Below the pieces are notes generated by a model. That model had not been told where the DNA came from. It worked only from the letters and a program-made list of their open reading frames with translations, and made no database searches. 64,000 nucleotides of DNA, taken from Methanohalophilus halophilus (GTDB taxonomy: Archaea; Halobacteriota; Methanosarcinia; Methanosarcinales; Methanosarcinaceae). Numbering within the stretch: position 1 is the first letter of the stretch; each line of letters starts with the position of its first letter. The stretch is from NCBI RefSeq assembly GCF_001889405.1, contig NZ_CP017921.1, positions 634,057-698,056 on the forward strand, in the 5' to 3' direction. Position numbers and translations under genes: made by a program. Shown here one piece after another: positions 1 through 64,000 of the stretch.

Positions 1-1105
1 CATCATCCCCCATGATAACTCCGAGTTTGCGCCGGCCTGAATCCACCTTTTCCCCTTTAACCATAACCCGGATAGTGCGACCGTCATGTCGGAGATTGGC
101 AACCTTGGTGCCGGCTCCAAAATTACAATCCTGCCCGATCACGCTATCCCCCACATAACTGAGGTGCCCGATATTGGTATTATCCATCACCACGCAATTC
201 TTGATTTCCACTGCATTGCCGATACGCACATTATCCCCTATGGCAGTGGACGGCCGGATGAAACAGTTCGGCCCGATATCACAATCTTTTCCAATAACCA
301 CCGGTCCGATGATGTAGGCACCGTTGCGGATAACCGTACCTTCCCCCACAATTACCTCTCCCTTTAAGGTAGCATTGGGTTCCACTTCTCCCTCAATATT
401 ACCCTCCAGCCCGAACAATACATGTTTGTTGGCAGTGAGCAGATCCCAGGGTCTGCCGATATCGATCCACACGTCCCTGAACACTTCATAGCCCACACTG
501 GCACCGGAATCGATCAGCATCTGTATGGAATCCGTGATCTCGATTTCTCCGCGAGGTGATTCAGGGGTTCTGCGGATATGATCAAAGATCGCCTGTGGAA
601 ACAGGTAGATTCCCGCATTGGCCAGGTTGGTCGGGGGGTTTTCAGGTTTTTCCACAATCCGGGTCACTTTCTCCCCGCCAGTACAGATAACTCCAAAATT
701 ACAGGGGTCTTCTACTTCCTTGGCTGTCAATACCGCATCTTCTGACCTGTCGATCAGATTTTTAATCTGGACAGAACTTATCAGCATATCCCCGTTAAGC
801 ACAATGAACCTGTCATCCACATAGTCTTCAGCACATCCGATGGCATGCCCCGTCCCATTCTGCTTTTCCTGGAGAACATACTCGATACTCACACTTTTCT
901 GTAAACCATCCCCGAAATATTCCCGGATAGAATTTTCCATATAACCGCAAACTATCACAAATTCCTGAATACCTGCATCCACTGCCTCATCAATGATATG
1001 TTCCAGTATGGGTTTGTTCCCGATGGGCAGCATTACTTTGGGTCGCCTGTCCGTTAAAGGACGCATTCTTGTCCCCTGCCCCGCTGCCAGAATAACCGCT
1101 TTCAC
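1..1105 (-). CDS. Bifunctional sugar-1-phosphate nucleotidylyltransferase/acetyltransferase (GlmU-like), 3' end outside window
   Basis: About 368 codons are visible and the C-terminus lies beyond base 1. The protein starts [16 protein letters not shown], the nucleotide-binding signature of sugar nucleotidyltransferases, continues with [11 protein letters not shown], and later has a long hexapeptide left-handed beta-helix ([19 protein letters not shown]). In archaea such two-domain proteins convert glucosamine-1-P to UDP-GlcNAc or make dTDP/UDP-sugars. The start is GTG at 1105, overlapping the stop of the upstream glmM gene as GTGA, so the two are translationally coupled. It is a diverged paralogue of the protein encoded at 4241-5461. 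The exact nucleotide and sugar cannot be read from the sequence. Confidence 0.9.
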
Positions 1106-2397
1106 TGTATTGCACCCCTTGCAATACATACAGCTTCACCAAACAAATCATCCACATCCTTTCTGGCCTCAGCAGTGATACGAATTTTCGGTTCGGTACC
1201 AGACGGCCGCACAAGCACCCAGCCATCCTCCAGATCCACCCGAATTCCATCAATGGTAGTAACATCTCCCATCATTTCCAGGGATTGTTTGATCTGCTGC
1301 ATCGCCTGTTCCTTCCTGGCCTCAGGACATTCGATCGTCCCCCTGAGGGTGGGATAATGAGGCAGATCCTCAACAATCTTTGATAAGGATCTGCCTGCAA
1401 TCAAATTCACAATCCGGGCTGCTGCATAGATACCGTCGGGACAATACGATACGTCCGGGAAGATCCAGCTGCCTGAAGGCTCACCTCCAAAATAAGCGCC
1501 TGAAGCCTTGATCTTTTCTGCCACGTATACATCTCCAACTCTGCAGCGCAGCACCTCGGTTTCCCCTAGCGCATCATCTACTATCATGGAAGTATCCACA
1601 GGCACCACAACTTTTTCCTGTTTCTGTTGCAGGGCAAACAGAGCAAGCAATTCATCCCCCGAGACAAAATTACCCTGCTCATCCACAACCATCATCCGAT
1701 CCGCATCCCCGTCATGCGCAATGCCGATATCCGCCTCAAACGCCACCACTGCCTTGATAAGTTGGCCCAGATTTTTTTCCACGGGTTCGGGACTGCGTGC
1801 CGGGAAATATCCATCCGGCTGGCAGTTCAATGTAATTATCTCACAACCCAGTTTCCTGAGTAAATAAGGAGTGATCGTACTTCCGGCCCCGCAACCACAA
1901 TCCACGACAACACGTTTGTGACTGGGTTGCATTTTGCTTAAAATAGCATTGCAATGCCGCTCAACAAATTCTTCCCCATACTTCACATCTCCCACTTCAT
2001 TCCAGGCAACGGTTGCATACTCATTATTCTCAATAATATGTTCAATCCGTTTTTGCTGCTGTGAATCAAAAGCCATACCATCGGGATTCCATAACTTGAT
2101 CCCCACATCCTCTGCAGGGTTATGTGAAGCCGTGATCATAATCCCGCAATCATAATCCGCAGTGGCAAAAGCCAGAGTAGGCGTACTCATCAAACCCCCC
2201 AGGGTCACTTCACAGCCGGTGGCGGATAGGCCTGCAATCAAAGCCTGCTCGATCATATCCGCAGCGATACGCGGGTCCTTACCGATCACAACCGAATCGG
2301 CAACTGTACCCACGGCCATACCCACATTCAACGCCAGTTCGGGACCGATTACCTTATTGGCCGGTCCCCTGATTCCCGATGATCCGAAAAGTTTCAA
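1102..2397 (-). CDS. glmM: Phosphoglucosamine mutase family protein
   Basis: Interconverts glucosamine-6-P and glucosamine-1-P, the step between GlmS and GlmU. The chain opens [14 protein letters not shown], carries the phosphoserine loop [12 protein letters not shown] (catalytic Ser around residue 95), a metal-binding DGDADR motif, and the sugar-binding GGEPSG and phosphate-binding RPSGTEPK motifs, all intact. I prefer TTG at 2397 because AAGGAG sits 8 bases upstream and the family begins right before KLFG. A GTG at 2406 is in frame but has the Shine-Dalgarno directly against it. The gene lies 13 bases after glmS and overlaps the next gene by four bases. A phosphomannomutase activity in addition is possible. 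Confidence 0.93.
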
Positions 2398-2410
2398 AAT
2401 ACACACTCCT

Positions 2411-4231
2411 TCATTCCACAGTCACACTTTTGGCCAGATTGCGCGGTTTATCTATCTCACAACCCTTTTCCAGGGCAGTATAATAAGCAAGCAGCTGCAA
2501 AGCCACCGAGGACAGAACCGGGGATAGCAGGGGATTGGTGGCAGGTACAGGGATTACAAGATCGGCATACTTGCCTATCTCCCGATCTCCTTCATCGGCC
2601 ACTGCAATAACCTCGGCTCCACGCGCCTTTACCTCCTTGATATTGCTCAGCATTTTTTCATAGGTACGCCCTTTTGTAACAATCGCCACAACTGGCGTGC
2701 CGTTCTCCAGCAGGGCCAGGGGTCCGTGTTTCAGTTCACCTGCAGCATACCCTTCCGCATGGATATAGGATATTTCCTTGAGTTTCAAAGCAGCTTCCAG
2801 TGCCGCTGGATAATTGAGTCCCCTGCCAATAAAATAATAATCCCGATTGGCTGCATACCGGACTGCATGTTTGCGGATCAGATCCCTCTGGTTCAATACC
2901 TGCTGCACATTACCGGGTAATTCCTTGAGATTTTTAATGATAGCTTTTGCCTCATCCGGCAAAAGATAATTCCTGCGTCTGCCCAGATATACAGCCAGCA
3001 GATAAAGCGCTATTAATTGGGCCGTAAACGTCTTGGTCGCAGCCACACCGATCTCAGGACCTGCATGGGTATACACTACATTTTCGGCCTCCCGGGTAAT
3101 GGTGCTGCCGACAACATTGGTTATCGCGATGGTACTTGACTCGTACTGTGCCACATTACGGATCGCTGCCAGCGTATCGGCCGTCTCTCCGGACTGGGTA
3201 ATTGCAATGGTTAGGGTATTGCAATCCATCACCGGATCCCGATACCGAAACTCCGAAGCGGCGCTGACATCGGTATGTACCCCGGCCAGACTCTCCAGCA
3301 GGTATTTGCCAAATAACCCCGCATTCCAGGACGTGCCACATGCAATGATCTCCACCCTGCCAATATTTCTGATCTGTTCATCTGTAAGTTTGAGTTCGGG
3401 CAATTGGACATTGCCTTCAAGTTCTGATAACTTGCCGGCAAAGGTTTTTTGCAATGAGCGGGTCTGCTCATGGATTTCTTTGAGCATGAAATGGGCATAA
3501 CCACTTTTTTCCGCAGCCTCCACATCCCAATCGATCGTAGAAACCTGCTTTTCCAGCAATTGGCCTTCCATATCATAGAACTCCACCTTCTCAGGAGTCA
3601 GTTTCACGATCTCGCGGTCATCCACAAATACCACATTGCGGGTATGAGCCACAAAAGCCGTAGCATCAGAGGACGTGAAAAATTCATTCTCCCCCAGGCC
3701 CACTATCAGGGGACTGTCCTTTCTGGCAGCGATCAGGGTATCCGGACATTTCTTACTCATAACCGCGATCGCATAGGAACCTTCCAGCATTGCCATGCTT
3801 TTGCGTACCGCCTCGAACAGGTCCAGGGAATTACTGTTAAAATGCACCAGATGGGCAATTACCTCGGTATCGGTATCAGATACAAACTCATAACCTTCAT
3901 CTTCCAGCCATTCCTGCAATTTGAGGTAATTCTCAATAATTCCGTTGTGTACGACCACGATATCCGAAGAACAGTGTGGATGTGCATTGACATCATTGGG
4001 TATCCCGTGTGTGGCCCAGCGTGTATGCCCGATCCCTATATTACCTTCTATCTCTGCAGGCAGCACCTTATCAAGTTCACCGATACTGCCGGCGGCTTTA
4101 TAGGTCTGCAGATCACCGTTTAAGATACTTAACCCGGCAGAATCATAACCCCTGTACTCCAATCGGTACAGGCAATCCATGATCACCGATGATGCATCGG
4201 TCTTTCCCACATATCCTACAATCCCGCACAT
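2411..4231 (-). CDS. glmS: Glutamine-fructose-6-phosphate aminotransferase (isomerizing)
   Basis: Makes glucosamine-6-P from fructose-6-P and glutamine, the entry to amino-sugar synthesis. The N-terminus MCGIVGYVG exposes the catalytic Cys2 of the class II glutamine amidotransferase domain (residues 1-220), with GHTRWATHG following. Two SIS domains come after, with ACGTSWNAG and [11 protein letters not shown] in the first, and the chain ends in the family's usual [13 protein letters not shown]. The length of 606 residues is normal. It sits 9 bases after the 4241-5461 gene and 13 before glmM, so it is the middle of the operon. Confidence 0.97.
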
Positions 4232-4240
4232 AATATCCCC

Positions 4241-5461
4241 TCAAAGCACGGTGGAATTTGCAGGCAGATGTCTATCTACATTTGTACCTGATCTCACGGT
4301 ACAGTTATCGCCTACAAGGATGCCTGCCTCAGTAAGAGTCCTTGAACCAAATTTACAGTCATCCCCGATAACCACGCCGCTCTTTTCCACATGCACAAGT
4401 TCATTTTCGATCTCGATATTCACATCTTTATCCGCTTCACAGATGGAGTAAGGACCTAAATTACAGTTAAACCCTATAATACTTTCAGAGATATGACTGT
4501 GGGATTCCACACGTACATTATCCATCAGGATAGTGTTCTGGATATAGGTATAGGGCCCAATCGACACGTTATTCCCTATACTGGTGGAAGGCAGAACTGT
4601 CACCTGAGGTCCGATATCACAGTTATCCCCGATCTTTACCGGCCCTACGATATAGGACCCTGCACGGATGACCGTATTATCCCCGATCTCCACATTCCCT
4701 ATCAGAGTAGCGGTATCATCAATTCTGGAAGTATCCTCGATAGCAGACTCACAACTTGCCAGTAACCTGGCATTGGTATCAAGCAGATCCCAGGCATACA
4801 CCGAATCCATCCACAGGTTCTTAGTTACAGTGACCCTGACATCCCTGTTTCCTTTCACCATATTCTGCAGGGTATGGGTAATTTCATATTCCCCCCTCTC
4901 AGAGATCTCTGTATTTTCTATCTCTGCAACAATATCCCGGTTAAAAGCATAGATACCGGTGTTTATCATATGACTTATCTGGCGTTTGGGTTTTTCAAAG
5001 ATGCCTTTTACCTTTCCCCCAGCACTCATGACCACTCCATATCCACATACCTGCTCCCGCGGAGTGGTTAGTACGGTGGCATCCCCTGCATGATCTGCGA
5101 TCAGTTTACTGATAGTCTCTTTTTCGATGATGTTATCCCCGTTGAGTACCAGGAAAGATCCATTGCCATCCCCCAGTGCAGGGATAGCCTGGCTGATCGC
5201 ATGAGCGGTACCCAGCTGGGAAGTCTGGTCCACATAAGTAATCATTGCCCCGAAATCATTGCCGTTGCCAAAATAGTCCATCACCTTCTCCTTCTCATAA
5301 CCCACAACCAGTACTATATCCTCGATTCCGTTATCCACAAGTGCGGATATCACGTATTCCAGGATGGGGCGATTGGCTACCGGTAACATAACCTTTGAAC
5401 GGGTATTTGTGAGGGGGGCACATCTGACACCCTCCCCTGCGGCAAGAACGATGGCTTTCAT
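4241..5461 (-). CDS. glmU: Bifunctional GlcN-1-P acetyltransferase/UDP-GlcNAc pyrophosphorylase (archaeal GlmU type)
   Basis: 406 residues. The N-terminal nucleotidyltransferase begins MKAIVLAAGEGVRCAPLT (residues 1-230) with NRPILEYVI and a VLNGDN metal site. The C-terminal half is a left-handed beta-helix with hexapeptides such as IGDNTVIRAG, IGDNCDIGP and VIGDDCKFGS. This is the layout of the M. jannaschii bifunctional enzyme, which acetylates GlcN-1-P and then transfers UMP. It is the promoter-proximal gene of the operon. There is no clear Shine-Dalgarno before ATG 5461, so the transcript may have a very short leader. It and the gene at 1-1105 may divide two sugar substrates. Confidence 0.93.
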   Translation of the reverse strand: MKAIVLAAGEGVRCAPLTNTRSKVMLPVANRPILEYVISALVDNGIEDIVLVVGYEKEKVMDYFGNGNDFGAMITYVDQTSQLGTAHAISQAIPALGDGNGSFLVLNGDNIIEKETISKLIADHAGDATVLTTPREQVCGYGVVMSAGGKVKGIFEKPKRQISHMINTGIYAFNRDIVAEIENTEISERGEYEITHTLQNMVKGNRDVRVTVTKNLWMDSVYAWDLLDTNARLLASCESAIEDTSRIDDTATLIGNVEIGDNTVIRAGSYIVGPVKIGDNCDIGPQVTVLPSTSIGNNVSIGPYTYIQNTILMDNVRVESHSHISESIIGFNCNLGPYSICEADKDVNIEIENELVHVEKSGVVIGDDCKFGSRTLTEAGILVGDNCTVRSGTNVDRHLPANSTVL

Positions 5462-5591
5462 GGGATTAACATGAAACGTGAAAGAATTTATAGGTTATCT
5501 TTTGGAAGTGGATTGCCCCTGAAGGAAAGCGTATAATTGCTTCTAATATTGTTGTGGAAGTGTATAATTCCGATTAAAAAGTATACTATAC

Positions 5592-5650
5592 AGTATATTA
5601 CTGAGTAGTATATTACTGAGTAGTATATTACTGAGTAGTATATTACTGAG
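5592..5650. repeat. Four tandem copies of a 15-bp AT-rich repeat
   Basis: The unit TAGTATATTACTGAG is repeated four times without a mismatch (the first copy lacks its first T) at 5592-5605, 5606-5620, 5621-5635 and 5636-5650. It lies 130-190 bases upstream of the glmU start within a 304-base gap, beside AT-rich sequence that resembles archaeal TATA elements. No ORF or second repeat type lies in the gap. Confidence 0.95.
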
Positions 5651-5765
5651 TAATAATAAAGGGATGAGAACAGTCACTTCAATAAGAGAAAAGGTAATTA
5701 ACACACATTTACCTGCTAATCAAATGCATCAACTATCTGACAGAATGTGTAGTTGACCCAAAAAT

Positions 5766-6185
5766 TCAATCCGTTTTTTCAAGATAAAGCGCTATGTAAT
5801 GTGCAAATTTCTCCAGATCATCCAGATGGTTTTGCAGGTAAAAATATACCCTTTCCATATCAATATGGGCGTACATATGAACAAGCACATTTCTAAAACC
5901 TGCTGCAGGGGAGATTTTCCTGGAAAAATCCTGGGGCAAAATTCCATTAGCACCCAGAGTCGTAAAAATTTCCTTATAGGATTCTGGTTTCTTCAATGAG
6001 TGTCGGGAAATTATCATCTCTCCGATATCTATCATGCATTCAAGAGAAACTTCAAGGTACCTTTCCACTGCTCCTCTAAGGGTATGGTCCTGATTGATGT
6101 CATCGAGACTGTAATCCTGATAGCCTTTGAGGATTTCAATATATTCCTTTAATAATTCCAGTTTAGAATATATTGACTCATCCAT
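5766..6185 (-). CDS. hepT: HepT-like ribonuclease toxin (DUF86)
   Basis: 139 residues, all-helical. The HEPN active-site motif Rx4HxY is complete: R98, H103 and Y105 in RNVLVHMY. HepT toxins are metal-independent RNases. The cognate MntA nucleotidyltransferase silences them by adding AMP to the Tyr of this motif. The gene follows mntA; reading mntA through its UAG gives an 8-base overlap with the hepT start at 6185, the usual arrangement for the pair. If mntA stops at UAG, 85 untranslated bases separate them instead. Confidence 0.9.
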   Translation of the reverse strand: MDESIYSKLELLKEYIEILKGYQDYSLDDINQDHTLRGAVERYLEVSLECMIDIGEMIISRHSLKKPESYKEIFTTLGANGILPQDFSRKISPAAGFRNVLVHMYAHIDMERVYFYLQNHLDDLEKFAHYIALYLEKTD

Positions 6186-6606
6186 TGCCCTCTGCCCCTG
6201 TCATCTGCTTTACGGCTTCTCTCATATGGCGCTGTCTGTAAAATTTTTCATCCAGATATCTGGACATGACCTAGGTTTCGAAGGGTATTCGACTGACCTC
6301 ATCAGATTTCAAAACGTATCCATCTTTAATAATATTAAAATTCAAAAGCAGAGGTGCCTGATTCATAATGGTCAGGTCAATCTTGTCAGAACCCAACAAT
6401 CCAACAATATCATCAATAACATGCAACTCCAGCCTAAATATGTCCTGCTTTGAAAGACTTTTATCCAGCAATACTCCTATATCTACATCGCTCAGCTTGT
6501 TGTCGTCACCTCTTGCAACAGAGCCAAATATGTAGGCAAGTACCACTTCATCCAGACTACTGAAATACTTAGAAAGTTTTGCTTGCGCTGATTCCAAGTC
6601 GTACAT
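6178..6606 (-). CDS. mntA: MntA-like nucleotidyltransferase antitoxin, with in-frame UAG at codon 112
   Basis: The minimal nucleotidyltransferase motif GSx10DxD is intact: G28, S29, D40 and D42, with a third Asp at 78 in KIDLTIM. The frame meets UAG at 6273-6271 after FET, then continues as VMSRYLDEKFYRQR and stops at TGA 6180-6178. Ordinary MntA proteins are about 135-145 residues long and end in a similar YLD-containing helix; read through, this one has 142. Methanosarcinaceae insert pyrrolysine at UAG, so full-length MntA could carry Pyl at 112. The shorter 111-residue product keeps the catalytic motif but loses the last helix. Which form is made cannot be told from sequence. Confidence 0.8.
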
Positions 6607-6739
6607 GATATATCAAAAGATGTCGATTGGTTTATAAAAAATGTTCGTACCTGTGTCTACAAAGCCATTTCAGAGAATCAAATCATGATTGATATTTCCG
6701 GTATATTGTTCACACTTTAGATACAAATCTCATTATAAT

Positions 6740-6970
6740 TCACAGTAAACCAAGCTCTTTCTTGACCTCGTATTCACTATAGGCCCGCCCCATTTTGAGA
6801 TCTTCTAAAGCTTCTTCGATACCCTGAATAGTTTCATCGCTTAGTTCATCCTCATCGATTGCCATTCTGGTCAATCTATCAATCACAGAATTATAGGACT
6901 CTTCAGGGTATTCCTTTAAGATATTAAGTTTTTCTTTTGTTTGTGGATCCACACTTATATTCATTGCCAT
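6740..6970 (-). CDS. Ribbon-helix-helix antitoxin-like protein (DUF7557 type)
   Basis: 76 residues. The N-terminus (MAMNISVDPQTKEKLNILK, then SYNSVIDRLTRMA) fits a short beta strand and two helices of a CopG/VapB-like DNA-binding fold. The acidic C-terminal half (ELSDETIQGIEEALEDLK, YSEYEVKKELGL) is the toxin-wrapping tail seen in such antitoxins. No toxin gene adjoins it: the 133 bases to mntA hold no ORF, and upstream lies the permease. It may act as a solitary regulator. Confidence 0.75.
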   Translation of the reverse strand: MAMNISVDPQTKEKLNILKEYPEESYNSVIDRLTRMAIDEDELSDETIQGIEEALEDLKMGRAYSEYEVKKELGLL

Positions 6971-7068
6971 TTTGATCCTTCCCTTTTGTACCTATTTAAA
7001 GTATATTTTGTTATATTTACGAGTGACGGGGATGGAAGAGTAGAGAAAGCCCACGACTTCGACCGCAT

Positions 7069-8379
7069 TCAATACGGATAAAATATAAAGAACAGGGAAC
7101 ACAGGACAAACAATCCCCAGGCTATTGGTTTGACTTCCCTGCCCTTACCACTTACCACTTTAAAAAGGGGAAACAGGACAAAACCTGCACACAGACCAAT
7201 TCCCAGATTATAGGTAAAGCTCATCAGGATTATAACCGCCATTGCAGGGACCATCTCGGTCAGATCATTCATATCTATCTTTTTTATCGATGTCATCATC
7301 TGAAAACCGACAATTATCAAAGCAGGAGCTGTGGCGGCTGCCGGGATTGCCGAAAAGAGGGGATAGAAGAACAAGCCCAGCATGAAAAGAAGTGCAACCA
7401 CAACTGCAGTAAGCCCGGTCCTGCCTCCCTCTTTTATACCCGTAGCAGATTCAATATACGCCCCTGTAGTAGTGGTACCGGCAATTGCTGCGAATACTGT
7501 GGCCAGGGAGTCTGCAAGGAAGGGTTTTTCCATATCAGGAAGATTACCCTCTTCATCCATGTATCCGGCCTCCATGGATACACCCACAAGGGTACCCATT
7601 GTATCCATCAGGTCCATCGTAAACATTGTAAGGATCACGGCAAAGAAACCCCAGGACAGGGCCCCGACAATATCCAGCTGCAGGAAAATGGGTGTAAGAC
7701 TTGGAGGCATGCTAAGAATCGAATCCGGTGTCTGGGAAACACCTGTCACAAATCCCAAAAGAGCTGTAGCAATGATACCTATCAGGATCGCACCCCTAAC
7801 ATTTTTGATCATCAGGACGCTGATCAAAAGAAATCCCAGTACAGCAAGGGCTACCGGCATTGTATCCAGAGCACCTACATGCAGGGGAGAGCCTTCCACA
7901 CCCAGCGAAACGATACCTGCATTGACAAGCCCGATAAATGTTATGAACAGACCCAGACCGGCTACAAAACTGTATTTGAGATTATTCGGGACTGCATCGA
8001 TCATTCTGTCCCTGAAGCCTGAAATTGTCAAAATTGTAAAAAGGACACCGCTTATGAATACTGCACCCAGTGCCGTCTGCCAGGGATAACCCAGCACCCC
8101 TACCACCGTATAAGCAACAAAAGCGTTCTCTCCCATATATGGTGCAATCGCAATGGGTTTTTTGGCATAGACGCCCATTATGAGGGTTCCGAATACTGCG
8201 GAAAGGATTGTAGCCACCAGGGAAGGACCGAAGGGTATCCCTGCAGCTTCTAGGATGGCAGGATTGACAACTATAATATAGGCAACTGTCATGAAGGTTA
8301 CAAGGCCGGCCATAACCTCGGTTTTAATATCTGTGCCGTGTTCTTTCAGATGAAAAAAGTTTTCCAGTACGCCTGTCAT
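7069..8379 (-). CDS. NCS2-family purine permease (AzgA/PbuG type)
   Basis: 436 residues with 12-14 hydrophobic segments. Family signatures are present: GLVTFMTVAYIIVVNP near the N-terminus, APYMGENAFVAYTVV, and DLMDTMGTLVGVS followed by ATVFAAIAGTTTTGAYIES. Proteins of this group (COG2252) import adenine, guanine or hypoxanthine with protons; substrate specificity is not assignable. It is a single gene, separated by 98 bases from the RHH gene and transcribed away from the ABC importer operon. Confidence 0.92.
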   Translation of the reverse strand: MTGVLENFFHLKEHGTDIKTEVMAGLVTFMTVAYIIVVNPAILEAAGIPFGPSLVATILSAVFGTLIMGVYAKKPIAIAPYMGENAFVAYTVVGVLGYPWQTALGAVFISGVLFTILTISGFRDRMIDAVPNNLKYSFVAGLGLFITFIGLVNAGIVSLGVEGSPLHVGALDTMPVALAVLGFLLISVLMIKNVRGAILIGIIATALLGFVTGVSQTPDSILSMPPSLTPIFLQLDIVGALSWGFFAVILTMFTMDLMDTMGTLVGVSMEAGYMDEEGNLPDMEKPFLADSLATVFAAIAGTTTTGAYIESATGIKEGGRTGLTAVVVALLFMLGLFFYPLFSAIPAAATAPALIIVGFQMMTSIKKIDMNDLTEMVPAMAVIILMSFTYNLGIGLCAGFVLFPLFKVVSGKGREVKPIAWGLFVLCSLFFIFYPY

Positions 8380-8511
8380 CTCTGATTTCCTGGCAATTCT
8401 ATGATTGTCCGGATATATTGAGAGAGAGATAATATATAAACTTGATTAATTATATTAAAACTGTTAATAAGATATTTTTACAAATTCATAAAAATACCGC
8501 ATTATCTGATG

Positions 8512-8533
8512 TTACGAATTTTTCCATTCGTAA
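8512..8533. promoter_or_regulatory. Perfect inverted repeat upstream of the ABC importer operon, candidate operator
   Basis: TTACGAAT at 8512-8519 and ATTCGTAA at 8526-8533 form an exact 8-bp inverted repeat with a 6-base spacer, 33 bases before the first candidate start of the operon. The position suits a repressor site overlapping the promoter. A metal-responsive regulator would fit a nickel-type importer, but no regulator gene is adjacent. Confidence 0.55.
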
Positions 8534-8566
8534 TATTAATATAACGACAAACAAATCAAGGTAATT

Positions 8567-10162
8567 GTGATACGGATGATGGATTTAAGAAAAAGTAGCA
8601 CTTATATCATTATTTTGTTATGCACTATTTCCATTTTGATTGCTGGATGTGCGGATCAGCAACAAAATGAAGACAATAATATTAATGAAAATGAGACCCA
8701 GGCAAAAATCGTCGAAATTGCACAGACGTTTGGACCTTCAGATAGTCTTGACCCTTCTTCCAGATGGGTCGGCTGGTATGTTAGAGAAGCCGGGCTATAT
8801 GAAACACTGTTCAGTTATGATGAAAATATGGAAATGATACCTGAACTTGCAACCGGCTATGAAACCATAAACGATACTGCCTGGCAAATAACACTCAGGG
8901 AAAATGTTACATTCCATGATGGTACACCCATGACCTCAGAGGCAGTCGTGTATTCAATAAATAGAGTACGAGATCCCGATAATACACGCAGTAGCCAGTA
9001 TGATTTTATAGAGGATGTACAGGCTCTAGATGATTATACAGTATTGATTACCACAGAAAAACCCTATGCACCTGCGATTGCAAGCCTGACAGACCCTATC
9101 GTCTCAATCGTAAATCCTGAGGTTACTGATCTTGCAACATCTCCTTCAGGTACCGGTCCTTATGCTTTTGAATCATTTGAACCTGGAATAGAACTGGTTG
9201 TCAACAAGAATAATAATTACTGGGCAGGGCAACCACAACTTGATGTTGCTGTGTTTAACTATGTAAGCGATCCTGTAACCAGGTCCCTCAAACTTGAGGG
9301 AGGAGACGTACAGATCGCAGATGGCATACCTCCAGCAGAAGTTGCTCGTCTCGATGCAAAAGATGGTATCAGTATACACAACGAAGAAACCATGCGAACT
9401 GGATTCATGTATGTAAATACCAGAAAAGCACCTCTGGATGATATACATGTAAGACAGGCTATCAACCATGCAATAGACAGAGAACAGGTAATAGATGCTG
9501 CACTGGAAGGTGTGGGTGGTTCACCTGCAGTCGGACTATTCCCTTCTCTGTTTAGCTGGTCTGCAAATGAGCAGCTTGATCCCTATGACCATAATCCCGA
9601 AAAAGCCCTCGATATGCTGGCACAGGCAGGTATAGAGGACGAAGATGGAGATGGCACACTTGATTATGCAGGAGAAACTTTTTCCCTCAACATAAAAACC
9701 TATGCATCAAGACCTGAGATGAAACCTGCTGCAGAAGCAATGGCTGCTCAATTCCGCGAGATAGGAATTGAAAGTGAGGCAATTATCCTTGAAAGTGGTG
9801 CCCTTAGTGCAGATATGAGTGACGGCAACTATGACCTCGGCCTTTATGCGTGGGGAGTAGCACCTACAGGAGATCCGGATTATTTCCTGTCACAGCATTT
9901 TGTTTCAGACAGCAAATATGCAGGTTGGACAGGATATTCTAATGAGGATGTGGATGAATGGCTGGAAATGGGACGTACTAACATGGATAGTGATAAGCGT
10001 CTGGAATACTACAATAATGTACAGAAGGAAGCATTTGAAGACTGTCCCGAAATATTTGTATTCTATTATCGCAAGACTGTGGGCACCTCTGATGAAATCC
10101 AGGGTTTCACTATTTACCCCAATGAAATAACCTTCCTGACTGAAAACGTGAGATTGGAATAA
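8567..10162 (+). CDS. Nickel/peptide ABC transporter substrate-binding lipoprotein (SBP_bac_5)
   Basis: 531 residues. The signal sequence ends in the lipobox LIAGC (Cys28), and a low-complexity Asn/Glu linker follows before the binding domain. Family 5 hallmarks are visible: DSLDPSSRW, TLRENVTFHDGTPMTSEAV, ATSPSGTGPYAFESF and IHVRQAINHAIDREQVID. It should sit on the outer face of the membrane and deliver ligand to the permeases encoded downstream. GTG 8567 has AGGT four bases before it; ATG 8576 or 8579 are also possible starts. The ligand could be a Ni chelate or an oligopeptide. Confidence 0.9.
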   Translation: MIRMMDLRKSSTYIIILLCTISILIAGCADQQQNEDNNINENETQAKIVEIAQTFGPSDSLDPSSRWVGWYVREAGLYETLFSYDENMEMIPELATGYETINDTAWQITLRENVTFHDGTPMTSEAVVYSINRVRDPDNTRSSQYDFIEDVQALDDYTVLITTEKPYAPAIASLTDPIVSIVNPEVTDLATSPSGTGPYAFESFEPGIELVVNKNNNYWAGQPQLDVAVFNYVSDPVTRSLKLEGGDVQIADGIPPAEVARLDAKDGISIHNEETMRTGFMYVNTRKAPLDDIHVRQAINHAIDREQVIDAALEGVGGSPAVGLFPSLFSWSANEQLDPYDHNPEKALDMLAQAGIEDEDGDGTLDYAGETFSLNIKTYASRPEMKPAAEAMAAQFREIGIESEAIILESGALSADMSDGNYDLGLYAWGVAPTGDPDYFLSQHFVSDSKYAGWTGYSNEDVDEWLEMGRTNMDSDKRLEYYNNVQKEAFEDCPEIFVFYYRKTVGTSDEIQGFTIYPNEITFLTENVRLE

Positions 10163-10171
10163 GGTGCAGAA

Positions 10172-10948
10172 ATGACTGTAAAACAGCAAATCGAAGAATA
10201 CTGGGATTGGCGCAGTACAAGTTATACTAACGGCGCCACATCCCTGGGAGAAGAAGAAAGAGAGCTCTGGAAACAGAGTCTCCTTCCCTATCTTGGCACA
10301 GGTCCGCTAAAAGTACTTGATATAGGTACAGGGAAAGGATTTCTGGCTCTTCTACTATCAGACATGGGACATGAGGTAACTGCCATTGATATATCACAAT
10401 CCATGCTGGAAAAAGCGCAGAGAGAAGCTATTAAGCGCAATCTGGACATCAGGTTCGAAAAAGGAGATGCAGAAAACCTGTCATTTGATGATTCAAGTTT
10501 TGATGTAGTGGTAAGTAAATATCTTCTCTGGACTCTTCCTGACCCGGAAAATACGCTTAAGGAATGGAACCGCGTTCTGCATCCCGGAGGAAAGATTATT
10601 GCGATTGATGGAAACTGGTTTGATCCATCACCTGTAAAGAAACTCAAGCGTGGAATCAGAAAAGTAGTGCAGGGTATCACATACAGGGACCCTACAACAG
10701 GAGTGTTGCGTCAGGGTAAATTCAATCAATATTATTCCTCTCTACATCCTTCACTGCCCCTTTATTCGAATGTAAAACCTGAAAGTATCAAGCCGCTCTT
10801 TGAAAAAGCAGGTTTTGAGGATATGCAAATTGATTCTTTACCATTGGTACACAAATACAATTTAAAAAACATGCACCCCCTCCTGAGACCCCTGAATACA
10901 GATACATTCTTCCTGATATCCGGTACTTCCTCTAAAAAGGAAAAATGA
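10172..10948 (+). CDS. Class I SAM-dependent methyltransferase inside the ABC importer operon
   Basis: 258 residues of the Methyltransf_11/UbiE-like fold. Motif I is VLDIGTGKGFLALLL (about residue 49), followed by VTAIDISQSMLEKA, FEKGDAENLSFDD and VLHPGGKIIAIDGNWF. It begins 9 bases after the binding protein and ends in an ATGA overlap with the first permease, so it is co-translated with the transporter. The substrate is unknown; a small molecule connected with the imported ligand, such as a metallophore, is an inference from position only. Confidence 0.88.
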   Translation: MTVKQQIEEYWDWRSTSYTNGATSLGEEERELWKQSLLPYLGTGPLKVLDIGTGKGFLALLLSDMGHEVTAIDISQSMLEKAQREAIKRNLDIRFEKGDAENLSFDDSSFDVVVSKYLLWTLPDPENTLKEWNRVLHPGGKIIAIDGNWFDPSPVKKLKRGIRKVVQGITYRDPTTGVLRQGKFNQYYSSLHPSLPLYSNVKPESIKPLFEKAGFEDMQIDSLPLVHKYNLKNMHPLLRPLNTDTFFLISGTSSKKEK

Positions 10949-11901
10949 TTATGTTTGCTTATTTGATGAGACGAGTGTTATTCCTGATTCCCACTCTCCT
11001 TTTAGTTTCAATAATAAGCTTTTCAATAATACATATCGCTCCCGGGGATCCGGCCGAATTACTACTTACAGGCCCCGATGGTGTGGCAGATCCGCAGGTT
11101 GTAGAAGAATTCAGGGAAGAAATGGGTTTTGACCAGCCATTCCATATACAATATGGGACATGGTTAATGCAGGTTCTTTCTGGTGATCTGGGTTATTCTT
11201 ACATGACCGATCAACCCGTGGCAAAAGCCATCCTGCACAATTTTGGTGCAACTTTTAAATTAGCTGTAGTAAGCATGATATTCACATTATTGATTGCCAT
11301 CCCGGGAGGTATAATAGCTGCACTGGCAAAAGATACATGGAAGGATGACCTGAGCAGATTTTTCTCTCTTTTTGGTGTATCCATCCCAAACTTTTGGCAG
11401 GGGTACCTGATGATTCTTGTATTTGCTATTTTTTTAGATATCTTACCTGTGGGAGGATACGGTGATGGAGGAGACCTCTATCACATGATACTGCCTGCTT
11501 TAACTCTGGGGACTTCATCGGCAGCAGTACTCATGCGCCTGATGCGGTCCAGTCTTTTAGACGTGCTTGATCATGACTATATTCTTTCGGCCAGAGCCCG
11601 GGGATTGCCGGAATATATTATCATTGGAAAACATGCTCTGAAAAATGCCTTCATACCGGTAGTTACCATGATGGGATTGAGTTTTGGCTATCTGTTAAAC
11701 GGATCGGTTATAATTGAGACAGTTTTTGCATGGCCTGGCATAGGAAACCTGATGGTCAGTTCAATATATAGCAGGGATTATCCAATGATACAGGGCACCC
11801 TCCTTTTCGTGGCAGGAATTTTTGTTATCATCAATCTTTTAGTGGACATCTCCTATGCCTATCTTGATCCGAGGTTGAGATATGATAAAAGGAATCTTTA
11901 A
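10945..11901 (+). CDS. ABC transporter permease, NikB/OppB/DppB type
   Basis: 318 residues. It begins with the typical N-terminal helix (AYLMRRVLFLIPTLLLVS) and IIHIAPGDPAELL loop, has about six membrane segments, and carries the cytoplasmic EAA-type coupling loop ARARGLPEYIIIGKHALKNA that docks on the ATPase. The final segment AYLDPRLRYD is usual for the family. It overlaps the methyltransferase by four bases and the next permease by 20, showing a single translational unit. Confidence 0.94.
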   Translation: MIMFAYLMRRVLFLIPTLLLVSIISFSIIHIAPGDPAELLLTGPDGVADPQVVEEFREEMGFDQPFHIQYGTWLMQVLSGDLGYSYMTDQPVAKAILHNFGATFKLAVVSMIFTLLIAIPGGIIAALAKDTWKDDLSRFFSLFGVSIPNFWQGYLMILVFAIFLDILPVGGYGDGGDLYHMILPALTLGTSSAAVLMRLMRSSLLDVLDHDYILSARARGLPEYIIIGKHALKNAFIPVVTMMGLSFGYLLNGSVIIETVFAWPGIGNLMVSSIYSRDYPMIQGTLLFVAGIFVIINLLVDISYAYLDPRLRYDKRNL

Positions 11902-12715
11902 CAGAAGTATGCTAATTGGCCTTATTCTCATTGGTGCAGTAGTATTCCTTGCACTAACAGCTCCGTGGCTGGCCCCCCAGGATCCCCAGAAAACCAATTT
12001 TGATCAGAGATTGTTATCTCCCTCTTCAGAATATCCTTTTGGAACCGATCATCTGGGACGATGCATCTTAAGCAGGGTTCTGTTTGCTGCCCGCATTAGC
12101 CTGTTTATAGGAGGTTCTGTTATAGGAATATCTTTTATCGCCGGCACTTTGATTGGTTCAATCTCAGCTTATGCCGGAGGTATTGTAGACGAGACCGTGA
12201 TGAGATTTGTCGATGGTTTTCTTGCATTTCCCAGCATGTTTATTGCTCTTGCTATTGCCGGCATATTCGGTGGGAACATGACGGGATTGATCATTGCTTT
12301 ATCGATTGTTGAATGGACTGCTTATGCCAGAGTGAGCCGTGGCTCTGTTCTGGCGGTGAAAAACATGGATTATATCGCAGTCTCGAGAATGATGGGAGGC
12401 AGGGCTCCCTATATACTACGCCATCATATCCTGCCAAATATTACATCCCCTTTGCTTGTAATCTCAACCCTTGGAATGGGCAACGTTATCCTGGCAGCTG
12501 CTGGATTGAGTTTCTTGGGATTGGGTGTATCATCTGCTCCGGAATGGGGGATGATGGTCAATGAAGGCCGCCTGTTCCTACAATCCGCTCCCCATGTAAT
12601 GTTTTTCCCGGGGATATTTATTGTAATAACTGTCCTGGGTTTCAATTTCCTTGGGGATGGATTGAGAGATATTTTTGATCCACGAGATACAAAACAGCGT
12701 TGGAGGTTGTTCTGA
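11882..12715 (+). CDS. ABC transporter permease, NikC/OppC/DppC type
   Basis: 277 residues with the OppC-type N-terminus (one helix, then LTAPWLAPQDPQKTNFDQRL and PFGTDHLGRCILSRVLFAAR), five further membrane helices and the coupling loop AVSRMMGGRAPYILRHHILP. It forms the heterodimeric channel with the protein encoded immediately upstream. The C-terminus GDGLRDIFDPR is standard. Translation of the next gene starts directly after its stop codon. Confidence 0.94.
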   Translation: MIKGIFNRSMLIGLILIGAVVFLALTAPWLAPQDPQKTNFDQRLLSPSSEYPFGTDHLGRCILSRVLFAARISLFIGGSVIGISFIAGTLIGSISAYAGGIVDETVMRFVDGFLAFPSMFIALAIAGIFGGNMTGLIIALSIVEWTAYARVSRGSVLAVKNMDYIAVSRMMGGRAPYILRHHILPNITSPLLVISTLGMGNVILAAAGLSFLGLGVSSAPEWGMMVNEGRLFLQSAPHVMFFPGIFIVITVLGFNFLGDGLRDIFDPRDTKQRWRLF

Positions 12716-13636
12716 TTGCTGAGTATAAGGGATCTAAAAGTGTCATTTGAATCTCCTCAGGGACCTATAGTACCTGTTGATTCAGTGGATATGGATATTC
12801 TCGATAAGGAAACCTTCACAATAATAGGTGAATCCGGCTGTGGTAAATCATTACTTGCAAATTCCCTGTTGGGATTGCTTCCCCGCGATGCCCAGGTCTG
12901 CGGAACGGTGCATATGGATGGGGAAGAAATCCTATCATTGAAGGAAAAGGAATGGCGAAAGATCAGGGGCAATAAGATTGGCCTGGTGTTCCAGAATCCT
13001 TCAGCTTCCCTAAATCCGGTATTCACCATGCATAACCAGTTATATGAAACCCTCAAATATTCGAACAAACCCTCATCCCGGGACAAAATGATTTCTCTAC
13101 TGGAAAAAACAGGGATTAAAAATCCTTTGCGCAGACTATCCCAGTACCCTCATCAATTAAGTGGGGGGATGAAACAGAGATTTGCAATCGCTTTGGGGAT
13201 TGCAACTGATCCCGAAATTTTGATAGCTGATGAGCCAACTAACGGCCTTGACGTGACTGTGAAATTAAAAATTGTGGAAATGTTATCCAAACTACATGCA
13301 GAACGTTCTATCCTGCTGATTACACATGATCTTAATGTGGCTTCCAATCTTTCCGATAAAATCGCGGTGATGTACGCCGGGGAACTGGTGGAAATTGCTC
13401 CCGCAAAAAGTTTTTTTGAAAAACCAATTCATCCCTATTCCAGCCAATTACTAGCTTCACATCCGGAAAAAGAAATGATACCCATTCCAGGCTTTACTCC
13501 ACAGCTTACGCAGAGACCCCATGGATGTCGATTCCATCCACGTTGCGCACGGGCCTGCAGCAAATGTAAAACTGAGCATCCTAAGTTGGAAATGATAGAA
13601 GGGGAGAGATATGTGAGGTGTTTTGCCTGTGCTTGA
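12716..13636 (+). CDS. ABC transporter ATP-binding protein, NikD/OppD/DppD type
   Basis: 306 residues starting at TTG directly after the permease stop. Walker A is GESGCGKSLLANS, the Q-loop is VFQNPSASLNPV, the signature is LSGGMKQRFAIA and Walker B is ILIADEPTNGLD. The C-terminal oligopeptide/nickel domain keeps a Cys-rich stretch, CRFHPRCARACSKC, which in relatives holds an Fe-S cluster. It pairs with the ATPase encoded at 13623 to power the importer. Confidence 0.94.
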   Translation: MLSIRDLKVSFESPQGPIVPVDSVDMDILDKETFTIIGESGCGKSLLANSLLGLLPRDAQVCGTVHMDGEEILSLKEKEWRKIRGNKIGLVFQNPSASLNPVFTMHNQLYETLKYSNKPSSRDKMISLLEKTGIKNPLRRLSQYPHQLSGGMKQRFAIALGIATDPEILIADEPTNGLDVTVKLKIVEMLSKLHAERSILLITHDLNVASNLSDKIAVMYAGELVEIAPAKSFFEKPIHPYSSQLLASHPEKEMIPIPGFTPQLTQRPHGCRFHPRCARACSKCKTEHPKLEMIEGERYVRCFACA

Positions 13637-14420
13637 AGTAAAAACACTTGACAAAAGTTATTCGTCCTCAACCATTCCTTTCCGGAAAAAGAGTTCCAGG
13701 GTGCTTGAAAACATTTCTTTTCGGATTAATAAACATGAAACACTCTGTATTGTAGGAGAAAGCGGCTGTGGGAAAACAACACTTGCAAAATGTCTTGTAA
13801 GCCTGGAAAAGCCAGATAATGGAAAAATAATATTGGAGGGAAGAGATGTTACATTTCCTGATCGTAAAACTCTCTCTTTTCTGCATACAAAAGTACAGAT
13901 GATATTCCAAAATGCTGATACATCCTTAAATCCCCGACATCTTATATATGATTCTCTGGCTGAACCTCTAAGACTGCAAGGTCAAAATAAGGATAAAGTC
14001 AGGAAAAGGGTATTCCAATTATTAAGTCATGTAGGCCTTTCTGAAGAACACCTGCATCGACACCCGCATCAGTTGAGTGGGGGACAGAACCAGAGGATTG
14101 CTATAGCACGTGCAATAGCCCTTCATCCGGATTTACTGATTGCAGATGAAATTACTGCAGCCCTGGATGTCTCGGTACAGGCCCAGATACTGCAATTACT
14201 CAAGACACTGAAAAAAGAAATGGATATGACCTTGCTTTTTATATCTCATGACCTGGCGCTTGTCAAAAGAATCGCAGATAGGGTTGCTGTCATGCAGGAC
14301 GGAAATCTTGTTGAGATAAATAATACCAATGAGATATTCCATAATCCTCAAAGTCCGTATACAAAAGAATTAATCTCAAGTATGGCCAAACTTTCCCTAA
14401 ACAGTCATACTCCAAAGTGA
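13623..14420 (+). CDS. ABC transporter ATP-binding protein, NikE/OppF/DppF type
   Basis: 265 residues. Walker A is GESGCGKTTLAK, the Q-loop MIFQNADTSLNP, the signature LSGGQNQRIAIA and Walker B LLIADEITAALD, where most relatives have DEPTSALD. It lacks the long Cys-rich C-terminus of its partner. It starts at TTG 13623 inside the end of the previous gene (14-base overlap); GTG 13629 is a possible alternative. This completes an SBP, two-permease, two-ATPase importer. Confidence 0.93.
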   Translation: MPVLEVKTLDKSYSSSTIPFRKKSSRVLENISFRINKHETLCIVGESGCGKTTLAKCLVSLEKPDNGKIILEGRDVTFPDRKTLSFLHTKVQMIFQNADTSLNPRHLIYDSLAEPLRLQGQNKDKVRKRVFQLLSHVGLSEEHLHRHPHQLSGGQNQRIAIARAIALHPDLLIADEITAALDVSVQAQILQLLKTLKKEMDMTLLFISHDLALVKRIADRVAVMQDGNLVEINNTNEIFHNPQSPYTKELISSMAKLSLNSHTPK

Positions 14421-14444
14421 ATTGCAAAAATAGGAAGCTTGTTT

Positions 14445-15137
14445 ATGCAAAACGTTGAATCCGTCATCACGAATTTCTTGTCTGAAAATGTATCTATATG
14501 GGGCATAGCAGATCTGGAAAATACTCCAGCTCATCCCTATCCTGAGTTAAAACGTGCCATTGTATTTGGAATTGCCCTTGATAGGGAAGTAATCAAAAAT
14601 CTTGACGCTGGTCCATATCAGGCCTATATTGATGAATGCAATATGGCCAATGAAAAACTTACATCCATTGGCATGGAACTTGAAAAAAAATTACAGCATA
14701 TGGGTCACAGGGCTATTTCAATGACTGCCAGCAAATCGGATATTGATGAAAATAAACTGGAAGCCGAATTCCCTCATAAAACCACAGCCACAAAGGCCGG
14801 ACTTGGATGGGTGGGTAAATGTGACCTTCTTGTAACAAAGGAATTTGGTAGTGCCTTACGACTTAATACCGTATTTACCGACGCTCCCCTCAAAGCAGGT
14901 AAACCTATGGAAAAATCTCTTTGTGGAACTTGTAGTAACTGCATCGACAAGTGTCCTGTGAATGCACCCACCGGTAAACAATGGACACCTTCTGTTCACA
15001 GGGATGAAATCATAGACATCCAGCAATGTTACATTGAATGTCAAAGGGCTTCCAGGAAAATAAATTTTGATCATCCACTCTGTGGCAGATGTATTATTGC
15101 CTGTCCATGGACTCAAAAATATATCGGGATAGAATAA
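14445..15137 (+). CDS. QueG-like double [4Fe-4S] cluster protein
   Basis: About 230 residues related to the DUF1730/4Fe-4S part of epoxyqueuosine reductase. Two ferredoxin-like motifs are visible near the C-terminus: CGTCSNCIDKCPVNAP and, after a CYIEC pair, CGRCIIACPW. An upstream TKAGLGWVGKCDLLVT stretch also matches QueG. Canonical QueG is about 350-380 residues with HEAT repeats; this one lacks them, so queuosine synthesis is doubtful. The start is ATG 14445 with AGGAAG seven bases before. It lies 24 bases after the importer genes and is probably the last gene of that operon. Confidence 0.85.
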   Translation: MQNVESVITNFLSENVSIWGIADLENTPAHPYPELKRAIVFGIALDREVIKNLDAGPYQAYIDECNMANEKLTSIGMELEKKLQHMGHRAISMTASKSDIDENKLEAEFPHKTTATKAGLGWVGKCDLLVTKEFGSALRLNTVFTDAPLKAGKPMEKSLCGTCSNCIDKCPVNAPTGKQWTPSVHRDEIIDIQQCYIECQRASRKINFDHPLCGRCIIACPWTQKYIGIE

Positions 15138-15268
15138 AAACGTAGGAACTATTTTCATTACCTGTGGTAAGGTTTCAATAAAATAGTATTTCTGCTATAT
15201 CTTTATAAGGAGGAACGCTATATAGTATGTATCCATACGAACAGTATCTGTTCTGGAGGATTTAAACT

Positions 15269-15949
15269 ATGGAAGAAACAGAACCAACAAGAATGCCTTT
15301 GATAGGCGATGAAGCACCAAGTTTTAAAGCAACAACCACCCAGGGAGAAATTAATTTCCCGCAGGATTACAAGGGTAAATGGGTAGTCCTGTTCAGCCAT
15401 CCTGCAGATTTTACACCGGTCTGTACCACTGAATTCATGACCTTTGCTACAATGGAAGATGAATTCAGGGAACTGAATACCGAACTCATCGGACTTTCTA
15501 TTGATGGTATCCATGCGCACATTGCCTGGCTTAGGACCATTAAAGAGAAAATAGAATATAAGGGAATGAAAGATGTAGAGGTCAATTTCCCTGTAATTGC
15601 GGATATCAAAATGGAAGTAGCTAAGAAATTCGGTATGGTTCAGCCCGGCGCATCAGATACTCAAGCTGTACGTGCAGTATTCATCATCGACCCGAAGAAC
15701 AAGGTACGTGCAATTCTCTATTATCCGCTCGGTAACGGACGGAATATGGATGAAGTCAAGAGACTTGTCATTGCCATGCAGAAATCCGATTCCGAACAGA
15801 TTGCCACTCCTGCAAACTGGCAACCTGGTGATGACGTGATCATCCCGCCACCAGGTTCATGTGGTATGGCAAAGGAAAGAATCGAGACCAAAGAAGATGA
15901 TACGTATTGTCTTGACTGGTTCATTTGCTTTAAAAAGGATAAGAAGTAA
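15269..15949 (+). CDS. Peroxiredoxin (Prx6/AhpC-TSA family)
   Basis: 226 residues. It reduces peroxides through the peroxidatic cysteine C52 in the motif HPADFTPVCTTEF, with the catalytic Arg in the RAVFIIDPK region. The long C-terminal extension with GSCGMAKE and TYCLDWFICF supplies candidate resolving cysteines, as in archaeal Prx6 decamers. A good Shine-Dalgarno GGAGG precedes ATG 15269. TTTATAAGG near 15200 could be its TATA element. The gene is monocistronic, ending at a hairpin terminator. Confidence 0.96.
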   Translation: MEETEPTRMPLIGDEAPSFKATTTQGEINFPQDYKGKWVVLFSHPADFTPVCTTEFMTFATMEDEFRELNTELIGLSIDGIHAHIAWLRTIKEKIEYKGMKDVEVNFPVIADIKMEVAKKFGMVQPGASDTQAVRAVFIIDPKNKVRAILYYPLGNGRNMDEVKRLVIAMQKSDSEQIATPANWQPGDDVIIPPPGSCGMAKERIETKEDDTYCLDWFICFKKDKK

Positions 15950-15974
15950 GCAGGTCTTTTTACCTGCTTTTTTA
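15949..15974 (+). terminator. Hairpin plus T-run after the peroxiredoxin gene
   Basis: AGCAGGT (15949-15955) pairs with ACCTGCT (15962-15968) around a six-base loop and is followed by six T. It begins at the last base of the peroxiredoxin stop codon. Confidence 0.8.
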
Positions 15975-16113
15975 TCTAGTGAAATAACTTCCCTTTAAAG
16001 AATAGATATACTTTTTCATGTTCCACGAAAACAATTGTTGGGTATATCTACAATACCTACAGTGCTTTAAAAACCAAAACGATTATTAATATTTTTATAT
16101 ACTAATAATATCA

Positions 16114-16227
16114 ATGCAAATTGCCGCTCCCTTCTTCACTAATACACGTGGACTCGCTCCAATAGTGGGTACTATACTGATGATTGGCCTTGTAATAGTA
16201 TTGTCTGCAGTAACATGCAACCTTTAA
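16114..16227 (+). pseudogene. Truncated type IV pilin N-terminus (37 codons)
   Basis: The frame from ATG 16114 encodes the prepilin leader and hydrophobic helix of an archaeal pilin (TRGLAPIVGTILMIG, then LVIVLSAV), then stops at TAA 16225 after TCNL. No globular domain follows. The leader resembles that of the intact pilin at 16298 (GIAPAVGIILML), and the two share similar AT-rich 5' flanks ending in ATGCAA. It is most simply the stump of a duplicated pilin gene. A functional mini-pilin is the alternative. Confidence 0.75.
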
Positions 16228-16297
16228 TATTTCGTTTGCCAAAACGATTGCAAAGCATCCAAACACATTAATAATATTTATATATTAATTAATAATC

Positions 16298-17053
16298 ATG
16301 CAACGCAAATCCCAATTCTCCAATGATACCAATGGAATTGCCCCTGCGGTTGGTATTATTCTTATGTTGATCATTACGATAATTCTAGCAGCAGTTATCG
16401 GTATATCTGCTTTTGATATTACTTCCAAACTCAAAGAACCTCCTGAACAGATGAGTTTTGAGAAAGCAGAAGTATTGCTGGGTGCGGAGTACAGAGATTA
16501 CTGGGCAGGGTCTGGGAGTAACGAGACACATGGAGATATTGACCTCATATATCTGGATTATTTACACGGACAGAAGGTTAAAGGTGACGAAATTGGCTCT
16601 ATAATTATACGATGGAAAAATTCCAGCGGAGAAGGAGGAGAACTCAGGTTTGTGAATCCTGCCTATTTTAACGAAGAAACTCAACAAAAATACCATAATG
16701 AAGATGTAGGCACATTCTGTACAGGGGATTTGAGTGCAGGAGATAGACTGGCAATTCGAATGGTCCATAATCGGTACCAATATACAGGTGAAACTCCCCG
16801 AGATGAAATTGGGGTACAATATGTGGAATCAAATTCAAATCAGGTAGATGTTGTAGGCAAATACCCTTTTTTCAGAACAGAAGGGAGATACCCTGTTGAT
16901 TTTGAAGGGGATCGACCAATGGAAGCCAAAGACCAGGTAGAAATAACTTTTCTGGGACCAGATCACTATTTTGTCATAAGCAAGATAACTGCTACGGCCA
17001 AAGAATACACAGAAAATGCAAAGGGAGACAGTAAATTGGAATGTCCAAGTTGA
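16298..17053 (+). CDS. Archaeal type IV pilin (DUF1628-type)
   Basis: 251 residues. The short charged leader ends at NDTNG before IAPAVGIILMLIITI, the class III signal processed by archaeal prepilin peptidase. The hydrophobic helix polymerises into the pilus core. The rest is a beta-rich extracellular domain rich in charged residues, with no further family recognised. No assembly ATPase or PilC-like gene is nearby, so this is a stand-alone subunit or minor pilin that would use machinery encoded elsewhere. Confidence 0.85.
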   Translation: MQRKSQFSNDTNGIAPAVGIILMLIITIILAAVIGISAFDITSKLKEPPEQMSFEKAEVLLGAEYRDYWAGSGSNETHGDIDLIYLDYLHGQKVKGDEIGSIIIRWKNSSGEGGELRFVNPAYFNEETQQKYHNEDVGTFCTGDLSAGDRLAIRMVHNRYQYTGETPRDEIGVQYVESNSNQVDVVGKYPFFRTEGRYPVDFEGDRPMEAKDQVEITFLGPDHYFVISKITATAKEYTENAKGDSKLECPS

Positions 17054-17107
17054 ACTTCCAATATATTCCATCTCTTTTTGGAATATAAATTATTATACAT
17101 ACCCGCA

Positions 17108-17386
17108 TTACCCCAGATTTGCCTTGAGGACCTGTACAAGTTCATTCACTCCAATTCCATTCCTGGAACATACCTGATTAACACAATCAGCAGGCGCACG
17201 ATTTTCCTGTATGGCGATATCCATAATTTCCCGACACACATTTGCGTATCTTTCTTCAATCTCACAAAGTTCAGGTGCCTCTGTGCTCCAGGACAGAGCA
17301 CCGCGTGCTATCTTTGAATTATAAGACATTAACGTATCACTATAATGGTTATTCTCCACTATCCACTCCACCGAATCTGCAATCAT
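17108..17386 (-). CDS. Small hypothetical protein, 92 residues
   Basis: I do not recognise a family. The protein is acidic and predicted helical, with four Cys (ELCEIEE, NVCREIM, ADCVNQVC) and a C-terminal VNELVQVLKANLG helix. There is no signal peptide, unlike the neighbours. A TATA-like TTTATATA lies about 45 bases upstream of ATG 17386 on the minus strand. It lies opposite to the surface-protein genes around it, so it forms its own unit. Confidence 0.6.
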   Translation of the reverse strand: MIADSVEWIVENNHYSDTLMSYNSKIARGALSWSTEAPELCEIEERYANVCREIMDIAIQENRAPADCVNQVCSRNGIGVNELVQVLKANLG

Positions 17387-17450
17387 ACAAATACCCCAGA
17401 AATATATATCGTATATATACTATATAAATTTAGTTATTCCAAAAAAATAG

Positions 17451-17539
17451 CTTCCTGGATTTGCTGCAGTCACAAATGTAAATGTGGTTCAAATTTCGCA
17501 ACTAGTAGAACATTTCCTGTCAGGGAACAAATATTACTA
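17451..17539 (+). pseudogene. Remnant of a dockerin-like C-terminal module
   Basis: One frame reads VQISQLVEHFLSGNKYY then TAA at 17537. This matches the ends of the proteins encoded at 19708 (ISELVYYFLSGDEYY) and 20969 (ISQLVDYFLSGDKY). An in-frame stop lies just before it and no start codon is available, so it is the tail of a lost gene. It sits immediately upstream of surface-protein copy 1, exactly as the intact gene at 20969 sits upstream of copy 2. Confidence 0.75.
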
Positions 17540-17642
17540 AAACTGGTATTGGAAAAATAATTATTTCTATACTTTCTTTCTTATCATTCGTACATCTAAT
17601 CCTTTATACTGCCAGCAAGAAATATACTATAGAGGTGGCGGT

Positions 17643-19370
17643 ATGAAGTCTAAAATAAAATTAATCGTATTAGTTGCAATCCTTTTTGCAATAATTTCAA
17701 TAGCAACTGCAGAAAATACAGAGGCAGAAGAATGTTGTCCAGTAGAGATCCCTTCAGCGATAATCACGGTCGAAGCGAACCCTGTACCTGGTAGTAATGG
17801 GAATTATTTTGATTTACAACTGGGTGACGTTCCTGCAGGTTACGATATAAGTAATGGGACATGGACTGGCTGGTGTGCCGACAGTCGTGTGTTCATTACA
17901 CCTGAAACATTGTATGATACTAATGTCTATTGCAGTGAGAATTCCTCAATGCCTGACTACACGAATGACGATGAGCATTGGGACAAGGTCAATTATGTAA
18001 TTAACAGATACCGTAATGGAGCCTACGATACTCAATTAAGTTCTACACCCAAAGCAGACTGGAAGGAAGTTCAGGCTGCAGTCTGGAATCTTACAGATGC
18101 GAATCCTAATTACCAAGGATTTTTTACAACGGCATCTCAATATATTATCGATGATGCATATGCAAACGGGATTGGTTTTTGTCCGGGTGAGAATGATATT
18201 GCTATCGTGGTGATTGATCCTTATGGCAGCGACCCAGATGATCATAAACAACTGTTATTCATTGAAGTAGGTGCAATGATTGATATCGAGAAATACACCA
18301 ACGGAGAAGATGCTGACAACAAAACGGGTCCACTGGTACTTAATGGAAACAATGTTGAATGGACCTACAATGTGACTAATACCGGTTATTACAATTTGAC
18401 AGATGTCAATATAACCGATGACAAACTTGGACACATAGGAACCATCACATTGTTACAGGCAGGCCAATCACAGGAATTCACAGCAAATGGAATTGCTGGC
18501 CTGGGACAGTATGCAAACAATGCAACTGTAGTAGGTACACCTCCATCAGGGCCCAATGTCAGTGATTCAGATCCGAGTCACTATCTGGGGGTTAATGCAA
18601 CAATAGGGGATTTCCTGTGGAATGATACTGCAAATAACAATGGAATCCAGGAAGCTGGTGAACCGGGAATTGAAGGAGTGAACGTCAATCTATACAACTT
18701 CAGTGATGACTCACTCCTGGAAACTACAGTAACAAACGCAAGTGGATACTATAACTTCAGTGTTGCAGCCGGAGAGTATTATATAGAATTCGATTTGCTG
18801 CCCGGCCACATTTTCAGTCCAGAAAAACAGGGTACTGACAATGAATACGATAGTGATGTTGATCCTGCTATGGGAAGAACCGGGAAAATAGACGTTCAAA
18901 CAACCGATTTCAATATGACTTTCGATGCAGGAATGTTTGAAGTGATTCCTGGTATTGATATTGAAAAATCTACCAATGGAGAGGATGCGGATAATAAGAC
19001 AGGACCATACATCCGATTGAACTATGAAGTTGTATGGGAGTTCAATGTTACCAATACCGGTAATGTCAATTTGACCGATATTGAAGTGACCGACGATGAA
19101 CTTGGATCGATTGGAACGATCCCATTGTTACAGCCTGGTGAATCCTGTGTATTGACCGAAAGTGGAACTGCCAGTTTGGGTCAATATGAGAACACAGCTA
19201 TGGCTGAAGGCGTGCCACCAATTGGACCCAATGTAACTGATTCGGACATGAGTCATTACTTCGGACACGATTCGCAACCCAATTTTGAAGTGCCAACGGC
19301 AAATCCTCTGTTAATAATCGGAATGCTGGGACTTGCTGGTGTAATGGGTTTAAGACGGAAAGAAAAATGA
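17643..19370 (+). CDS. Secreted surface protein with thioester-like, DUF11-like and SdrD_B-like domains, copy 1
   Basis: 575 residues. A signal peptide (KLIVLVAILFAIISIATA) is followed by a Cys-containing domain (about 30-200) in which GWCADS and VQAAVW resemble the Cys and Gln motifs of thioester adhesin domains. Next come a DUF11-like repeat (IDIEKYTNGEDADNKTGP), an SdrD_B-like repeat (IGDFLWNDTANNNGIQ, then GYYNFSVAAGEYYIEF) and a second DUF11-like repeat. The C-terminal VPTANPLLIIGMLGLAGVMG plus RRKEK is a sorting signal of PEF-CTERM type. It is probably an envelope-anchored adhesin or sheath protein. Confidence 0.82.
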   Translation: MKSKIKLIVLVAILFAIISIATAENTEAEECCPVEIPSAIITVEANPVPGSNGNYFDLQLGDVPAGYDISNGTWTGWCADSRVFITPETLYDTNVYCSENSSMPDYTNDDEHWDKVNYVINRYRNGAYDTQLSSTPKADWKEVQAAVWNLTDANPNYQGFFTTASQYIIDDAYANGIGFCPGENDIAIVVIDPYGSDPDDHKQLLFIEVGAMIDIEKYTNGEDADNKTGPLVLNGNNVEWTYNVTNTGYYNLTDVNITDDKLGHIGTITLLQAGQSQEFTANGIAGLGQYANNATVVGTPPSGPNVSDSDPSHYLGVNATIGDFLWNDTANNNGIQEAGEPGIEGVNVNLYNFSDDSLLETTVTNASGYYNFSVAAGEYYIEFDLLPGHIFSPEKQGTDNEYDSDVDPAMGRTGKIDVQTTDFNMTFDAGMFEVIPGIDIEKSTNGEDADNKTGPYIRLNYEVVWEFNVTNTGNVNLTDIEVTDDELGSIGTIPLLQPGESCVLTESGTASLGQYENTAMAEGVPPIGPNVTDSDMSHYFGHDSQPNFEVPTANPLLIIGMLGLAGVMGLRRKEK

Positions 19371-19396
19371 GAATGGATTAATCATATCCATTCTTT
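19371..19396 (+). terminator. Hairpin directly after surface-protein copy 1
   Basis: GAATGGAT (19371-19378) and ATCCATTC (19386-19393) are exact reverse complements with a 7-base loop, followed by TTT. The same hairpin follows copy 2. A second hairpin (CTCCTTCCGTAAGGTAGGAG) lies about 20 bases further on. Confidence 0.65.
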
Positions 19397-19707
19397 ATCA
19401 TGAAAAGCATAAGACTCCTTCCGTAAGGTAGGAGATGAATGCACCTTTTTTAACACAAAATATATCTGGATATATAAATTATATAAATATAGTTGTTCCC
19501 AAAAACTGCTCTTTTTTTAATAGCAAATCATGATGATTTGAACAATGCAAACCGTCCCCTAACCGGTTTGTAATCCTGAAACCCCTTACCAAACGTCCTG
19601 ATAAATGGTTCGTATGTTTATATCTGGGTCCTTCACCAATGATTTAACATTGAAACTAAGCTAGTAATGTGTAAAAATCATACTTAATATAAATACGGGG
19701 AAGGGGC
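19397..19707. other. Non-coding gap with promoter of the 19708 gene
   Basis: AT-rich and without an ORF. The stretch near 19460-19510 (TATAAATTATATAAATATAG, then TTGTTCCC) resembles 17405-17445 upstream of the dockerin-like remnant, suggesting the duplication extended further than the genes. GGGGAAGGGG just before ATG 19708 is the ribosome site. Confidence 0.5.
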
Positions 19708-20988
19708 ATGAGATCAAAAGGGCTTAAAGCATTCTGTTATACATTCATAGTTACCCTGTTGCTAATTGGACTGGGAAGTATTGCTGTTGCGGATTCCGAT
19801 GAAGTGAATATCACAATTAACGATGCAAGCATAGGGTTTGCCAATCATACAAGTTCTGACACTGAAGGAAACTGGATAGCTGTTAAGGGTGGAGAAGAAT
19901 TCCGGTTACCCCATCCAATATCTTTTACCTATCAGGGAATAAATGCAACAGATTTCGATTATGGTAGTGCACCCATAAATATAACCATGGATGCAGATGA
20001 CGATTATGCTGTCACCTATCCCTTTGCAAATCATTCAATGTTCACCGATATACCTGGGCAGAACGATGTAGAGCTTGAGTTTTATGGTTCAGATATGTTT
20101 GCCTATGATGATGTTGAACTCTACATCATCAGTGTAAACCGGGGAGTTATCAATGAAATTAACCAAAATCTCAAAGAGGCAGATCTTGCAAGTATAAATG
20201 ATCTAACTGAAAATGCATACAAAAAATACCCTAACGAACAACTTGATGGAAATGGAGATCTTGAAATCACATGTAATGATCTGCAAGCCGGAGATTACAT
20301 GGCCCTTATGCTGCTCAATACCAGTCAAATGCAGAAATACGATGCTTTTATTCTTTCTGCCACAGGATTTGAAGTACTGGAATATGATTCCGTAATAACT
20401 GCGCCCCAGGCTGTTGATCTGGATGAGAATATAAATGTGGATGTCAGACTGCTGAATGCTGCGAATGATACCAGTTACACCTATGGTGCGGTCCTTGTAA
20501 AGGATAGTGTATACAAAGCGGATATTGAAATGCAGTGCAATGGTTCAAAGGAAGGTACCAATCTAACAGTAAACGAGATTCCTTTGATCCAGGGATGTGA
20601 CCTTCTGGGAATTGACTCTTCTAATATTGAGCGCAATGATGTCCAGAATAAGATAATAGAACTAATTGGTCCTGATAATGGGACTATTATAATGAAAACT
20701 GTAGAGGCAAACCAAACCAGTCTCAGTATAACCACAACCGACCTGCCGGAAGATAAATACATCCTGCTTACTGGAGTATACAAATCCGGGGAAGGTCTTG
20801 TTGCATTCGGCCAGCAGGATGTCTTCATTGCCCCGTACAATCCCTATGATTTCAATGAGAATTACATAATCAATATTGTAGAGATAAGTACCGCAGCTTT
20901 TGATTTTATCAGAGGAGAGTTGCCTATCAGAGATATATCTGAACTGGTCTATTACTTCCTGTCAGGGGATGAGTACTATTCCCTGTAA
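19708..20988 (+). CDS. Secreted protein with C-terminal dockerin-like module
   Basis: 426 residues. It has a signal peptide (FIVTLLLIGLGSIAVADS) and a long beta-rich extracellular region of a kind found in methanogen surface proteins, but I cannot name the domain with certainty. The last 50 residues form a dockerin-like pair of helices with a Ca-binding-like loop, YDFNENYIINIVEISTA, then ISELVYYFLSG. The same module ends the proteins encoded at 20969 and 24661. There is no membrane anchor, so retention may depend on that module. Confidence 0.75.
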   Translation: MRSKGLKAFCYTFIVTLLLIGLGSIAVADSDEVNITINDASIGFANHTSSDTEGNWIAVKGGEEFRLPHPISFTYQGINATDFDYGSAPINITMDADDDYAVTYPFANHSMFTDIPGQNDVELEFYGSDMFAYDDVELYIISVNRGVINEINQNLKEADLASINDLTENAYKKYPNEQLDGNGDLEITCNDLQAGDYMALMLLNTSQMQKYDAFILSATGFEVLEYDSVITAPQAVDLDENINVDVRLLNAANDTSYTYGAVLVKDSVYKADIEMQCNGSKEGTNLTVNEIPLIQGCDLLGIDSSNIERNDVQNKIIELIGPDNGTIIMKTVEANQTSLSITTTDLPEDKYILLTGVYKSGEGLVAFGQQDVFIAPYNPYDFNENYIINIVEISTAAFDFIRGELPIRDISELVYYFLSGDEYYSL

Positions 20989-21751
20989 CAGTGAATCGTA
21001 CAGACGTAACCTAGCAGTCGCTATCAAAATATTATGTGTATTGCTTATGATTACTGTGGCAATGCCCCTCTCTAGTGCTGCTGTCACAGAATTGTCCGTA
21101 TATCCCGATTATCCGGTTGTGGGGGAAGATATAAAAATAAATGGTACTGCTCAACCTGATGAATCGATCGATGTAACCGTTTCTTTTAATCAAACTGTAA
21201 ATGTATCTAATGGTACTTACGAATACAGGATAGATGATGTTGAAATTCCTGATGGTTCCAATACTTTTCAGGTGACAAGTGAGAAAGTTAAAGATCTGAA
21301 TGTCCGAGTAAAGATACTTTTCTGGATTACCAAGAGTGCAGATGCTGAATCCGGAGTTGCAACAGTATCCCAATCAAATGTACCTTCAGGAACTTATGAT
21401 ATTATAATTGATGGCCAGGCAGAGGATGGAGAATCAACTGTCAACCTTACCATCAATGCATCCAGCTCGATAAAGGCAGATACACAGGGTTATTTTGAAG
21501 AGACTTATGCCACTAATTCAATACCACCAGGGATATTTGAATTAAACGCTGGCGAAATTAATGAGATAATTACCCTATATGAGGAATTAGTAGTAATCCC
21601 GCCTGAATACGATGTATATGATGCAAACCAGAACTACATAATTGAAATAGAAGAAATTTCTGCAGCGGCAGACGATTACCTTGCAGGACAGTTGCCTATC
21701 ATACAAATATCACAACTGGTAGACTATTTCCTGTCAGGGGACAAATATTAA
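20969..21751 (+). CDS. Secreted Ig-like protein with C-terminal dockerin-like module
   Basis: About 260 residues. ATG 20969 lies within the end of the previous gene (20-base overlap), preceded by AGGGG with no spacing; upstream ATG 20900 would extend it into an unlikely N-terminus. The signal peptide is IKILCVLLMITVAMPLSSA. A beta-sandwich region (LSVYPDYPVVGEDIKINGTA) follows, as in archaeal MG2/Ig-like domains. The end is YDANQNYIIEIEEISAAADD plus ISQLVDYFLSGDKY, the dockerin-like module. It is coupled to and probably diverged from the gene before it. Confidence 0.7.
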   Translation: MSTIPCNSESYRRNLAVAIKILCVLLMITVAMPLSSAAVTELSVYPDYPVVGEDIKINGTAQPDESIDVTVSFNQTVNVSNGTYEYRIDDVEIPDGSNTFQVTSEKVKDLNVRVKILFWITKSADAESGVATVSQSNVPSGTYDIIIDGQAEDGESTVNLTINASSSIKADTQGYFEETYATNSIPPGIFELNAGEINEIITLYEELVVIPPEYDVYDANQNYIIEIEEISAAADDYLAGQLPIIQISQLVDYFLSGDKY

Positions 21752-21857
21752 TAAAAATGGTTTTGAAGAAAATAATTGTTTCTATACTTTATTTCTTACT
21801 ATTCGTACATGTAACCCTTTATACTGTCAGCAAGAAATATACTATAGAGGTGGCGGT

Positions 21858-23585
21858 ATGAAGTCTAAAATAAAACTAGTTATATTAGTTGCAATCCTTT
21901 TTGCAGTAATTTCAATAGCGACTGCAGAAAATACAGAAGCAGAAGAATGTTGTCCAGTAGAGATTCCTTCAGCGATAATCACGGTCGAAGCGCAACCTGT
22001 ACCTGGTAGTAATGGGAATTATTTTGATTTACAATTGAGTGATGTTCCTGCAGGTTACGATATAAGTAATGGGATGTGGACTGGCTGGTGTGCCGACAGT
22101 GAAGTATTCATTACGCCTGAAATATTGTATGATACTAATGTCTATTGTAGTGAGAATTCCTCAATGCCTGGATACACAAATGACGATGAGCAGTGGGACA
22201 AGGTCAATTACCTGATTAATCGATACCGTGATGGAGCCTATGATGATAAACTAAGTTCTACACCCCAAGCAAACTGGAAGGAACTTCAGGCTGCAATCTG
22301 GAATCTTACAGATGCAAATCCAAATTATCAGGGATATAAAACATCGGCATCTGAATATATTATCGATGATGCACAAATAAACGGGACTGGTTTTTGTCCG
22401 GGTGATAATGAAATTGCTATCGTGGTGATTGATCCTTATGGCAACGACCAAGATGATCATAAACAACTGTTATTCATTGAAGTAGGTGCAATGATTGATA
22501 TCGAGAAGTACACCAACGGAGAAGATGCTGACAGTAAAACTGGTCCACTTGTACTTAATGGGAAACAAGTTGAATGGGTTTATAATGTGACAAATACAGG
22601 TTATTACAATTTGACAGATGTCAATGTGACCGATGACAAACTTGGGTATATCGGAACTATTCCACTGTTACAGGCAGGCCAATCACAGGAATTCACAACA
22701 AATGGAATTGCTGGCCTGGGACAGTATGCAAACAATGCAACTGCCGTGGGCACACCTCCATCAGGTCCAAATATCAGTGATTCAGATCCGAGTCATTATT
22801 TTGGAGTTAATGCAACAATCGGAGATTTCCTGTGGAATGATACTGCAGACAACAATGGAATTCAGGAACCTGGAGAGCCGGGAATTGCAGGAGTAAATGT
22901 GAGCCTGTACAATTCCAGTGATGATTTACTGTTGGAAACTACAGTAACAAACGCAAGTGGATACTATAACTTCAGTGTTGCAGCCGGGCAGTATTATATA
23001 GAATTCGATTTGCTTCCCGGTCACATTTTCAGTCCAGAAAACCAAGGTACTGACAATGAATACGATAGTGACGTTGATCCTGCTATGGGAAAGACTGGGA
23101 TAATAGACGTTCAAACAACCGATTTCAATATGACTTTTGATGCAGGAATGTTTGAAGTGATCCCTGGTATTGATATCGAAAAATCTACCAATGGAGAGGA
23201 TGCGGATAATAAGACAGGCCCATACATCCGATTGAACTATGACGTTGTATGGGATTTCAATGTGACCAATACCGGTAATGTCAATTTAACCGATATTGAT
23301 GTGACCGATGATGAGCTTGGATTGATTGGAACCATTCCATTATTACAGCCTGGTGAATCCTATGTATTGACCGAAAGCGGAAATGCCAGTTTGGGACAAT
23401 ATGAGAACACTGCTACGGCTGTAGGCGTGCCACCAATTGGTCCCAATGTAACTGATTCGGACATGAGTCATTACTTCGGACACGATTCGCAACCCAATTT
23501 TGAAGTGCCAACGGCAAATCCTTTGTTATTAATAGGAATGCTGGGACTAGCCATTGCAATGGTATTGAGAAGGAAAGAAAAATAA
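21858..23585 (+). CDS. Secreted surface protein with thioester-like, DUF11-like and SdrD_B-like domains, copy 2
   Basis: 575 residues, the same length as the 17643 protein and roughly nine-tenths identical by eye. The domain order is the same: signal peptide, thioester-like domain (GWCADS and LQAAIW), DUF11-like, SdrD_B-like (IGDFLWNDTADNNGIQ), DUF11-like, then VPTANPLLLIGMLGLAIAMV and RRKEK as sorting signal. Changes cluster in surface-type residues of the first domain. The strict retention of length and of the Cys and Gln motifs suggests both copies are used. Confidence 0.82.
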   Translation: MKSKIKLVILVAILFAVISIATAENTEAEECCPVEIPSAIITVEAQPVPGSNGNYFDLQLSDVPAGYDISNGMWTGWCADSEVFITPEILYDTNVYCSENSSMPGYTNDDEQWDKVNYLINRYRDGAYDDKLSSTPQANWKELQAAIWNLTDANPNYQGYKTSASEYIIDDAQINGTGFCPGDNEIAIVVIDPYGNDQDDHKQLLFIEVGAMIDIEKYTNGEDADSKTGPLVLNGKQVEWVYNVTNTGYYNLTDVNVTDDKLGYIGTIPLLQAGQSQEFTTNGIAGLGQYANNATAVGTPPSGPNISDSDPSHYFGVNATIGDFLWNDTADNNGIQEPGEPGIAGVNVSLYNSSDDLLLETTVTNASGYYNFSVAAGQYYIEFDLLPGHIFSPENQGTDNEYDSDVDPAMGKTGIIDVQTTDFNMTFDAGMFEVIPGIDIEKSTNGEDADNKTGPYIRLNYDVVWDFNVTNTGNVNLTDIDVTDDELGLIGTIPLLQPGESYVLTESGNASLGQYENTATAVGVPPIGPNVTDSDMSHYFGHDSQPNFEVPTANPLLLIGMLGLAIAMVLRRKEK

Positions 23586-23612
23586 GAATGGATTTATCAG
23601 ATCCATTCTTTC
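23586..23612 (+). terminator. Hairpin directly after surface-protein copy 2
   Basis: GAATGGAT (23586-23593) and ATCCATTC (23601-23608) form an exact stem with a 7-base loop followed by TTTC, matching the hairpin after copy 1. Confidence 0.65.
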
Positions 23613-23664
23613 TTGTCAACTACCCCTCCCTTACGGAAGGAGATTCCTGCTCTAAAAGTTGAAG

Positions 23665-23745
23665 ATGTCAGTGAAATCTATCACAGAATTCAGCATTGAA
23701 ATTTCACAACTGTTAGTCTATTTCCTCTCAGGGGACCAATATTGA
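23665..23745 (+). pseudogene. Remnant of a dockerin-like C-terminal module
   Basis: The frame ending at TGA 23743 reads FSIEISQLLVYFLSGDQY, the tail of the dockerin-like module, preceded by only a few unrelated codons. It follows copy 2 of the surface gene. A further module tail upstream of copy 1 indicates that the unit of surface gene plus dockerin-like gene was once repeated more often. Confidence 0.7.
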
Positions 23746-23834
23746 TGAAATTCATTTTGTTGGAATAACACCAATTTTATGGTGGGGAAGGACAAACTGT
23801 TTATTCATTAACACCTAAATATAAAAGGGTGTTA

Positions 23835-24584
23835 ATGATGGACAAAAGAATAATAGGGATCTTACTTTTGTTAATTTGTATCGGATTGATAGGTATCGGA
23901 CAAGCCGGTAAATATTACACATGTACCGAAGACTGTCCTGAACCACAACCCGGGTATAAACTAATCGGATGTACAGTGGTCGTAAATCACATTGTACAGG
24001 ATACTCAGGGTCTACACGTTCCTTCTGGTTCTTCCAATGGTTACGTTTATATCCAGTCCAAAACCGAATACGATGAGAACGGTAACATCGTACATGATGA
24101 AATCCTGGCCTGTGATTACTGGAAAGAGGACCAGCCGTTGCCTCCTTCCGATGAAGAACAGTTTGACATGAATGATTCCGGTGAAACAAACGTTACAGCA
24201 GGCCCTCAATTTGCCGAAGAACTGGAACGTGACATGTTAGTGGATGCCGTAAAAATATACAATACCAATACAGGAAATTTACCTGGTTTCGTACACAGTA
24301 TCCTGGGCAATGAGGTGATGCATGTATATGCAACCATGCCTGATGGAGGGGAAAATGAGTATGCTGCAATTACGGAAAACGGGCAGATTGTTGAAGGAGG
24401 CAACTGGATTGATTTCGACCAGAACGGTCAATACGATGTCTGGCAGGACAGGGGAATTGAACCTACCATGGAATTGTATGTAGATGAAACGGGTACAATC
24501 AAGTACGAAGGATTGACCTTTGGTACAATGGTAAAGGAGTTATTCGTTGATATAGGCATGCAGATCTATGGAATATTTGCCTGA
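23835..24584 (+). CDS. Secreted hypothetical protein
   Basis: About 249 residues with a clear signal peptide (IIGILLLLICIGLIGIGQAG). The mature part has a Cys-rich start (YYTCTEDCPEPQPGYKLIGC) and an acidic middle, and later a short EF-hand-like loop (DFDQNGQYDVWQD). No family is recognised and there is no C-terminal anchor. AAAGGGTG precedes two adjacent ATG codons (23835 and 23838); either may be used. It follows the duplicated surface-protein region without a shared promoter. Confidence 0.7.
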   Translation: MMDKRIIGILLLLICIGLIGIGQAGKYYTCTEDCPEPQPGYKLIGCTVVVNHIVQDTQGLHVPSGSSNGYVYIQSKTEYDENGNIVHDEILACDYWKEDQPLPPSDEEQFDMNDSGETNVTAGPQFAEELERDMLVDAVKIYNTNTGNLPGFVHSILGNEVMHVYATMPDGGENEYAAITENGQIVEGGNWIDFDQNGQYDVWQDRGIEPTMELYVDETGTIKYEGLTFGTMVKELFVDIGMQIYGIFA

Positions 24585-24660
24585 TTTTAGGTTTTTTATT
24601 ACTTTTTTGATTGACCGGACGGCTGTCCCTTAAAAAATCCATATTAATAGCAGTCGCTTA

Positions 24661-25602
24661 TCAGCGATACCCATCAGAACCAAGATACCAGTAATCGATT
24701 ATTTGAGAAATCGCCGCAACATCTAATTTACCGGCATAATAATCATCGATCGCTTTTGACACTTCAGTGGTATCTATCACATAATCCTGATTGAAGTCGT
24801 AAGCATGATAGGAGGAATCAGTTTCTTCCTCTTCTACAGTCCAGGACCACTCCCTGTAATCTGTAGAAACTCCATCATCGGTTATTACCTTAATCTCATA
24901 TGTACCGGGTAAAGACTTTGATGTAGTATAAGAGGAAGTCTGTTCGTTATTGATCTCTTGTACCTCAACCCCATCAACCAGCCAACGTATATTGCATGGT
25001 CGGTTCGTAGTTACAGCAAATTCCTGCGTACTTCCCGCATCTGAAGAAAAATCATCCTGTGGACTGTAACTTTCTATTGAAATTGGTTCGTCTTCATCTA
25101 CTGCAGCAGAGGAACTCCATCCAAAATCCTGTGTGAACATTGCTGCATTGGAATAGGTAACCCCATTGTAGGTATAATCACCTACCCAGATCCCAATACC
25201 AATCTCATTATAATCGGGATTTAAGATATTCGTCCTGTGCCCCGGAGAAGCCATTAAATTATCATGAGCCTTCTGTACATCAAAGGGAATGGTCATCGCG
25301 ATATTTTCGGCTGTTGTGCTCGATTGATAATTGAAATCCTGCAGACGCTGCCAGTAAGATGTGCCGTCATAGGAATCATGACCAAAATAATTATTTTCAA
25401 TCATCTCCCTGCTATGTTCACTGCTCGCCTCATTTAACAGGGAATTGAATTGTAAAGGAGGTATCTCCTGTTCTGCACGTTCTTCATTGATCAAATCCAG
25501 CATTTGTTTTTCCTCGGCAGAATACAGATTCTCAGCAGCCGCCGGAAGGATAAAAAATGTAACTACCAGAGATAATATTAACAAAAATTTTAACTTTTCC
25601 AC
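24661..25602 (-). CDS. Secreted CAP-domain (SCP/PR1) protein with dockerin-like C-terminus
   Basis: 313 residues. After the signal peptide (FLLILSLVVTFFILPAAAE) comes a CAP domain (about 28-165): MLDLINEERAEQEIPPL, EHSREMIENNYFGHDS, ENIAM, SPGHRTNILNPDYNEIG, the residues usual for bacterial-type CAP proteins. An Ig-like segment (IRWLVDGVEVQEI, then GTYEIKVITDDG) follows, and the end is YDFNQDYVIDTTEVSKAIDD with ISQIIDYWYLG, the dockerin-like module shared with 19708 and 20969. Its role may be envelope-associated; CAP function in archaea is not established. Confidence 0.85.
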   Translation of the reverse strand: MEKLKFLLILSLVVTFFILPAAAENLYSAEEKQMLDLINEERAEQEIPPLQFNSLLNEASSEHSREMIENNYFGHDSYDGTSYWQRLQDFNYQSSTTAENIAMTIPFDVQKAHDNLMASPGHRTNILNPDYNEIGIGIWVGDYTYNGVTYSNAAMFTQDFGWSSSAAVDEDEPISIESYSPQDDFSSDAGSTQEFAVTTNRPCNIRWLVDGVEVQEINNEQTSSYTTSKSLPGTYEIKVITDDGVSTDYREWSWTVEEEETDSSYHAYDFNQDYVIDTTEVSKAIDDYYAGKLDVAAISQIIDYWYLGSDGYR

Positions 25603-25734
25603 CGTCTAATCTCCTTGAAATGTCTACTACCAATCTAAAGAAACCTATTATTTGTATTGCACCTAATTATATAAAAATAGCGAATACATTTATAATTAAT
25701 TCAAAAACACAGGTCACAAAAAGATGATTAAGCT

Positions 25735-26163
25735 ATGAACCATATTGGAAAAAGTGCTAAGAAAACCCTGAATGCTTTAAATCAAAGTTTACCTGTGGTT
25801 GTGGGAGTCATAATGGCGATTAGCCTTCTAAAGGCTGCAGTTCCTGAATCGCTTTATTCTACAATCTTCACGGGGAATATCCTGATTGATCCTTTTATAG
25901 GTAGTCTCATTGGCAGTATTGCTGCAGGAAACCCAATTACAAGTTATATAATTGGAGGCGAACTTATCAAACAAGGTGTATCTCTTTTTGCTGTTACAGC
26001 CTTCCTGTTGAGCTGGGTTACTGTAGGAATTATTAGTTTGCCAGCTGAGATGGATATTCTTGGAAAGAAATTTGCCCTCACCAGGAACATAATCTGCTTT
26101 ATCGTATCTTTTTTTGTAGCCATATTAACAGTAATTACTTTAGGAATAGTAGGAGAACTGTAA
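25735..26163 (+). CDS. Permease-like membrane protein, N-terminal half (ArsP/DUF318-like)
   Basis: 142 residues with four hydrophobic segments. GSIAAGNPITSYIIGGELIK is the signature loop of the DUF318/ArsP permease family, which in full length has eight or more helices and two such loops. Here the family is split: a second small membrane protein begins two bases after the stop. The two probably assemble as a heterodimer. The substrate is unknown. Confidence 0.75.
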   Translation: MNHIGKSAKKTLNALNQSLPVVVGVIMAISLLKAAVPESLYSTIFTGNILIDPFIGSLIGSIAAGNPITSYIIGGELIKQGVSLFAVTAFLLSWVTVGIISLPAEMDILGKKFALTRNIICFIVSFFVAILTVITLGIVGEL

Positions 26164-26165
26164 CT

Positions 26166-26660
26166 GTGAGACAATATTATTTTGTTGGGATGATGATCGC
26201 AATCTACCTGGTAGTTTATTTTACATCTCCCACACTTTTCCACGAATCCCTGCTGGAAAACTACTCAATTTTTTTACGTATAATTCCAATCCTTGCACTG
26301 GTATTTGTCTTCATATTCCTTTTCAATCTCTTTCTCAAACCTGATAAGATCAAGAAGCATCTGGGCAAGGAGGCCGGAATGAAAGGATGGGTATTTTCGA
26401 TCGTAGCGGGTATCCTGAGTACTGGACCCATTTATGTATGGTATCCTCTGCTTTCAGATCTCAAAGAAAAGGGAATGAGAACATCTTTCATGGGCACTTT
26501 CCTTTACAATCGCTCTGTAAAACTTCCTCTGCTTCCTATAATGATATATTATTTTGGGTTTATCTATACTCTAATACTTACAATATACATTATTCTGACA
26601 TCTATTATTGTAGGTTATCTTACAGAACTTATAGTGGATGATGAATCCAAATCTAACTGA
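26166..26660 (+). CDS. Permease-like membrane protein, C-terminal half (ArsP/DUF318-like)
   Basis: 164 residues starting at GTG 26166, two bases after its partner. Five hydrophobic segments are visible. ILSTGPIYVWYPLLSDLKEKG and FLYNRSVKLPLLPIMIYY correspond to the second inverted half of DUF318-like permeases. The charged loop LKPDKIKKHLGKEAGMKGW lies between the second and third helices. It converges with the kinase gene after a 67-base gap. Confidence 0.75.
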   Translation: MRQYYFVGMMIAIYLVVYFTSPTLFHESLLENYSIFLRIIPILALVFVFIFLFNLFLKPDKIKKHLGKEAGMKGWVFSIVAGILSTGPIYVWYPLLSDLKEKGMRTSFMGTFLYNRSVKLPLLPIMIYYFGFIYTLILTIYIILTSIIVGYLTELIVDDESKSN

Positions 26661-26727
26661 TACAAAAGAAATGACAATTAATTTTCCAATCAATCAGTTA
26701 ATATTAGATTATATTGATGACGAAAAA

Positions 26728-28599
26728 TCATTTTGGCACAGGTATCGTTAACGTAAAAGTACTACCCTTTCCAGGCTCACTTTCCACCCGTATACTTCCA
26801 CCATGCATTTTCACATATCTTTTTACAATGGCAAGCCCCAGACCGGTGCCACCATATTTACGGGTGGAAGACGAATCGACCTGTTTAAAGGGGTCAAATA
26901 TGCTTTGGTATTTTCCATCAGGAATACCTATACCATTATCTGAGATAGATATTTCAATATTATCATCGACAAGTTGAGATTTTATTGCAACTTTACCTTT
27001 TTGAGGTGTGAATTTAATTGCATTGCTGAGTAGATTATACATAATTTCTTTGAATTTTATCTTATCAGCAAATATTTCTATGTCTTCAGGTTCGATGTTG
27101 GATGTAAGTTCAATGTCCTTTTTATTGGCCATAGGTAGCATCAACGTTACTACTTCACCAACTATTTCTGAAAGGTTTACGTTTTCGGGTTCATATCCCA
27201 TTCTACCCGCTTCTATTTTGGAAATGTCAAGAATGTCATTGATCAACTCCAGCAGGTGTTTCCCACTTTTGAGAACATTGGATATGTATCTGGTCTGGTT
27301 TTCATTCAAATCTCCGTGTTTCCTATCTTTCAGGATAGTGGAAAAACCAATGATTGAATTTAAGGGGGTTCTTAATTCATGGCTCATATTGGCAAGGAAT
27401 TCGGATTTGGTACGGTTTGTTTCCTCAGCTGCTACCTTACTTTCAAGAAGCTGTTTTTCTATTTCCTGGCGGATATTTTCCAGTTGCAGTTTGTAGAGGG
27501 CAAAAGAAATGTCACCTTTTACTTCTTCAAACAAACCGATTATTTCGCTATCCTGTGCAAACTCCCGGGAAATGGTGGCTGCAATCACACCATAGACATT
27601 ATCCTTATATTCAAGTTTAGAAAGCAAGTGTACTGATTTTGTATTTTCCTTTGCTGGAGTATGATCCGAATATTGCTCTGATAGGTCGTCTACAATAAGC
27701 AGCTCGTTTGTTTCTAAAACTGTCCTAATGTAATCAGGAATTTCACTATTTTTCATTTTTGATGTAAGAAGTGAAAAATTACTATCCCCACCACTTTCCT
27801 TAATCATGGTTGGGTTTTGATTATGATCCATCAGGCATATCCATACACTGTAAAAACTATGGGATTCTGTAAGATTATTACAGATACCCTGTAAAAGTTT
27901 CAATTTGTCGTTTTCTGTTACGATAAGCTGGTTTACATTGCGTATGGATTTTAACACCGAAGTTAGATACTCAATCCTTTTTTCACTCGTTTTACGTTCG
28001 GTGATATCATTGATAATACATATCGTTCTTTCATAATTTCCATTGGTTTTATTCATACCGGAGGAATTTATGATGACATCAATAAGAGTGCCGTCCTTTC
28101 TAACCATCTTGTATTCTTTATCATAGGAATAACCTGTTTCAAGGATTTCCTGAAGGGACTGCGAAGCTTTACCCAGATAATCAGGATGAATTATCTTTGC
28201 CATTGGGAAGCCTATAATTTCCTCTTTTTTATAACCCAGGAAATTTTGGACCTGATTGTTGCAGTCAACAATTATACCATCCGAATCGACAGAAGTAATC
28301 AGGTTTGCAGCAGTTTCAAAGATGGAGCTGTAGTCCTCTTTGGCTTTCAAAACCTGTTCGTAGGAGTTGTTGATTTCATTGATGTGGGGCATTACGTAAA
28401 ATAGAAACAAAAGGGCAGTTACAAGAACAAAAAACCATCCTTTATAGGTTTGCAGCAGGCTATATAATCTTATATCCGAAACAAACCAGCCCAATACTAT
28501 ATCTGAAAAAAGGATCCAAAGACTCGCAAAAATAACATATAATAATGTGGTTGTCAGAACTGCATTTACATCCTTTTTTATCGGTGATGATTTTTTCAT
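26728..28599 (-). CDS. Membrane sensor histidine kinase with PAS and GAF-like domains
   Basis: 623 residues. Two membrane helices lie at about 13-35 and 52-70 with little between them. A PAS domain covers about 85-205 (IFETAANLITSVDSDGIIVD and a PAC tail IINDITERK). A GAF-like region covers about 215-375. Then come HisKA with the phospho-acceptor in SHELRTPLNSIIGFS, and HATPase_c with MYNLLSNAIKF, ISDNGIGIPDG and YGGTGLGLAIVK. No response regulator adjoins it, as is common for methanogen kinases. The ligand is unknown. Confidence 0.92.
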   Translation of the reverse strand: MKKSSPIKKDVNAVLTTTLLYVIFASLWILFSDIVLGWFVSDIRLYSLLQTYKGWFFVLVTALLFLFYVMPHINEINNSYEQVLKAKEDYSSIFETAANLITSVDSDGIIVDCNNQVQNFLGYKKEEIIGFPMAKIIHPDYLGKASQSLQEILETGYSYDKEYKMVRKDGTLIDVIINSSGMNKTNGNYERTICIINDITERKTSEKRIEYLTSVLKSIRNVNQLIVTENDKLKLLQGICNNLTESHSFYSVWICLMDHNQNPTMIKESGGDSNFSLLTSKMKNSEIPDYIRTVLETNELLIVDDLSEQYSDHTPAKENTKSVHLLSKLEYKDNVYGVIAATISREFAQDSEIIGLFEEVKGDISFALYKLQLENIRQEIEKQLLESKVAAEETNRTKSEFLANMSHELRTPLNSIIGFSTILKDRKHGDLNENQTRYISNVLKSGKHLLELINDILDISKIEAGRMGYEPENVNLSEIVGEVVTLMLPMANKKDIELTSNIEPEDIEIFADKIKFKEIMYNLLSNAIKFTPQKGKVAIKSQLVDDNIEISISDNGIGIPDGKYQSIFDPFKQVDSSSTRKYGGTGLGLAIVKRYVKMHGGSIRVESEPGKGSTFTLTIPVPK

Positions 28600-28706
28600 C
28601 TGATTTTCATATGATTATTGTTAATTATAAGGGTATTGGCTTTGTAGAAAAATCACTAATCATAAAAAATATTATGAGCGGATGATTCCGCTCATTTTCA
28701 AGACTT

Positions 28707-31700
28707 TTAGTCCTTGCGCATTATGAGTGCTGCACCTGCAATCAAGGCCACTGCAAAAATGGCAGTAAATCCGGGTGTCTGAGCACTTGCATCTTCTGAT
28801 TTGGATTCTGTTCCTGATTGCGTTTCAACTTCAGGCTCTTCTGCAACTGGTTTTTCAGTCACTTCTTTGTATTCATCTCCCACAATTGCAAAAGGAGAAT
28901 TGAGATAGCGGTCAGTATCAGCTTTGAAATATAGAAAATTATTAGCCTTGCTGATATATTCTGTTGGCAGTGCAATCCATATTCCATTTTCAAATACTTT
29001 CAATCCAATATCGCTTGCATCCACACTTTCCTGATTAAGCCAATCCTGATTTATCCTGAAGATTACTGAAGAATTCTGAATATTGCCGGTAAAAGCGGAA
29101 TTGCCTGCCCAGATGTTGAGGTTGCTATAGACCGTACCTGCAGGAGAGTGACTTACAAGGGTTGAAGTGTTTTTCAATACTTCTATAACTATTTTTATCT
29201 GGCCTGCATTTCTGGAAGAAACAAGATCAAGCTGGCGAACTGGGTTTGCCGCTTCTTTGAATTCATAGGTTACAGGCTCATTAAATTTTACTGATCTGAT
29301 AGTAAAATCCTTAAAGTCTATATTTGAATACTCTTCAGCTGTTGTAGAGCCTCCACCTCCACCACTTCCACCTTCATTTGTCCCGGAGTCTCTGGATTCC
29401 ACTTTAATGTAATTTTCAAAAGAGTAGGTGTCTGTCCCATTCGTATTGTTTACAGTAAGAGATACACTATAAGTGCCGGTTTTATTGTAAATATGTGAAG
29501 GATTCGGTATTTCATAATCAATGGAAGAATCCCCGTCTATGTCCCAATTCCATTCTGTAGCATTATGGGATGTGTCATTGAATTGAACTTGCAGAGGTAC
29601 TTTGCCAGATGTTACATTAGAAGTGAAATTTGCCTGTGGCATTATCAAGCCCAAATAACTGGAGGAATTATCCCAGACTCTGTTACCGGAAGTATCCATT
29701 GCTGATACGTTGATATACTGCATGCCTGGCAAGATTGTCAAATTTCCTGTCCACAATGTACCTTCTATATTACTCAATTGTTTTCCATCTGCCAGGACTT
29801 CACTTAACTCATAATCATCAGTGGAATTGACTGTAATAGCTAAAAGTTCACCTGCACTAAGATTTTCACTGTTGTTTAGCACTATATCGTGTATTTGAGG
29901 ATCTGTCACATCTGCCTCTGTGCTGGAAGTATTGTTTGTCCAACTTTGGTTAATATTACCGTTTTTATCAACAGTACGGATACTGATTGTATGTGAAGTG
30001 TTGGGGGAAAAACCAGTTGCATTATAATATGTGCTGTTCAAAGTAGCTTCATGAATTGCGTCAATGTAAATAATTGAGTTATTAAAATCAGAATCAATAG
30101 GGTTTTCCCAGGACCAGTTTATCCATGAATAGCCAGCATCTACCGGATATAAATCAGCCACGTTTGCAGGTTGGGTGTTATCAATAATATTGAACTTGAC
30201 AAATGTTGAATTATCACATGAAGTTTCATTATAGGTAACATTGAGTCCAAAATAATAAGTTCCCTCTAATGTGGAATTCAGGCCGTATTCCCACACACTA
30301 CTGTTATTTGTTAGGTTTTGTTGTGAAGAATAACCTAATTGTGAAAGGTTTACATAAACTGCCGGATTTACGAGATTTTCATTTAGTTCCACTCTCAAAA
30401 TTGCTGTTTCCGTGCCATCTGAGCCTATAGATAGGGGCTCTACTGTAGCTTTTCTAACCACAGTCTCATTATTCAGGCTACCTCCTGCAATCACAAAAGC
30501 AAATTGTTGTTCACTACCCTGCGGTACATTGGTACCGTTTACAGAAAATGTATACCATCCTTCTTCAGGCGGATCTATTCGAATTTGCTCCACATTATTG
30601 ACGTTATCCGGAGCACCATTGCCATAATAATGCGAATTATTGGGGGATATTATAACTAGATCCAGATTATTTACAAGCGCTTTACCTGCTGAAGTGGTGG
30701 CTGGATAATCATTCCATACCAGCGTGGCTTTCAGGGGAGTCTGGCTATTGTCTACATAATATTCTGTAGTCCAGCTGGTGTTAGTACTTAGATTAATATT
30801 ATCATGAACCCGGATATGTGCAGGAAAGACAGGATCTATTGAATTTGTGAGATTCAGACGACCCCATCCCTGTGAATTCGACGAATGACCCAGATCTGCT
30901 GCTCCATTGATCAATATCGCTTTTAGAAGAGCTGCTGATGGATGAATTGAAAGATTGTTAAGGAAATATTGCCGGATGAGGGCAGCACTTCCTGCAGTGA
31001 TGGGTGTTGCCATGCTTGTCCCACTCATATACACATAATCTTCTGGATAAACAAGGGATGAGGCTGTTGAATAAATAGAAGTTCCGGGTGCTACAACATC
31101 CGGTTTAATCCTGCCATCAAATGTGGGTCCACGACTGCTGAAACCAGCGATATCTGAAGGGTCATCTGAATCAATCCCACGTTCTGACCGGTAATTTTCT
31201 GAAGCACCTACAGTCAAAGCGTTCTTGGCAATACCGGGTGAGTTGATTGTCCCACTGTAAGGTCCATCATTTCCAGCAGCAAATATTATCAACATATCAG
31301 GATGATGCCACGTGAAATTATCAAGCGCTACTGCTTCAGTTGAATAGGATAAAACAGAATCACTTCCCCAACTATTGCTGTGAATCCTGGACCCATTGTT
31401 ATAGGCTTCAATAAACAATTGATGCAAAGGAGGAATATTCAAAGAACTGGAATCATCACCACATGCCTGAAAGAATAAATGTGCTTCAGGCGCCATACCC
31501 TTGTATTGGCCTGCAGAAAGAGACCCATTACCAAGCGCAGAACCTGCTACATGAGTACCGTGCCCGTTTGTATCTGCAGGATTGCCGTCAGACCAATCAT
31601 ACAATGCATCTACTCTTCCTTTTATGTCTGGATGGAGAGTACTGAGATTGCCCGTACCCAACCCTGTATCCGCGATGGCTATAACCTGACCGGCACCTGT

Positions 31701-32369
31701 AAGATTGTGGGGATGTGCTACTGTATCGACTTCTATTATTTCGCCAGTTTTATCATTCAATATTACTGGTGGATTGTATTGTTCAATCCAGGCTACATTT
31801 TCAAATTTAACGATCGAAGGTATCACTGAGCCGTTTATTTTAATCCTGATCTGATTGCTGTTTTCTGCAACGATGATTGCATCCATTTCAAGAAGGGATT
31901 TTTTTAATTCTGTTAAATTTGCAGAATCAAAAGTAGATATAACTATAGTTATTTGCCCGTCCAGATGATAGAGATCCGGGTCAATTTTGTATTCTGGTTT
32001 ATATTCACCCATCCATTTGAAATAAGGAAGGGATTTTATGCGATTTATTTGAGGCTCGTTTAGATGAAGGATATAGGCATTCTCAGGAATGTATCCATGA
32101 ATTTCACTCATTTTTTCGATTTGTGCTTTCCATTCCGGTAAAATCGGATTTTTGAATTGCACCAGATAATAACCTTCAGCATTATCGTTTGCCGAAACTG
32201 TAACTGTATTCTCTCTAACTATGGAAGTGTGACTGGTATTGAGCGTTGCGGCTTTTAAAAATATATGGTCCGATGAAGAATCAGCTTCCCTTGCAAGCGT
32301 TGTGGAACATGTGAAAAAGAAACACAATAACAAAAAGAGAATTAGTGCTGATACAACTCTATTATCCAT
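28707..32369 (-). CDS. Surface-anchored subtilisin-like serine protease with PKD domain and PGF-CTERM
   Basis: 1220 residues. After a signal peptide, the S8 catalytic domain holds D234 (IAIADTG), H273 (NGHGTHVAG), the oxyanion Asn367 (AAGNDG) and S452 (SGTSMATP), so it should be active. A subtilase C-terminal beta domain, Ig/FN3-like repeats and a PKD domain (VQFNDTSHNATEWNWD) follow. After a Gly linker comes a PGF-pre-PGF domain, then TPGFTAIFAVALIAGAALI and a basic tail, the signal that archaeosortase A removes when attaching proteins to archaeol lipid. It is likely an envelope protease. Confidence 0.93.
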   Translation of the reverse strand: MDNRVVSALILFLLLCFFFTCSTTLAREADSSSDHIFLKAATLNTSHTSIVRENTVTVSANDNAEGYYLVQFKNPILPEWKAQIEKMSEIHGYIPENAYILHLNEPQINRIKSLPYFKWMGEYKPEYKIDPDLYHLDGQITIVISTFDSANLTELKKSLLEMDAIIVAENSNQIRIKINGSVIPSIVKFENVAWIEQYNPPVILNDKTGEIIEVDTVAHPHNLTGAGQVIAIADTGLGTGNLSTLHPDIKGRVDALYDWSDGNPADTNGHGTHVAGSALGNGSLSAGQYKGMAPEAHLFFQACGDDSSSLNIPPLHQLFIEAYNNGSRIHSNSWGSDSVLSYSTEAVALDNFTWHHPDMLIIFAAGNDGPYSGTINSPGIAKNALTVGASENYRSERGIDSDDPSDIAGFSSRGPTFDGRIKPDVVAPGTSIYSTASSLVYPEDYVYMSGTSMATPITAGSAALIRQYFLNNLSIHPSAALLKAILINGAADLGHSSNSQGWGRLNLTNSIDPVFPAHIRVHDNINLSTNTSWTTEYYVDNSQTPLKATLVWNDYPATTSAGKALVNNLDLVIISPNNSHYYGNGAPDNVNNVEQIRIDPPEEGWYTFSVNGTNVPQGSEQQFAFVIAGGSLNNETVVRKATVEPLSIGSDGTETAILRVELNENLVNPAVYVNLSQLGYSSQQNLTNNSSVWEYGLNSTLEGTYYFGLNVTYNETSCDNSTFVKFNIIDNTQPANVADLYPVDAGYSWINWSWENPIDSDFNNSIIYIDAIHEATLNSTYYNATGFSPNTSHTISIRTVDKNGNINQSWTNNTSSTEADVTDPQIHDIVLNNSENLSAGELLAITVNSTDDYELSEVLADGKQLSNIEGTLWTGNLTILPGMQYINVSAMDTSGNRVWDNSSSYLGLIMPQANFTSNVTSGKVPLQVQFNDTSHNATEWNWDIDGDSSIDYEIPNPSHIYNKTGTYSVSLTVNNTNGTDTYSFENYIKVESRDSGTNEGGSGGGGGSTTAEEYSNIDFKDFTIRSVKFNEPVTYEFKEAANPVRQLDLVSSRNAGQIKIVIEVLKNTSTLVSHSPAGTVYSNLNIWAGNSAFTGNIQNSSVIFRINQDWLNQESVDASDIGLKVFENGIWIALPTEYISKANNFLYFKADTDRYLNSPFAIVGDEYKEVTEKPVAEEPEVETQSGTESKSEDASAQTPGFTAIFAVALIAGAALIMRKD

Positions 32370-32456
32370 CGTTTTTAGTTGATGACTAATATATATAACT
32401 TCTTTGATAGAAAGAAAAACAGGAAAAGAGTGGATTATTCCACTCTTTTCAAGACT

Positions 32457-35400
32457 TCAGTCCTTGCGCATTATGAGTGCTGCACCTGCAATCAAAGCCA
32501 CTGCAAAAATGGCGGTAAATCCGGGTGTCTGAGCACTTTCTTCTTCAGTTTCAGCTGCAGGTTCATCTGCTACTTCTTCACCTTCAGGTTCCTCAGCAAG
32601 TGGTTCTTCAATCACTTCTTTGTATTCATCTCCAACAATACTGAATACAGAGAATCCAGGTGTCTCGGCTGTGAAGTAGAAGTAGTCGTCATCTTCTTCA
32701 ACCTGGTTACCTGGAAGATCCTGCCATTCTCCATTATGGAACCTTGTCATGCGAATTGTGGAAGGATCGATGTTGTTCTCCTCAATCCATTCCTTGCTGA
32801 CCTTAAATTCGATGAGGATATTGTCAGCATTTTCATCAGAGATAGTACCTTCACTGCCAACAGTGATACTCATCAACTGGTAGGAATTACCTTTTGGCTC
32901 ATCCACATCATCGGGTTTATCTTTCAGTACCTGTACATTTGCTACAACAGTACCTTTGTCATCCTTTGCATCAAAACTGATACCAAAGACAGGACCTGAA
33001 CCATCGGTGAACTCATATTTGACATTTGATCCGGCAAGCACACGTTTAATTCCGGAATCACTTCCCTCGACATCTTCTGGAGGCATACTTGGACCTACAT
33101 AAGCACGGCCACCGGAACTGCTGCTTTCTTTAGGTGGTTCTGGCTCAGGAATGGCAGCCAATGGCAGATAATCAATCTCATTTTCAGAGAGGTTGTACTG
33201 TACATCACAGATGTTGTCTCCATCTGAATCAGCAGTATCCACACTGAATCCAGTACCATTTGGATGTACCCAGTAGTTTCCTCCCAGATAATCTCCACCC
33301 ACAACATTAGTGCCGGAAGTCTTGGAGATATTCCACTGATTTTCATAGGCCATCAATGGACCTACAGAATTAACTTTTGTTTCCGTAGACTCATTGGATT
33401 CTGCCTTACATTTGTTATCAGAATTCTCTTTTACTGAAGAGATTGATTTTGGTTCTGCAGAGAATGGTAGCTCAAAGATGACATTGTTCTCATTATTGAA
33501 ATAATTGTCATATATCAGATTGTCATAAGAAGATTCAACCAGCATTCCACCATATGCAGTACTTTCAATCGTATTACCGGAAACATTACAATCGTTTGAA
33601 TACTTCAGAGTAAGGCCCATCAATCCTTCTTCAATTGTATTAGCTTCAATTGTACAGTTATCACCATGACCAATGAACAATCCTGTATACATACATGTAG
33701 GTATTGAAGTATTAACTCTGGATATATCGTTGTTCAAAATGGTATTATTTACACCATTATGAACAGCAATTCCAGCCTGGAAATTACCACTATCAGGTTC
33801 ACTATCTTCATCAATCGTGATATCAGAAACTGTATTCTCGCTGACAGAAAAACCATCAGAATAACCATTGCTATTGTGTAATGATATTCCATCCTGTCGA
33901 TTTAATATACCGTTGATTACGTGTAGAGAAGTTACTGTGTTTCCATCAATATTCCCAGAGCCTCGATAGCTTATTCGAATACCACTCTGCCTATTTATTT
34001 CAGTGTTGTTAAGATGCAATTCGGAAACCACATTGTTTATTACTGAAGTATTATAGGCATTGTATCCAATATGTATACCTACCTGATTGTATGCCCAACT
34101 ATCGTTGATATAAAATGAATTTACATCGTTTCCATCTATTGTACAATTTTCAGTATATGAGAACTGAATTCCTCTCTGCATATCGAAACTACCAGTTGAA
34201 TGATTTAAATATTCAAAAGAGGATATTTCGTTATCTTCTACCAGACAATCCGTAGCATTGACCAATTTAATTCCTGACTGATGATTTATTTCATCAGACA
34301 AAACTGTGTCATTTTCATCAAAATATAACCCACTGATAATATTATCATTTATCGTACAGCTTATTGCCTCATGGTTCCTACAACCTACTTTTATTCCAAA
34401 TAAACCGTTTATGTCATTATAGTCGTCAAGAGCTGAAGAGAAACGAGCATTCATAGGTCTTATATCATTTATGATATTACCTGATATTGTCACATTATCG
34501 GCTTTTATTTCAATACCCTGGTCACCGATATTGGTAATAGTATTATCCAATATCCATACATCATGGCCTTTCTCATAAGTTGGACCTTCATAATAAATAT
34601 AATCAGAACCTAAACAAGATTTGATGCCTCGGCTGACCTGAGAAATTTCATTGTCTGTCAAATACAGATTTGTACCTGAAACGACTCCTATTCCAGCAAA
34701 ACCATCGCTAAGAATATTGTTTGAAACAGTTGTATTTGAGCAGTTCAGGAGGGTTACGAGAGAGTAATTTGCTCTAAATTCATGACTAGAATAACTACTA
34801 TCTGGGAAATTTTCCAGACTTGTATCGTAGATTGTATTATCTAAAATTGTGACATTATCACATTCGCTTGCAAAAATACCTGACGATGAGGTATTATTTG
34901 CATTTACATTGAAACCATCGATGGTAACATCATTCGAAGTAACATTAAAGACAGAAGAATTGTTTGATGCAGGAATCACAGTAACATCACTTGAAACTGC
35001 CTGAATAACCAATCCTTTATCTATAAGCAGATTTTCCTCATAAGTTCCGGAAAATACCTGTATAGTGTCACCATCGAATGTATTGTTCACAGCATCCTGT
35101 ATAGTTGCATAATCCTTTCCCTCTCCAACTGTGACAAAGGAATCCCTAAACACAGAAAAATTCATGGATGTATTGGAGTTGCCCCATCTGTCGGTTGCAT
35201 TGATGCTGAGATTATACACTCCATCGGTGTTTGTATCCACAATAATGGAGTTATTCCAATAGCCACTGGCATTATTGAGAGCAACTTCATTTATTGTGTC
35301 GTTTATGCTCGAAACGTCAACTACCACAGAAGAGATCTCAGAAGCGTCTGTCACCGAAACATTCAGTTCAAGCAAGTCACCGGGTCCAACTACTTTATTC

Positions 35401-36743
35401 AATGGAGTATTCGGATCAACTGAAGGTTCTGTGCTGTCTCCGGCAAGGGGCAGATAATCATAATTGTTCTGCACCTCATGTATCGCGTAAGTATCGTTAG
35501 GTGTATCACAGAATCCATCCCCATCGGAATCTGTGTTTACCTGACTGAAACCGGTATCACCGGGAGTCCTCCAGTAGTTACCTCCGATATAAGGCCCTCC
35601 AACAATATTTGGACCTTCGGTTTTGGAGACGTTCCAAACGTTATCAGTGATTTGTCCAATAGTTTTAAAGTTTTCAGTATTATTGAAGTAATTATTGTAG
35701 ATGTTATTATCAGTGGAGCCGTATAAATATATGCCAGCCTCTGCCCCAAAATTAGTATAACCATTTCCCGAAACAATATTGCTTGTTATTGAGTTTCCTA
35801 TTGAACTATATAAACAAATGCCCTGCAGTGAGTTTTTTGAGACTTGATTATTTGTCAAATTATTGTTATCAACCGCATCCATATATATTCCATAAGTGTT
35901 GGCATAAACATTGTTGTCGATCAAATTGTTGTAGTCGGAATCATCAATGTATATTCCATTACTGTTATCCGAAACTATGTTGCCTATAAGGGTATTGTTT
36001 TCACTAAAATATGAATCACCACTATACAGAGTAATACCATTATTAGTGTTGTTAAACACAGTGTTGTCAGTCAAAGTACTGTCTCGAGGAGATTGTAAGA
36101 ATATACCTTTATCATTTTTTGATACATTATTATTGGTAAAATTATTGTTACTGGAAATACCTCCAGCAGAAGTTAAATAAATACCATATTGATTGTTGCT
36201 TGATACAATATTATCATTTAAATCATTATAATCAGACTGCTGCAAATAAATACCGGCATAGTCGTTACCAGATGCAGTATTGTTGCTCAAAACAGCGTTG
36301 TCAGAATTAATTAAAGAGATACCACGCTCATTATTTGACACCATGCTATTGATTATAATAGAGTGATTGTAATCCTCAATACGTATACCATCACCATCAT
36401 TAGCACCACTCACATTGAAGCCGTTAATAGTTACAGTATCAGATCCGATTTTAAAAACGGGGTTACTTGAAAAAGTTGCAATAACATGTGTGACAGAAGC
36501 ACCGTCTGTGGAAGTGATGTTTAATTTCTTATTCACATCAACATTTTCATTATAAGTACCTGCGTCTACACTAATCGTGTCACCACTACTTGCATTATTT
36601 ACAGCTGCCTGTATGGGATTGGAGGATGCATTGAAAGAATTGCCATCTTGCCACCATCCAGTTTCGTTAACATTAATTGTACTCGCACCTGCTGTACCAA
36701 CCATCAAAATGGTTAAAATCAGAAGTATTAGGGGGGTTTTCAT
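32457..36743 (-). CDS. NosD-like right-handed beta-helix surface protein with PGF-CTERM
   Basis: 1428 residues. It has a signal peptide (LILLILTILMVGTAGAS), then two long NosD/periplasmic copper-binding type parallel beta-helices: each starts with IQAAVNNASSGDTISVDAGT or IQDAVNNTFDGDTIQVFSGT and continues in short Asn-rich rungs (SNNTASGNDYAGIYLQQSDY). An Ig-like domain separates them. The C-terminus has a PGF-pre-PGF domain, an acidic Glu/Ala linker and TPGFTAIFAVALIAGAALI. In methanosarcinal surface proteins such helices commonly bind carbohydrate. The last 95 bases are nearly identical to those of the protease gene downstream. Confidence 0.92.
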   Translation of the reverse strand: MKTPLILLILTILMVGTAGASTINVNETGWWQDGNSFNASSNPIQAAVNNASSGDTISVDAGTYNENVDVNKKLNITSTDGASVTHVIATFSSNPVFKIGSDTVTINGFNVSGANDGDGIRIEDYNHSIIINSMVSNNERGISLINSDNAVLSNNTASGNDYAGIYLQQSDYNDLNDNIVSSNNQYGIYLTSAGGISSNNNFTNNNVSKNDKGIFLQSPRDSTLTDNTVFNNTNNGITLYSGDSYFSENNTLIGNIVSDNSNGIYIDDSDYNNLIDNNVYANTYGIYMDAVDNNNLTNNQVSKNSLQGICLYSSIGNSITSNIVSGNGYTNFGAEAGIYLYGSTDNNIYNNYFNNTENFKTIGQITDNVWNVSKTEGPNIVGGPYIGGNYWRTPGDTGFSQVNTDSDGDGFCDTPNDTYAIHEVQNNYDYLPLAGDSTEPSVDPNTPLNKVVGPGDLLELNVSVTDASEISSVVVDVSSINDTINEVALNNASGYWNNSIIVDTNTDGVYNLSINATDRWGNSNTSMNFSVFRDSFVTVGEGKDYATIQDAVNNTFDGDTIQVFSGTYEENLLIDKGLVIQAVSSDVTVIPASNNSSVFNVTSNDVTIDGFNVNANNTSSSGIFASECDNVTILDNTIYDTSLENFPDSSYSSHEFRANYSLVTLLNCSNTTVSNNILSDGFAGIGVVSGTNLYLTDNEISQVSRGIKSCLGSDYIYYEGPTYEKGHDVWILDNTITNIGDQGIEIKADNVTISGNIINDIRPMNARFSSALDDYNDINGLFGIKVGCRNHEAISCTINDNIISGLYFDENDTVLSDEINHQSGIKLVNATDCLVEDNEISSFEYLNHSTGSFDMQRGIQFSYTENCTIDGNDVNSFYINDSWAYNQVGIHIGYNAYNTSVINNVVSELHLNNTEINRQSGIRISYRGSGNIDGNTVTSLHVINGILNRQDGISLHNSNGYSDGFSVSENTVSDITIDEDSEPDSGNFQAGIAVHNGVNNTILNNDISRVNTSIPTCMYTGLFIGHGDNCTIEANTIEEGLMGLTLKYSNDCNVSGNTIESTAYGGMLVESSYDNLIYDNYFNNENNVIFELPFSAEPKSISSVKENSDNKCKAESNESTETKVNSVGPLMAYENQWNISKTSGTNVVGGDYLGGNYWVHPNGTGFSVDTADSDGDNICDVQYNLSENEIDYLPLAAIPEPEPPKESSSSGGRAYVGPSMPPEDVEGSDSGIKRVLAGSNVKYEFTDGSGPVFGISFDAKDDKGTVVANVQVLKDKPDDVDEPKGNSYQLMSITVGSEGTISDENADNILIEFKVSKEWIEENNIDPSTIRMTRFHNGEWQDLPGNQVEEDDDYFYFTAETPGFSVFSIVGDEYKEVIEEPLAEEPEGEEVADEPAAETEEESAQTPGFTAIFAVALIAGAALIMRKD

Positions 36744-36914
36744 CTGGACACCTTGCTGTTTTGATTTGAATTATGACAAGCCCGGGGATTAAAGAATAGG
36801 CTAATTGTTCATATGATTAATATTTAAGACTTAAATTATATAATAATATCTATTGATAGAAAAGTATACTTTGTCTACAAATTACACAAAACAATTCTAT
36901 ATAGACATTCATGG

Positions 36915-37049
36915 ATGGCTGTTATGATGGTGATTCTGCAACAATCCTTACCCAAACCCCTAACATGTGTAGCCCAATTGCAGCAGTATAAATATCTCCC
37001 TGCCAATCTGGTATTCGAGGTCAAAAGCCTCAAAGGCGGGGAGAAATAA
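36915..37049 (+). CDS. Possible small protein, 44 residues
   Basis: The frame from ATG 36915 (alternatives at 36924 and 36927) reads MAVMMVILQQSLPKPLTCVA, then a Q-rich piece and LPANLVFEVKSLKGGEK. I know no family for it. The stop TAA at 37047 is followed at once by the ATG of a second small frame, as in coupled genes. A strong terminator lies downstream on this strand. The weak point is the lack of a clear ribosome site; it may be a gene fragment. Confidence 0.35.
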   Translation: MAVMMVILQQSLPKPLTCVAQLQQYKYLPANLVFEVKSLKGGEK

Positions 37050-37193
37050 ATGATAGAGAAAGTGGTACTATACAAACAGGGAAAAAATATTGACCCGGCA
37101 ATTGTCTTTTCAGCCATTTTGGACAATAACGGCAAAGTACGTCGCAACAGGATGTATCGGCTCTATTCGGGCCACGGATACAACCGGGGGTGA
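37050..37193 (+). CDS. Possible small basic protein, 47 residues
   Basis: The frame begins directly after the stop of the previous one, with GGCGGGGAG about 6 bases upstream as ribosome site. It reads MIEKVVLYKQGKNIDPAIVF and ends in RMYRLYSGHGYNRG. The C-terminal half is strongly basic and would suit nucleic-acid binding. No family is recognised. A conserved small protein, a fragment of a lost gene, or a structured RNA whose sequence happens to be open are all possible. Confidence 0.42.
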   Translation: MIEKVVLYKQGKNIDPAIVFSAILDNNGKVRRNRMYRLYSGHGYNRG

Positions 37194-37248
37194 GTAAAAA
37201 ATCGAAAATGGCCTTTCTACAACCTCCTTCCTGTGTTTTGGATGGTTA

Positions 37249-37275
37249 AGCTCCCTATTAAGGGAGCTCTTTTTT
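37249..37275 (+). terminator. Strong hairpin terminator
   Basis: AGCTCCCT (37249-37256) and AGGGAGCT (37261-37268) form a perfect 8-bp stem with a 4-base loop, followed by C and six T. It ends a plus-strand transcript, although all annotated large genes here are on the minus strand. It therefore supports a real plus-strand unit between about 36880 and 37249. Confidence 0.8.
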
Positions 37276-37390
37276 AAAATAAGATAAGATTTTAATTGAC
37301 TGTATTTCAAAAAAGTTACTTCTTAATATATCTATAAAATAGAACTGACCCTGAAGATAATCAGGGCCAGTTTACCAAACTCCAATGGTC

Positions 37391-40300
37391 TTATTTTTCC
37401 TTCTTTTTGAAGATTATGAATAATATAGCTATCAATCCCAATAGCCCAATACCCATTACTGCCAGATTATTATCTCCATATGCAGTAGTTGTATCCTCCT
37501 TATTGGTATCTTCTGGTATGTCTGTGCTATCTGATTGTTGTGAAGAAACCGTATCTTCTGATTCTGGATTTTCAGCATTCACAACTTCATCATCTTCAGT
37601 GGAATCTTCCATTTGCTCTTTAAACATCTTCCATTTTAGATAGGCAGGAAGACCATCATCAGATTCGGTTTTTGAATCGTACTTATAATCAGCTAACACA
37701 GCAAAAGGTGAGAATCCATGTATATCCCTTACTATGAAATACGAATAGGTTCCATCATTTTTGAGAAGCTCGGGTTTGTAAGCTTTCCATCCTGAAGATT
37801 CCTTGTGTCTCAACCAAACAGTATCTATCAGAAGGGATCCGCTATTTATTTCATTTCGGACCTTGAATTCAATACTTCTGTTATTGCTTCCATCATTCAC
37901 AAGACTCTCATTATTGAAACCGATATCCATGTACTGATACACTGAATCTTTCGAGAAATCAATGTCCGATTCGTTGAGGGCAGAAGTATTCAGTACTTCG
38001 ATCTTGATCTGAATACCATCGGTTCCATTGCTTGTATTGAATGACACGAAATCGATACTACATTCAATTCCTGTCTTCTCGGAAGTCTGGTTGCTGGTAT
38101 TGAAACGTACATAAGATTCATTATCGGATGTATTAACCTCTGGAGTTGTATTGATGATCTGATCGATATCATCTGCATCTTCAGTGGATGAATTTGTCAC
38201 GGTCCATTCCCAGGAGAAGACATCAGTCCTGCCGATACTCTCATTGCTGACATGTGCTGAGATATTGTACACATCCATGAAGAAGTCATCCTGAGCAATG
38301 TACTGGCTGGTATTCACATTACAATAAGACAGATGTGCAGAGTCATCGGTATTGTTGTTGTACAATGTCACGCCGGTACCATTCAACGGTGTACCGTCAA
38401 TGAACCATTCATAACTGGAATACAGGGTACTGTTGATACTGAAATTCCTCTCATCTCCATATTTTGACAAAAGTCCAGTTTCATTCGGAGATATTTCATA
38501 TATTGGTTCCTCGGCAGCCCTGATATTAAGTTCTTTGCTGGAAGTTCCATTAGTGTTCTCCACTGTCAGGTTTACAGTAAAATTACCTGTATCAAATACA
38601 TGCGAAGGGTTCTGTTCAGTGGAAGTATTGCCATCCCCAAAGTCCCAGTTCCAGGAATCAATCAGGCCAGAGGAATTATCTGCAAATTCCACACTCAAAG
38701 GTTGTGTGCCACGGGTTACATTGGCCGAGAAATCGGCAATCGGCAGAATTGATACATCGATCTCAACATCTCCAGTACTGTTCATGTTTCCTGCAGCATC
38801 ACCAAAGGTACAATTGTAGGTTATTGAACTGACAAGTGTACCGGAATCACTTGCAGGAATCGAGATGTTGTGTGTATAGTTACCAGAATCATTGATCATC
38901 TGATATTCTTCACCGTCTACAGTGATATTGTACAGACCAACACCGATGTTATCTGTGGCATTGAGTTTGATCGTGACGTTGTCTCCAGTATTGGCAGTTT
39001 CCACCTTGTTGATCCAATTGTAAGATGGATCAATGTTATCAGAGACATTTACTGTAATGTCGCCACTTTCATTCAAATTGCCTGCAGCATCAGAGAAGGT
39101 GGCATTGAAAACAATGTCTTCCACAGAATCTTCAGGTACATTCAGAGTATAATTGTACCAGTTACCATCTTTTGTAAGTACAGCAGTTTCGTTAGTTGAG
39201 ATGTTGAAATCCGTACTGGTAATTCCAATGTTATCATCCACATTGAAACCAATGACATTAGTCTGACCTGTATTGACATTTTCTTCATAAACAGTAGTCT
39301 GAATTACTGGATCAATGTTATCTGAAACATTGATTGTAATGTCACCGCTTGCATTCAAGTTGCCTGCAGCGTCAGAGAAGGTGGCATTGAAAACAATATC
39401 TTCCACAGAATCTTCAGGTACATTCAGGGTATAGTTGTACCAGTTATCATTCTTTGTAAGTTCGGCAGTGTCGTTAGTTGAAACATTAAACTTTGTTAGT
39501 GAATGATTGATTCCAATATTATCTGTTACATTGAATGCGATTTCTGTAATCTCACTAGTATTTACCTCTTCTTCGTAAACAGTAGTTTGAATTACTGGAT
39601 CAGTGTTGTCAGAAACATTGATTGTAATGTCACCGCTTGCATTGAAATTGCCTGCAGCGTCATAGAAAGTGGCGTTGAAGACAATGTCTTCCACAGAATT
39701 TTCAGGAACAGTCAGAGTATAATTGTACCAGTTACCTTCCTGTATGAGTTCAGCAGTTTCATTAGTTGAAATATTGAACTCAGTACTGGTAACTCCAATG
39801 TTATCATCCACATTGAAACCAATGACATTAGTCTGACCTGTATTGGCGTTTACAGGGTATTCTACAGCATTGATCGCAGGAGGAGTGCTATCAAATTTGA
39901 ATACGCCGGATACAGAATGGTTGATATTACTGGCGTTGTCGGTAGCTCTGATGTGTAAATACCAGTCTCCATCGACGCCCTCCTTACTTAAAGTAGCGCC
40001 ATTGGTAAACTCTTGCCAGCTACCTGCAGACCCTTCTGTTTGGGTCCAGGAATACTCGAGTTTATCAATACCTGAAAGTGCATCACTTGCACTTACTGTT
40101 GTGCTGTGAATGTTAGAATAAGTACTGTTGCCGTTGGTTCCAAAAGTAATGATTGCATCAGAAGTATCTATTTTGGAAACATTAACCACACTTATATTCT
40201 CATTGCCCGCAGCATCCTGTGCATATACCGTGTATGACCCATTGCTTGTTACCGTGAAATCATAGGGAGAAGAAATCTCATTACCGTTTGTCGCAAAATG

Positions 40301-41566
40301 GCTTGTTCCATAATCCCCACTATCCCATTTAACCTTTGCAATTTCATTATCATCATTAAGACTTACATCAATAAGTGCACTGGAATTCTGCCATTGGGTA
40401 AAATTGCCGGAAATTTCTATTTCAGGAGGAAGTGAATCCATTATTACTGAACAGTTTACGCTACTGTTGGAATTACCGACAGCATCTGTTGCATTGATGT
40501 TCAGATCGTACTGGCCGTCAATTGTAACATCAGCAGCAATGGAATTGTTGATCCAATAACCATTGTTATTGCTTAAAATGGCTTCATCTATTGTGCTATT
40601 TACGTTGGATACATTGACAACTACAGAAGATACAGTAGAGGTATCGCTTACCGAAACATTCAGTTCAAGAAGGTCTCCGGGACCTATAATTTCTGTTACA
40701 GGTGAATTTGGGGTTACTTCGGGTGCTTCACCATCGGCTGTATATGTTGACCAGTGTTCTGTGCTGAAAGTCAGGACACCGTTATTTGCATCCCATTGAA
40801 GATCAGACACCGAACCACTGGAAGTCTGTCCTGTTTGCAGGATGGGCTGACCATTGAGCAATATGCCCGGCTGGTTGTCAAAGGATTCAAGACCACGCAT
40901 TGTAAGATTGCTGGAAACATTCAATCTGCTCAGGTTGGCAGAATCCAGGGTTGTCTGCGCTGTGGCAAAATTTACATATTCACCAAATTGCTGCAATTTC
41001 TGAGCGAACTCAACGTCACAGAGATTTACGGTTTCCGTAAATTCCAGACTTCCAATTACGTTACCATTGCCACCATTTGCTTCAAAAGTCAGATTACTCA
41101 CATTGGTAAGATCATTGATTGTAGTCCAATCAGTTGTGTTTGGATTTCCCAGCCCGGTAATGTCTGTTTTCGGGTTGAAGTCTAACATTACAGGGCATAT
41201 TGTAGAATTCATCTGGCCGGATGAATTTGCCAGAATGGGGATGTAATATATCCCCGGTTCTGTGGCAGGAAGTGTATGATTGAGAAGAGTGAAAATGCCC
41301 TCACCCTGATATTCGAAAGGAATCTGTCCGGCAGGTTCATCTGTTATATTCGAAAAGTTAGCTGTTACTGCTGTTACTGAACTGTTTTCCAGTTGCGTAC
41401 TGAGACTGATGTTTTCCCCGCTATAGGCAAAAGTGAAATTCGTATTTACATCCCTACTGGTTCCATCATTATTGATGAAATAGGCCTCTGGTGTGGAATT
41501 GAATTTGGGGGGGAACAGGGTCAGGTTTGTCAGTAATATCAAAAGTTTGATCGTCACAGTATCCAC
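37391..41566 (-). CDS. Giant surface protein, downstream frame (Ig-like repeats, PKD, PGF-pre-PGF, C-terminal TM)
   Basis: About 1370 meaningful residues; the first 18 codons from ATG 41566 are out-of-frame shadow, and the true reading enters at the G7 tract 41507-41513. Visible parts are Ig-like domains (SPVTEIIGPGDLLELNVSVS), three near-identical 90-95-residue repeats (about 39050-39870) with DAAGNLNASGDITINVSDN, a PKD domain (SWNWDFGDGNTSTEQNPSHV) and a PGF-pre-PGF-like domain. It ends in a membrane helix (VMGIGLLGLIAILFIIF) plus KKKEK rather than a PGF motif. It continues the gene that starts at 42584; without one base of the G run both join into 1730 residues. Confidence 0.85.
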   Translation of the reverse strand: MDTVTIKLLILLTNLTLFPPKFNSTPEAYFINNDGTSRDVNTNFTFAYSGENISLSTQLENSSVTAVTANFSNITDEPAGQIPFEYQGEGIFTLLNHTLPATEPGIYYIPILANSSGQMNSTICPVMLDFNPKTDITGLGNPNTTDWTTINDLTNVSNLTFEANGGNGNVIGSLEFTETVNLCDVEFAQKLQQFGEYVNFATAQTTLDSANLSRLNVSSNLTMRGLESFDNQPGILLNGQPILQTGQTSSGSVSDLQWDANNGVLTFSTEHWSTYTADGEAPEVTPNSPVTEIIGPGDLLELNVSVSDTSTVSSVVVNVSNVNSTIDEAILSNNNGYWINNSIAADVTIDGQYDLNINATDAVGNSNSSVNCSVIMDSLPPEIEISGNFTQWQNSSALIDVSLNDDNEIAKVKWDSGDYGTSHFATNGNEISSPYDFTVTSNGSYTVYAQDAAGNENISVVNVSKIDTSDAIITFGTNGNSTYSNIHSTTVSASDALSGIDKLEYSWTQTEGSAGSWQEFTNGATLSKEGVDGDWYLHIRATDNASNINHSVSGVFKFDSTPPAINAVEYPVNANTGQTNVIGFNVDDNIGVTSTEFNISTNETAELIQEGNWYNYTLTVPENSVEDIVFNATFYDAAGNFNASGDITINVSDNTDPVIQTTVYEEEVNTSEITEIAFNVTDNIGINHSLTKFNVSTNDTAELTKNDNWYNYTLNVPEDSVEDIVFNATFSDAAGNLNASGDITINVSDNIDPVIQTTVYEENVNTGQTNVIGFNVDDNIGITSTDFNISTNETAVLTKDGNWYNYTLNVPEDSVEDIVFNATFSDAAGNLNESGDITVNVSDNIDPSYNWINKVETANTGDNVTIKLNATDNIGVGLYNITVDGEEYQMINDSGNYTHNISIPASDSGTLVSSITYNCTFGDAAGNMNSTGDVEIDVSILPIADFSANVTRGTQPLSVEFADNSSGLIDSWNWDFGDGNTSTEQNPSHVFDTGNFTVNLTVENTNGTSSKELNIRAAEEPIYEISPNETGLLSKYGDERNFSINSTLYSSYEWFIDGTPLNGTGVTLYNNNTDDSAHLSYCNVNTSQYIAQDDFFMDVYNISAHVSNESIGRTDVFSWEWTVTNSSTEDADDIDQIINTTPEVNTSDNESYVRFNTSNQTSEKTGIECSIDFVSFNTSNGTDGIQIKIEVLNTSALNESDIDFSKDSVYQYMDIGFNNESLVNDGSNNRSIEFKVRNEINSGSLLIDTVWLRHKESSGWKAYKPELLKNDGTYSYFIVRDIHGFSPFAVLADYKYDSKTESDDGLPAYLKWKMFKEQMEDSTEDDEVVNAENPESEDTVSSQQSDSTDIPEDTNKEDTTTAYGDNNLAVMGIGLLGLIAILFIIFKKKEK

Positions 41567-42584
41567 TTTCTGAATCCTGATTATCCCAGGTTTTTACTTT
41601 CCAATGGTAGGTAATACCAGCTTCCAATGATGAACCCCCATAGGCAATATCAGTGGAGGAAGAGCTGTTGACCTTACCACTATCCCACATATCACTACCA
41701 TCTTCAGCAGTACCTACTATGATCTGATAAGCACTTTGGGTATCATTGGCATCAGGATCAGAGAAATTCCAGCTAAATTCGGGAGTGGAATCAGTTATGT
41801 TTGTAGGATTTGTTTCACCCTCGCAGAGAGGATCTGCTGGAGCATTAGGAGCATTATTGGAAATAAATGAGTCGCTTTCTATGAATACACCTGAATCTAC
41901 CCATGAGTCGCCGGTATCAGCTATGGCAAATTTCATGTGGTTGAGTTCATCTGCTGCCACAGCCGCTTCAGCACTTAGTACTATACTTGATCCACTGAAA
42001 GCATTATTTAAATTACTACCATCATAATATTCAGTACCTTTGATAGTGGTGACAGCAACTACATCACCATTTGGCAACAGGGCAATATTCTCACCATTTA
42101 CAAAAAGGCCAAAAGCATCATCGTAATCGTAAGGAAAATCATCTGAAGCAAAACGATAATTAAAAGTGATGGCACTTTTTTCTGGAACAAAATCAAACTC
42201 TAACACCGCAGCATCATTAGTATTGCCACCAATCAATGTGTCCAAATCTGCATCTCCTGGTTCACCAAGATTTGTATCTATCTCCGTATCCATGCTTTTT
42301 GGAACATCTGACACTAGACCCGAAGTCATCACAACCCCTGTGTCGAATCCAAGTGACTCACCGTTACTAAATTGCCCAATTGCCTGATTACTGCCAGTGA
42401 CAGTAATATTGGACACTGTTACATTGCTATTTTCTCCCAGCAGAATATTAACTAAATCTTCCTCAGTAGTACTTCCACTCAGATCTTCTACTATCATCGT
42501 AGCAGACGCTATACCGGAAAATATCGTACAAAATACAATAAAAGCAGAAAAAATTTGAATGTATAATGTTATTATTCTCATCAT
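41469..42584 (-). CDS. Giant surface protein, upstream frame (choice-of-anchor L and FN3-like domains)
   Basis: 371 codons as it stands. A signal peptide precedes a choice-of-anchor L domain (about 30-235: ATMIVEDLSGSTTEEDLVN, NYRFASDDFPYDYDDAFG). An FN3-like domain follows (PEFSWNFSDPDANDTQSAYQ, then YHWKVKTWDNQD). After TFDITDKPDPVP the frame runs through the G7 tract and ends 18 residues later. Removing one base gives KPDPVPPKFNSTPEAYF and leads into the long downstream frame. AAGAGGT six bases before ATG 42584 is a good ribosome site. As read, this half would be secreted without an anchor. Confidence 0.87.
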   Translation of the reverse strand: MMRIITLYIQIFSAFIVFCTIFSGIASATMIVEDLSGSTTEEDLVNILLGENSNVTVSNITVTGSNQAIGQFSNGESLGFDTGVVMTSGLVSDVPKSMDTEIDTNLGEPGDADLDTLIGGNTNDAAVLEFDFVPEKSAITFNYRFASDDFPYDYDDAFGLFVNGENIALLPNGDVVAVTTIKGTEYYDGSNLNNAFSGSSIVLSAEAAVAADELNHMKFAIADTGDSWVDSGVFIESDSFISNNAPNAPADPLCEGETNPTNITDSTPEFSWNFSDPDANDTQSAYQIIVGTAEDGSDMWDSGKVNSSSSTDIAYGGSSLEAGITYHWKVKTWDNQDSESGYCDDQTFDITDKPDPVPPQIQFHTRGLFHQ

Positions 42585-42869
42585 TAAAACCTCTTAAGAA
42601 AATATATTAATACCTATATAATATATTTCTCCTCTCATTAGCCACTCCATTTATATTTAAAATAAAAAGCTAAACAAACCAAAATATTATAAACAAAAAT
42701 GATACAATACAGAATAGGTTCTATTTTGGCATTCAATATAAAAATAAATCACTAATAAAACACCATTACACATTCTAATACCATATATTTCCTGAAAGGT
42801 TATAGCTCTTTTTAAAGCCACTTCTTTTTCCCTGATACCCTTATGTAGCATCAGTACAGATTTCACTAC

Positions 42870-44042
42870 ATGAAGCAGACAAACAATTTTCCGGACGTTA
42901 CTGCAGCCCTTGCAAAGAACCGGTGTGAAGCCTACCTCATTGTTGCCGATTCTTCCAATGCCGATATGTATTTTGCCACGAAATTCCTTGCGGGGGACCC
43001 TTTCTGTTACATCCAGACCCGCAACGCCAGGGACATGTTGCTGATATCGGATATGGAAAAGGGGAGGGCTCAAAAGGAAAGCAGGATCGAAGAGATCGTA
43101 CCTTTGAGTTTGTGCGATTATAAAAAGCGCATCAAGGAAACAGCCGACCCGGGCAGGGCGTACGGAGAATGTATCGGGCAGTTACTGCAAAAGGAAGGAG
43201 TCAGGCATGTAGCAGTACCCCGGGATTTCCCCGTTTATACAGCCCAGGTGCTTAAAGAAATGGGCTTTACCGTCAATCCAATCCAGAGTCCTTTAAGCAA
43301 ACTGCGTGAGGTCAAGGAAAAGGGAGAGGTCAATCTTATCAGGCAGGTCCAGCAGGCCAACGAAGAGGCAATGCAGGCAGCCATTGAAGCCATCAAAACT
43401 GCCGAGATCGATGACAATAAACTCTTCCTTGATGGTCAACCCCTGACAGCGTCCAGGGTACGCAGGATTATTGAACATTCCCTGCTTGATCATGATTGTC
43501 GAGCCCATGGAACCATTGTAGCCTGTGGCAAAGGGGCAGCCGATCCTCACTGGCATGGCGAGGGACAGCTGCTGGCAAACGAGCCCATTGTGATCGACAT
43601 CTTCCCGCAGCATAAATTACATCACTACTGCGGCGACATGACACGTACCGTTATCAGAGGAGAACCTACAGAACAATTACAGCAGATGTACGATGCCGTG
43701 CTTGCAGCCCAGGAAAAAGCTCTGGGAATGCTTAAACCCGGAGTTTCTGCAAGTGATGTGCATCAGGCGGTCTGTGATGTGTTCGAAGAATGGGGATATT
43801 CCACAGATGCCGAAAAAGGAGAAGGATACATCCACTCCACAGGTCACGGTGTCGGACTGGAAGTGCATGAAGCACCCTCAATCGGTTTAAGAGAAATACC
43901 CCTGCAGCCGGGCAATATCATTACCATTGAACCGGGGCTCTACTACCCACATATCGGCGGGATACGCCTGGAAGACCTGATCCTGATAACAGAACATGGT
44001 TATGAGAACCTGAACACTTTTGAAAAGGAATTTGTAGTATAA
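42870..44042 (+). CDS. Xaa-Pro dipeptidase/aminopeptidase (M24B family)
   Basis: 390 residues. The creatinase-like N-terminal domain (1-150) is followed by the pita-bread domain with all five metal ligands: D in PIVIDIFPQ, D in YCGDMTRTV, H in HSTGHGVGLEVHE, E in TIEPGLYYP and E in RLEDLILIT. It hydrolyses peptides with Pro at the second position, using two Co or Mn ions. No signal sequence is present, so it is cytoplasmic. TTTTTAAAG about 55 bases upstream may be the TATA element. It is followed by a second M24 enzyme. Confidence 0.93.
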   Translation: MKQTNNFPDVTAALAKNRCEAYLIVADSSNADMYFATKFLAGDPFCYIQTRNARDMLLISDMEKGRAQKESRIEEIVPLSLCDYKKRIKETADPGRAYGECIGQLLQKEGVRHVAVPRDFPVYTAQVLKEMGFTVNPIQSPLSKLREVKEKGEVNLIRQVQQANEEAMQAAIEAIKTAEIDDNKLFLDGQPLTASRVRRIIEHSLLDHDCRAHGTIVACGKGAADPHWHGEGQLLANEPIVIDIFPQHKLHHYCGDMTRTVIRGEPTEQLQQMYDAVLAAQEKALGMLKPGVSASDVHQAVCDVFEEWGYSTDAEKGEGYIHSTGHGVGLEVHEAPSIGLREIPLQPGNIITIEPGLYYPHIGGIRLEDLILITEHGYENLNTFEKEFVV

Positions 44043-44075
44043 CATTAATCTCCAAACTCATAACAGGTGATGAGC

Positions 44076-44966
44076 ATGCAGGATAAAGTTCAGGAAGTCG
44101 AGGATATTCTCGATAAGTATCTAACCGCCGGTAAGATTCTCTCACAGGTACGTGGGGAAGCCGCGGATAAAATCAAGGTAGGGGCAAAGATGCTGGATGT
44201 AGCCGAGTTTGTGGAACAACGTACAATGGAGCTTGGAGGCAAACCCGCTTTCCCCTGCAATCTCTCACGTAATGACGAAGCCGCCCATGCAACTCCGATG
44301 GCAGGAGATACACAAGTTTTTGGCAGGGATATAGTCAAACTGGATATGGGAGTACATGTGGATGGCTATATTGCCGATGCCGCCCTGACAGTTGACCTTT
44401 CAGGAAATAAGGACCTGGTAGATGCTTCCAGACAGGCACTGGATGCAGCCATAGATACTGTCAAAGGCGGTGTGAATACTGCAGAGATTGGAGCGGTTAT
44501 CGAGGATACAATCCGTGAAAAAGGATTCAAACCGGTTACAAACCTCACGGGCCACGGTCTTGCACGTTATCAGGCACATACTCCGCCAAGCATTCCCAAC
44601 CGCCATATCGGACAGGGAATGGAACTTCAGGCAGGCGACATAATAGCCATCGAGCCCTTTGCTACAGATGGTGCGGGTAAGATCTCAGACGGTAATTTCA
44701 CGGAAATCTACCAGTTTATACAGAAAAAGCCGATACGTATGCCTGCAGCCCGCAAACTTCTCAAGGAACTGAAAGAGTATAGCACCCTTCCCTTTGCCAA
44801 AAGATGGCTGAGCTCTCCCAAAATCGACCTTGCCCTGATGCAACTTGAAAAGGCTGAAATCATCACTTCCTTCCCCGTACTGAAAGAAGTGGGTGGAGGA
44901 ATGGTATCCCAGGCCGAGCACACCCTGATTGTAACTGAGGACGGATGTGAGATCACTACTCTTTGA
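44076..44966 (+). CDS. map: Type II methionine aminopeptidase
   Basis: Removes the initiator Met from nascent proteins. Metal ligands are visible: D in KLDMGVHVDGYIAD (two), H in NLTGHGLARYQAH, E in IAIEPFATDG and E in QAEHTLIVTE. The type II insertion between H and E, with the helical KKPIRMPAARKLLKEL segment, is present, as expected in archaea. The best start is ATG 44076, preceded by a full AGGTGAT four bases away; GTG 44067 and ATG 44070 are inside or against that site. It sits 33 bases after the M24B gene. Confidence 0.95.
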   Translation: MQDKVQEVEDILDKYLTAGKILSQVRGEAADKIKVGAKMLDVAEFVEQRTMELGGKPAFPCNLSRNDEAAHATPMAGDTQVFGRDIVKLDMGVHVDGYIADAALTVDLSGNKDLVDASRQALDAAIDTVKGGVNTAEIGAVIEDTIREKGFKPVTNLTGHGLARYQAHTPPSIPNRHIGQGMELQAGDIIAIEPFATDGAGKISDGNFTEIYQFIQKKPIRMPAARKLLKELKEYSTLPFAKRWLSSPKIDLALMQLEKAEIITSFPVLKEVGGGMVSQAEHTLIVTEDGCEITTL

Positions 44967-44976
44967 GGTGTCGGAC

Positions 44977-45588
44977 TTGCGTAAACATGTGGTTGCAATA
45001 CTTGTCCTGCTTATACTATTTATCCTGATTATGCCCGCATCCGGCCAGATGACCTGGAACAACCACATAATACTCAAAAACAACAGCATGGAATGGAATT
45101 ACAACGAAAGCTACACAAATTCCTCCGCCGTTTCTTACAGAGATTACATCGATTCGCAACTGGGAGACGACAGTGGACTTGTCAATGCCTGGGAAATATT
45201 GAAAATGGATGTCAGAGTGCGCAGTTACCTTAAAGGAGAACTGGAAGAGGACATGGATGTACAGATCAATGGTTCCTCTGAAAATATCCAGGTAACCGAT
45301 ATCGCAGCACAGCTGGATTTTGAAACCCTGGGTGACATCAACAAGACAGACAGGATAGACAACAGTTACAGTGTTCACTACATTATTGATGCTCCAGTTC
45401 TCAATTCCGGCACAAACTTTACCTTCAGGGGACAGAATCAGTCTGAAGTGGTCATTGAACTTCCTGGAACTGTGAATATTAATTCTACAGCAGGAATGGA
45501 GAATATTACTGTTTCAGAAGGAGAAAATACCACTTTTGTGAAGGGTACTATCGGGAATACATCATATTTTTCCCTTTATCTTGAATGA
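44977..45588 (+). CDS. Secreted or membrane-anchored hypothetical protein
   Basis: 203 residues from TTG 44977, chosen because GAGGTG lies six bases upstream; the in-frame codons before it would fall within the map gene. A single N-terminal hydrophobic segment (VVAILVLLILFILIMPASG) with RKH before it is a signal or anchor. The rest is beta-rich, with many NxS/T sites (NNSMEWNYNESYTNSSA). No family is recognised. It starts 10 bases after map and probably shares its transcript. Confidence 0.72.
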   Translation: MRKHVVAILVLLILFILIMPASGQMTWNNHIILKNNSMEWNYNESYTNSSAVSYRDYIDSQLGDDSGLVNAWEILKMDVRVRSYLKGELEEDMDVQINGSSENIQVTDIAAQLDFETLGDINKTDRIDNSYSVHYIIDAPVLNSGTNFTFRGQNQSEVVIELPGTVNINSTAGMENITVSEGENTTFVKGTIGNTSYFSLYLE

Positions 45589-45642
45589 TATGTACAAAAA
45601 TTTAAAAGAGGCATGAATCATATCATGCCGCCATTTTCAAAT

Positions 45643-47151
45643 TCACTTATTTTTGCCTTTCTTTATTGCTTCCTGTATACGTACACAATCCTGACCCATG
45701 ATCGGCAGACCATCAACAGTCATTCCGGTCACAGTAAGATTAATAGTCTCACCTGCATAGTCTTCAAGACCGGCAATTTCAACTAATTCCTGGGTCTTGA
45801 ACTTCATGGAGAGATCAGTAATACCATCCGGCTGATTCTCGATGCAGCATGGGTCATCATCCTCAGAGAAGTAGGGACAGGTTACATCCTCATAACTCCA
45901 GCGCAGAGGTGAAACACCTACCAAATTACCGTCTTCATCGATTATACCAAGTTCTACAGTAGCAGGATCGATTTGTGTCACATCGAAATCCTCACTTCCA
46001 GCAATGGCAATTGGAAGTACCCCCTTGCTGTCCACATTGATCGGATTGGGGCACGAGGATGGTTTGACATCAAGGCTGACATCGATTACCTTTACAGGTG
46101 TGGTTTTTTCCAGTGTCAGAAGGGCCCACTCTGTTGAAAGAATAGGTTTACTTTCGTAATCCCAAGGATCTGAAGGCCAGGATCCATCTGGATTTTGTGT
46201 ATCCACAATGACATCCGAGAAATTATCAAACCAGTCAACCTCAGAACCATCCACTTCCAGGGTTTCGATTCCGTTGTATTCCAAGCCTTTCATGATTGCA
46301 TACATTGCCTGATAGTGATTAGGTTTCCATCCCACATCATTTATATTACCTATTCCAACATCGTTCCAGTGACGTTCAAGGTAGTCGATAGCATCCTGCA
46401 TTCTCTGAGTATCTGTATCATCACCTACAAAACCCATTTCAAAAATCAGGTTGCCTGTCTTGAGAGAATTGACCCACTGCCAGCTTGCTGTATACCAAGA
46501 ACCTCCATCATCAGCATCACCATTGACCGGATCCTGAATTGTGTTTATCCAATCATTCAATCCAACCCTGACATCACCCACATCAGCACCCGCATCTTCT
46601 GCGTAAGCCAGACCAAGTACCACGTATCCTGTATTGGAGTTGTCACTTGGCTCCTGAACACCAGTATATCTCCAGCCACCATCAGGATTCTGAGTAAATA
46701 TGAACCAGTCGGTCATATCCTGAACTTTTTCCTCATAGGTGGAATTATGAAGATTGGCAAATGCCATCAGGGCAATGGCTGTATTATATGATTGATGGAA
46801 TCCCCAAGAATTTGAAACCTTAATTGATTCATTGTTCTCATTCTTATCTGCCGGGTCCCCAGTTATGTCAACAATCTGCATCTGGCTTTCCATATAAGCC
46901 ACACCTGAAGTAACATTATCTGAATATTCATAGTCGGGATCAAACGGACCCTCATACCCCAGTTCCTTTGCCCTATCGGTAAGTTTCAAAACTGCAAAAC
47001 CGGTATGTGCAACCTTTTCATCTATACCCCATGAACCGTCAGGATTCTGTTGCTCTGCAAGCCATGCCACTCCCGCAGTAATGGATTCATTTATCTCTTC
47101 TTCAGTTGCAGCCATACCGGTAGGTATGGAAACCAGCAAAGCTAACAACAT
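45643..47151 (-). CDS. Secreted prenyltransferase/squalene-cyclase repeat protein
   Basis: 502 residues. Repeats of the QW type (AWLAEQQNPDGSWGIDEKVA, ITQNPDGGWRYTG, DTQNPDGSWPSDPW) form an alpha-alpha barrel like that of terpene cyclases, but no DxDD catalytic motif is visible. A C-terminal beta domain begins VSLDVKPSSCPNPINVDSKG, a module seen in many secreted archaeal and bacterial proteins. From ATG 47151 the signal peptide lacks a basic start. An upstream ATT at 47184 would add IKELKLAIAFA and has GGGGGA six bases before it. Binding rather than enzymatic function seems more likely. Confidence 0.8.
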   Translation of the reverse strand: MLLALLVSIPTGMAATEEEINESITAGVAWLAEQQNPDGSWGIDEKVAHTGFAVLKLTDRAKELGYEGPFDPDYEYSDNVTSGVAYMESQMQIVDITGDPADKNENNESIKVSNSWGFHQSYNTAIALMAFANLHNSTYEEKVQDMTDWFIFTQNPDGGWRYTGVQEPSDNSNTGYVVLGLAYAEDAGADVGDVRVGLNDWINTIQDPVNGDADDGGSWYTASWQWVNSLKTGNLIFEMGFVGDDTDTQRMQDAIDYLERHWNDVGIGNINDVGWKPNHYQAMYAIMKGLEYNGIETLEVDGSEVDWFDNFSDVIVDTQNPDGSWPSDPWDYESKPILSTEWALLTLEKTTPVKVIDVSLDVKPSSCPNPINVDSKGVLPIAIAGSEDFDVTQIDPATVELGIIDEDGNLVGVSPLRWSYEDVTCPYFSEDDDPCCIENQPDGITDLSMKFKTQELVEIAGLEDYAGETINLTVTGMTVDGLPIMGQDCVRIQEAIKKGKNK

Positions 47152-47230
47152 AGCAAAAGCTATAGCTAATTTTAATTCTTTAATATATAGTCCCCCTTTG
47201 TTTTATTTAAGTGGATTTACGTTGGCATCT

Positions 47231-47258
47231 GACAAAATGACACAATGTACATTTTGTC
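47231..47258. promoter_or_regulatory. Perfect 9-bp inverted repeat upstream of the prenyltransferase-repeat gene
   Basis: GACAAAATG (47231-47239) and CATTTTGTC (47250-47258) are exact reverse complements with a 10-base spacer. They lie 47-75 bases before the proposed ATT start at 47184, where an operator or an RNA hairpin in the leader could be. Confidence 0.45.
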
Positions 47259-47275
47259 TACGATGTATCAAATCC

Positions 47276-47294
47276 CCCCTCTAAGAGGGGTTTT
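47276..47294 (+). terminator. GC-rich hairpin followed by four T
   Basis: CCCCTC (47276-47281) and GAGGGG (47285-47290) with a 3-base loop, then TTTT. No plus-strand gene ends here, so it may instead act on the opposite strand or be an element of the intergenic region. The rest of the gap to 47506 is AT-rich and shows no ORF. Confidence 0.35.
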
Positions 47295-47506
47295 GAACCT
47301 ATATATAAAGACAAGAAACAATACTCATGTACATAAAGTTTCTACATTATTGCAATAATAGATGTTTTTTGTCAAATTAATTAATAAATTGTGAAGCAGA
47401 GCTTCTAAATACCTTCTTTCCTTTTCTTCTACTTTAGTATATCAGGACATGCTTTAGACAAAATTGAAGTCAATGAATCCAACATCAATCTAACCGGGTG
47501 AGCAAA

Positions 47507-47794
47507 ATGATAATAGAACAGATCAAACTGGAAAATGGTACGGCACAGGGCCTCAAATGGGAACTGGAAAACGCTTCCTTGCTCCTGATCAAAGCCGATA
47601 TGGGTTATGTGATGTGTGGTTACCTCAATATGGAAACTGCAGACAAACTGGAGGATGTGGCTGCTGTGGTAAGCGGTGTGGACAGTTTTGAGGATGTACT
47701 GCAGGCCCCCGTAAAATCCGTGAGCAAAAAAGCCCTCGATGTCGGAATTGAGGAAGGTATGACCGGCAGACAGGTTCTTGAAAAGATGTTCTGA
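47507..47794 (+). CDS. DUF1805 family protein
   Basis: About 95 residues. The stretch LLLIKADMGYVMCGYLNMET matches DUF1805 (YunC-like) proteins, which are small alpha/beta homodimers of unknown role. Start ATG 47507 is preceded by GGGTGAG; GTG 47498 is in frame but forms part of that site. It ends one base before the start of the tRNA methyltransferase gene, so the two are translated together; a link to RNA metabolism is inference. Confidence 0.82.
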   Translation: MIIEQIKLENGTAQGLKWELENASLLLIKADMGYVMCGYLNMETADKLEDVAAVVSGVDSFEDVLQAPVKSVSKKALDVGIEEGMTGRQVLEKMF

Positions 47795-47795
47795 T

Positions 47796-48833
47796 ATGCG
47801 CTACGCTTTTGAATTATCCGGGGATCATGAAGAAATCGCTGCAGACGAGGCTCTGACCTGTCTGGTTACCGATGGCCTCAAGCCGGTATACACGCAGCAT
47901 TATGACCATTGCCTTGTGGTGGAACTTGAAGAGCAGGATGCTGAAATTAGGTTGAAAAAAATCGCCGGAAAACTGGCCATGTGCCATCATATCCTGCGCG
48001 TTGCTTTCATCTGCAATAATGAACCCGAAACCATTATTTCCAGTGCAGAAAACTGCGACATAAAAACCCATCTTTCTGCGGGCCAAACATTTGTAGTGCG
48101 GGCCCGGAAGGTCAATCACCATACTACCGTGGAAGGCTCCTATCTGGAACAGAAGGTAGGTGGAGCTGTTTTCAGGAAAGGTTACAGGGCCAATCTCAAC
48201 CAACCCAATATTACCCTGCGGCTCATACTGACCGAAAAATGCGTGTGTGGTTCTGTCATTGCATCCATAGACCGCAAGGCTTTCCATGCACGTGCACCCC
48301 ACAAGAAACCCTTTTTCTATCCCGGGGTACTCATGCCCATCACAGCCCGGGCTCTGGTAAATCTTGCAGGGGTAAACAAAGATACCAGACTGCTGGATCC
48401 GTTTTGTGGTACTGGCGGCATACTTGTGGAAGCGGCCATGCTGGGGTCAAAGATAATCGGCCTAGAAGCACGCAATGAGATCATACAGGGAGCAAAATTG
48501 AACCTGGAATATTTCGGAGGGAATTATAACCTGTTGCAGGGTGACGCCTGTAAATTACCCCTCAAAAACAGCTGTATTGGTTCAGTGATCACCGATCCTC
48601 CTTATGGCAGGTCAGCCATGATCAAGGCAGAATCCATCCGGCATTTATACGAGGAATCTTTCGGAGAAATGTACAGGGTTCTCAAACCGGGCAGTAAAGC
48701 AGTGATCGTATCAGAGATGGATATTAAGAGGATCTCACTGGATGCAGGATTTACCATATTGAAACAATACAGCCAGAGAATACACAGAAGCCTGACCCGC
48801 AATATTACAATTTTGCAAAAAAATAATCAGTAA
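47796..48833 (+). CDS. tRNA (guanine(10)-N2)-dimethyltransferase (Trm-G10)
   Basis: 345 residues. The N-terminal THUMP region (FELSGDHEEIAADEALTCLV to about 150) binds tRNA. The C-terminal Rossmann methyltransferase has LLDPFCGTGGILVEAAMLGS for SAM and the catalytic DPPYGR. Archaeal Trm-G10 makes N2-methyl and N2,N2-dimethyl G10. ATG 47796 follows the DUF1805 stop by one base and gives the family N-terminus. An in-frame ATG at 47778 would lie inside DUF1805. The gene converges with the metallopeptidase gene, overlapping it by 7 bases. Confidence 0.92.
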   Translation: MRYAFELSGDHEEIAADEALTCLVTDGLKPVYTQHYDHCLVVELEEQDAEIRLKKIAGKLAMCHHILRVAFICNNEPETIISSAENCDIKTHLSAGQTFVVRARKVNHHTTVEGSYLEQKVGGAVFRKGYRANLNQPNITLRLILTEKCVCGSVIASIDRKAFHARAPHKKPFFYPGVLMPITARALVNLAGVNKDTRLLDPFCGTGGILVEAAMLGSKIIGLEARNEIIQGAKLNLEYFGGNYNLLQGDACKLPLKNSCIGSVITDPPYGRSAMIKAESIRHLYEESFGEMYRVLKPGSKAVIVSEMDIKRISLDAGFTILKQYSQRIHRSLTRNITILQKNNQ

Positions 48834-49387
48834 AATGCCTTTTTAATAAGATGCCAGTATGCTGCAAGTTCCAGATCATACTTTTGCCGTTGCGGATATC
48901 TGGCTTCTACCAGGTTCCAGAATTTTTTATTATGCCTGAATTCGATAAGGTGCAAAAGCTCGTGATACACAATATATTCTATCAGATTATGCGGCAGATA
49001 CCTCATATGCCGGTTGAAAACAAGTTTTTTGTGACTGCTGCAGCTGGCCCATTTCCTCTTCATTTTCCTGAAAGTTAAATCCCTGACTTCCACTTCCAAT
49101 TCACTTTGCAGCCTTTGTACAATGCTTTCCACCAAACTATAAAAATGAGGATCTGCGCGTCTTCTTTCTAATCTCTTTTCGCCGGCTAGAGCAATAATTC
49201 GCTGCAAATGCAGATGTTTGTTATAAATCCAGTCTGTATTTTGCTCGATAAAGCCTGCAGCGTTGCCATATCCTTTGGGAACGATCACCCGCAACATTCC
49301 GTCCTTAAACTCCAGCCTTGCGTATTTGACTGGACGGTGAACTATATCATAATCTATTACAGCATCCCGGATATGTAACTGCATCAT
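48827..49387 (-). CDS. YgjP/SprT-like zinc metallopeptidase (DUF45)
   Basis: 186 residues. The zinc site is HELLHLIEFRHNKKFW, with HxxxH-type ligands and the third His in the next turn, as in YgjP. Upstream, RKMKRKWASCSSHKKLVFN is the other conserved block. Substrates are not known. The start ATG overlaps the stop of truA by four bases, which implies translational coupling to a tRNA modification enzyme. Confidence 0.9.
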   Translation of the reverse strand: MMQLHIRDAVIDYDIVHRPVKYARLEFKDGMLRVIVPKGYGNAAGFIEQNTDWIYNKHLHLQRIIALAGEKRLERRRADPHFYSLVESIVQRLQSELEVEVRDLTFRKMKRKWASCSSHKKLVFNRHMRYLPHNLIEYIVYHELLHLIEFRHNKKFWNLVEARYPQRQKYDLELAAYWHLIKKAFY

Positions 49388-50205
49388 TCAGCCTTTTTTT
49401 CTTTAGGCAAAAACTGGTCCATTACCTCGGCTAACACCTGGTGATAAACAAGATAATCCTCTATTCGTTCACGGGAACGACGCATGGAGTAACCGTCATC
49501 AAACCATTGGACCGAATCTCCATAATTCACATCTGTCAGGATAAGCCCATAGGGTTTTGCAGGTTTGATACCCTCTTCATAGGAAGCAGGGTCCAGCATG
49601 TTTTCCAGCCATTCCAGATCCCTGGCACCACTGCCCACAAGCAACAGGACAGTTACAATCTTGCGAATCATTTTCCACAGGAAACTGTTGGCCGTGATAT
49701 CGATCCTGAGCAGGTTGCCGGCAAGTCTCACATCAATCTTCTCGATTCTGCGAATGGTACTGCGTCCGTTATCCCTGAAACAAAAATTAGCAAAATCATG
49801 ACTTCCTTCAAGGATGCTGCAAGCGGCTCTTATTTTTGAAATATCGGCACCCATTGAAGGTGTTATATAGCGATAGGTACGATTTCTGGCATACCTTCTG
49901 GGATGAAAATCACTGTCAACTTCAGCACGGGACCACGCCCATATATCCCCGGGTAATTTGGAATTGATCACTCTGGGAATGGCCAGCTTGGGTTTATCGG
50001 TATCAAAAGCCACCACCTGTCCCATGGCATGTACTCCGGTATCCGTACGCCCGGCACTTACAAACCTGGCAGAGGAAGGATCCTCGATAATCTCAAGGGA
50101 CTGCAGGGCCTCTAAAAGTTTCCCTTCCACGGTGGAGACTCCGGGCTGCACCTGAGAACCACGATATGAAGAGCCAATATAAGCGATTTTGAGAGCAACT
50201 CTCAT
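49384..50205 (-). CDS. truA: tRNA pseudouridine synthase A
   Basis: 273 residues. The catalytic Asp is in GRTDTGVHAMGQVVAF, and the family blocks FHPRRYARNRTYRY, SFLWKMIRKIV and PAKPYGLILTDV are all present. It forms pseudouridine at positions 38-40 of the tRNA anticodon arm. The archaeal form here has a slightly longer C-terminus. It is the first gene of a two-gene unit with the zinc peptidase, 20 bases after the gene at 50226. Confidence 0.95.
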   Translation of the reverse strand: MRVALKIAYIGSSYRGSQVQPGVSTVEGKLLEALQSLEIIEDPSSARFVSAGRTDTGVHAMGQVVAFDTDKPKLAIPRVINSKLPGDIWAWSRAEVDSDFHPRRYARNRTYRYITPSMGADISKIRAACSILEGSHDFANFCFRDNGRSTIRRIEKIDVRLAGNLLRIDITANSFLWKMIRKIVTVLLLVGSGARDLEWLENMLDPASYEEGIKPAKPYGLILTDVNYGDSVQWFDDGYSMRRSRERIEDYLVYHQVLAEVMDQFLPKEKKAE

Positions 50206-50225
50206 ACAGGATCACTTGTGCCCAA

Positions 50226-50918
50226 TTATACCTTTTTCCTATTATACATTTCCCACAACGCAAGTACTGCTATTATAAACAGGCATCCTAAGAAGAACCA
50301 TACACCTATATGAGAGAGGATATCCGCAGATATTAGACTGCTGGCATCTCCTGCACCTGCAGATTCACCGGCTGCCCTGGCAGCTTCTGTGGTTGCGTTT
50401 GCAGGGGCTTTGGCAGCAAAAAGGGCCGTATCATTGCTGGTATTGTCTGGCGGCATCTCAGACATCACCGCAGGTCCAACCGGTGGCATGGTCTGTCCCA
50501 GAGGTTCAAACTCCCTGAGATATTCAATACCCAATGCTGCAAAGAGAGCTGCTCCTGCCATTGCCACATATTTGCGCAGCATGCCGAGGATACTGGAGCG
50601 ATCGGTTTTGCTGCTACCCGGAACTACCACGATCATTTTCTGCATGGGTTCATATATCTTGATCTCCCTGCCCTTGCGACTCCATTTGGTCTCCTTTACC
50701 TGTATGAGTTCGCTTTCCAGCAAGCCATCCAGATTGTACTTGATAGTGGTAAGGGGCATATCAAGCTCTTCGGCTATCGAAGTTGCAGACATGGGCTGTC
50801 TTGCGAGCAATTCCAGAATCTTCAGGGATTTCTCACTGGAAAGGGTCTGGGTGATTTTACGTGAATCTTCATTTAAAGGTAAAACCAATACTTTTTCCGT
50901 ATTGTCATCGTTTTCCAT
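50226..50918 (-). CDS. ArsR-like winged-helix regulator with C-terminal membrane helix
   Basis: About 230 residues. The N-terminal wHTH (KSLKILELLARQPMSATSIA, then DMPLTTIKYNLDGLLE) is of ArsR type. It is followed by a first hydrophobic stretch (YVAMAGAALFAALGIEY), a long Ala/Pro/Asn-rich, probably extracellular linker, and a second membrane helix (IGVWFFLGCLFIIAVLAL) with a basic end. Such membrane-tethered regulators occur in Methanosarcinales; the signal is unknown. ATG 50918 (MENDDN) seems the natural start; TTG 50933 is possible. Confidence 0.82.
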   Translation of the reverse strand: MENDDNTEKVLVLPLNEDSRKITQTLSSEKSLKILELLARQPMSATSIAEELDMPLTTIKYNLDGLLESELIQVKETKWSRKGREIKIYEPMQKMIVVVPGSSKTDRSSILGMLRKYVAMAGAALFAALGIEYLREFEPLGQTMPPVGPAVMSEMPPDNTSNDTALFAAKAPANATTEAARAAGESAGAGDASSLISADILSHIGVWFFLGCLFIIAVLALWEMYNRKKV

Positions 50919-51037
50919 ACAAAGGAGTATCAATCAATAAACTAATAAATTTAGTGTAATGTGCGGAACGCTTCGTAGTATATCCTTAAATTTAAATATC
51001 ACTTCCGACAATGTAATGTAACTTTTAAGGCGATATC

Positions 51038-52105
51038 ATGATCACGAAAAAGCAAATCTCCGACATCCTGAAAGACTACAATACCGATGACCTGGCGATT
51101 GCAACGGTATGTTCTCATTCTAGCCTCCAGATATTCCATGGAGCCAGGAAAGAGGGGTTAAAAACAATCGGAATTTGCATAGGTGAACCTCCGCGCTTTT
51201 ATAATGCTTATCCTCTGGCCAAACCTGACGAGTTCATATCTGTTGACAGTTACAAGAATATCCCTGATATCGCCCCCCTTTTAAGACAGAAAAACGCCAT
51301 AATAATACCTCATGGTTCCTTTGTGGAATACATGGGTGCAGATAAATTCCTTGATCTTGAAGTACCCACCTTTGGTAACCGTGCTGTACTCAATTGGGAA
51401 TCAGACCGCACAAAAGAGCGGGAATGGCTGGAGGGAGCAGGAATTCACATGCCCCGGCTTGTAGAACCCGAGGATATCCACGGCCCTGTTATGGTGAAAT
51501 ATCATGGTGCCAAAGGAGGACGCGGTTTCTTCATTGCCAAGAACTATGAGGAATTTCTGGAAAATATAGATGAAAGTGAGAAGTACACCGTCCAGGAATT
51601 CATTGTAGGGACGCGTTATTACCTGCACTTCTTCTATTCACCGCTCAGGCAAGAAGGATACAGGCTCAGTAACGGAACGCTTGAAATGCTGAGTATGGAC
51701 AGGCGTGTCGAATCCAATGCCGATGAGATATTCCGTCTTGGTTCTCCTAAAGAACTCGAGGAGGCAAACGTACAGCCTACCTATGTTGTTACCGGCAACG
51801 TTCCCCTGGTAGCCAGGGAATCCCTGATGCCCAAGATATTTTCCCTCGGGGAACAGGTTGTAGAGGAATCCCTCAAACTGTTTGGCGGCATGATAGGATC
51901 CTTCTGCCTGGAAACGGTTTTTACAGACCAGCTTGAGATCAAGGTCTTCGAGATTTCAGCCAGGATCGTAGCAGGGACCAATATATACACCAATGGTTCC
52001 CCCTACTCTGATTTCATAGAGGAAGGATTATCCACAGGCAAACGTATTTCCCAGGAAGTCAAGCTTGCAGCAGAGCAGGAACAGCTGGAAGTAATCCTTT
52101 CCTGA
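51038..52105 (+). CDS. purP: 5-formaminoimidazole-4-carboxamide ribonucleotide synthetase
   Basis: 355 residues. PurP replaces PurH transformylase in archaea: it ligates formate and AICAR with ATP to give FAICAR in purine synthesis. Recognisable parts are SHSSLQIFHGARKEGLKTIG at the N-terminus, the IPHGSFVEYMG block, an ATP-grasp domain (VMVKYHGAKGGRGFFIAK) and FEISARIVAGTNIY at the end. TTTAAATAT 40-50 bases upstream is a likely TATA element and AAGGCGAT lies just before ATG 51038. It is monocistronic and is followed by a terminator. Confidence 0.95.
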   Translation: MITKKQISDILKDYNTDDLAIATVCSHSSLQIFHGARKEGLKTIGICIGEPPRFYNAYPLAKPDEFISVDSYKNIPDIAPLLRQKNAIIIPHGSFVEYMGADKFLDLEVPTFGNRAVLNWESDRTKEREWLEGAGIHMPRLVEPEDIHGPVMVKYHGAKGGRGFFIAKNYEEFLENIDESEKYTVQEFIVGTRYYLHFFYSPLRQEGYRLSNGTLEMLSMDRRVESNADEIFRLGSPKELEEANVQPTYVVTGNVPLVARESLMPKIFSLGEQVVEESLKLFGGMIGSFCLETVFTDQLEIKVFEISARIVAGTNIYTNGSPYSDFIEEGLSTGKRISQEVKLAAEQEQLEVILS

Positions 52106-52111
52106 AATACA

Positions 52112-52141
52112 CGAGAAGGCAAATCCTGCCTCTCTTTTTTC
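52112..52141 (+). terminator. Hairpin plus T-run after purP
   Basis: GAGAAGGCA pairs with TGCCTCTC (one bulged A) across AATCC and is followed by six or more T. Confidence 0.7.
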
Positions 52142-52217
52142 TTCAAATCGTTTTTGAATTAGGTATGTTCCAATAGCCATGCTGTGATTTGAAAAAGACA
52201 AAAAAGGAGAGGGGGTT

Positions 52218-52316
52218 GTTGAGGAATACTCGATGATGGGGGGATGAGTTTTGGAGGATCAGTACTGCAATACTCAATTGGGGGAGTTTGGGGGTATTTT
52301 CGCAGTATTCCTCAAC
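52218..52316. repeat. 13-bp inverted repeat enclosing a G-rich loop
   Basis: GTTGAGGAATACT (52218-52230) and AGTATTCCTCAAC (52304-52316) are exact reverse complements, 73 bases apart. The interior has several runs of four to six G (GATGGGGGGATG, TTGGGGGAGTTTGGGGG) and a partial repeat of the arm motif (CAATACTCAATTG). It lies in the 316-base gap after purP, with no ORF. A structured RNA, a protein-binding site or a small repeat element would all fit. Confidence 0.65.
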
Positions 52317-52421
52317 TAGTCCTCACAAATAATCTATAATATATATAGTTTCTTATTTTTCGTTATGTTTTTGAATGTCCAAAGATGGCAACTGTTGCAT
52401 ATTACAATCAGCGATTGACTT

Positions 52422-52886
52422 TCAATTATTGAGAATTAACGAATTATTTACAAGACCCATATTTTTCTCAACTCTCTGCAGGGTTGTTTCATTTGAAAAA
52501 TTAAGAGTGGCTGCATTATCCTCCAGAAAAATGCCCAGACTGCAGGATTGATTGAGAATTTGACTGTACCTGTCAGTCACAGGTTGCAGGCCTGGAGATG
52601 GACTGAAAGATTGCATTGTTTCTTTGGATTCCCTGCAGTTAGCGGTAAGGTTTCCAGCAGCTCTTTCCAGTGCCACCATGTCCCGAGCTTCAAGAGCCTG
52701 TTTGATATCGGCATAATCGGAATGGATTATATCGATCGAACCCTTCATCCATTTCAGGTAATCTACATCTTCCTTGCCCTGAGTCACGGTTTCATTAACA
52801 TCATTCACCGTATCCCCTATCTCAGAACATCCTGAGGTAAACAGTGCAAAAATCAATAACAAAAAAAGCAGGCCTCTCCTCTGCAC
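52422..52886 (-). CDS. Small lipoprotein of unknown function
   Basis: 154 residues. The signal sequence (GLLFLLLIFALFTSGC) ends in a lipobox with Cys20. The mature part is helical (DYLKWMKGSIDIIHSDYADI) with two further Cys (NCRES, SCSLG) and resembles no family I can name. It lies 58 bases downstream of dnaG on the same strand, possibly in the same transcript. Confidence 0.7.
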   Translation of the reverse strand: MQRRGLLFLLLIFALFTSGCSEIGDTVNDVNETVTQGKEDVDYLKWMKGSIDIIHSDYADIKQALEARDMVALERAAGNLTANCRESKETMQSFSPSPGLQPVTDRYSQILNQSCSLGIFLEDNAATLNFSNETTLQRVEKNMGLVNNSLILNN

Positions 52887-52944
52887 GATATTTCCTCCTG
52901 CAAAGGAGAGGTATGAAATATTGATATAATTTACGGGATAAGTA

Positions 52945-54264
52945 TCAGGCAGACGTGTAAACTTTTACGTTTGCAGGACTTTTGGTGATATTGCCTTTTT
53001 TCACGCCTATCAGGGTATCGATCCCTTTGTTGGATGCTATGTCCAGTATACGCTGGGTAACAACACCATCAAATACCACACTTTTCACATTCTCTTCTGA
53101 ATTTTTCAACGTATTCACAAGATCACGTACAGGTGTTTCATTGACAACTTTATCATCCTGGTCAAGCAGGCGTGCTCCCAGGGTACCTGCAAGAGATTCC
53201 GAATGAGGACTTAAACGTTTCAGAACGGGATGTTGCGATGGCGTAGGTTTTGTCCTGGAAGGTTTAGGTTTTTCTTTTTTGATAGGTGGCTCGGAAATCT
53301 TTTTAATTTTGGCAGCGGGATTCCTGGCACGATCGGGTTTGACCCTTTTCTCACGTTTTGGAACCCTGGCGATACGGCCACCTTTTTTAGGACCTGAAGA
53401 GCTGGGTGGTTTGGCTTTTTCAGCAGGTATATCGATAGAATAGGCTTCCATGGCCTGTTCTACCGGTACTTTCTGGCGAAGAGCACGTATGATTTCCCGC
53501 TGTACAAGGTCCTCAACCGTTTTACCATCCGGGGCACGTGCCACATAATCGATATCTGCTACCTGCAGCAGTTCCTTGATAATGAGCTTGCCTCCTCTGT
53601 CACCATCGGTAAATGCGGTTACGGTCTTTTTCCGGGTAAGTTCTGCGACCTCGGGAGGAACATTGGTACCACCCACACAGATAGCATTCTTAATACCATA
53701 GCGCAGCAGGTTCAGGACATCAGCACGTCCTTCTACCACTACAATGGCATCGGAATCAACTACATTGGGACCGCAGGGGATATTCTTATTCTTGCCAAAG
53801 AACTGCATCTCTTCGACACGTACGGATTGACGTACTTCGTCAGCGATTTCCTGGGATTCTGGCAGGTTGGCATCGAACATACCTGTGAGAATGAACTTGG
53901 CCCTTTCAACTATGTGTTTGCGTTTGGTCGCACGCACATCCTCTATATTGCTAACTTCGATATTCGCAGAACAGGGACCCACCCTGTCAATGGTTTCCAG
54001 GGATGCTGCGAGGATTGATGTCTCGATCCTGTCCAGACTGGAAGGAATGTGTATGTTGCCCTTGGTCTTTCCACCCTTGGTGCTTACAACGACCTCGATC
54101 CTGCCTATCCTGCCGGTCTTCTGGAGATCACGCAGATCAAGATCAGACCCCAGCAAACCTTCGGTCTGCCCGAAGATAGCTCCTACAATATCAGGGCGTT
54201 CTATCACCCCGTCAGCATTGATTTTTGAATGAATGATATACTTTGTTGTATCAGTACTTTGCAT
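52945..54264 (-). CDS. dnaG: Archaeal DnaG primase / exosome-associated
   Basis: 439 residues. The N-terminal block [20 protein letters not shown] precedes the Toprim domain with the Glu in [14 protein letters not shown] and the DxD in [13 protein letters not shown] basic, Pro-rich linker of about 70 residues ([19 protein letters not shown]) and a conserved C-terminal domain follow. Archaeal DnaG has primase activity in vitro and also tethers RNA to the exosome cap. ATG 54264 (MQSTDTT) is preceded by AAGGAGTGA at 8 bases; the longer frame upstream is not needed. Confidence 0.94.
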
Positions 54265-54271
54265 TGTTGAT

Positions 54272-54460
54272 TCACTCCTTATTCTTAGAGAATGCAGTAA
54301 AATCGCGATCAGAACAAAGTAAAACAGAATCAATATTTCCAGAAGTCACCACATCAAGCCCGGATATTGCCGGCTCTATGCTTTTGTCCCCCACGGACAA
54401 ATGTTGTACCAACAGTCCGAATGAACACATAAAACTGTGAACTAACTTGTTTAAGTTCAA
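54272..54460 (-). CDS. Possible small ORF immediately upstream of dnaG
   Basis: 62 codons from TTG 54460 (or 52 from ATG 54430). The stop TGA overlaps the ribosome site of dnaG, an arrangement typical of a leader gene. The end reads [21 protein letters not shown] see no ribosome site and no recognised family, so this is only a candidate. Confidence 0.28.
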
Positions 54461-54844
54461 TTTTGCTTGTGTGATTGGATCTTACCTAAACTATCCAATG
54501 TTATATAACCGACCTTTCGGAAATATATGCTTCTATGAGTGATGAAATCTGATAATGCTTCCGTTTTATTGATCACTGGCCACCCATGTTGGCAGCCAAT
54601 TGTAATGATCCAAATTTATCTGCATTGGCTGATTATTCATTAGATCATAACACCTAATGAAATTTGATTATCTTAATAATGATCATATATTTTTAATGAC
54701 CAATTCTAGTTGGATTTTGTCCTTTAAGAACTTTATGGTACTTACCAAAGAACAAAAAGAGCAGACTAAAAGAAAAGAGTGTATGTATCTCCAGTGGAAA
54801 CATGGGGGTCTGCTGCTAATCTTTTCCCATATAACAGGGATTAC
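54461..54844. other. AT-rich gap between dnaG leader and kptA, no gene recognised
   Basis: The sequence is AT-rich with short direct repeats around ATTAGATCATAA. A plus-strand frame opens at 54657 but has no family match and runs into the antisense of kptA. No tRNA-like or terminator hairpin was seen. Confidence 0.4.
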
Positions 54845-55468
54845 TTATTCGCCTGCAATTTTTATGTATTCGGGTAAAATTTCTTTGCTGAGTACTATCT
54901 CGTCGTTGGCACAGAGGAACTCATATCCATCTTTTGCAGCACTTTCTGCATCTATCTCAAGTATCACCGGATTATCGGTATGCACCGAAGCCGCCTGTCT
55001 TGCACGCTGGCTGGTATTACTCAGATGAATATAGGTCTGCCTGTAAGGTTTGATACCGTTTTCCAGAAGCATATCAACCTCTTCCTGACTGACCCCATAA
55101 TAGAGTACATCAGAATCATACAGGGGATAATCAAGATCCACATCTATAGAATGGCCATAGCGGGCACGTATAAAAGAGTCATCAATTTCATATCTCTGTT
55201 TGGGATCAGATTCCACAAGGGACACCAGACGCATCTTGCCTGCCCACTTATACCGTTTTTTCATTGCCTCACAAAAAGCATCAAGCTCGATCCAACCCTG
55301 GGCATCCATATCCAGCCCTACATCATCCGGAAAATGCCTGAGGACACCGGAAACGAAACGTCCCAGCCTCATCTCATGCTCATCATCGAGCATAAATTTA
55401 CCTCTTTCCCCGCACCGGGGGCATTCCTCACCACGGAAATAGCCGTGTTCTTCACACTTTCGGATCAT
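54845..55468 (-). CDS. kptA: RNA 2'-phosphotransferase with N-terminal zinc ribbon
   Basis: About 207 residues. KptA/Tpt1 moves a 2'-phosphate from RNA to NAD. The N-terminal CEEHGYFRGEECPRCGERG is a zinc ribbon found in archaeal members. The catalytic fold follows: FVSGVLRHFPDDVGL, RARYGHSIDVDL, LYYGVSQEEVDMLLENG, YIHLSNTSQRARQAA. The start is taken as ATG 55468 (MIRKCEEHGY); TATAATTAACC about 30 bases upstream would give a leaderless transcript. An ATG at 55552 is in frame but gives an unusual extension. Confidence 0.88.
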   Translation of the reverse strand: MIRKCEEHGYFRGEECPRCGERGKFMLDDEHEMRLGRFVSGVLRHFPDDVGLDMDAQGWIELDAFCEAMKKRYKWAGKMRLVSLVESDPKQRYEIDDSFIRARYGHSIDVDLDYPLYDSDVLYYGVSQEEVDMLLENGIKPYRQTYIHLSNTSQRARQAASVHTDNPVILEIDAESAAKDGYEFLCANDEIVLSKEILPEYIKIAGE

Positions 55469-55598
55469 GATATCAGGAGAGGGATGGAACTTATGGTTAA
55501 TTATATTATCGGAATGACAGGTTTCGTTAGGTTTATCACATTCGCCCTGCAATGAAGACTAAACCAATCATTGTTTATTTAAAATTGCAGGTGTGCTG

Positions 55599-56723
55599 AT
55601 GGACGATATCGATACAGTATATGAAAAACTGGAAGGCATAATTTCCAGGGAAGAATTTGAAGCAAAGGTAGAAGAGAAAATAGAGGAGATGCATAACCTC
55701 TGTGATGTCCAGACAGCCGCCCTGCTGGTAGCACATAACCTCGGTGCTACGGATGCGGGCGTTGAAACGATTAAGATTGCGGATATAAATGAGTCATCAT
55801 CCAACGTGAGTTTCACAGGAAAAGCTGTTTCTGTTTTTGAACCAAAGGAATTCAGCCGTGACGATGGCACCACCGGCAGGGTTGGAAATATTATAGTGGC
55901 GGATGAAACAGGTTCGATCAGGGTAACTCTCTGGGATGACCTTGCAGACCTTTTAAAAACCGGGGATATCAGTACTGGTAAGAGTTACAATATCAGTGGT
56001 TACGCCAAAGAAGGTTATTCAGGAATTGAAGTTAATATCGGGAGAGGAGGAGGCATTTCTGAAAGTGAGGAAAATGTCAAGGCAAATATTAACCTCTCCG
56101 GTATATCGGACATAAAGGACGGGGATTCTGATGTAAATGTTGTTGGGATGGTCCTGGATGTATCGGATGTCCGCACTTTCCAGAAACGTGATGGTTCTGA
56201 AGGTAGGGTGCGCAACATTACAATCGGGGATGAAACCGGTAAGATCCGGATAACCCTGTGGGACGGACGTACTGAACTTGCAGATAAACTTGAAACCGGG
56301 GATACCGTGGAAATAATTAATGGTTACGCCCGGCTTAACAACTACAGCCAGGAAGTAGAGATACAGGTGGGCAACCACAGCAGTCTGCGCAAAACTGACA
56401 GGGAAGTGGAGTTTAAAGAAGATTATACTCCAATTGCTGACATAATCCCCGGCCAGCCCTACTCAATCAAAGGAGCAGTATCCGGTATGGGAGACCTCAA
56501 GGAATTTACCCGCAGCAATGGCAGTGAAGGAAAGGTTTCCAATATATATGTCTCCGATGAAACGGGCAGGATCAGGATTGCGCTCTGGGATGAAAAGGCT
56601 GAACTCGTGGACAAAGTCGATATCGATACACCGATCAAGATCATCGACGCTTTTGCTAAATCCGGTTTCAATGAAGAAGTGGAACTCAACGCCGGGGGAC
56701 GGAGTAAAGTAATAGTTGACTGA
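55599..56723 (+). CDS. Replication protein A, three OB folds
   Basis: About 374 residues. A helical N-terminus (YEKLEGIISREEFEAKVEEK) is followed by three OB folds at about 60-165, 175-275 and 285-374. Each keeps a similar core: GRVGNIIVADETGSIRVTLW, GRVRNITIGDETGKIRITLW and GKVSNIYVSDETGRIRIALW. It binds single-stranded DNA in replication and repair. There is no zinc finger, unlike the RPA2/RPA3 types of Methanosarcina, so it belongs to the RPA1-like group. ATG 55599 has AGGTG four bases upstream. A terminator follows. Confidence 0.92.
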   Translation: MDDIDTVYEKLEGIISREEFEAKVEEKIEEMHNLCDVQTAALLVAHNLGATDAGVETIKIADINESSSNVSFTGKAVSVFEPKEFSRDDGTTGRVGNIIVADETGSIRVTLWDDLADLLKTGDISTGKSYNISGYAKEGYSGIEVNIGRGGGISESEENVKANINLSGISDIKDGDSDVNVVGMVLDVSDVRTFQKRDGSEGRVRNITIGDETGKIRITLWDGRTELADKLETGDTVEIINGYARLNNYSQEVEIQVGNHSSLRKTDREVEFKEDYTPIADIIPGQPYSIKGAVSGMGDLKEFTRSNGSEGKVSNIYVSDETGRIRIALWDEKAELVDKVDIDTPIKIIDAFAKSGFNEEVELNAGGRSKVIVD

Positions 56724-56750
56724 AAAACTGAATTTTGTCCTCCAATTTTT

Positions 56751-56778
56751 CCACGGCTTAAGGTCGTGGCCTTTTTTC
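56751..56778 (+). terminator. Hairpin plus T-run after the RPA gene
   Basis: CCACGGC at 56751 pairs with GTCGTGG (one G-T pair) over TTAAG, followed by CC and six T. Confidence 0.7.
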
Positions 56779-56851
56779 ATATATTTTTATAACGATAACT
56801 TTTAATACATTCATTATAAAATACCACTTATAATATATCAGGGCATTTATA

Positions 56852-57307
56852 ATGGATCGTTTAAACAAAGATAAAGCTCTTGATTTTGAAAATGCATTAC
56901 TTGAATTTGATCGCGTGCATGCTGAACAGATACTTGAAGGCGCCCTGTCAGAAAATAATACTTTTCAGGTAATCGATGAAATTGTGTCTCCTGCCCTAAC
57001 AAGAATCGGGACCTCCTGGGATACAGGTGAAATTGCCCTTTCCCAGAATTATATGGCAGGCAGAATTGCAGAACAACTTATGGACGAAATTTTACCTGCC
57101 GAAAGTCCTGAAAGAATTGATCACCCCAAAATAGCCATAACTACACTTGGCGATTATCACATGCTGGGTAAAAAGGTTGTTACTTCAATGCTGCGATCAA
57201 CGGGACATTCGATTAAAGAATATGATAACATGGACCTCATTGAGAAACTCAATTAAGATGATATCGATCTGCTCCTCACATCAACCCTGATGCTTAAGCA
57301 AAAATAA
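56852..57307 (+). pseudogene. Broken corrinoid-binding protein
   Basis: The first 134 codons encode the helical cap (DFENALLEFDRVHAEQILEG, then GTSWDTGEIALSQNYMAGRI) and the start of a B12-binding Rossmann domain with the DxHxxG motif as GDYHMLGKKVV. TAA at 57254 interrupts the fold. In the same frame DDIDLLLTSTLMLKQK continues the expected strand (compare DILLISTLMLP in intact relatives) and meets a second TAA at 57305. About 70 residues of the domain are missing. Relatives serve methyltransferases or sense methylated compounds. The kinase gene that follows is in the same frame. Confidence 0.72.
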
Positions 57308-57316
57308 CAGATCATT

Positions 57317-58729
57317 ATGGAATCGAAAAACCCTATACTATTGCTTTCAAATGACCTCTATTCCTATGGTGCAGGACTCACTTCCAATAAAGAGATGTTA
57401 AAAGACGCATCCATACTCAATATACAGGATTTCGGGAACCTGGACCCTGCATCACAGCAAGAAATGCTAAAAAGCCATGGTACTCTGTATATAATCACAT
57501 CTGCCAATGAAGGACCTTTACCCTAGGTACTGGACATATGTGATAATGAAATATACCACATAAAGGCTGAAGAATGCCAGGACAGCAATAAATCCGCTTA
57601 TCCGTATATTCTTAATGCAAAACTTATGGAATTAATGCTTGAGCAAAAGGAAGCAAAAAATCGCAACCTAAACGAGCAAATGTCCTCTTACTTGATAGCA
57701 ATGGACTCAATCTATACTCTCTCCTCATATGATCGCAAAGAGGACATTATAAATCATACAAAAGAATTCTTTGCAATGATGTGCCTGCCCGAAAACCTAT
57801 GTTATTTTGAGGCACATAACACAAAGGCACAAAGTTGCATGCATCTTACTGATTTCCAGAGAAAGGAAGTTATAGCTTTTCTTAAGAGCAATGAATATTA
57901 CAAAATAGCCCCATCGAAAAAGAGTTTCTGTTTCAAGTTAACTTTACAGGACGGTGATGAAGGGATATTTGTTCTTGAAAATATAACTTATCAGAATCGT
58001 TTACATGAATTCTTGAATTTAACATTGAGCATTCGCAGCGTGCTTACACTAATACTGGAGAATATTGCCAGGCAGGATGAGTTGGTAACGTCACATAATT
58101 TACTTGCCGATGCAAATGATATGTTGAAAGTAATTAACAAGATTTTGCGTCATGACCTGGCTAATAATCTGGGTGCCATTAAAATGTCCCTGGAGATGAA
58201 TGAAACCAGGCCTAATCCAAAATACATCCAAATTTCCAAAAAAGCTGTTGACCGCAGTTTTGAAAAAATCAATGACATGAAAGGACTTGAAAACATTATC
58301 AGCACCGGGAAAAACCTTGACTGTTATGAAGTGAAGGAAATTATAGAAAAAATTGCAGGTACAGATATTGAGATGGATATTTCCATTGATGGCAGATGCA
58401 AGGTTCTGGCAGATAATGCGTTATCCTCTGTTTTTGAAAATATAATAAAAAATGCAATTGCTCATGGTAAAGCCAATAAAATGAAGATAAAAATGGAACC
58501 TTCCGGGAAGTATTGTCATATTTCCATAGAGGATAATGGCACAGGGATCCCCGATAAAATTAAGACAAAAATTTTTAAGGAAGGATTTACTGAGGGCGGA
58601 TATAGCAATTCTGGATTGGGCCTGTATATCTCAAAAAAGGTTATAGAAAGGTATGGAGGCCACATTGCAGTAAAGGATAATACACCACATGGAGCAAAAT
58701 TCATCCTGGATATTCCTTCTACAAAATGA
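57317..58729 (+). CDS. Sensor histidine kinase with in-frame UAG at codon 70
   Basis: From ATG 57317 the frame encodes 69 residues (ILLLSNDLYSYGAGLTSNKE and onward), meets UAG at 57524-57526, then continues without stop as VLDICDNEIYHIKAEEC into the kinase, 470 codons in all. The C-terminal part has an H box (KILRHDLANNLGAIKMS, His279), an N box (NIIKNAIAHGKANK), and G boxes DNGTGIPDK and SNSGLGLYISK. A GAF-like region lies before it. If UAG ends translation, the kinase would need the internal ATG 57626. Pyrrolysine at 70 or decay of a corrinoid-kinase fusion are both possible. Confidence 0.75.
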
Positions 58730-58850
58730 TTTTTCCTGCATTAAAGCCCTATAAATAATATTTGGTAACATTCTCCTTCAGGCATGCTTATTTTTATAAT
58801 CAATACCCTCATCATTTTCCCGGAAAATTTCTATCGAATGCAAAATGAAC

Positions 58851-58861
58851 ATCTATATAAG
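58851..58861 (+). promoter_or_regulatory. TATA-like element of the CBS gene cluster
   Basis: ATCTATATAAG lies about 40-48 bases before ATG 58899. AGGAGTGTGAT next to the start is a strong ribosome site. Confidence 0.5.
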
Positions 58862-58898
58862 GCATAAACAGAAATATTCTATATAGGAGTGTGATCCA

Positions 58899-59501
58899 AT
58901 GATCGTGCAGGAGCATAACAGCAAAGACTCGGCTTATGGGGGAATCGAGAGTCAAATACCTGTTGGGGATCTTATGTCCCACAATATTGTGAGCTTAGAT
59001 GCTACCTGCAACATTTTTGAGGTTGCCAGGGAAATGATGGCAAAAGGTACCGGCAGCATCATAATAAGCAGGGAAAATAAACCTATTGGCATAATCACAG
59101 AGCGTGATATTGTTGGCAAGGTGGTAAAGCAGGACCTAACACCCAGCTCTGTCCCGGCAACAGAAATCATGTCATCTCCAATTATAATGGTAGAAGCTTC
59201 TACTAACGTTATAGAAGCATCCAGGCTGATGGTAAAATCGAATATACGTAGGCTTGCAGTCAATAAGGGGGAAGATATTGTTGGTATTATTACAGATAGG
59301 GACATCCTTACAATTTCTCCGGGCCTCAACACTATTTTAGAGAACCTCATTGAAATGAACCGGGAAACAGGGATTCCTGAAGAGAGCTATCTGGAAAGAG
59401 GAATCTGCCAGCGTTGTGGTTCGTATGTGGATGAACTCACAAGCGTAAATGGGCTGGCCCTCTGTGAAGACTGCAAGGAAGAAGAAGGATACTACGACTG
59501 A
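58899..59501 (+). CDS. Two-CBS protein with C-terminal zinc ribbon
   Basis: 200 residues. The CBS pair spans about 22-145 (VGDLMSHNIVSLDATCNIFE, PIGIITERDIVG, ATEIMSSPIIMVEAST, IVGIITDRDILT) and would bind an adenosyl ligand. The end is a treble-clef-like zinc ribbon with four Cys: CQRCG and CEDCKEE. CBS plus zinc ribbon is a known archaeal combination of unknown function. It is the first of five consecutive CBS genes. Confidence 0.9.
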   Translation: MIVQEHNSKDSAYGGIESQIPVGDLMSHNIVSLDATCNIFEVAREMMAKGTGSIIISRENKPIGIITERDIVGKVVKQDLTPSSVPATEIMSSPIIMVEASTNVIEASRLMVKSNIRRLAVNKGEDIVGIITDRDILTISPGLNTILENLIEMNRETGIPEESYLERGICQRCGSYVDELTSVNGLALCEDCKEEEGYYD

Positions 59502-59542
59502 AAAGACCATCAAACCAACGCCGCAAATAAGGGGGATTTTGC

Positions 59543-60313
59543 ACGCAGATAAATGAAACTATGTCAGAGGACGCAGTGTATCTGCACGAAAGTGACACTG
59601 TGACCCATGCTCGCCAGTTGATGAGAGATTATTTCCTAAGGGGAATTCCTGTTGTGAATGACAATGGGAAGGTTTTGGGAATGATCACTGATCAGGATAT
59701 TTTGAAAGTGGCATCCACAAAATCAAATGTCACTGTTGCCGGTTTTGTGAGCCCGGTCCCACAGATAACACCTGAGACTGATATTTACAAGGCCGCTTCC
59801 TTGCTACTGGAAGCAAAACTTGAAAGATGTCCCGTGGTTAAAAGTACCATTGAACAAAACCTGGCAGGAATTGTAAGCAATACCGATCTTCTTGGCAAAA
59901 TGGTGAGTCGGGATTTATCAAAATCTGTCAGGGAGATCATGACGTCTCCTGTCACCACATGCACACCGAAAGATAACATCGGGGAAATCTGGGCTGCTAT
60001 GCTTGAAAATGATTATACAGGCCTGCCTGTGATCTCAAAGAAAAATAAACTGATGGGCATGGTTACCAGGAGAGACCTGATAAAATCGGGGTTTGCACGT
60101 ATCGGTGTCAGGGAAAAAAACGGCAGCATACACAATCAGCCAGTTGAGAAAGTAATGTCAACACCTGCCTACAGCATCAAACAGGATACATCTGTGAAAG
60201 AATGTACAGAAAAAGTCCTGCATTATGATATCGGCAGATTAACAGTGGCTGTTGAAGACAAACCCGTAGGCATTGTAGACAGAAGCGACCTGCTCAGGGC
60301 CTATACCGAATAA
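59543..60313 (+). CDS. Four-CBS-domain protein, possibly starting at ACG
   Basis: 256 residues if started at ACG 59543, 250 from ATG 59561. From ACG the protein would begin (M)QINETMSEDAVYL, matching its sisters [13 protein letters not shown] and [13 protein letters not shown] in register. AGGGGGAT lies five bases before ACG, whereas ATG 59561 has no ribosome site in range. Four CBS motifs follow (VLGMITDQDILK, LAGIVSNTDLLG, LMGMVTRRDLIK, PVGIVDRSDLLR), forming two Bateman modules. The ligand is unknown; AMP, ATP or SAM are typical. Confidence 0.88.
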   Translation, partial: TQINETMSEDAVYLHESDTVTHARQLMRDYFLRGIPVVNDNGKVLGMITDQDILKVASTKSNVTVAGFVSPVPQITPETDIYKAASLLLEAKLERCPVVKSTIEQNLAGIVSNTDLLGKMVSRDLSKSVREIMTSPVTTCTPKDNIGEIWAAMLENDYTGLPVISKKNKLMGMVTRRDLIKSGFARIGVREKNGSIHNQPVEKVMSTPAYSIKQDTSVKECTEKVLHYDIGRLTVAVEDKPVGIVDRSDLLRAYTE

Positions 60314-60400
60314 GTAGGCTTTGTAGAGATGATATAACACATTATACGGGTGGTATAGGTGAATTCAAAGGATAAAACACGTATTCAAAAAGAGGATAAA

Positions 60401-61369
60401 ATGAGTTCCAGACAAAAAAACACCGGTAATCCAGGAGGGACAGATATCAGCAAGGATCCAAAAGCCTACAGTATGGAGAGTACAATGGATAGGGGAAATG
60501 TCAACTTCAAGGCTCATATAGCCCAGCATGAGGGAAGTATGCTGGCCGTTGCAACAAAAGATGTTATTTCCGCAAATCCAACTACTCCCATAATAGATAT
60601 CATTAAAAAAATGAGCAAGATGCATTTCAAGCATATGCCTATTGTCAATGCAGGTACATCAAAACTTGAAGGTATAATCACTTCAGTGGATATAATGGAC
60701 CTTCTGGGTGGAGGAAAAAGAAGCCTTTTCGTGGAGAAAAAATTCAAGGGTAACCTGCTTTCAGCTATAAATGCACAGGTGCGCTACATAATGGAGCATG
60801 ACGTCCACAGTTTGAGGAAGGATGCACATATTGAAAAGGCCTTTGAGTTGATGATAGACAAACATATTGGATGCATCCCTGTAGTGGACAATGATGGTCA
60901 TCTGGAAGCAATCTGCACCGAAAGGGATTTCCTTACCTTTATAGAAGGAGTGCTGACCGGGAAAAAGGCCGAAAAGTGGCAGACCAGAAATGTCAAAACT
61001 GCGGATGCAGCAACTTCGATCTGGGATGTTGCCAGGACAATGGTTGAAAATGAATTCAAAAGGGTTCCTATTGTCAGGGATAATATACTTGTCGGAGTCG
61101 TTACATCTTCCGACATCCTCAGTTATCTGGGAACCGGGGAAGCTTTTGAAAAACTCACCACGGGTAACATCCACGAGGCTTTCGACAGCCCGATTAGCTC
61201 TCTCTTGCATAATGAGCTTATATGGACAATACCTGATGCTGATCTCGGGGAAGCAGCAGAGATTATGCTTGAAAAAGGAATCGGATGCCTTCCTGTGATA
61301 AAAGATGGTAATCTAGAGGGAATCCTGACAGAAAGGGATATCCTGCTTGCACTGGCAGATAAACAATAA
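60401..61369 (+). CDS. Four-CBS-domain protein with basic N-terminal extension
   Basis: 322 residues from ATG 60401, which has AGAGGAT four bases before it; GTG 60359 would add 14 more. A charged, low-complexity start (MSSRQKNTGNPGGTDIS) precedes two Bateman modules with LEGIITSVDIMDL, LEAICTERDFLTF, LVGVVTSSDILSY and LEGILTERDILLA. It lies 87 bases after the previous gene and 24 before the next. The tail may be flexible and interact with nucleic acid or a partner. Confidence 0.9.
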   Translation: MSSRQKNTGNPGGTDISKDPKAYSMESTMDRGNVNFKAHIAQHEGSMLAVATKDVISANPTTPIIDIIKKMSKMHFKHMPIVNAGTSKLEGIITSVDIMDLLGGGKRSLFVEKKFKGNLLSAINAQVRYIMEHDVHSLRKDAHIEKAFELMIDKHIGCIPVVDNDGHLEAICTERDFLTFIEGVLTGKKAEKWQTRNVKTADAATSIWDVARTMVENEFKRVPIVRDNILVGVVTSSDILSYLGTGEAFEKLTTGNIHEAFDSPISSLLHNELIWTIPDADLGEAAEIMLEKGIGCLPVIKDGNLEGILTERDILLALADKQ

Positions 61370-61393
61370 AAATTTCTTACGGAGGATAGGAAA

Positions 61394-62233
61394 ATGAATG
61401 TATCGGATATAATGAGTACTCCGGTCTATGTGATTGGAACAGAGGAACCTGTATCACACGCAAGGAACCTGATGTTTCGTCACAAGATCAGTACTTTGAT
61501 AGTTGTTGAAGAGGATGAAATAAAGGGAATAATCACAAAAAGTGATATTAGCAGCCGCCTTGCACAGGCAGAACCAATGTGGAGACGGCGCCCCATTGAC
61601 AAAATCCCGGCAAAAATGGTGATGACTGCTGAACCGATTATCACTATTTATCCCGATGCATCCGTATCTCAGGCTATTAACCTGATGCTGGAAAATCAAA
61701 TCAACAACCTGCCGGTGTTCAAGAACAAACTTCAGGGAATCGTAACAATCGGGGATGTAGTCAGTTATGTAGCGGATAAAGCCATAACAACTAAAATTTC
61801 CGAAGTGCTTACCGATGACGCTGTGGAGGTGCACCGCCATCATACAATCAACCATGTAATAGATGAAATGGACAAACACAGGGTCAGTAAAGTAATAGTG
61901 ATAAACGATGTGGGTGACACTGTCGGTATGATCTCCACCCGGGATATTGCTCTTAGTGCCATGGAGGATAATGAAGGTAAAATGCAGTCAAAGAATATCA
62001 AAATGGCACGTAAACCCACTCAGGGAGGTGAAAAAACATACAGGTATGTAAAAGATGTACCTCTGGTAGCAGAGGATATAATGGTCGAACTTGATGGGGT
62101 TGTAAATATCGAAGATAACCTCTCAGATGCGGCCAAGGTAATGGTAGAAAACAATCGTACAGGCCTTCCTGTCGAAAAGGAAGGAAAGATAGTAGGAATC
62201 TTGAGCAGAATCGATATAATAAGGGCTGCTTAA
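61394..62233 (+). CDS. Four-CBS-domain protein
   Basis: 279 residues from ATG 61394, with GGAGGATAGG as ribosome site. CBS motifs are [36 protein letters not shown] and [12 protein letters not shown], two Bateman modules. A basic insert ([18 protein letters not shown]) lies before the last CBS. The family is of unknown function in methanogens. It is in line with the genes on both sides. Confidence 0.92.
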
Positions 62234-62261
62234 GCAGGTAAATTCCCAGGAGATGTTTATT

Positions 62262-63038
62262 ATGCAGGTAAAGGACATAATGGTACAACCAATAAGCGTA
62301 GATAAAGCAGACACTATTTCTCATGCACTGGACATAATGGAAAAGAACGATACAAGGAGGCTGCTGGTTACTCATAGCGGTCAGCTTGTAGGTGTCCTGA
62401 CTATGAGAAATCTTACCAAAGAACTGGGAACCCGCAAGAAGGGGGCCAAACCTGCCTCTTCCCTTCATGTGGCCACTGCTGTATCGGATAATTTCGTGAA
62501 AGTTCTGCCAGATACCGACCTTGATGATGCCATTACCCTGATGAAAAAGAAAGGCGGGGTTCTGATAGTAACCGATAATGAGGATATAATGGGCTGGGTT
62601 ACTCCCCAGGAAATCCTTCAAAACCTGTATTTCGATGGTTTTGCCGGTGAAATGATGATAAAGGAACCTGTAGTCGTCAATCCGGCCGACAGGGTAAGTC
62701 ATGTAAGGCACATAATACTCGAGAACAATATGGGCAGGTTCCCTGTAATGGATAGCGGTGAACTGCTGGGCATAATTACCGAACAGGATATTGCCAGAGC
62801 GATGAAAGCCTTCCGGGAACTTGTATCCGGAAACCAGCAGGATTCCAGGATCAAGAATCTGATTGTCGAGGATATAATGAAAATGGGTACCAGAACCGCC
62901 TACACCAACACACCGGTTGCCGAGGTGGTTGATATGATGCTCAAGAACAATATCGGTGGTGTGCCGGTACTCAATCTGGAAGAGGATTTCGCGGGCTTTA
63001 TCACCCGGCGTACTCTTGTAGATACCCTGGCAAAGTGA
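62262..63038 (+). CDS. Four-CBS-domain protein adjacent to RNA ligase
   Basis: 258 residues from ATG 62262 ([10 protein letters not shown]), chosen since AGGAGATG lies six bases before; ATG 62253 overlaps that site. Motifs are [36 protein letters not shown] and [12 protein letters not shown], the last being degenerate. It ends 9 bases before the RNA ligase gene, suggesting that at least this CBS protein is made with the ligase. Confidence 0.9.
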
Positions 63039-63047
63039 AGGTAAAGA

Positions 63048-64000
63048 ATGAAAGGTTCGGAGAAACCGGAACTTGATATGGAAAAGACAGCCCGTTTTTT
63101 AGGGCTGTCAGTCTCCAGACTGGAAAGGCTGTTTGAAAAAAGACTCCTATCAAGAAACTGGGGAAAGTACACGAATTTTTTCAGGTTCGAAACTTCTGTC
63201 TCAGGTATAGAAAGAGGAAGTGTGCTCCTGCAAAAGCGCGATGGAAAACTGGATTTAATCCTGGGTTTCCCAAAAATACAGCGTGCAATGCTGCTTGAGC
63301 CTTCTATAAATAACCATTTTTCAGAAATTGATAAACTCATAGTCGAAGAAAAGATGAACGGCTATAATGTCCGTGTAATTGAAAACGCAGGGAAACTTAT
63401 CGCTTTCACCCGCAGCGGGCATATCTGTCCCTATTCCACAGAAAAAGTCAATTATCTTTTAGACCCCTCCTTTTTCAGACAATATCCTGACCTGGTAGTG
63501 CACGGGGAAATGGCAGGCCCCGAGAACCCTTATGTCTCCAAAAAAGTCTACGATACACAGACACTGGATTTTTTCGTCTTCGATATACGCCATAAAAAGA
63601 CTGGACAACCCCTGCAGGTCAAACAAAGAAGAAAACTGGCCAACACCTTTGGTTTTAAGCAGGTTCCTTTCCTGGGAGAGTTTGCAAGGAAAGAGGCTGC
63701 TGAAAAGATTATGCAAATTATAAAAAAACTGGGGGAAATGAAACATGAAGGGGTGGTCATCAAGGATTTGGATATGGACCTGGCACCTATCAAATACACA
63801 TGTTCTCAGAGTAATTGCGCCGACCTTGAACATGCTTTCAAGTTCTACAACGAGGTGGGACGGGATTACCTGTATTCCAGGGTAGTCAGGGAAGGTTTCC
63901 AGACCGTGGAATGGGATGAAGACGAAGATACAATGGATAAACGATGCTTAAGGCTTGGCAGAAGCATCATCTCTCCTATGGCCGATTCTGTCCGAAGGGT
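63048..64000 (+). CDS. ATP-dependent RNA ligase (archaeal Rnl3 family), 3' end outside window
   Basis: 317 codons are visible. The nucleotidyltransferase motif I is EKMNGYNVRV with the AMP-accepting Lys; motif III-like FFVFDI and motif IV EGVVIKD follow. N-terminal RFLGLSVSRLERLFEKR and the RNWGKYTNFFRFE stretch fit the archaeal circularising RNA ligase group (about 380 residues when whole). It joins or circularises RNA. It is the last visible member of the CBS gene run. Confidence 0.92.
   Translation, partial: MKGSEKPELDMEKTARFLGLSVSRLERLFEKRLLSRNWGKYTNFFRFETSVSGIERGSVLLQKRDGKLDLILGFPKIQRAMLLEPSINNHFSEIDKLIVEEKMNGYNVRVIENAGKLIAFTRSGHICPYSTEKVNYLLDPSFFRQYPDLVVHGEMAGPENPYVSKKVYDTQTLDFFVFDIRHKKTGQPLQVKQRRKLANTFGFKQVPFLGEFARKEAAEKIMQIIKKLGEMKHEGVVIKDLDMDLAPIKYTCSQSNCADLEHAFKFYNEVGRDYLYSRVVREGFQTVEWDEDEDTMDKRCLRLGRSIISPMADSVRR

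What the first reader, a model, noticed from the sequence alone, without database searches (positions are those of the whole stretch)
6178..6606. MntA antitoxin gene interrupted by an in-frame UAG
The frame continues past UAG 6273-6271 with VMSRYLDEKFYRQR, the expected end of MntA, and finishes at a TGA that overlaps the hepT start by 8 bases as in ordinary pairs. In a pyrrolysine-using methanogen the antitoxin would then need Pyl to reach full length. Toxin restraint could in that case depend on the Pyl supply, which is tied to methylamine metabolism. The loss of 31 residues at a true stop is the alternative. The readthrough sequence and overlap are seen; the regulatory link is inference.
Basis: partly seen in the sequence, partly recalled or inferred. 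Interest (0 to 1): 0.8.

Follow-up and report, generated by a model that had tools for sequence, protein, structure and literature searches.

The report
Antitoxin gene probably encoding pyrrolysine
In the salt-loving methanogen Methanohalophilus halophilus the antitoxin gene of an ordinary toxin-antitoxin pair contains a UAG codon that this genome seems to read as the rare amino acid pyrrolysine rather than as stop, most likely through a chance mutation and not as a special switch.

Summary
mntA (6606..6178, -) has one in-frame UAG (6273-6271, codon 112), reads on 30 codons to a TGA, and overlaps hepT by 8 bases. The genome has the exact length published for Methanohalophilus halophilus Z-7982 and carries a complete pylTSBCD cluster. 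In 338 kb sampled, none of about 294 plausible genes ends at UAG: of seven UAG-ended ORFs, five run on in frame (mntA, mtmB, an acyl-CoA synthetase, two others) and two lie antisense to longer frames. All close MntA relatives continue through the site with a sense codon (Tyr TAT in the nearest), and the tail diverges like the head (pN/pS 0.35 each). UAG 112 falls in the alpha4 helix that in Shewanella MntA plugs the HepT active site. Readthrough as pyrrolysine is therefore the best explanation. The proposed regulatory link is not supported: no other MntA found has UAG here, the site is variable, there is no RNA structure, and UAG turns up in other genes too. In siblings mntA is deleted while hepT survives with an altered catalytic motif; the window's HepT keeps the canonical motif, which hints that its antitoxin still works. 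Pyrrolysine in MntA itself was not measured.

The parts
6178..6606 (-). mntA, 142 codons with UAG read as pyrrolysine (111 aa if UAG stops)
6271..6273 (-). in-frame UAG, codon 112; aligned codon is TAT (Tyr) in the closest relative
6481..6525 (-). GSX10DXD nucleotidyltransferase motif of MntA (residues 28-42), intact
   Evidence: read; motif defined in PMC7641770
6250..6297 (-). residues 104-119, equivalent to the alpha4 helix (98-113) of Shewanella MntA that inserts into the HepT active site; UAG lies inside it
   Evidence: mapping by phmmer alignment
5766..6185 (-). hepT, HEPN RNase toxin, 139 aa
5871..5894 (-). RX4HXY active-site motif of HepT (RNVLVHMY, residues 98-105), canonical here, RGELLHMY in sibling solo HepTs
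6631..6638 (-). TATA-box-like TTTATAAA 24 nt upstream of the mntA ATG, suggesting a separate, perhaps leaderless, mntA-hepT transcript
   Evidence: sequence inspection; inference

Best explanation
This is an ordinary type VII mntA-hepT operon in Methanohalophilus halophilus whose antitoxin codon 112 changed to UAG by a single base change, probably from a Tyr codon (TAT/TAC). The cell reads that UAG as pyrrolysine with its PylTSBCD machinery, as it apparently does for UAG codons generally, so full-length 142-residue MntA with its alpha4 helix is made, AMPylates HepT and restrains it. Shown here: the pyl genes, near-absence of UAG as a terminator, conservation of the reading frame past UAG, a canonical HepT motif. 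Inferred: actual Pyl insertion in MntA, antitoxin function, near-neutrality of the change. Some 111-residue product from competition with the release factor is likely but of unknown amount.
For: Complete pylT-S-B-C-D at G000:C1:420819-425139. Two of three mtmB copies have the expected UAG. Stop usage in 338 kb: TAA 140, TGA 149, TAG 7 although TAG is 17.8% of stop triplets; five of the seven run on in frame and two are antisense to longer frames; siblings G003 and G007 (M. mahii by exact length) 0 of 115 and 0 of 85. An acyl-CoA synthetase has UAG inside its Pfam domain where 94-95% identical siblings have CAA/CAG. MntA relatives continue past the site, 66% identity to the nearest; codon 112 is TAT there; K, R, G, S, M, E, D, T, A elsewhere. 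pN/pS against the nearest relative: head 0.353, tail 0.348. Window HepT keeps RNVLVHMY, whereas three sibling solo HepTs without mntA share RGELLHMY. Pyl shown by mass spectrometry in MttB of M. portucalensis, same genus (PMC4928046).
Against: No peptide evidence for MntA. The UAG occurs in one species only. The nearest relative is 66% identical, so the pN/pS match mostly reports time before the UAG arose. Sibling lineages show mntA being lost, so decay is a real tendency at this locus. In M. acetivorans an introduced UAG is read through only 20-30% (PMC2933860), so the full-length fraction may be small. The citrate synthase amber of M. mahii cited as a Pyl precedent may itself be decay: M. 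halophilus has only a C-terminal remnant of that gene.
Confidence: 0.74

Rival explanations
1. The UAG is a nonsense mutation: MntA is cut to 111 residues, is non-functional, and the operon is starting to decay as in sibling species; HepT is already tolerated.
For: Siblings G001, G003 and G005 keep hepT without mntA; G005 has a deleted mntA remnant; G007 lacks both. Solo hepT frames diverge with pN/pS about 0.23-0.30, so hepT can persist without MntA. UAG is the commonest one-step nonsense outcome in this gene (26 of 57).
Against: The genome has tRNA-Pyl and almost no UAG terminators; mntA has no other lesion in 142 codons; the window HepT, unlike the solo ones, keeps the canonical catalytic motif.
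Confidence: 0.14
2. The 111-residue form is itself a working antitoxin, alone or beside the 142-residue form, comparable to the short (about 108 aa) MNT of Legionella pneumophila that lacks alpha4 yet AMPylates its toxin.
For: Legionella MNT precedent (PMC11586414); the catalytic domain and GSX10DXD lie before the UAG; UAG decoding competes with termination in Pyl archaea.
Against: Close relatives all keep the tail; in Shewanella deletion of alpha4 reduces AMPylation and neutralisation (PMC7641770); the Legionella complex relies on a different, tetrameric HEPN and another docking loop.
Confidence: 0.08
3. The UAG is a selected regulatory switch: low pyrrolysine, as during growth without methylamines, gives truncated MntA and frees HepT.
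For: UAG sits inside the helix that blocks the toxin; M. halophilus grows on methanol as well as methylamines; in Acetohalobium, a bacterium, Pyl use depends on trimethylamine (review PMC8211752).
Against: UAG at this codon is in none of the other MntA homologues found in the order or in a sample of the phylum (one other hit with a UAG, G127, is a frameshifted pseudogene); the site is variable; no structure after UAG (z 0.05); other UAG genes would be hit too; termination at UAG stops ribosomes 85 nt before the overlapping hepT start and could lower toxin synthesis as well.
Confidence: 0.04

Closest known systems
Type VII HepT-MntA (HEPN-MNT) toxin-antitoxin, Shewanella oneidensis (PMC7641770; PDB 5yep)
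   Same: mntA-hepT order, GSX10DXD, RX4HXY, alpha4 region; phmmer match E 1e-4
   Different: UAG in place of a sense codon inside alpha4 (Lys106 in Shewanella by the alignment)
tRNA-His guanylyltransferase Thg1 of Methanosarcina acetivorans, pyrrolysine by neutral evolution (Heinemann 2009, as cited in PMC3639795 and PMC2933860)
   Same: one species only, UAG in a non-methyltransferase gene, otherwise intact frame
   Different: here the gene is an antitoxin and the genome shows almost no UAG terminators
Methylamine methyltransferases MtmB, MtbB, MttB
   Same: UAG decoded as Pyl by the same machinery
   Different: their UAG is conserved and catalytic; in MntA it is neither conserved nor near the catalytic motif
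Methanomethylophilus alvus and other archaea with few amber stops and many in-frame ambers (PMC11467909)
   Same: rare UAG terminators go with in-frame UAG in various genes
   Different: another order; counts there are genome-wide, here from a 338 kb sample
Reported archaeal code in which all TAG codons are pyrrolysine (recalled 2025 report; not found in the library)
   Same: would cover this case as one instance
   Different: could not be checked; whether MntA is in its lists is unknown

Membership tests
Type VII HepT-MntA toxin-antitoxin | MntA nucleotidyltransferase with GSX10DXD | tested here: met
   NF047752 78 bits over cut-off 60; motif G28-D42 read
Type VII HepT-MntA toxin-antitoxin | HepT HEPN RNase with RX4HXY | tested here: met
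   NF047751 126 bits over cut-off 60; RNVLVHMY
Type VII HepT-MntA toxin-antitoxin | mntA upstream of and overlapping hepT | tested here: met
   8-base overlap if UAG is read; similar overlap or near-abutment in most relatives
Type VII HepT-MntA toxin-antitoxin | alpha4 helix of MntA present (Shewanella and Aphanizomenon type) | tested here: inconclusive
   encoded, but complete only if UAG is read
Type VII HepT-MntA toxin-antitoxin | MntA AMPylates and neutralises HepT | not testable with these tools
   needs bench work
Pyrrolysine-containing protein | pylT, pylS, pylBCD in the genome | tested here: met
Pyrrolysine-containing protein | coding conservation continues past the UAG | tested here: met
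Pyrrolysine-containing protein | UAG seldom or never a terminator in the genome | tested here: met
   none of about 294 plausible genes in 338 kb
Pyrrolysine-containing protein | Pyl detected at the site by mass spectrometry | not testable with these tools
   only MttB of M. portucalensis published
Selected, functional Pyl site (MtmB type) or regulatory switch | UAG conserved among orthologues | tested here: not met
   no other homologue found has UAG at this codon
Selected, functional Pyl site (MtmB type) or regulatory switch | stimulatory RNA structure after UAG | tested here: not met
   z-score 0.05; such structure is not required for Pyl insertion in general

The most novel reading that the evidence does not exclude
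Restraint of the HepT toxin depends on the pyrrolysine supply, so that loss or shortage of the Pyl system is punished by the toxin: an addiction module that stabilises the expanded genetic code, with or without dedicated selection on this UAG.
Probability: 0.08. Interest if true: 0.85.

Novelty: new member of a known kind. Interest (0 to 1): 0.42.

Why it matters
It adds a probable pyrrolysine protein outside methylamine metabolism, placed in the toxin-binding helix of an antitoxin, in a genus where UAG seems to have become a sense codon. It warns that annotation under table 11 truncates such genes, and it offers a testable case of whether a chance UAG in an antitoxin can make a cell dependent on its expanded code. 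No earlier report of pyrrolysine in a toxin-antitoxin protein was seen among the titles and abstracts returned by the paper search, but that search covers open-licence papers only.

Tried and rejected
PF21360 as a pylC marker gave no hit; the pyl ORFs were read directly instead. An essentiality argument from a primase-like UAG gene (L068) was dropped: no homologue in 19 other genomes, so it is not the housekeeping PriL. The citrate synthase argument was dropped: only a remnant in this genome. The G127 mntA with a UAG is a frameshifted pseudogene, not a parallel. A first alignment script left minus-strand loci unturned and was redone; L106 in the HepT alignment is out of frame and was ignored. 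Genome contigs gave no confirmed relative; plasmids only distant ones. AlphaFold on the single sequence was poor (pLDDT 42) and was not used for fold search. Rfam gave nothing at the pyl locus. Split MntA by re-initiation at ATG 114 just after the UAG was considered: not tested, no clear ribosome-binding site seen.

Full report
Observation. The minus strand encodes mntA from ATG 6606 to TGA 6180-6178 with one in-frame UAG at 6273-6271, codon 112. hepT starts at 6185, giving the stated 8-base overlap. Both genes exceed the NCBIfam equivalog cut-offs for MntA and HepT of type VII systems.

Organism. The window lies in a single-contig genome of 2,022,959 bp, exactly the length published for Methanohalophilus halophilus DSM 3094 (Z-7982), sequenced at about 4,724x and able to grow on tri-, di- and monomethylamine and methanol (PMC5313614). 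Genome G007 has exactly the length of M. mahii (PMC3017947). The names are inferred from these lengths.

Pyrrolysine machinery. PylS scores 369 bits against a cut-off of 178. tRNA-Pyl(CUA) lies just upstream, and ORFs that read as pylB, pylC and pylD follow. Two of three mtmB copies hold the expected UAG. Pyl was detected in MttB of M. portucalensis by others (PMC4928046).

UAG usage. In 338 kb (window, pyl locus and 13 spaced stretches of 20 kb) a simple ORF caller gave 296 ORFs of 100 aa or more: TGA 149, TAA 140, TAG 7, while TAG is 17.8% of stop triplets. Of the seven, mtmB, a long AMP-binding enzyme (its Pfam domain spans the UAG), an ATPase, a primase-like protein and mntA run on in frame; the other two lie antisense to longer frames. 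Siblings G003 and G007 gave 0 of 115 and 0 of 85. The synthetase UAG replaces CAA/CAG of siblings that are 94-95% identical, though the copy in G005 has a TAA elsewhere. So UAG is, as far as sampled, not a terminator in this genus. This is a sample, and the ORF caller is crude.

Relatives of MntA. In 60 related genomes, 186 of the order, and 393 of the phylum, no other homologue has UAG at this codon; G127 has a UAG elsewhere in a frameshifted gene. Close relatives continue through the site to a similar end. The aligned residue is Tyr (TAT) in the nearest and K, R, G, S, M, E, D, T or A in others. Against the nearest relative pN/pS is 0.353 before and 0.348 after the UAG; this mostly reflects the time before the UAG arose. 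The nearest relative, in G012, is an orphan whose hepT is reduced to a start-proximal remnant.

Locus history. At this locus G003 and G001 carry hepT with no mntA, G005 carries hepT next to a deleted mntA remnant, and G007 has neither. The three solo HepTs share RGELLHMY at the active site, while the window copy and nearly all other HepTs aligned keep RNxLVHMY or close to it. The solo hepT frames diverge with pN/pS about 0.23-0.30. In G005 codon 15 of hepT is UAG where the others have TAT. A HepT with the canonical motif beside an mntA whose only lesion is a UAG suggests that the antitoxin still works; this is correlation.

Where the residue sits. By phmmer alignment residue 112 matches Lys106 of Shewanella MntA, within alpha4 (98-113), which inserts into the HepT RX4H site and whose deletion reduces AMPylation and neutralisation (PMC7641770). 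Stopping at UAG would remove half of that helix and everything after. Legionella MNT lacks alpha4 and still works, with a different binding mode (PMC11586414), so a short form cannot be excluded as functional.

Mechanism. Best reading: a one-base change of codon 112, tolerated because UAG is read as Pyl; full-length MntA is made and restrains HepT. The change looks near-neutral, like Pyl in Thg1 of M. acetivorans (PMC3639795, PMC2933860). There is no RNA structure after the UAG. Readthrough in M. acetivorans reporters was 20-30%, so some 111-residue product is expected.

Regulatory claim. A switch would predict a conserved UAG or a special context; neither is seen. Other UAG genes would be affected by the same shortage, and termination at UAG would stop ribosomes 85 nt before the overlapping hepT start. 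Pyl dependence of toxin restraint remains possible as a by-product and is the most interesting open reading.

Noticed in passing
L104, L105, L103 (G001, G003, G005), locus of window 5766-6606: Solo hepT without mntA in three sibling species, all with active-site RGELLHMY in place of RNVLVHMY; G005 also has a deleted mntA remnant upstream.
   Followed up: partly
L103, hepT codon 15 (G005): UAG in the toxin gene itself where siblings have TAT (Tyr); otherwise intact 139-codon frame.
   Followed up: partly
L076:4418-6031 (-): Acyl-CoA synthetase-like gene with UAG inside its AMP-binding domain; CAA/CAG in near-identical siblings; the G005 copy has a TAA at codon 305.
   Followed up: yes
L073:7104-8894 (+): AAA ATPase (OLD/AbiEii-like) gene with UAG at codon 453 and 144 further codons.
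   Followed up: no
L068:655-2112 (+): Primase-large-subunit-like gene with UAG at codon 426; no homologue in 19 other genomes, perhaps from a mobile element.
   Followed up: partly
L101 (G000:C1:203334-203480): Only a C-terminal remnant of citrate synthase in M. halophilus; the amber citrate synthase of M. mahii may be decay rather than Pyl use.
   Followed up: partly
L007 (G012) after mntA: Orphan mntA; hepT reduced to a start-proximal remnant.
   Followed up: partly
window 5590-5660: Tandem copies of a TACTCAGTAATATAC-like unit after hepT, also near this place in sibling genomes.
   Followed up: no
window 6740-6970 (-): 76-aa DUF7557 protein, antitoxin-like in size, directly upstream of mntA and absent at this locus in the siblings examined (G001, G003, G007).
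   Followed up: no
L079 (G127): mntA-hepT pair broken by frameshifts and stops, a clear example of real decay for comparison.
   Followed up: partly

Follow-up and report, generated by a model that had tools for sequence, protein, structure and literature searches.

The window, the 64,000-nucleotide stretch of DNA analysed here, comes from the genome (G000) of a Methanohalophilus, a halophilic methanogenic archaeon, and contains a sensor histidine kinase gene next to the remains of a corrinoid protein gene. The kinase frame comprises 470 codons from ATG 57317 to TGA 58727-58729 and, in agreement with the sequence-only reading of this DNA, its translation is broken by one internal stop only, the UAG at 57524; no further stop or frameshift was found between positions 57317 and 58729. 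That reading had also pointed to a second UAG-bearing gene in the window; we found one, perhaps the gene meant, in an MntA-like gene on the minus strand. The features are listed below, G003, G005 and G007 being other genomes of the same genus.

56852-57256, plus strand: remnant of a gene for a methyltransferase-cognate corrinoid protein, ending in TAA 57254-57256
57257-57297, plus strand: corrinoid frame past the TAA, up to the deletion junction
57297-57298, plus strand: junction of a ~1.2-kb deletion, from comparison with G007
57299-57307, plus strand: end of the lost methyltransferase gene (final codons with TAA), kept just upstream of the kinase start
57317-58729, plus strand: sensor histidine kinase frame (translation, HATPase_c, orthologues)
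57524-57526, plus strand: in-frame UAG at codon 70 (CAG in G007, CAA in G005, CGG in G003)
57527-57625, plus strand: codons 71-103, from the UAG up to the following in-frame ATG; three orthologues have collinear coding sequence here
57626-57628, plus strand: Met104 codon, a Met inside the protein in every orthologue and the sole candidate for re-initiation near the UAG
6178-6606, minus strand: MntA-like nucleotidyltransferase gene, the second UAG gene in the window, with UAG at codon 112 (6271-6273)

The kinase contains an HATPase_c domain that scores 77.9 bits, above the Pfam cut-off of 26.4, and the stretch RHDLANN at residues 278-284 was read by eye as the phospho-acceptor box; a SPOB_a match scored below its cut-off. 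The 69 codons upstream of the UAG matched no Pfam family at an E value of 0.01. A structure prediction of the read-through product, made from two sequences, had a mean pLDDT of 41, too low for a fold search, with block means of 50-75 in the first 110 residues only. In this model of low overall pLDDT, residue 70 is predicted to start a short helix that follows the third strand.

The intact operon is found in G007, where genes for a 215-aa corrinoid protein and a 346-aa methyltransferase (19909-20949) precede the kinase. The G007 corrinoid protein has B12-binding domains above the Pfam cut-offs and a TIGR02370 match below its cut-off, and the methyltransferase passes the cut-off for URO-D but stays below those of the MtaA/CmuA subfamily models. 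In the window, the corrinoid remnant carries its TAA at the position of Glu138 of G007, together with a 9-nt in-frame deletion, and the ~1.2-kb deletion took its 3' end and nearly all of the 346-aa MtaA/CmuA-like methyltransferase gene. The adjacent corrinoid gene is thus broken, as had been claimed from the sequence. The kinase start region is undamaged despite the upstream deletion, and the kinase is now an orphan, its operon partners being truncated or removed. In the intact species the methyltransferase stop lies a few bases before the kinase start, so kinase translation may have been coupled to that of the methyltransferase; such coupling would be gone in the window's genome. In G005, Methanohalophilus profundi SLHTYRO, the methyltransferase ORF has a late start and a frameshift breaks the kinase (L041:4092-6242), and the same operon may therefore be decaying independently there. 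The kinase frame of M. profundi is broken by one extra A near codon 406, possibly a sequencing error.

Codon 70 in the kinase orthologues

A homologue search over 99 genomes with an E-value threshold of 1e-20 gave a match in 24, and the match spanned codon 70 only in G000 and in G003, G007 and G005, all of the same genus. The orthologues of the latter three are 89%, 87% and 86% identical to the kinase, respectively. One further row (L010) reaches the codon-70 region by a gapped alignment at 34% identity and was excluded from the orthologue count, and most distant homologues align from about residue 102 onward only. A scan of genome contigs revealed one true orthologue, that of M. profundi, and four distant matches. 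The orthologue is absent in G001, G002, G004 and G006, that is, in four of the seven other genomes of the genus.

In all three orthologues the start is the ATG that corresponds to 57317, and in none is it the equivalent of 57626, a start site that would have spoken against a frame crossing the UAG. Since codons 1-103 align without gaps in all of them, codons 71-103 represent real coding sequence, in line with the protein-like composition noted earlier for this segment. The comparison with sense-codon orthologues that the sequence-only reading had proposed was possible in three of three cases: codon 70 is CGG in G003, CAG in G007 and CAA in G005. Considering these codons, the UAG is derived, by a single C-to-T step from CAG. 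The encoded residue is variable (Gln, Gln and Arg), and the change would therefore be close to neutral. A conserved role of pyrrolysine (Pyl) at this position was ruled out, UAG being present in none of the three orthologues.

Selection was assessed by dN/dS fits on G000, G007 and G003 and by a separate four-taxon fit on codons 1-405. On the G000 branch, dN/dS was 0.27 for codons 1-470, 0.21 for codons 104-470 and 0.11 for codons 261-470, values that are clearly below 1 (2dlnL of 16.7, 21.3 and 19.9, respectively) and equal to the background in all three segments. The kinase core (codons 261-470), with an upper limit of about 0.28, is still under purifying selection on this branch. Codons 1-103 evolve fast in all lineages (dN/dS 0.54); their G000-branch value of about 1.0 has almost no power, and the 0.22 obtained for codons 71-103 has none. 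The four-taxon fit gave 0.47 for G000 versus 0.27 (2dlnL 1.97, not significant; against 1, 3.66). All these values average over the whole G000 branch, which is possibly older than the UAG, and cannot date it.

UAG as terminator and as probable sense codon

The window's genome, a single contig of 2,022,959 bases, contains pylS, a tRNA-Pyl (anticodon CUA) some 100 bases upstream of pylS, and one full canonical aRF1. Terminators were counted in a 464-kb sample (23% of G000, window included) on largely non-overlapping ORFs of at least 150 aa. The 339 ORFs ended in TAA (153), TGA (184) or TAG (2), and TAG accounted for 18% of the stop-type trinucleotides in the sample. The two TAG-ended ORFs are pylB and an antisense artefact opposite two shorter ORFs that, like pylB, were named by reading and probably encode riboflavin kinase and RibB. 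TAG ended 3 of 290 ORFs in G007 and, in 80-kb samples of PylS-positive genomes, 2/54 in G003, 0/58 in G009, 3/64 in G013 and 1/47 in G017, whereas the PylS-less relative G062 had 11/49 (80-kb sample; Fisher p about 3e-9 versus G000).

In both G000 and G007, pylB ends in TAG, and a conserved 39-codon extension continues beyond it into the pylC start region. The G000 gene (C1 422201-423262, L051) is the sole apparent UAG stop kept in the sample; the same TAG has been described in M. mazei, M. acetivorans and M. burtonii (PMC2933860). Because pylB keeps UAG as an apparent stop and aRF1 is present, some termination at UAG is to be expected. In the PylS-positive G013, two ribosomal-protein-like genes (L100, minus strand, 10962-11483 and 12418-12951) end in TAG with another stop two codons on, possibly a backup-stop arrangement; possession of PylS alone does not abolish UAG stops. 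Among the papers accessible to it, a literature search found none on UAG usage across Methanohalophilus, and a genus comparison mentions the tRNA for pyrrolysine once in its accessible text (PMC6491703). According to an excerpt of a review, Pyl read-through of UAG requires no fixed context (PMC8211752).

Other genes of G000 also cross a UAG. The MntA-like gene (Pfam Polbeta/NTP_transf_2) encodes Tyr, Arg or Ser at codon 112 in 7/7 aligned loci of other genomes, nine loci having been given, one of which is the window's own and one of which yielded no row. Its sequence past the UAG is conserved in relatives, and termination at the UAG would remove the last 30 codons. When read through, the frame runs 8 nt into the start of a HepT-like gene, the pair spanning 5766-6606 on the minus strand; the names MntA and HepT follow the family pair. 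A TYW2-like tRNA-modification gene (C1 514768-515589, L056; PF02475 and PF25133) with a match in 20/20 genomes searched (E 1e-20) has UAG at codon 102, where a sense codon stands in 14/14 compared loci from other genomes, namely Ser in all seven of the same genus. Two further TYW2-like matches in G000 are paralogues (34% and 27%). In a MarR-like gene, named by eye, the UAG is codon 139 of 146. As a standard-code gene caller cuts such frames at the UAG or calls them broken, the kinase, MntA-like and TYW2-like genes are at risk of mis-annotation in Methanohalophilus. In G003, a DinB-like polymerase, also named by eye (L104:1883-2590, plus strand), has an in-frame TAG after 235 codons, followed by 127 more open codons.

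In a mirrored test between G000 and G007, we collected frames interrupted by a single internal stop (TAG, TAA or TGA) that were bridged by the other genome. The test was noisy, most matches being stops in both genomes that correspond to adjacent genes or antisense frames. Stops in G000 facing sense codons in G007 comprised four TAG, two TAA (both short) and no clean TGA, the two long TAG cases being the kinase and the TYW2-like gene; in the opposite direction there were two TAG, one TAA and three TGA. Since this test alone does not favour TAG, we took terminator usage as the main argument.

Interpretation of the kinase UAG and its relation to known systems

Considering that pylT and pylS are present, that UAG terminators are nearly abolished and that other conserved genes cross UAGs, Pyl read-through is the best reading of codon 70, which upholds the earlier preference for Pyl decoding. 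UAG is most likely read as Pyl because the lineage has almost stopped using it as a stop. On the sequence evidence, we consider it likely that the codon-70 UAG is derived, is read as Pyl to give the full 470-aa kinase, and is a near-neutral change in the remnant of a three-gene operon. CAG would have become UAG by one base change in a Methanohalophilus genome where UAG works almost everywhere as a Pyl sense codon. At residue 70 the ribosomes would most likely place Pyl and go on to complete the whole kinase, with only minor termination by aRF1, and this Pyl would carry no special chemistry. The kinase would be the leftover of an operon for a corrinoid protein, an MtaA/CmuA-like methyltransferase and the kinase itself, and its role in the intact species was probably to monitor the state of the corrinoid-methyltransferase pair. 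Overall, the UAG resembles an innocuous single-letter mutation rather than a new control switch.

Decay, already named as the rival in the sequence-only reading, stays the main alternative because the loss of the operon around the kinase (TAA and ~1.2-kb deletion) is real, and we regard it as rather unlikely. The kinase would have become purposeless after the methyltransferase deletion and the UAG would be an early nonsense step, whatever the read-through fraction. Consistent with this are the corrinoid lesions adjoining the kinase, the frameshift in M. profundi, the four same-genus genomes that have no orthologue, and the G000-specific changes D429Y and E414K in the ATPase region. Mid-gene TAA or TGA codons facing sense codons are also present in the sample and count against the Pyl reading. 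However, the 470 codons carry no other lesion, this genome scarcely uses UAG as a stop, and the purifying selection on the core leaves at most about a fifth of the branch as neutral, as estimated from the 0.28 limit.

It is very unlikely that the UAG terminates and that translation from ATG 57626 yields a 367-aa kinase. Such a product would retain the kinase core, and the alignment of most distant homologues from about residue 102 only would fit it; however, the upstream ATG is used in all three orthologues, in which Met104 is an ordinary internal Met, and no Shine-Dalgarno-like stretch was seen by eye ahead of 57626. We give a similarly low probability to the view that UAG is a true 62nd sense codon in Methanohalophilus and that the orphaned sensor now depends on Pyl-tRNA for its full length, its N-terminal domain being attached to the kinase only if Pyl is produced. 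If this were true, a restart at Met104 would give a second kinase, devoid of the N-terminal domain, when Pyl is scarce.

A PYLIS-like element is seen in mtmB; it is not required. Two PYLIS_1 elements occur elsewhere in the window's genome, and no PYLIS match was found after the kinase UAG, where the fold is not unusual (z -0.59). The idea in the sequence-only reading that Pyl ties sensor synthesis to methylamine growth is therefore unsupported, as the UAG is lineage-specific, replaces CAG, CAA or CGG at a tolerant position and has no PYLIS match. A selected switch, in which the amount of full-length sensor tracks the supply of Pyl-tRNA and hence methylamine growth, is the least probable explanation: the organism decodes Pyl, the ancestral partners of the kinase are methyl-transfer proteins, and in the bacterium Acetohalobium arabaticum the way UAG is read varies with the growth substrate (PMC8211752), but none of the three orthologues has the UAG at this variable site and the partners are deleted in the same genome.

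The near-neutral Pyl reading has a direct precedent in Thg1 of Methanosarcina acetivorans, a protein reportedly treated by Heinemann et al. in 2009. In this tRNA-His guanylyltransferase, an in-frame UAG, present in a single species, encodes a Pyl that is dispensable for activity (PMC2933860). As in Thg1, the kinase host encodes tRNA-Pyl and PylS, and the UAG is derived, with sense codons in 3/3 orthologues; unlike in the Thg1 case, the host genome is nearly free of UAG terminators. Pyl was physically observed in Thg1, whereas we infer it for the kinase. To judge by the sequence, the kinase UAG is best read as this known kind of neutral UAG-to-Pyl drift. The methylamine methyltransferases MtmB, MtbB and MttB share the decoding machinery with the kinase, and mass spectrometry has revealed Pyl in the MttB of a member of the same genus, Methanohalophilus portucalensis (PMC4928046). 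In these enzymes, however, the UAG is a conserved feature and Pyl is linked to catalysis, whereas the kinase UAG is lineage-specific at a variable site.

Kivenson and co-workers reportedly described, in Science in 2025, an archaeal code with all TAG codons read as Pyl. As is said of that code, the window's genome has UAG depleted as a terminator and present in ordinary genes; unlike there, pylB still ends in TAG. As a genus of small-genome methanogens in which UAG terminators are nearly lost, Methanohalophilus is convenient for measuring to what extent UAG has turned into a plain sense codon and suits measuring the spread of neutral UAGs, of which the kinase is one ordinary example.

Cluster 16 of a 2013 prediction of Pyl genes contains, in the available portion of the article, a UAG histidine kinase in M. 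acetivorans, M. mahii (pseudogene) and M. barkeri (PMC3639795). Both this cluster, as far as that portion describes it, and the window kinase are sensory histidine kinases with an in-frame UAG; they are probably different loci, the G007 orthologue having CAG. G007 also contains a PAS sensor kinase, named by eye (C1 138345-139169, minus strand), in which 274 codons precede an in-frame TAG and 622 follow it; this gene may be the M. mahii pseudogene of that prediction.
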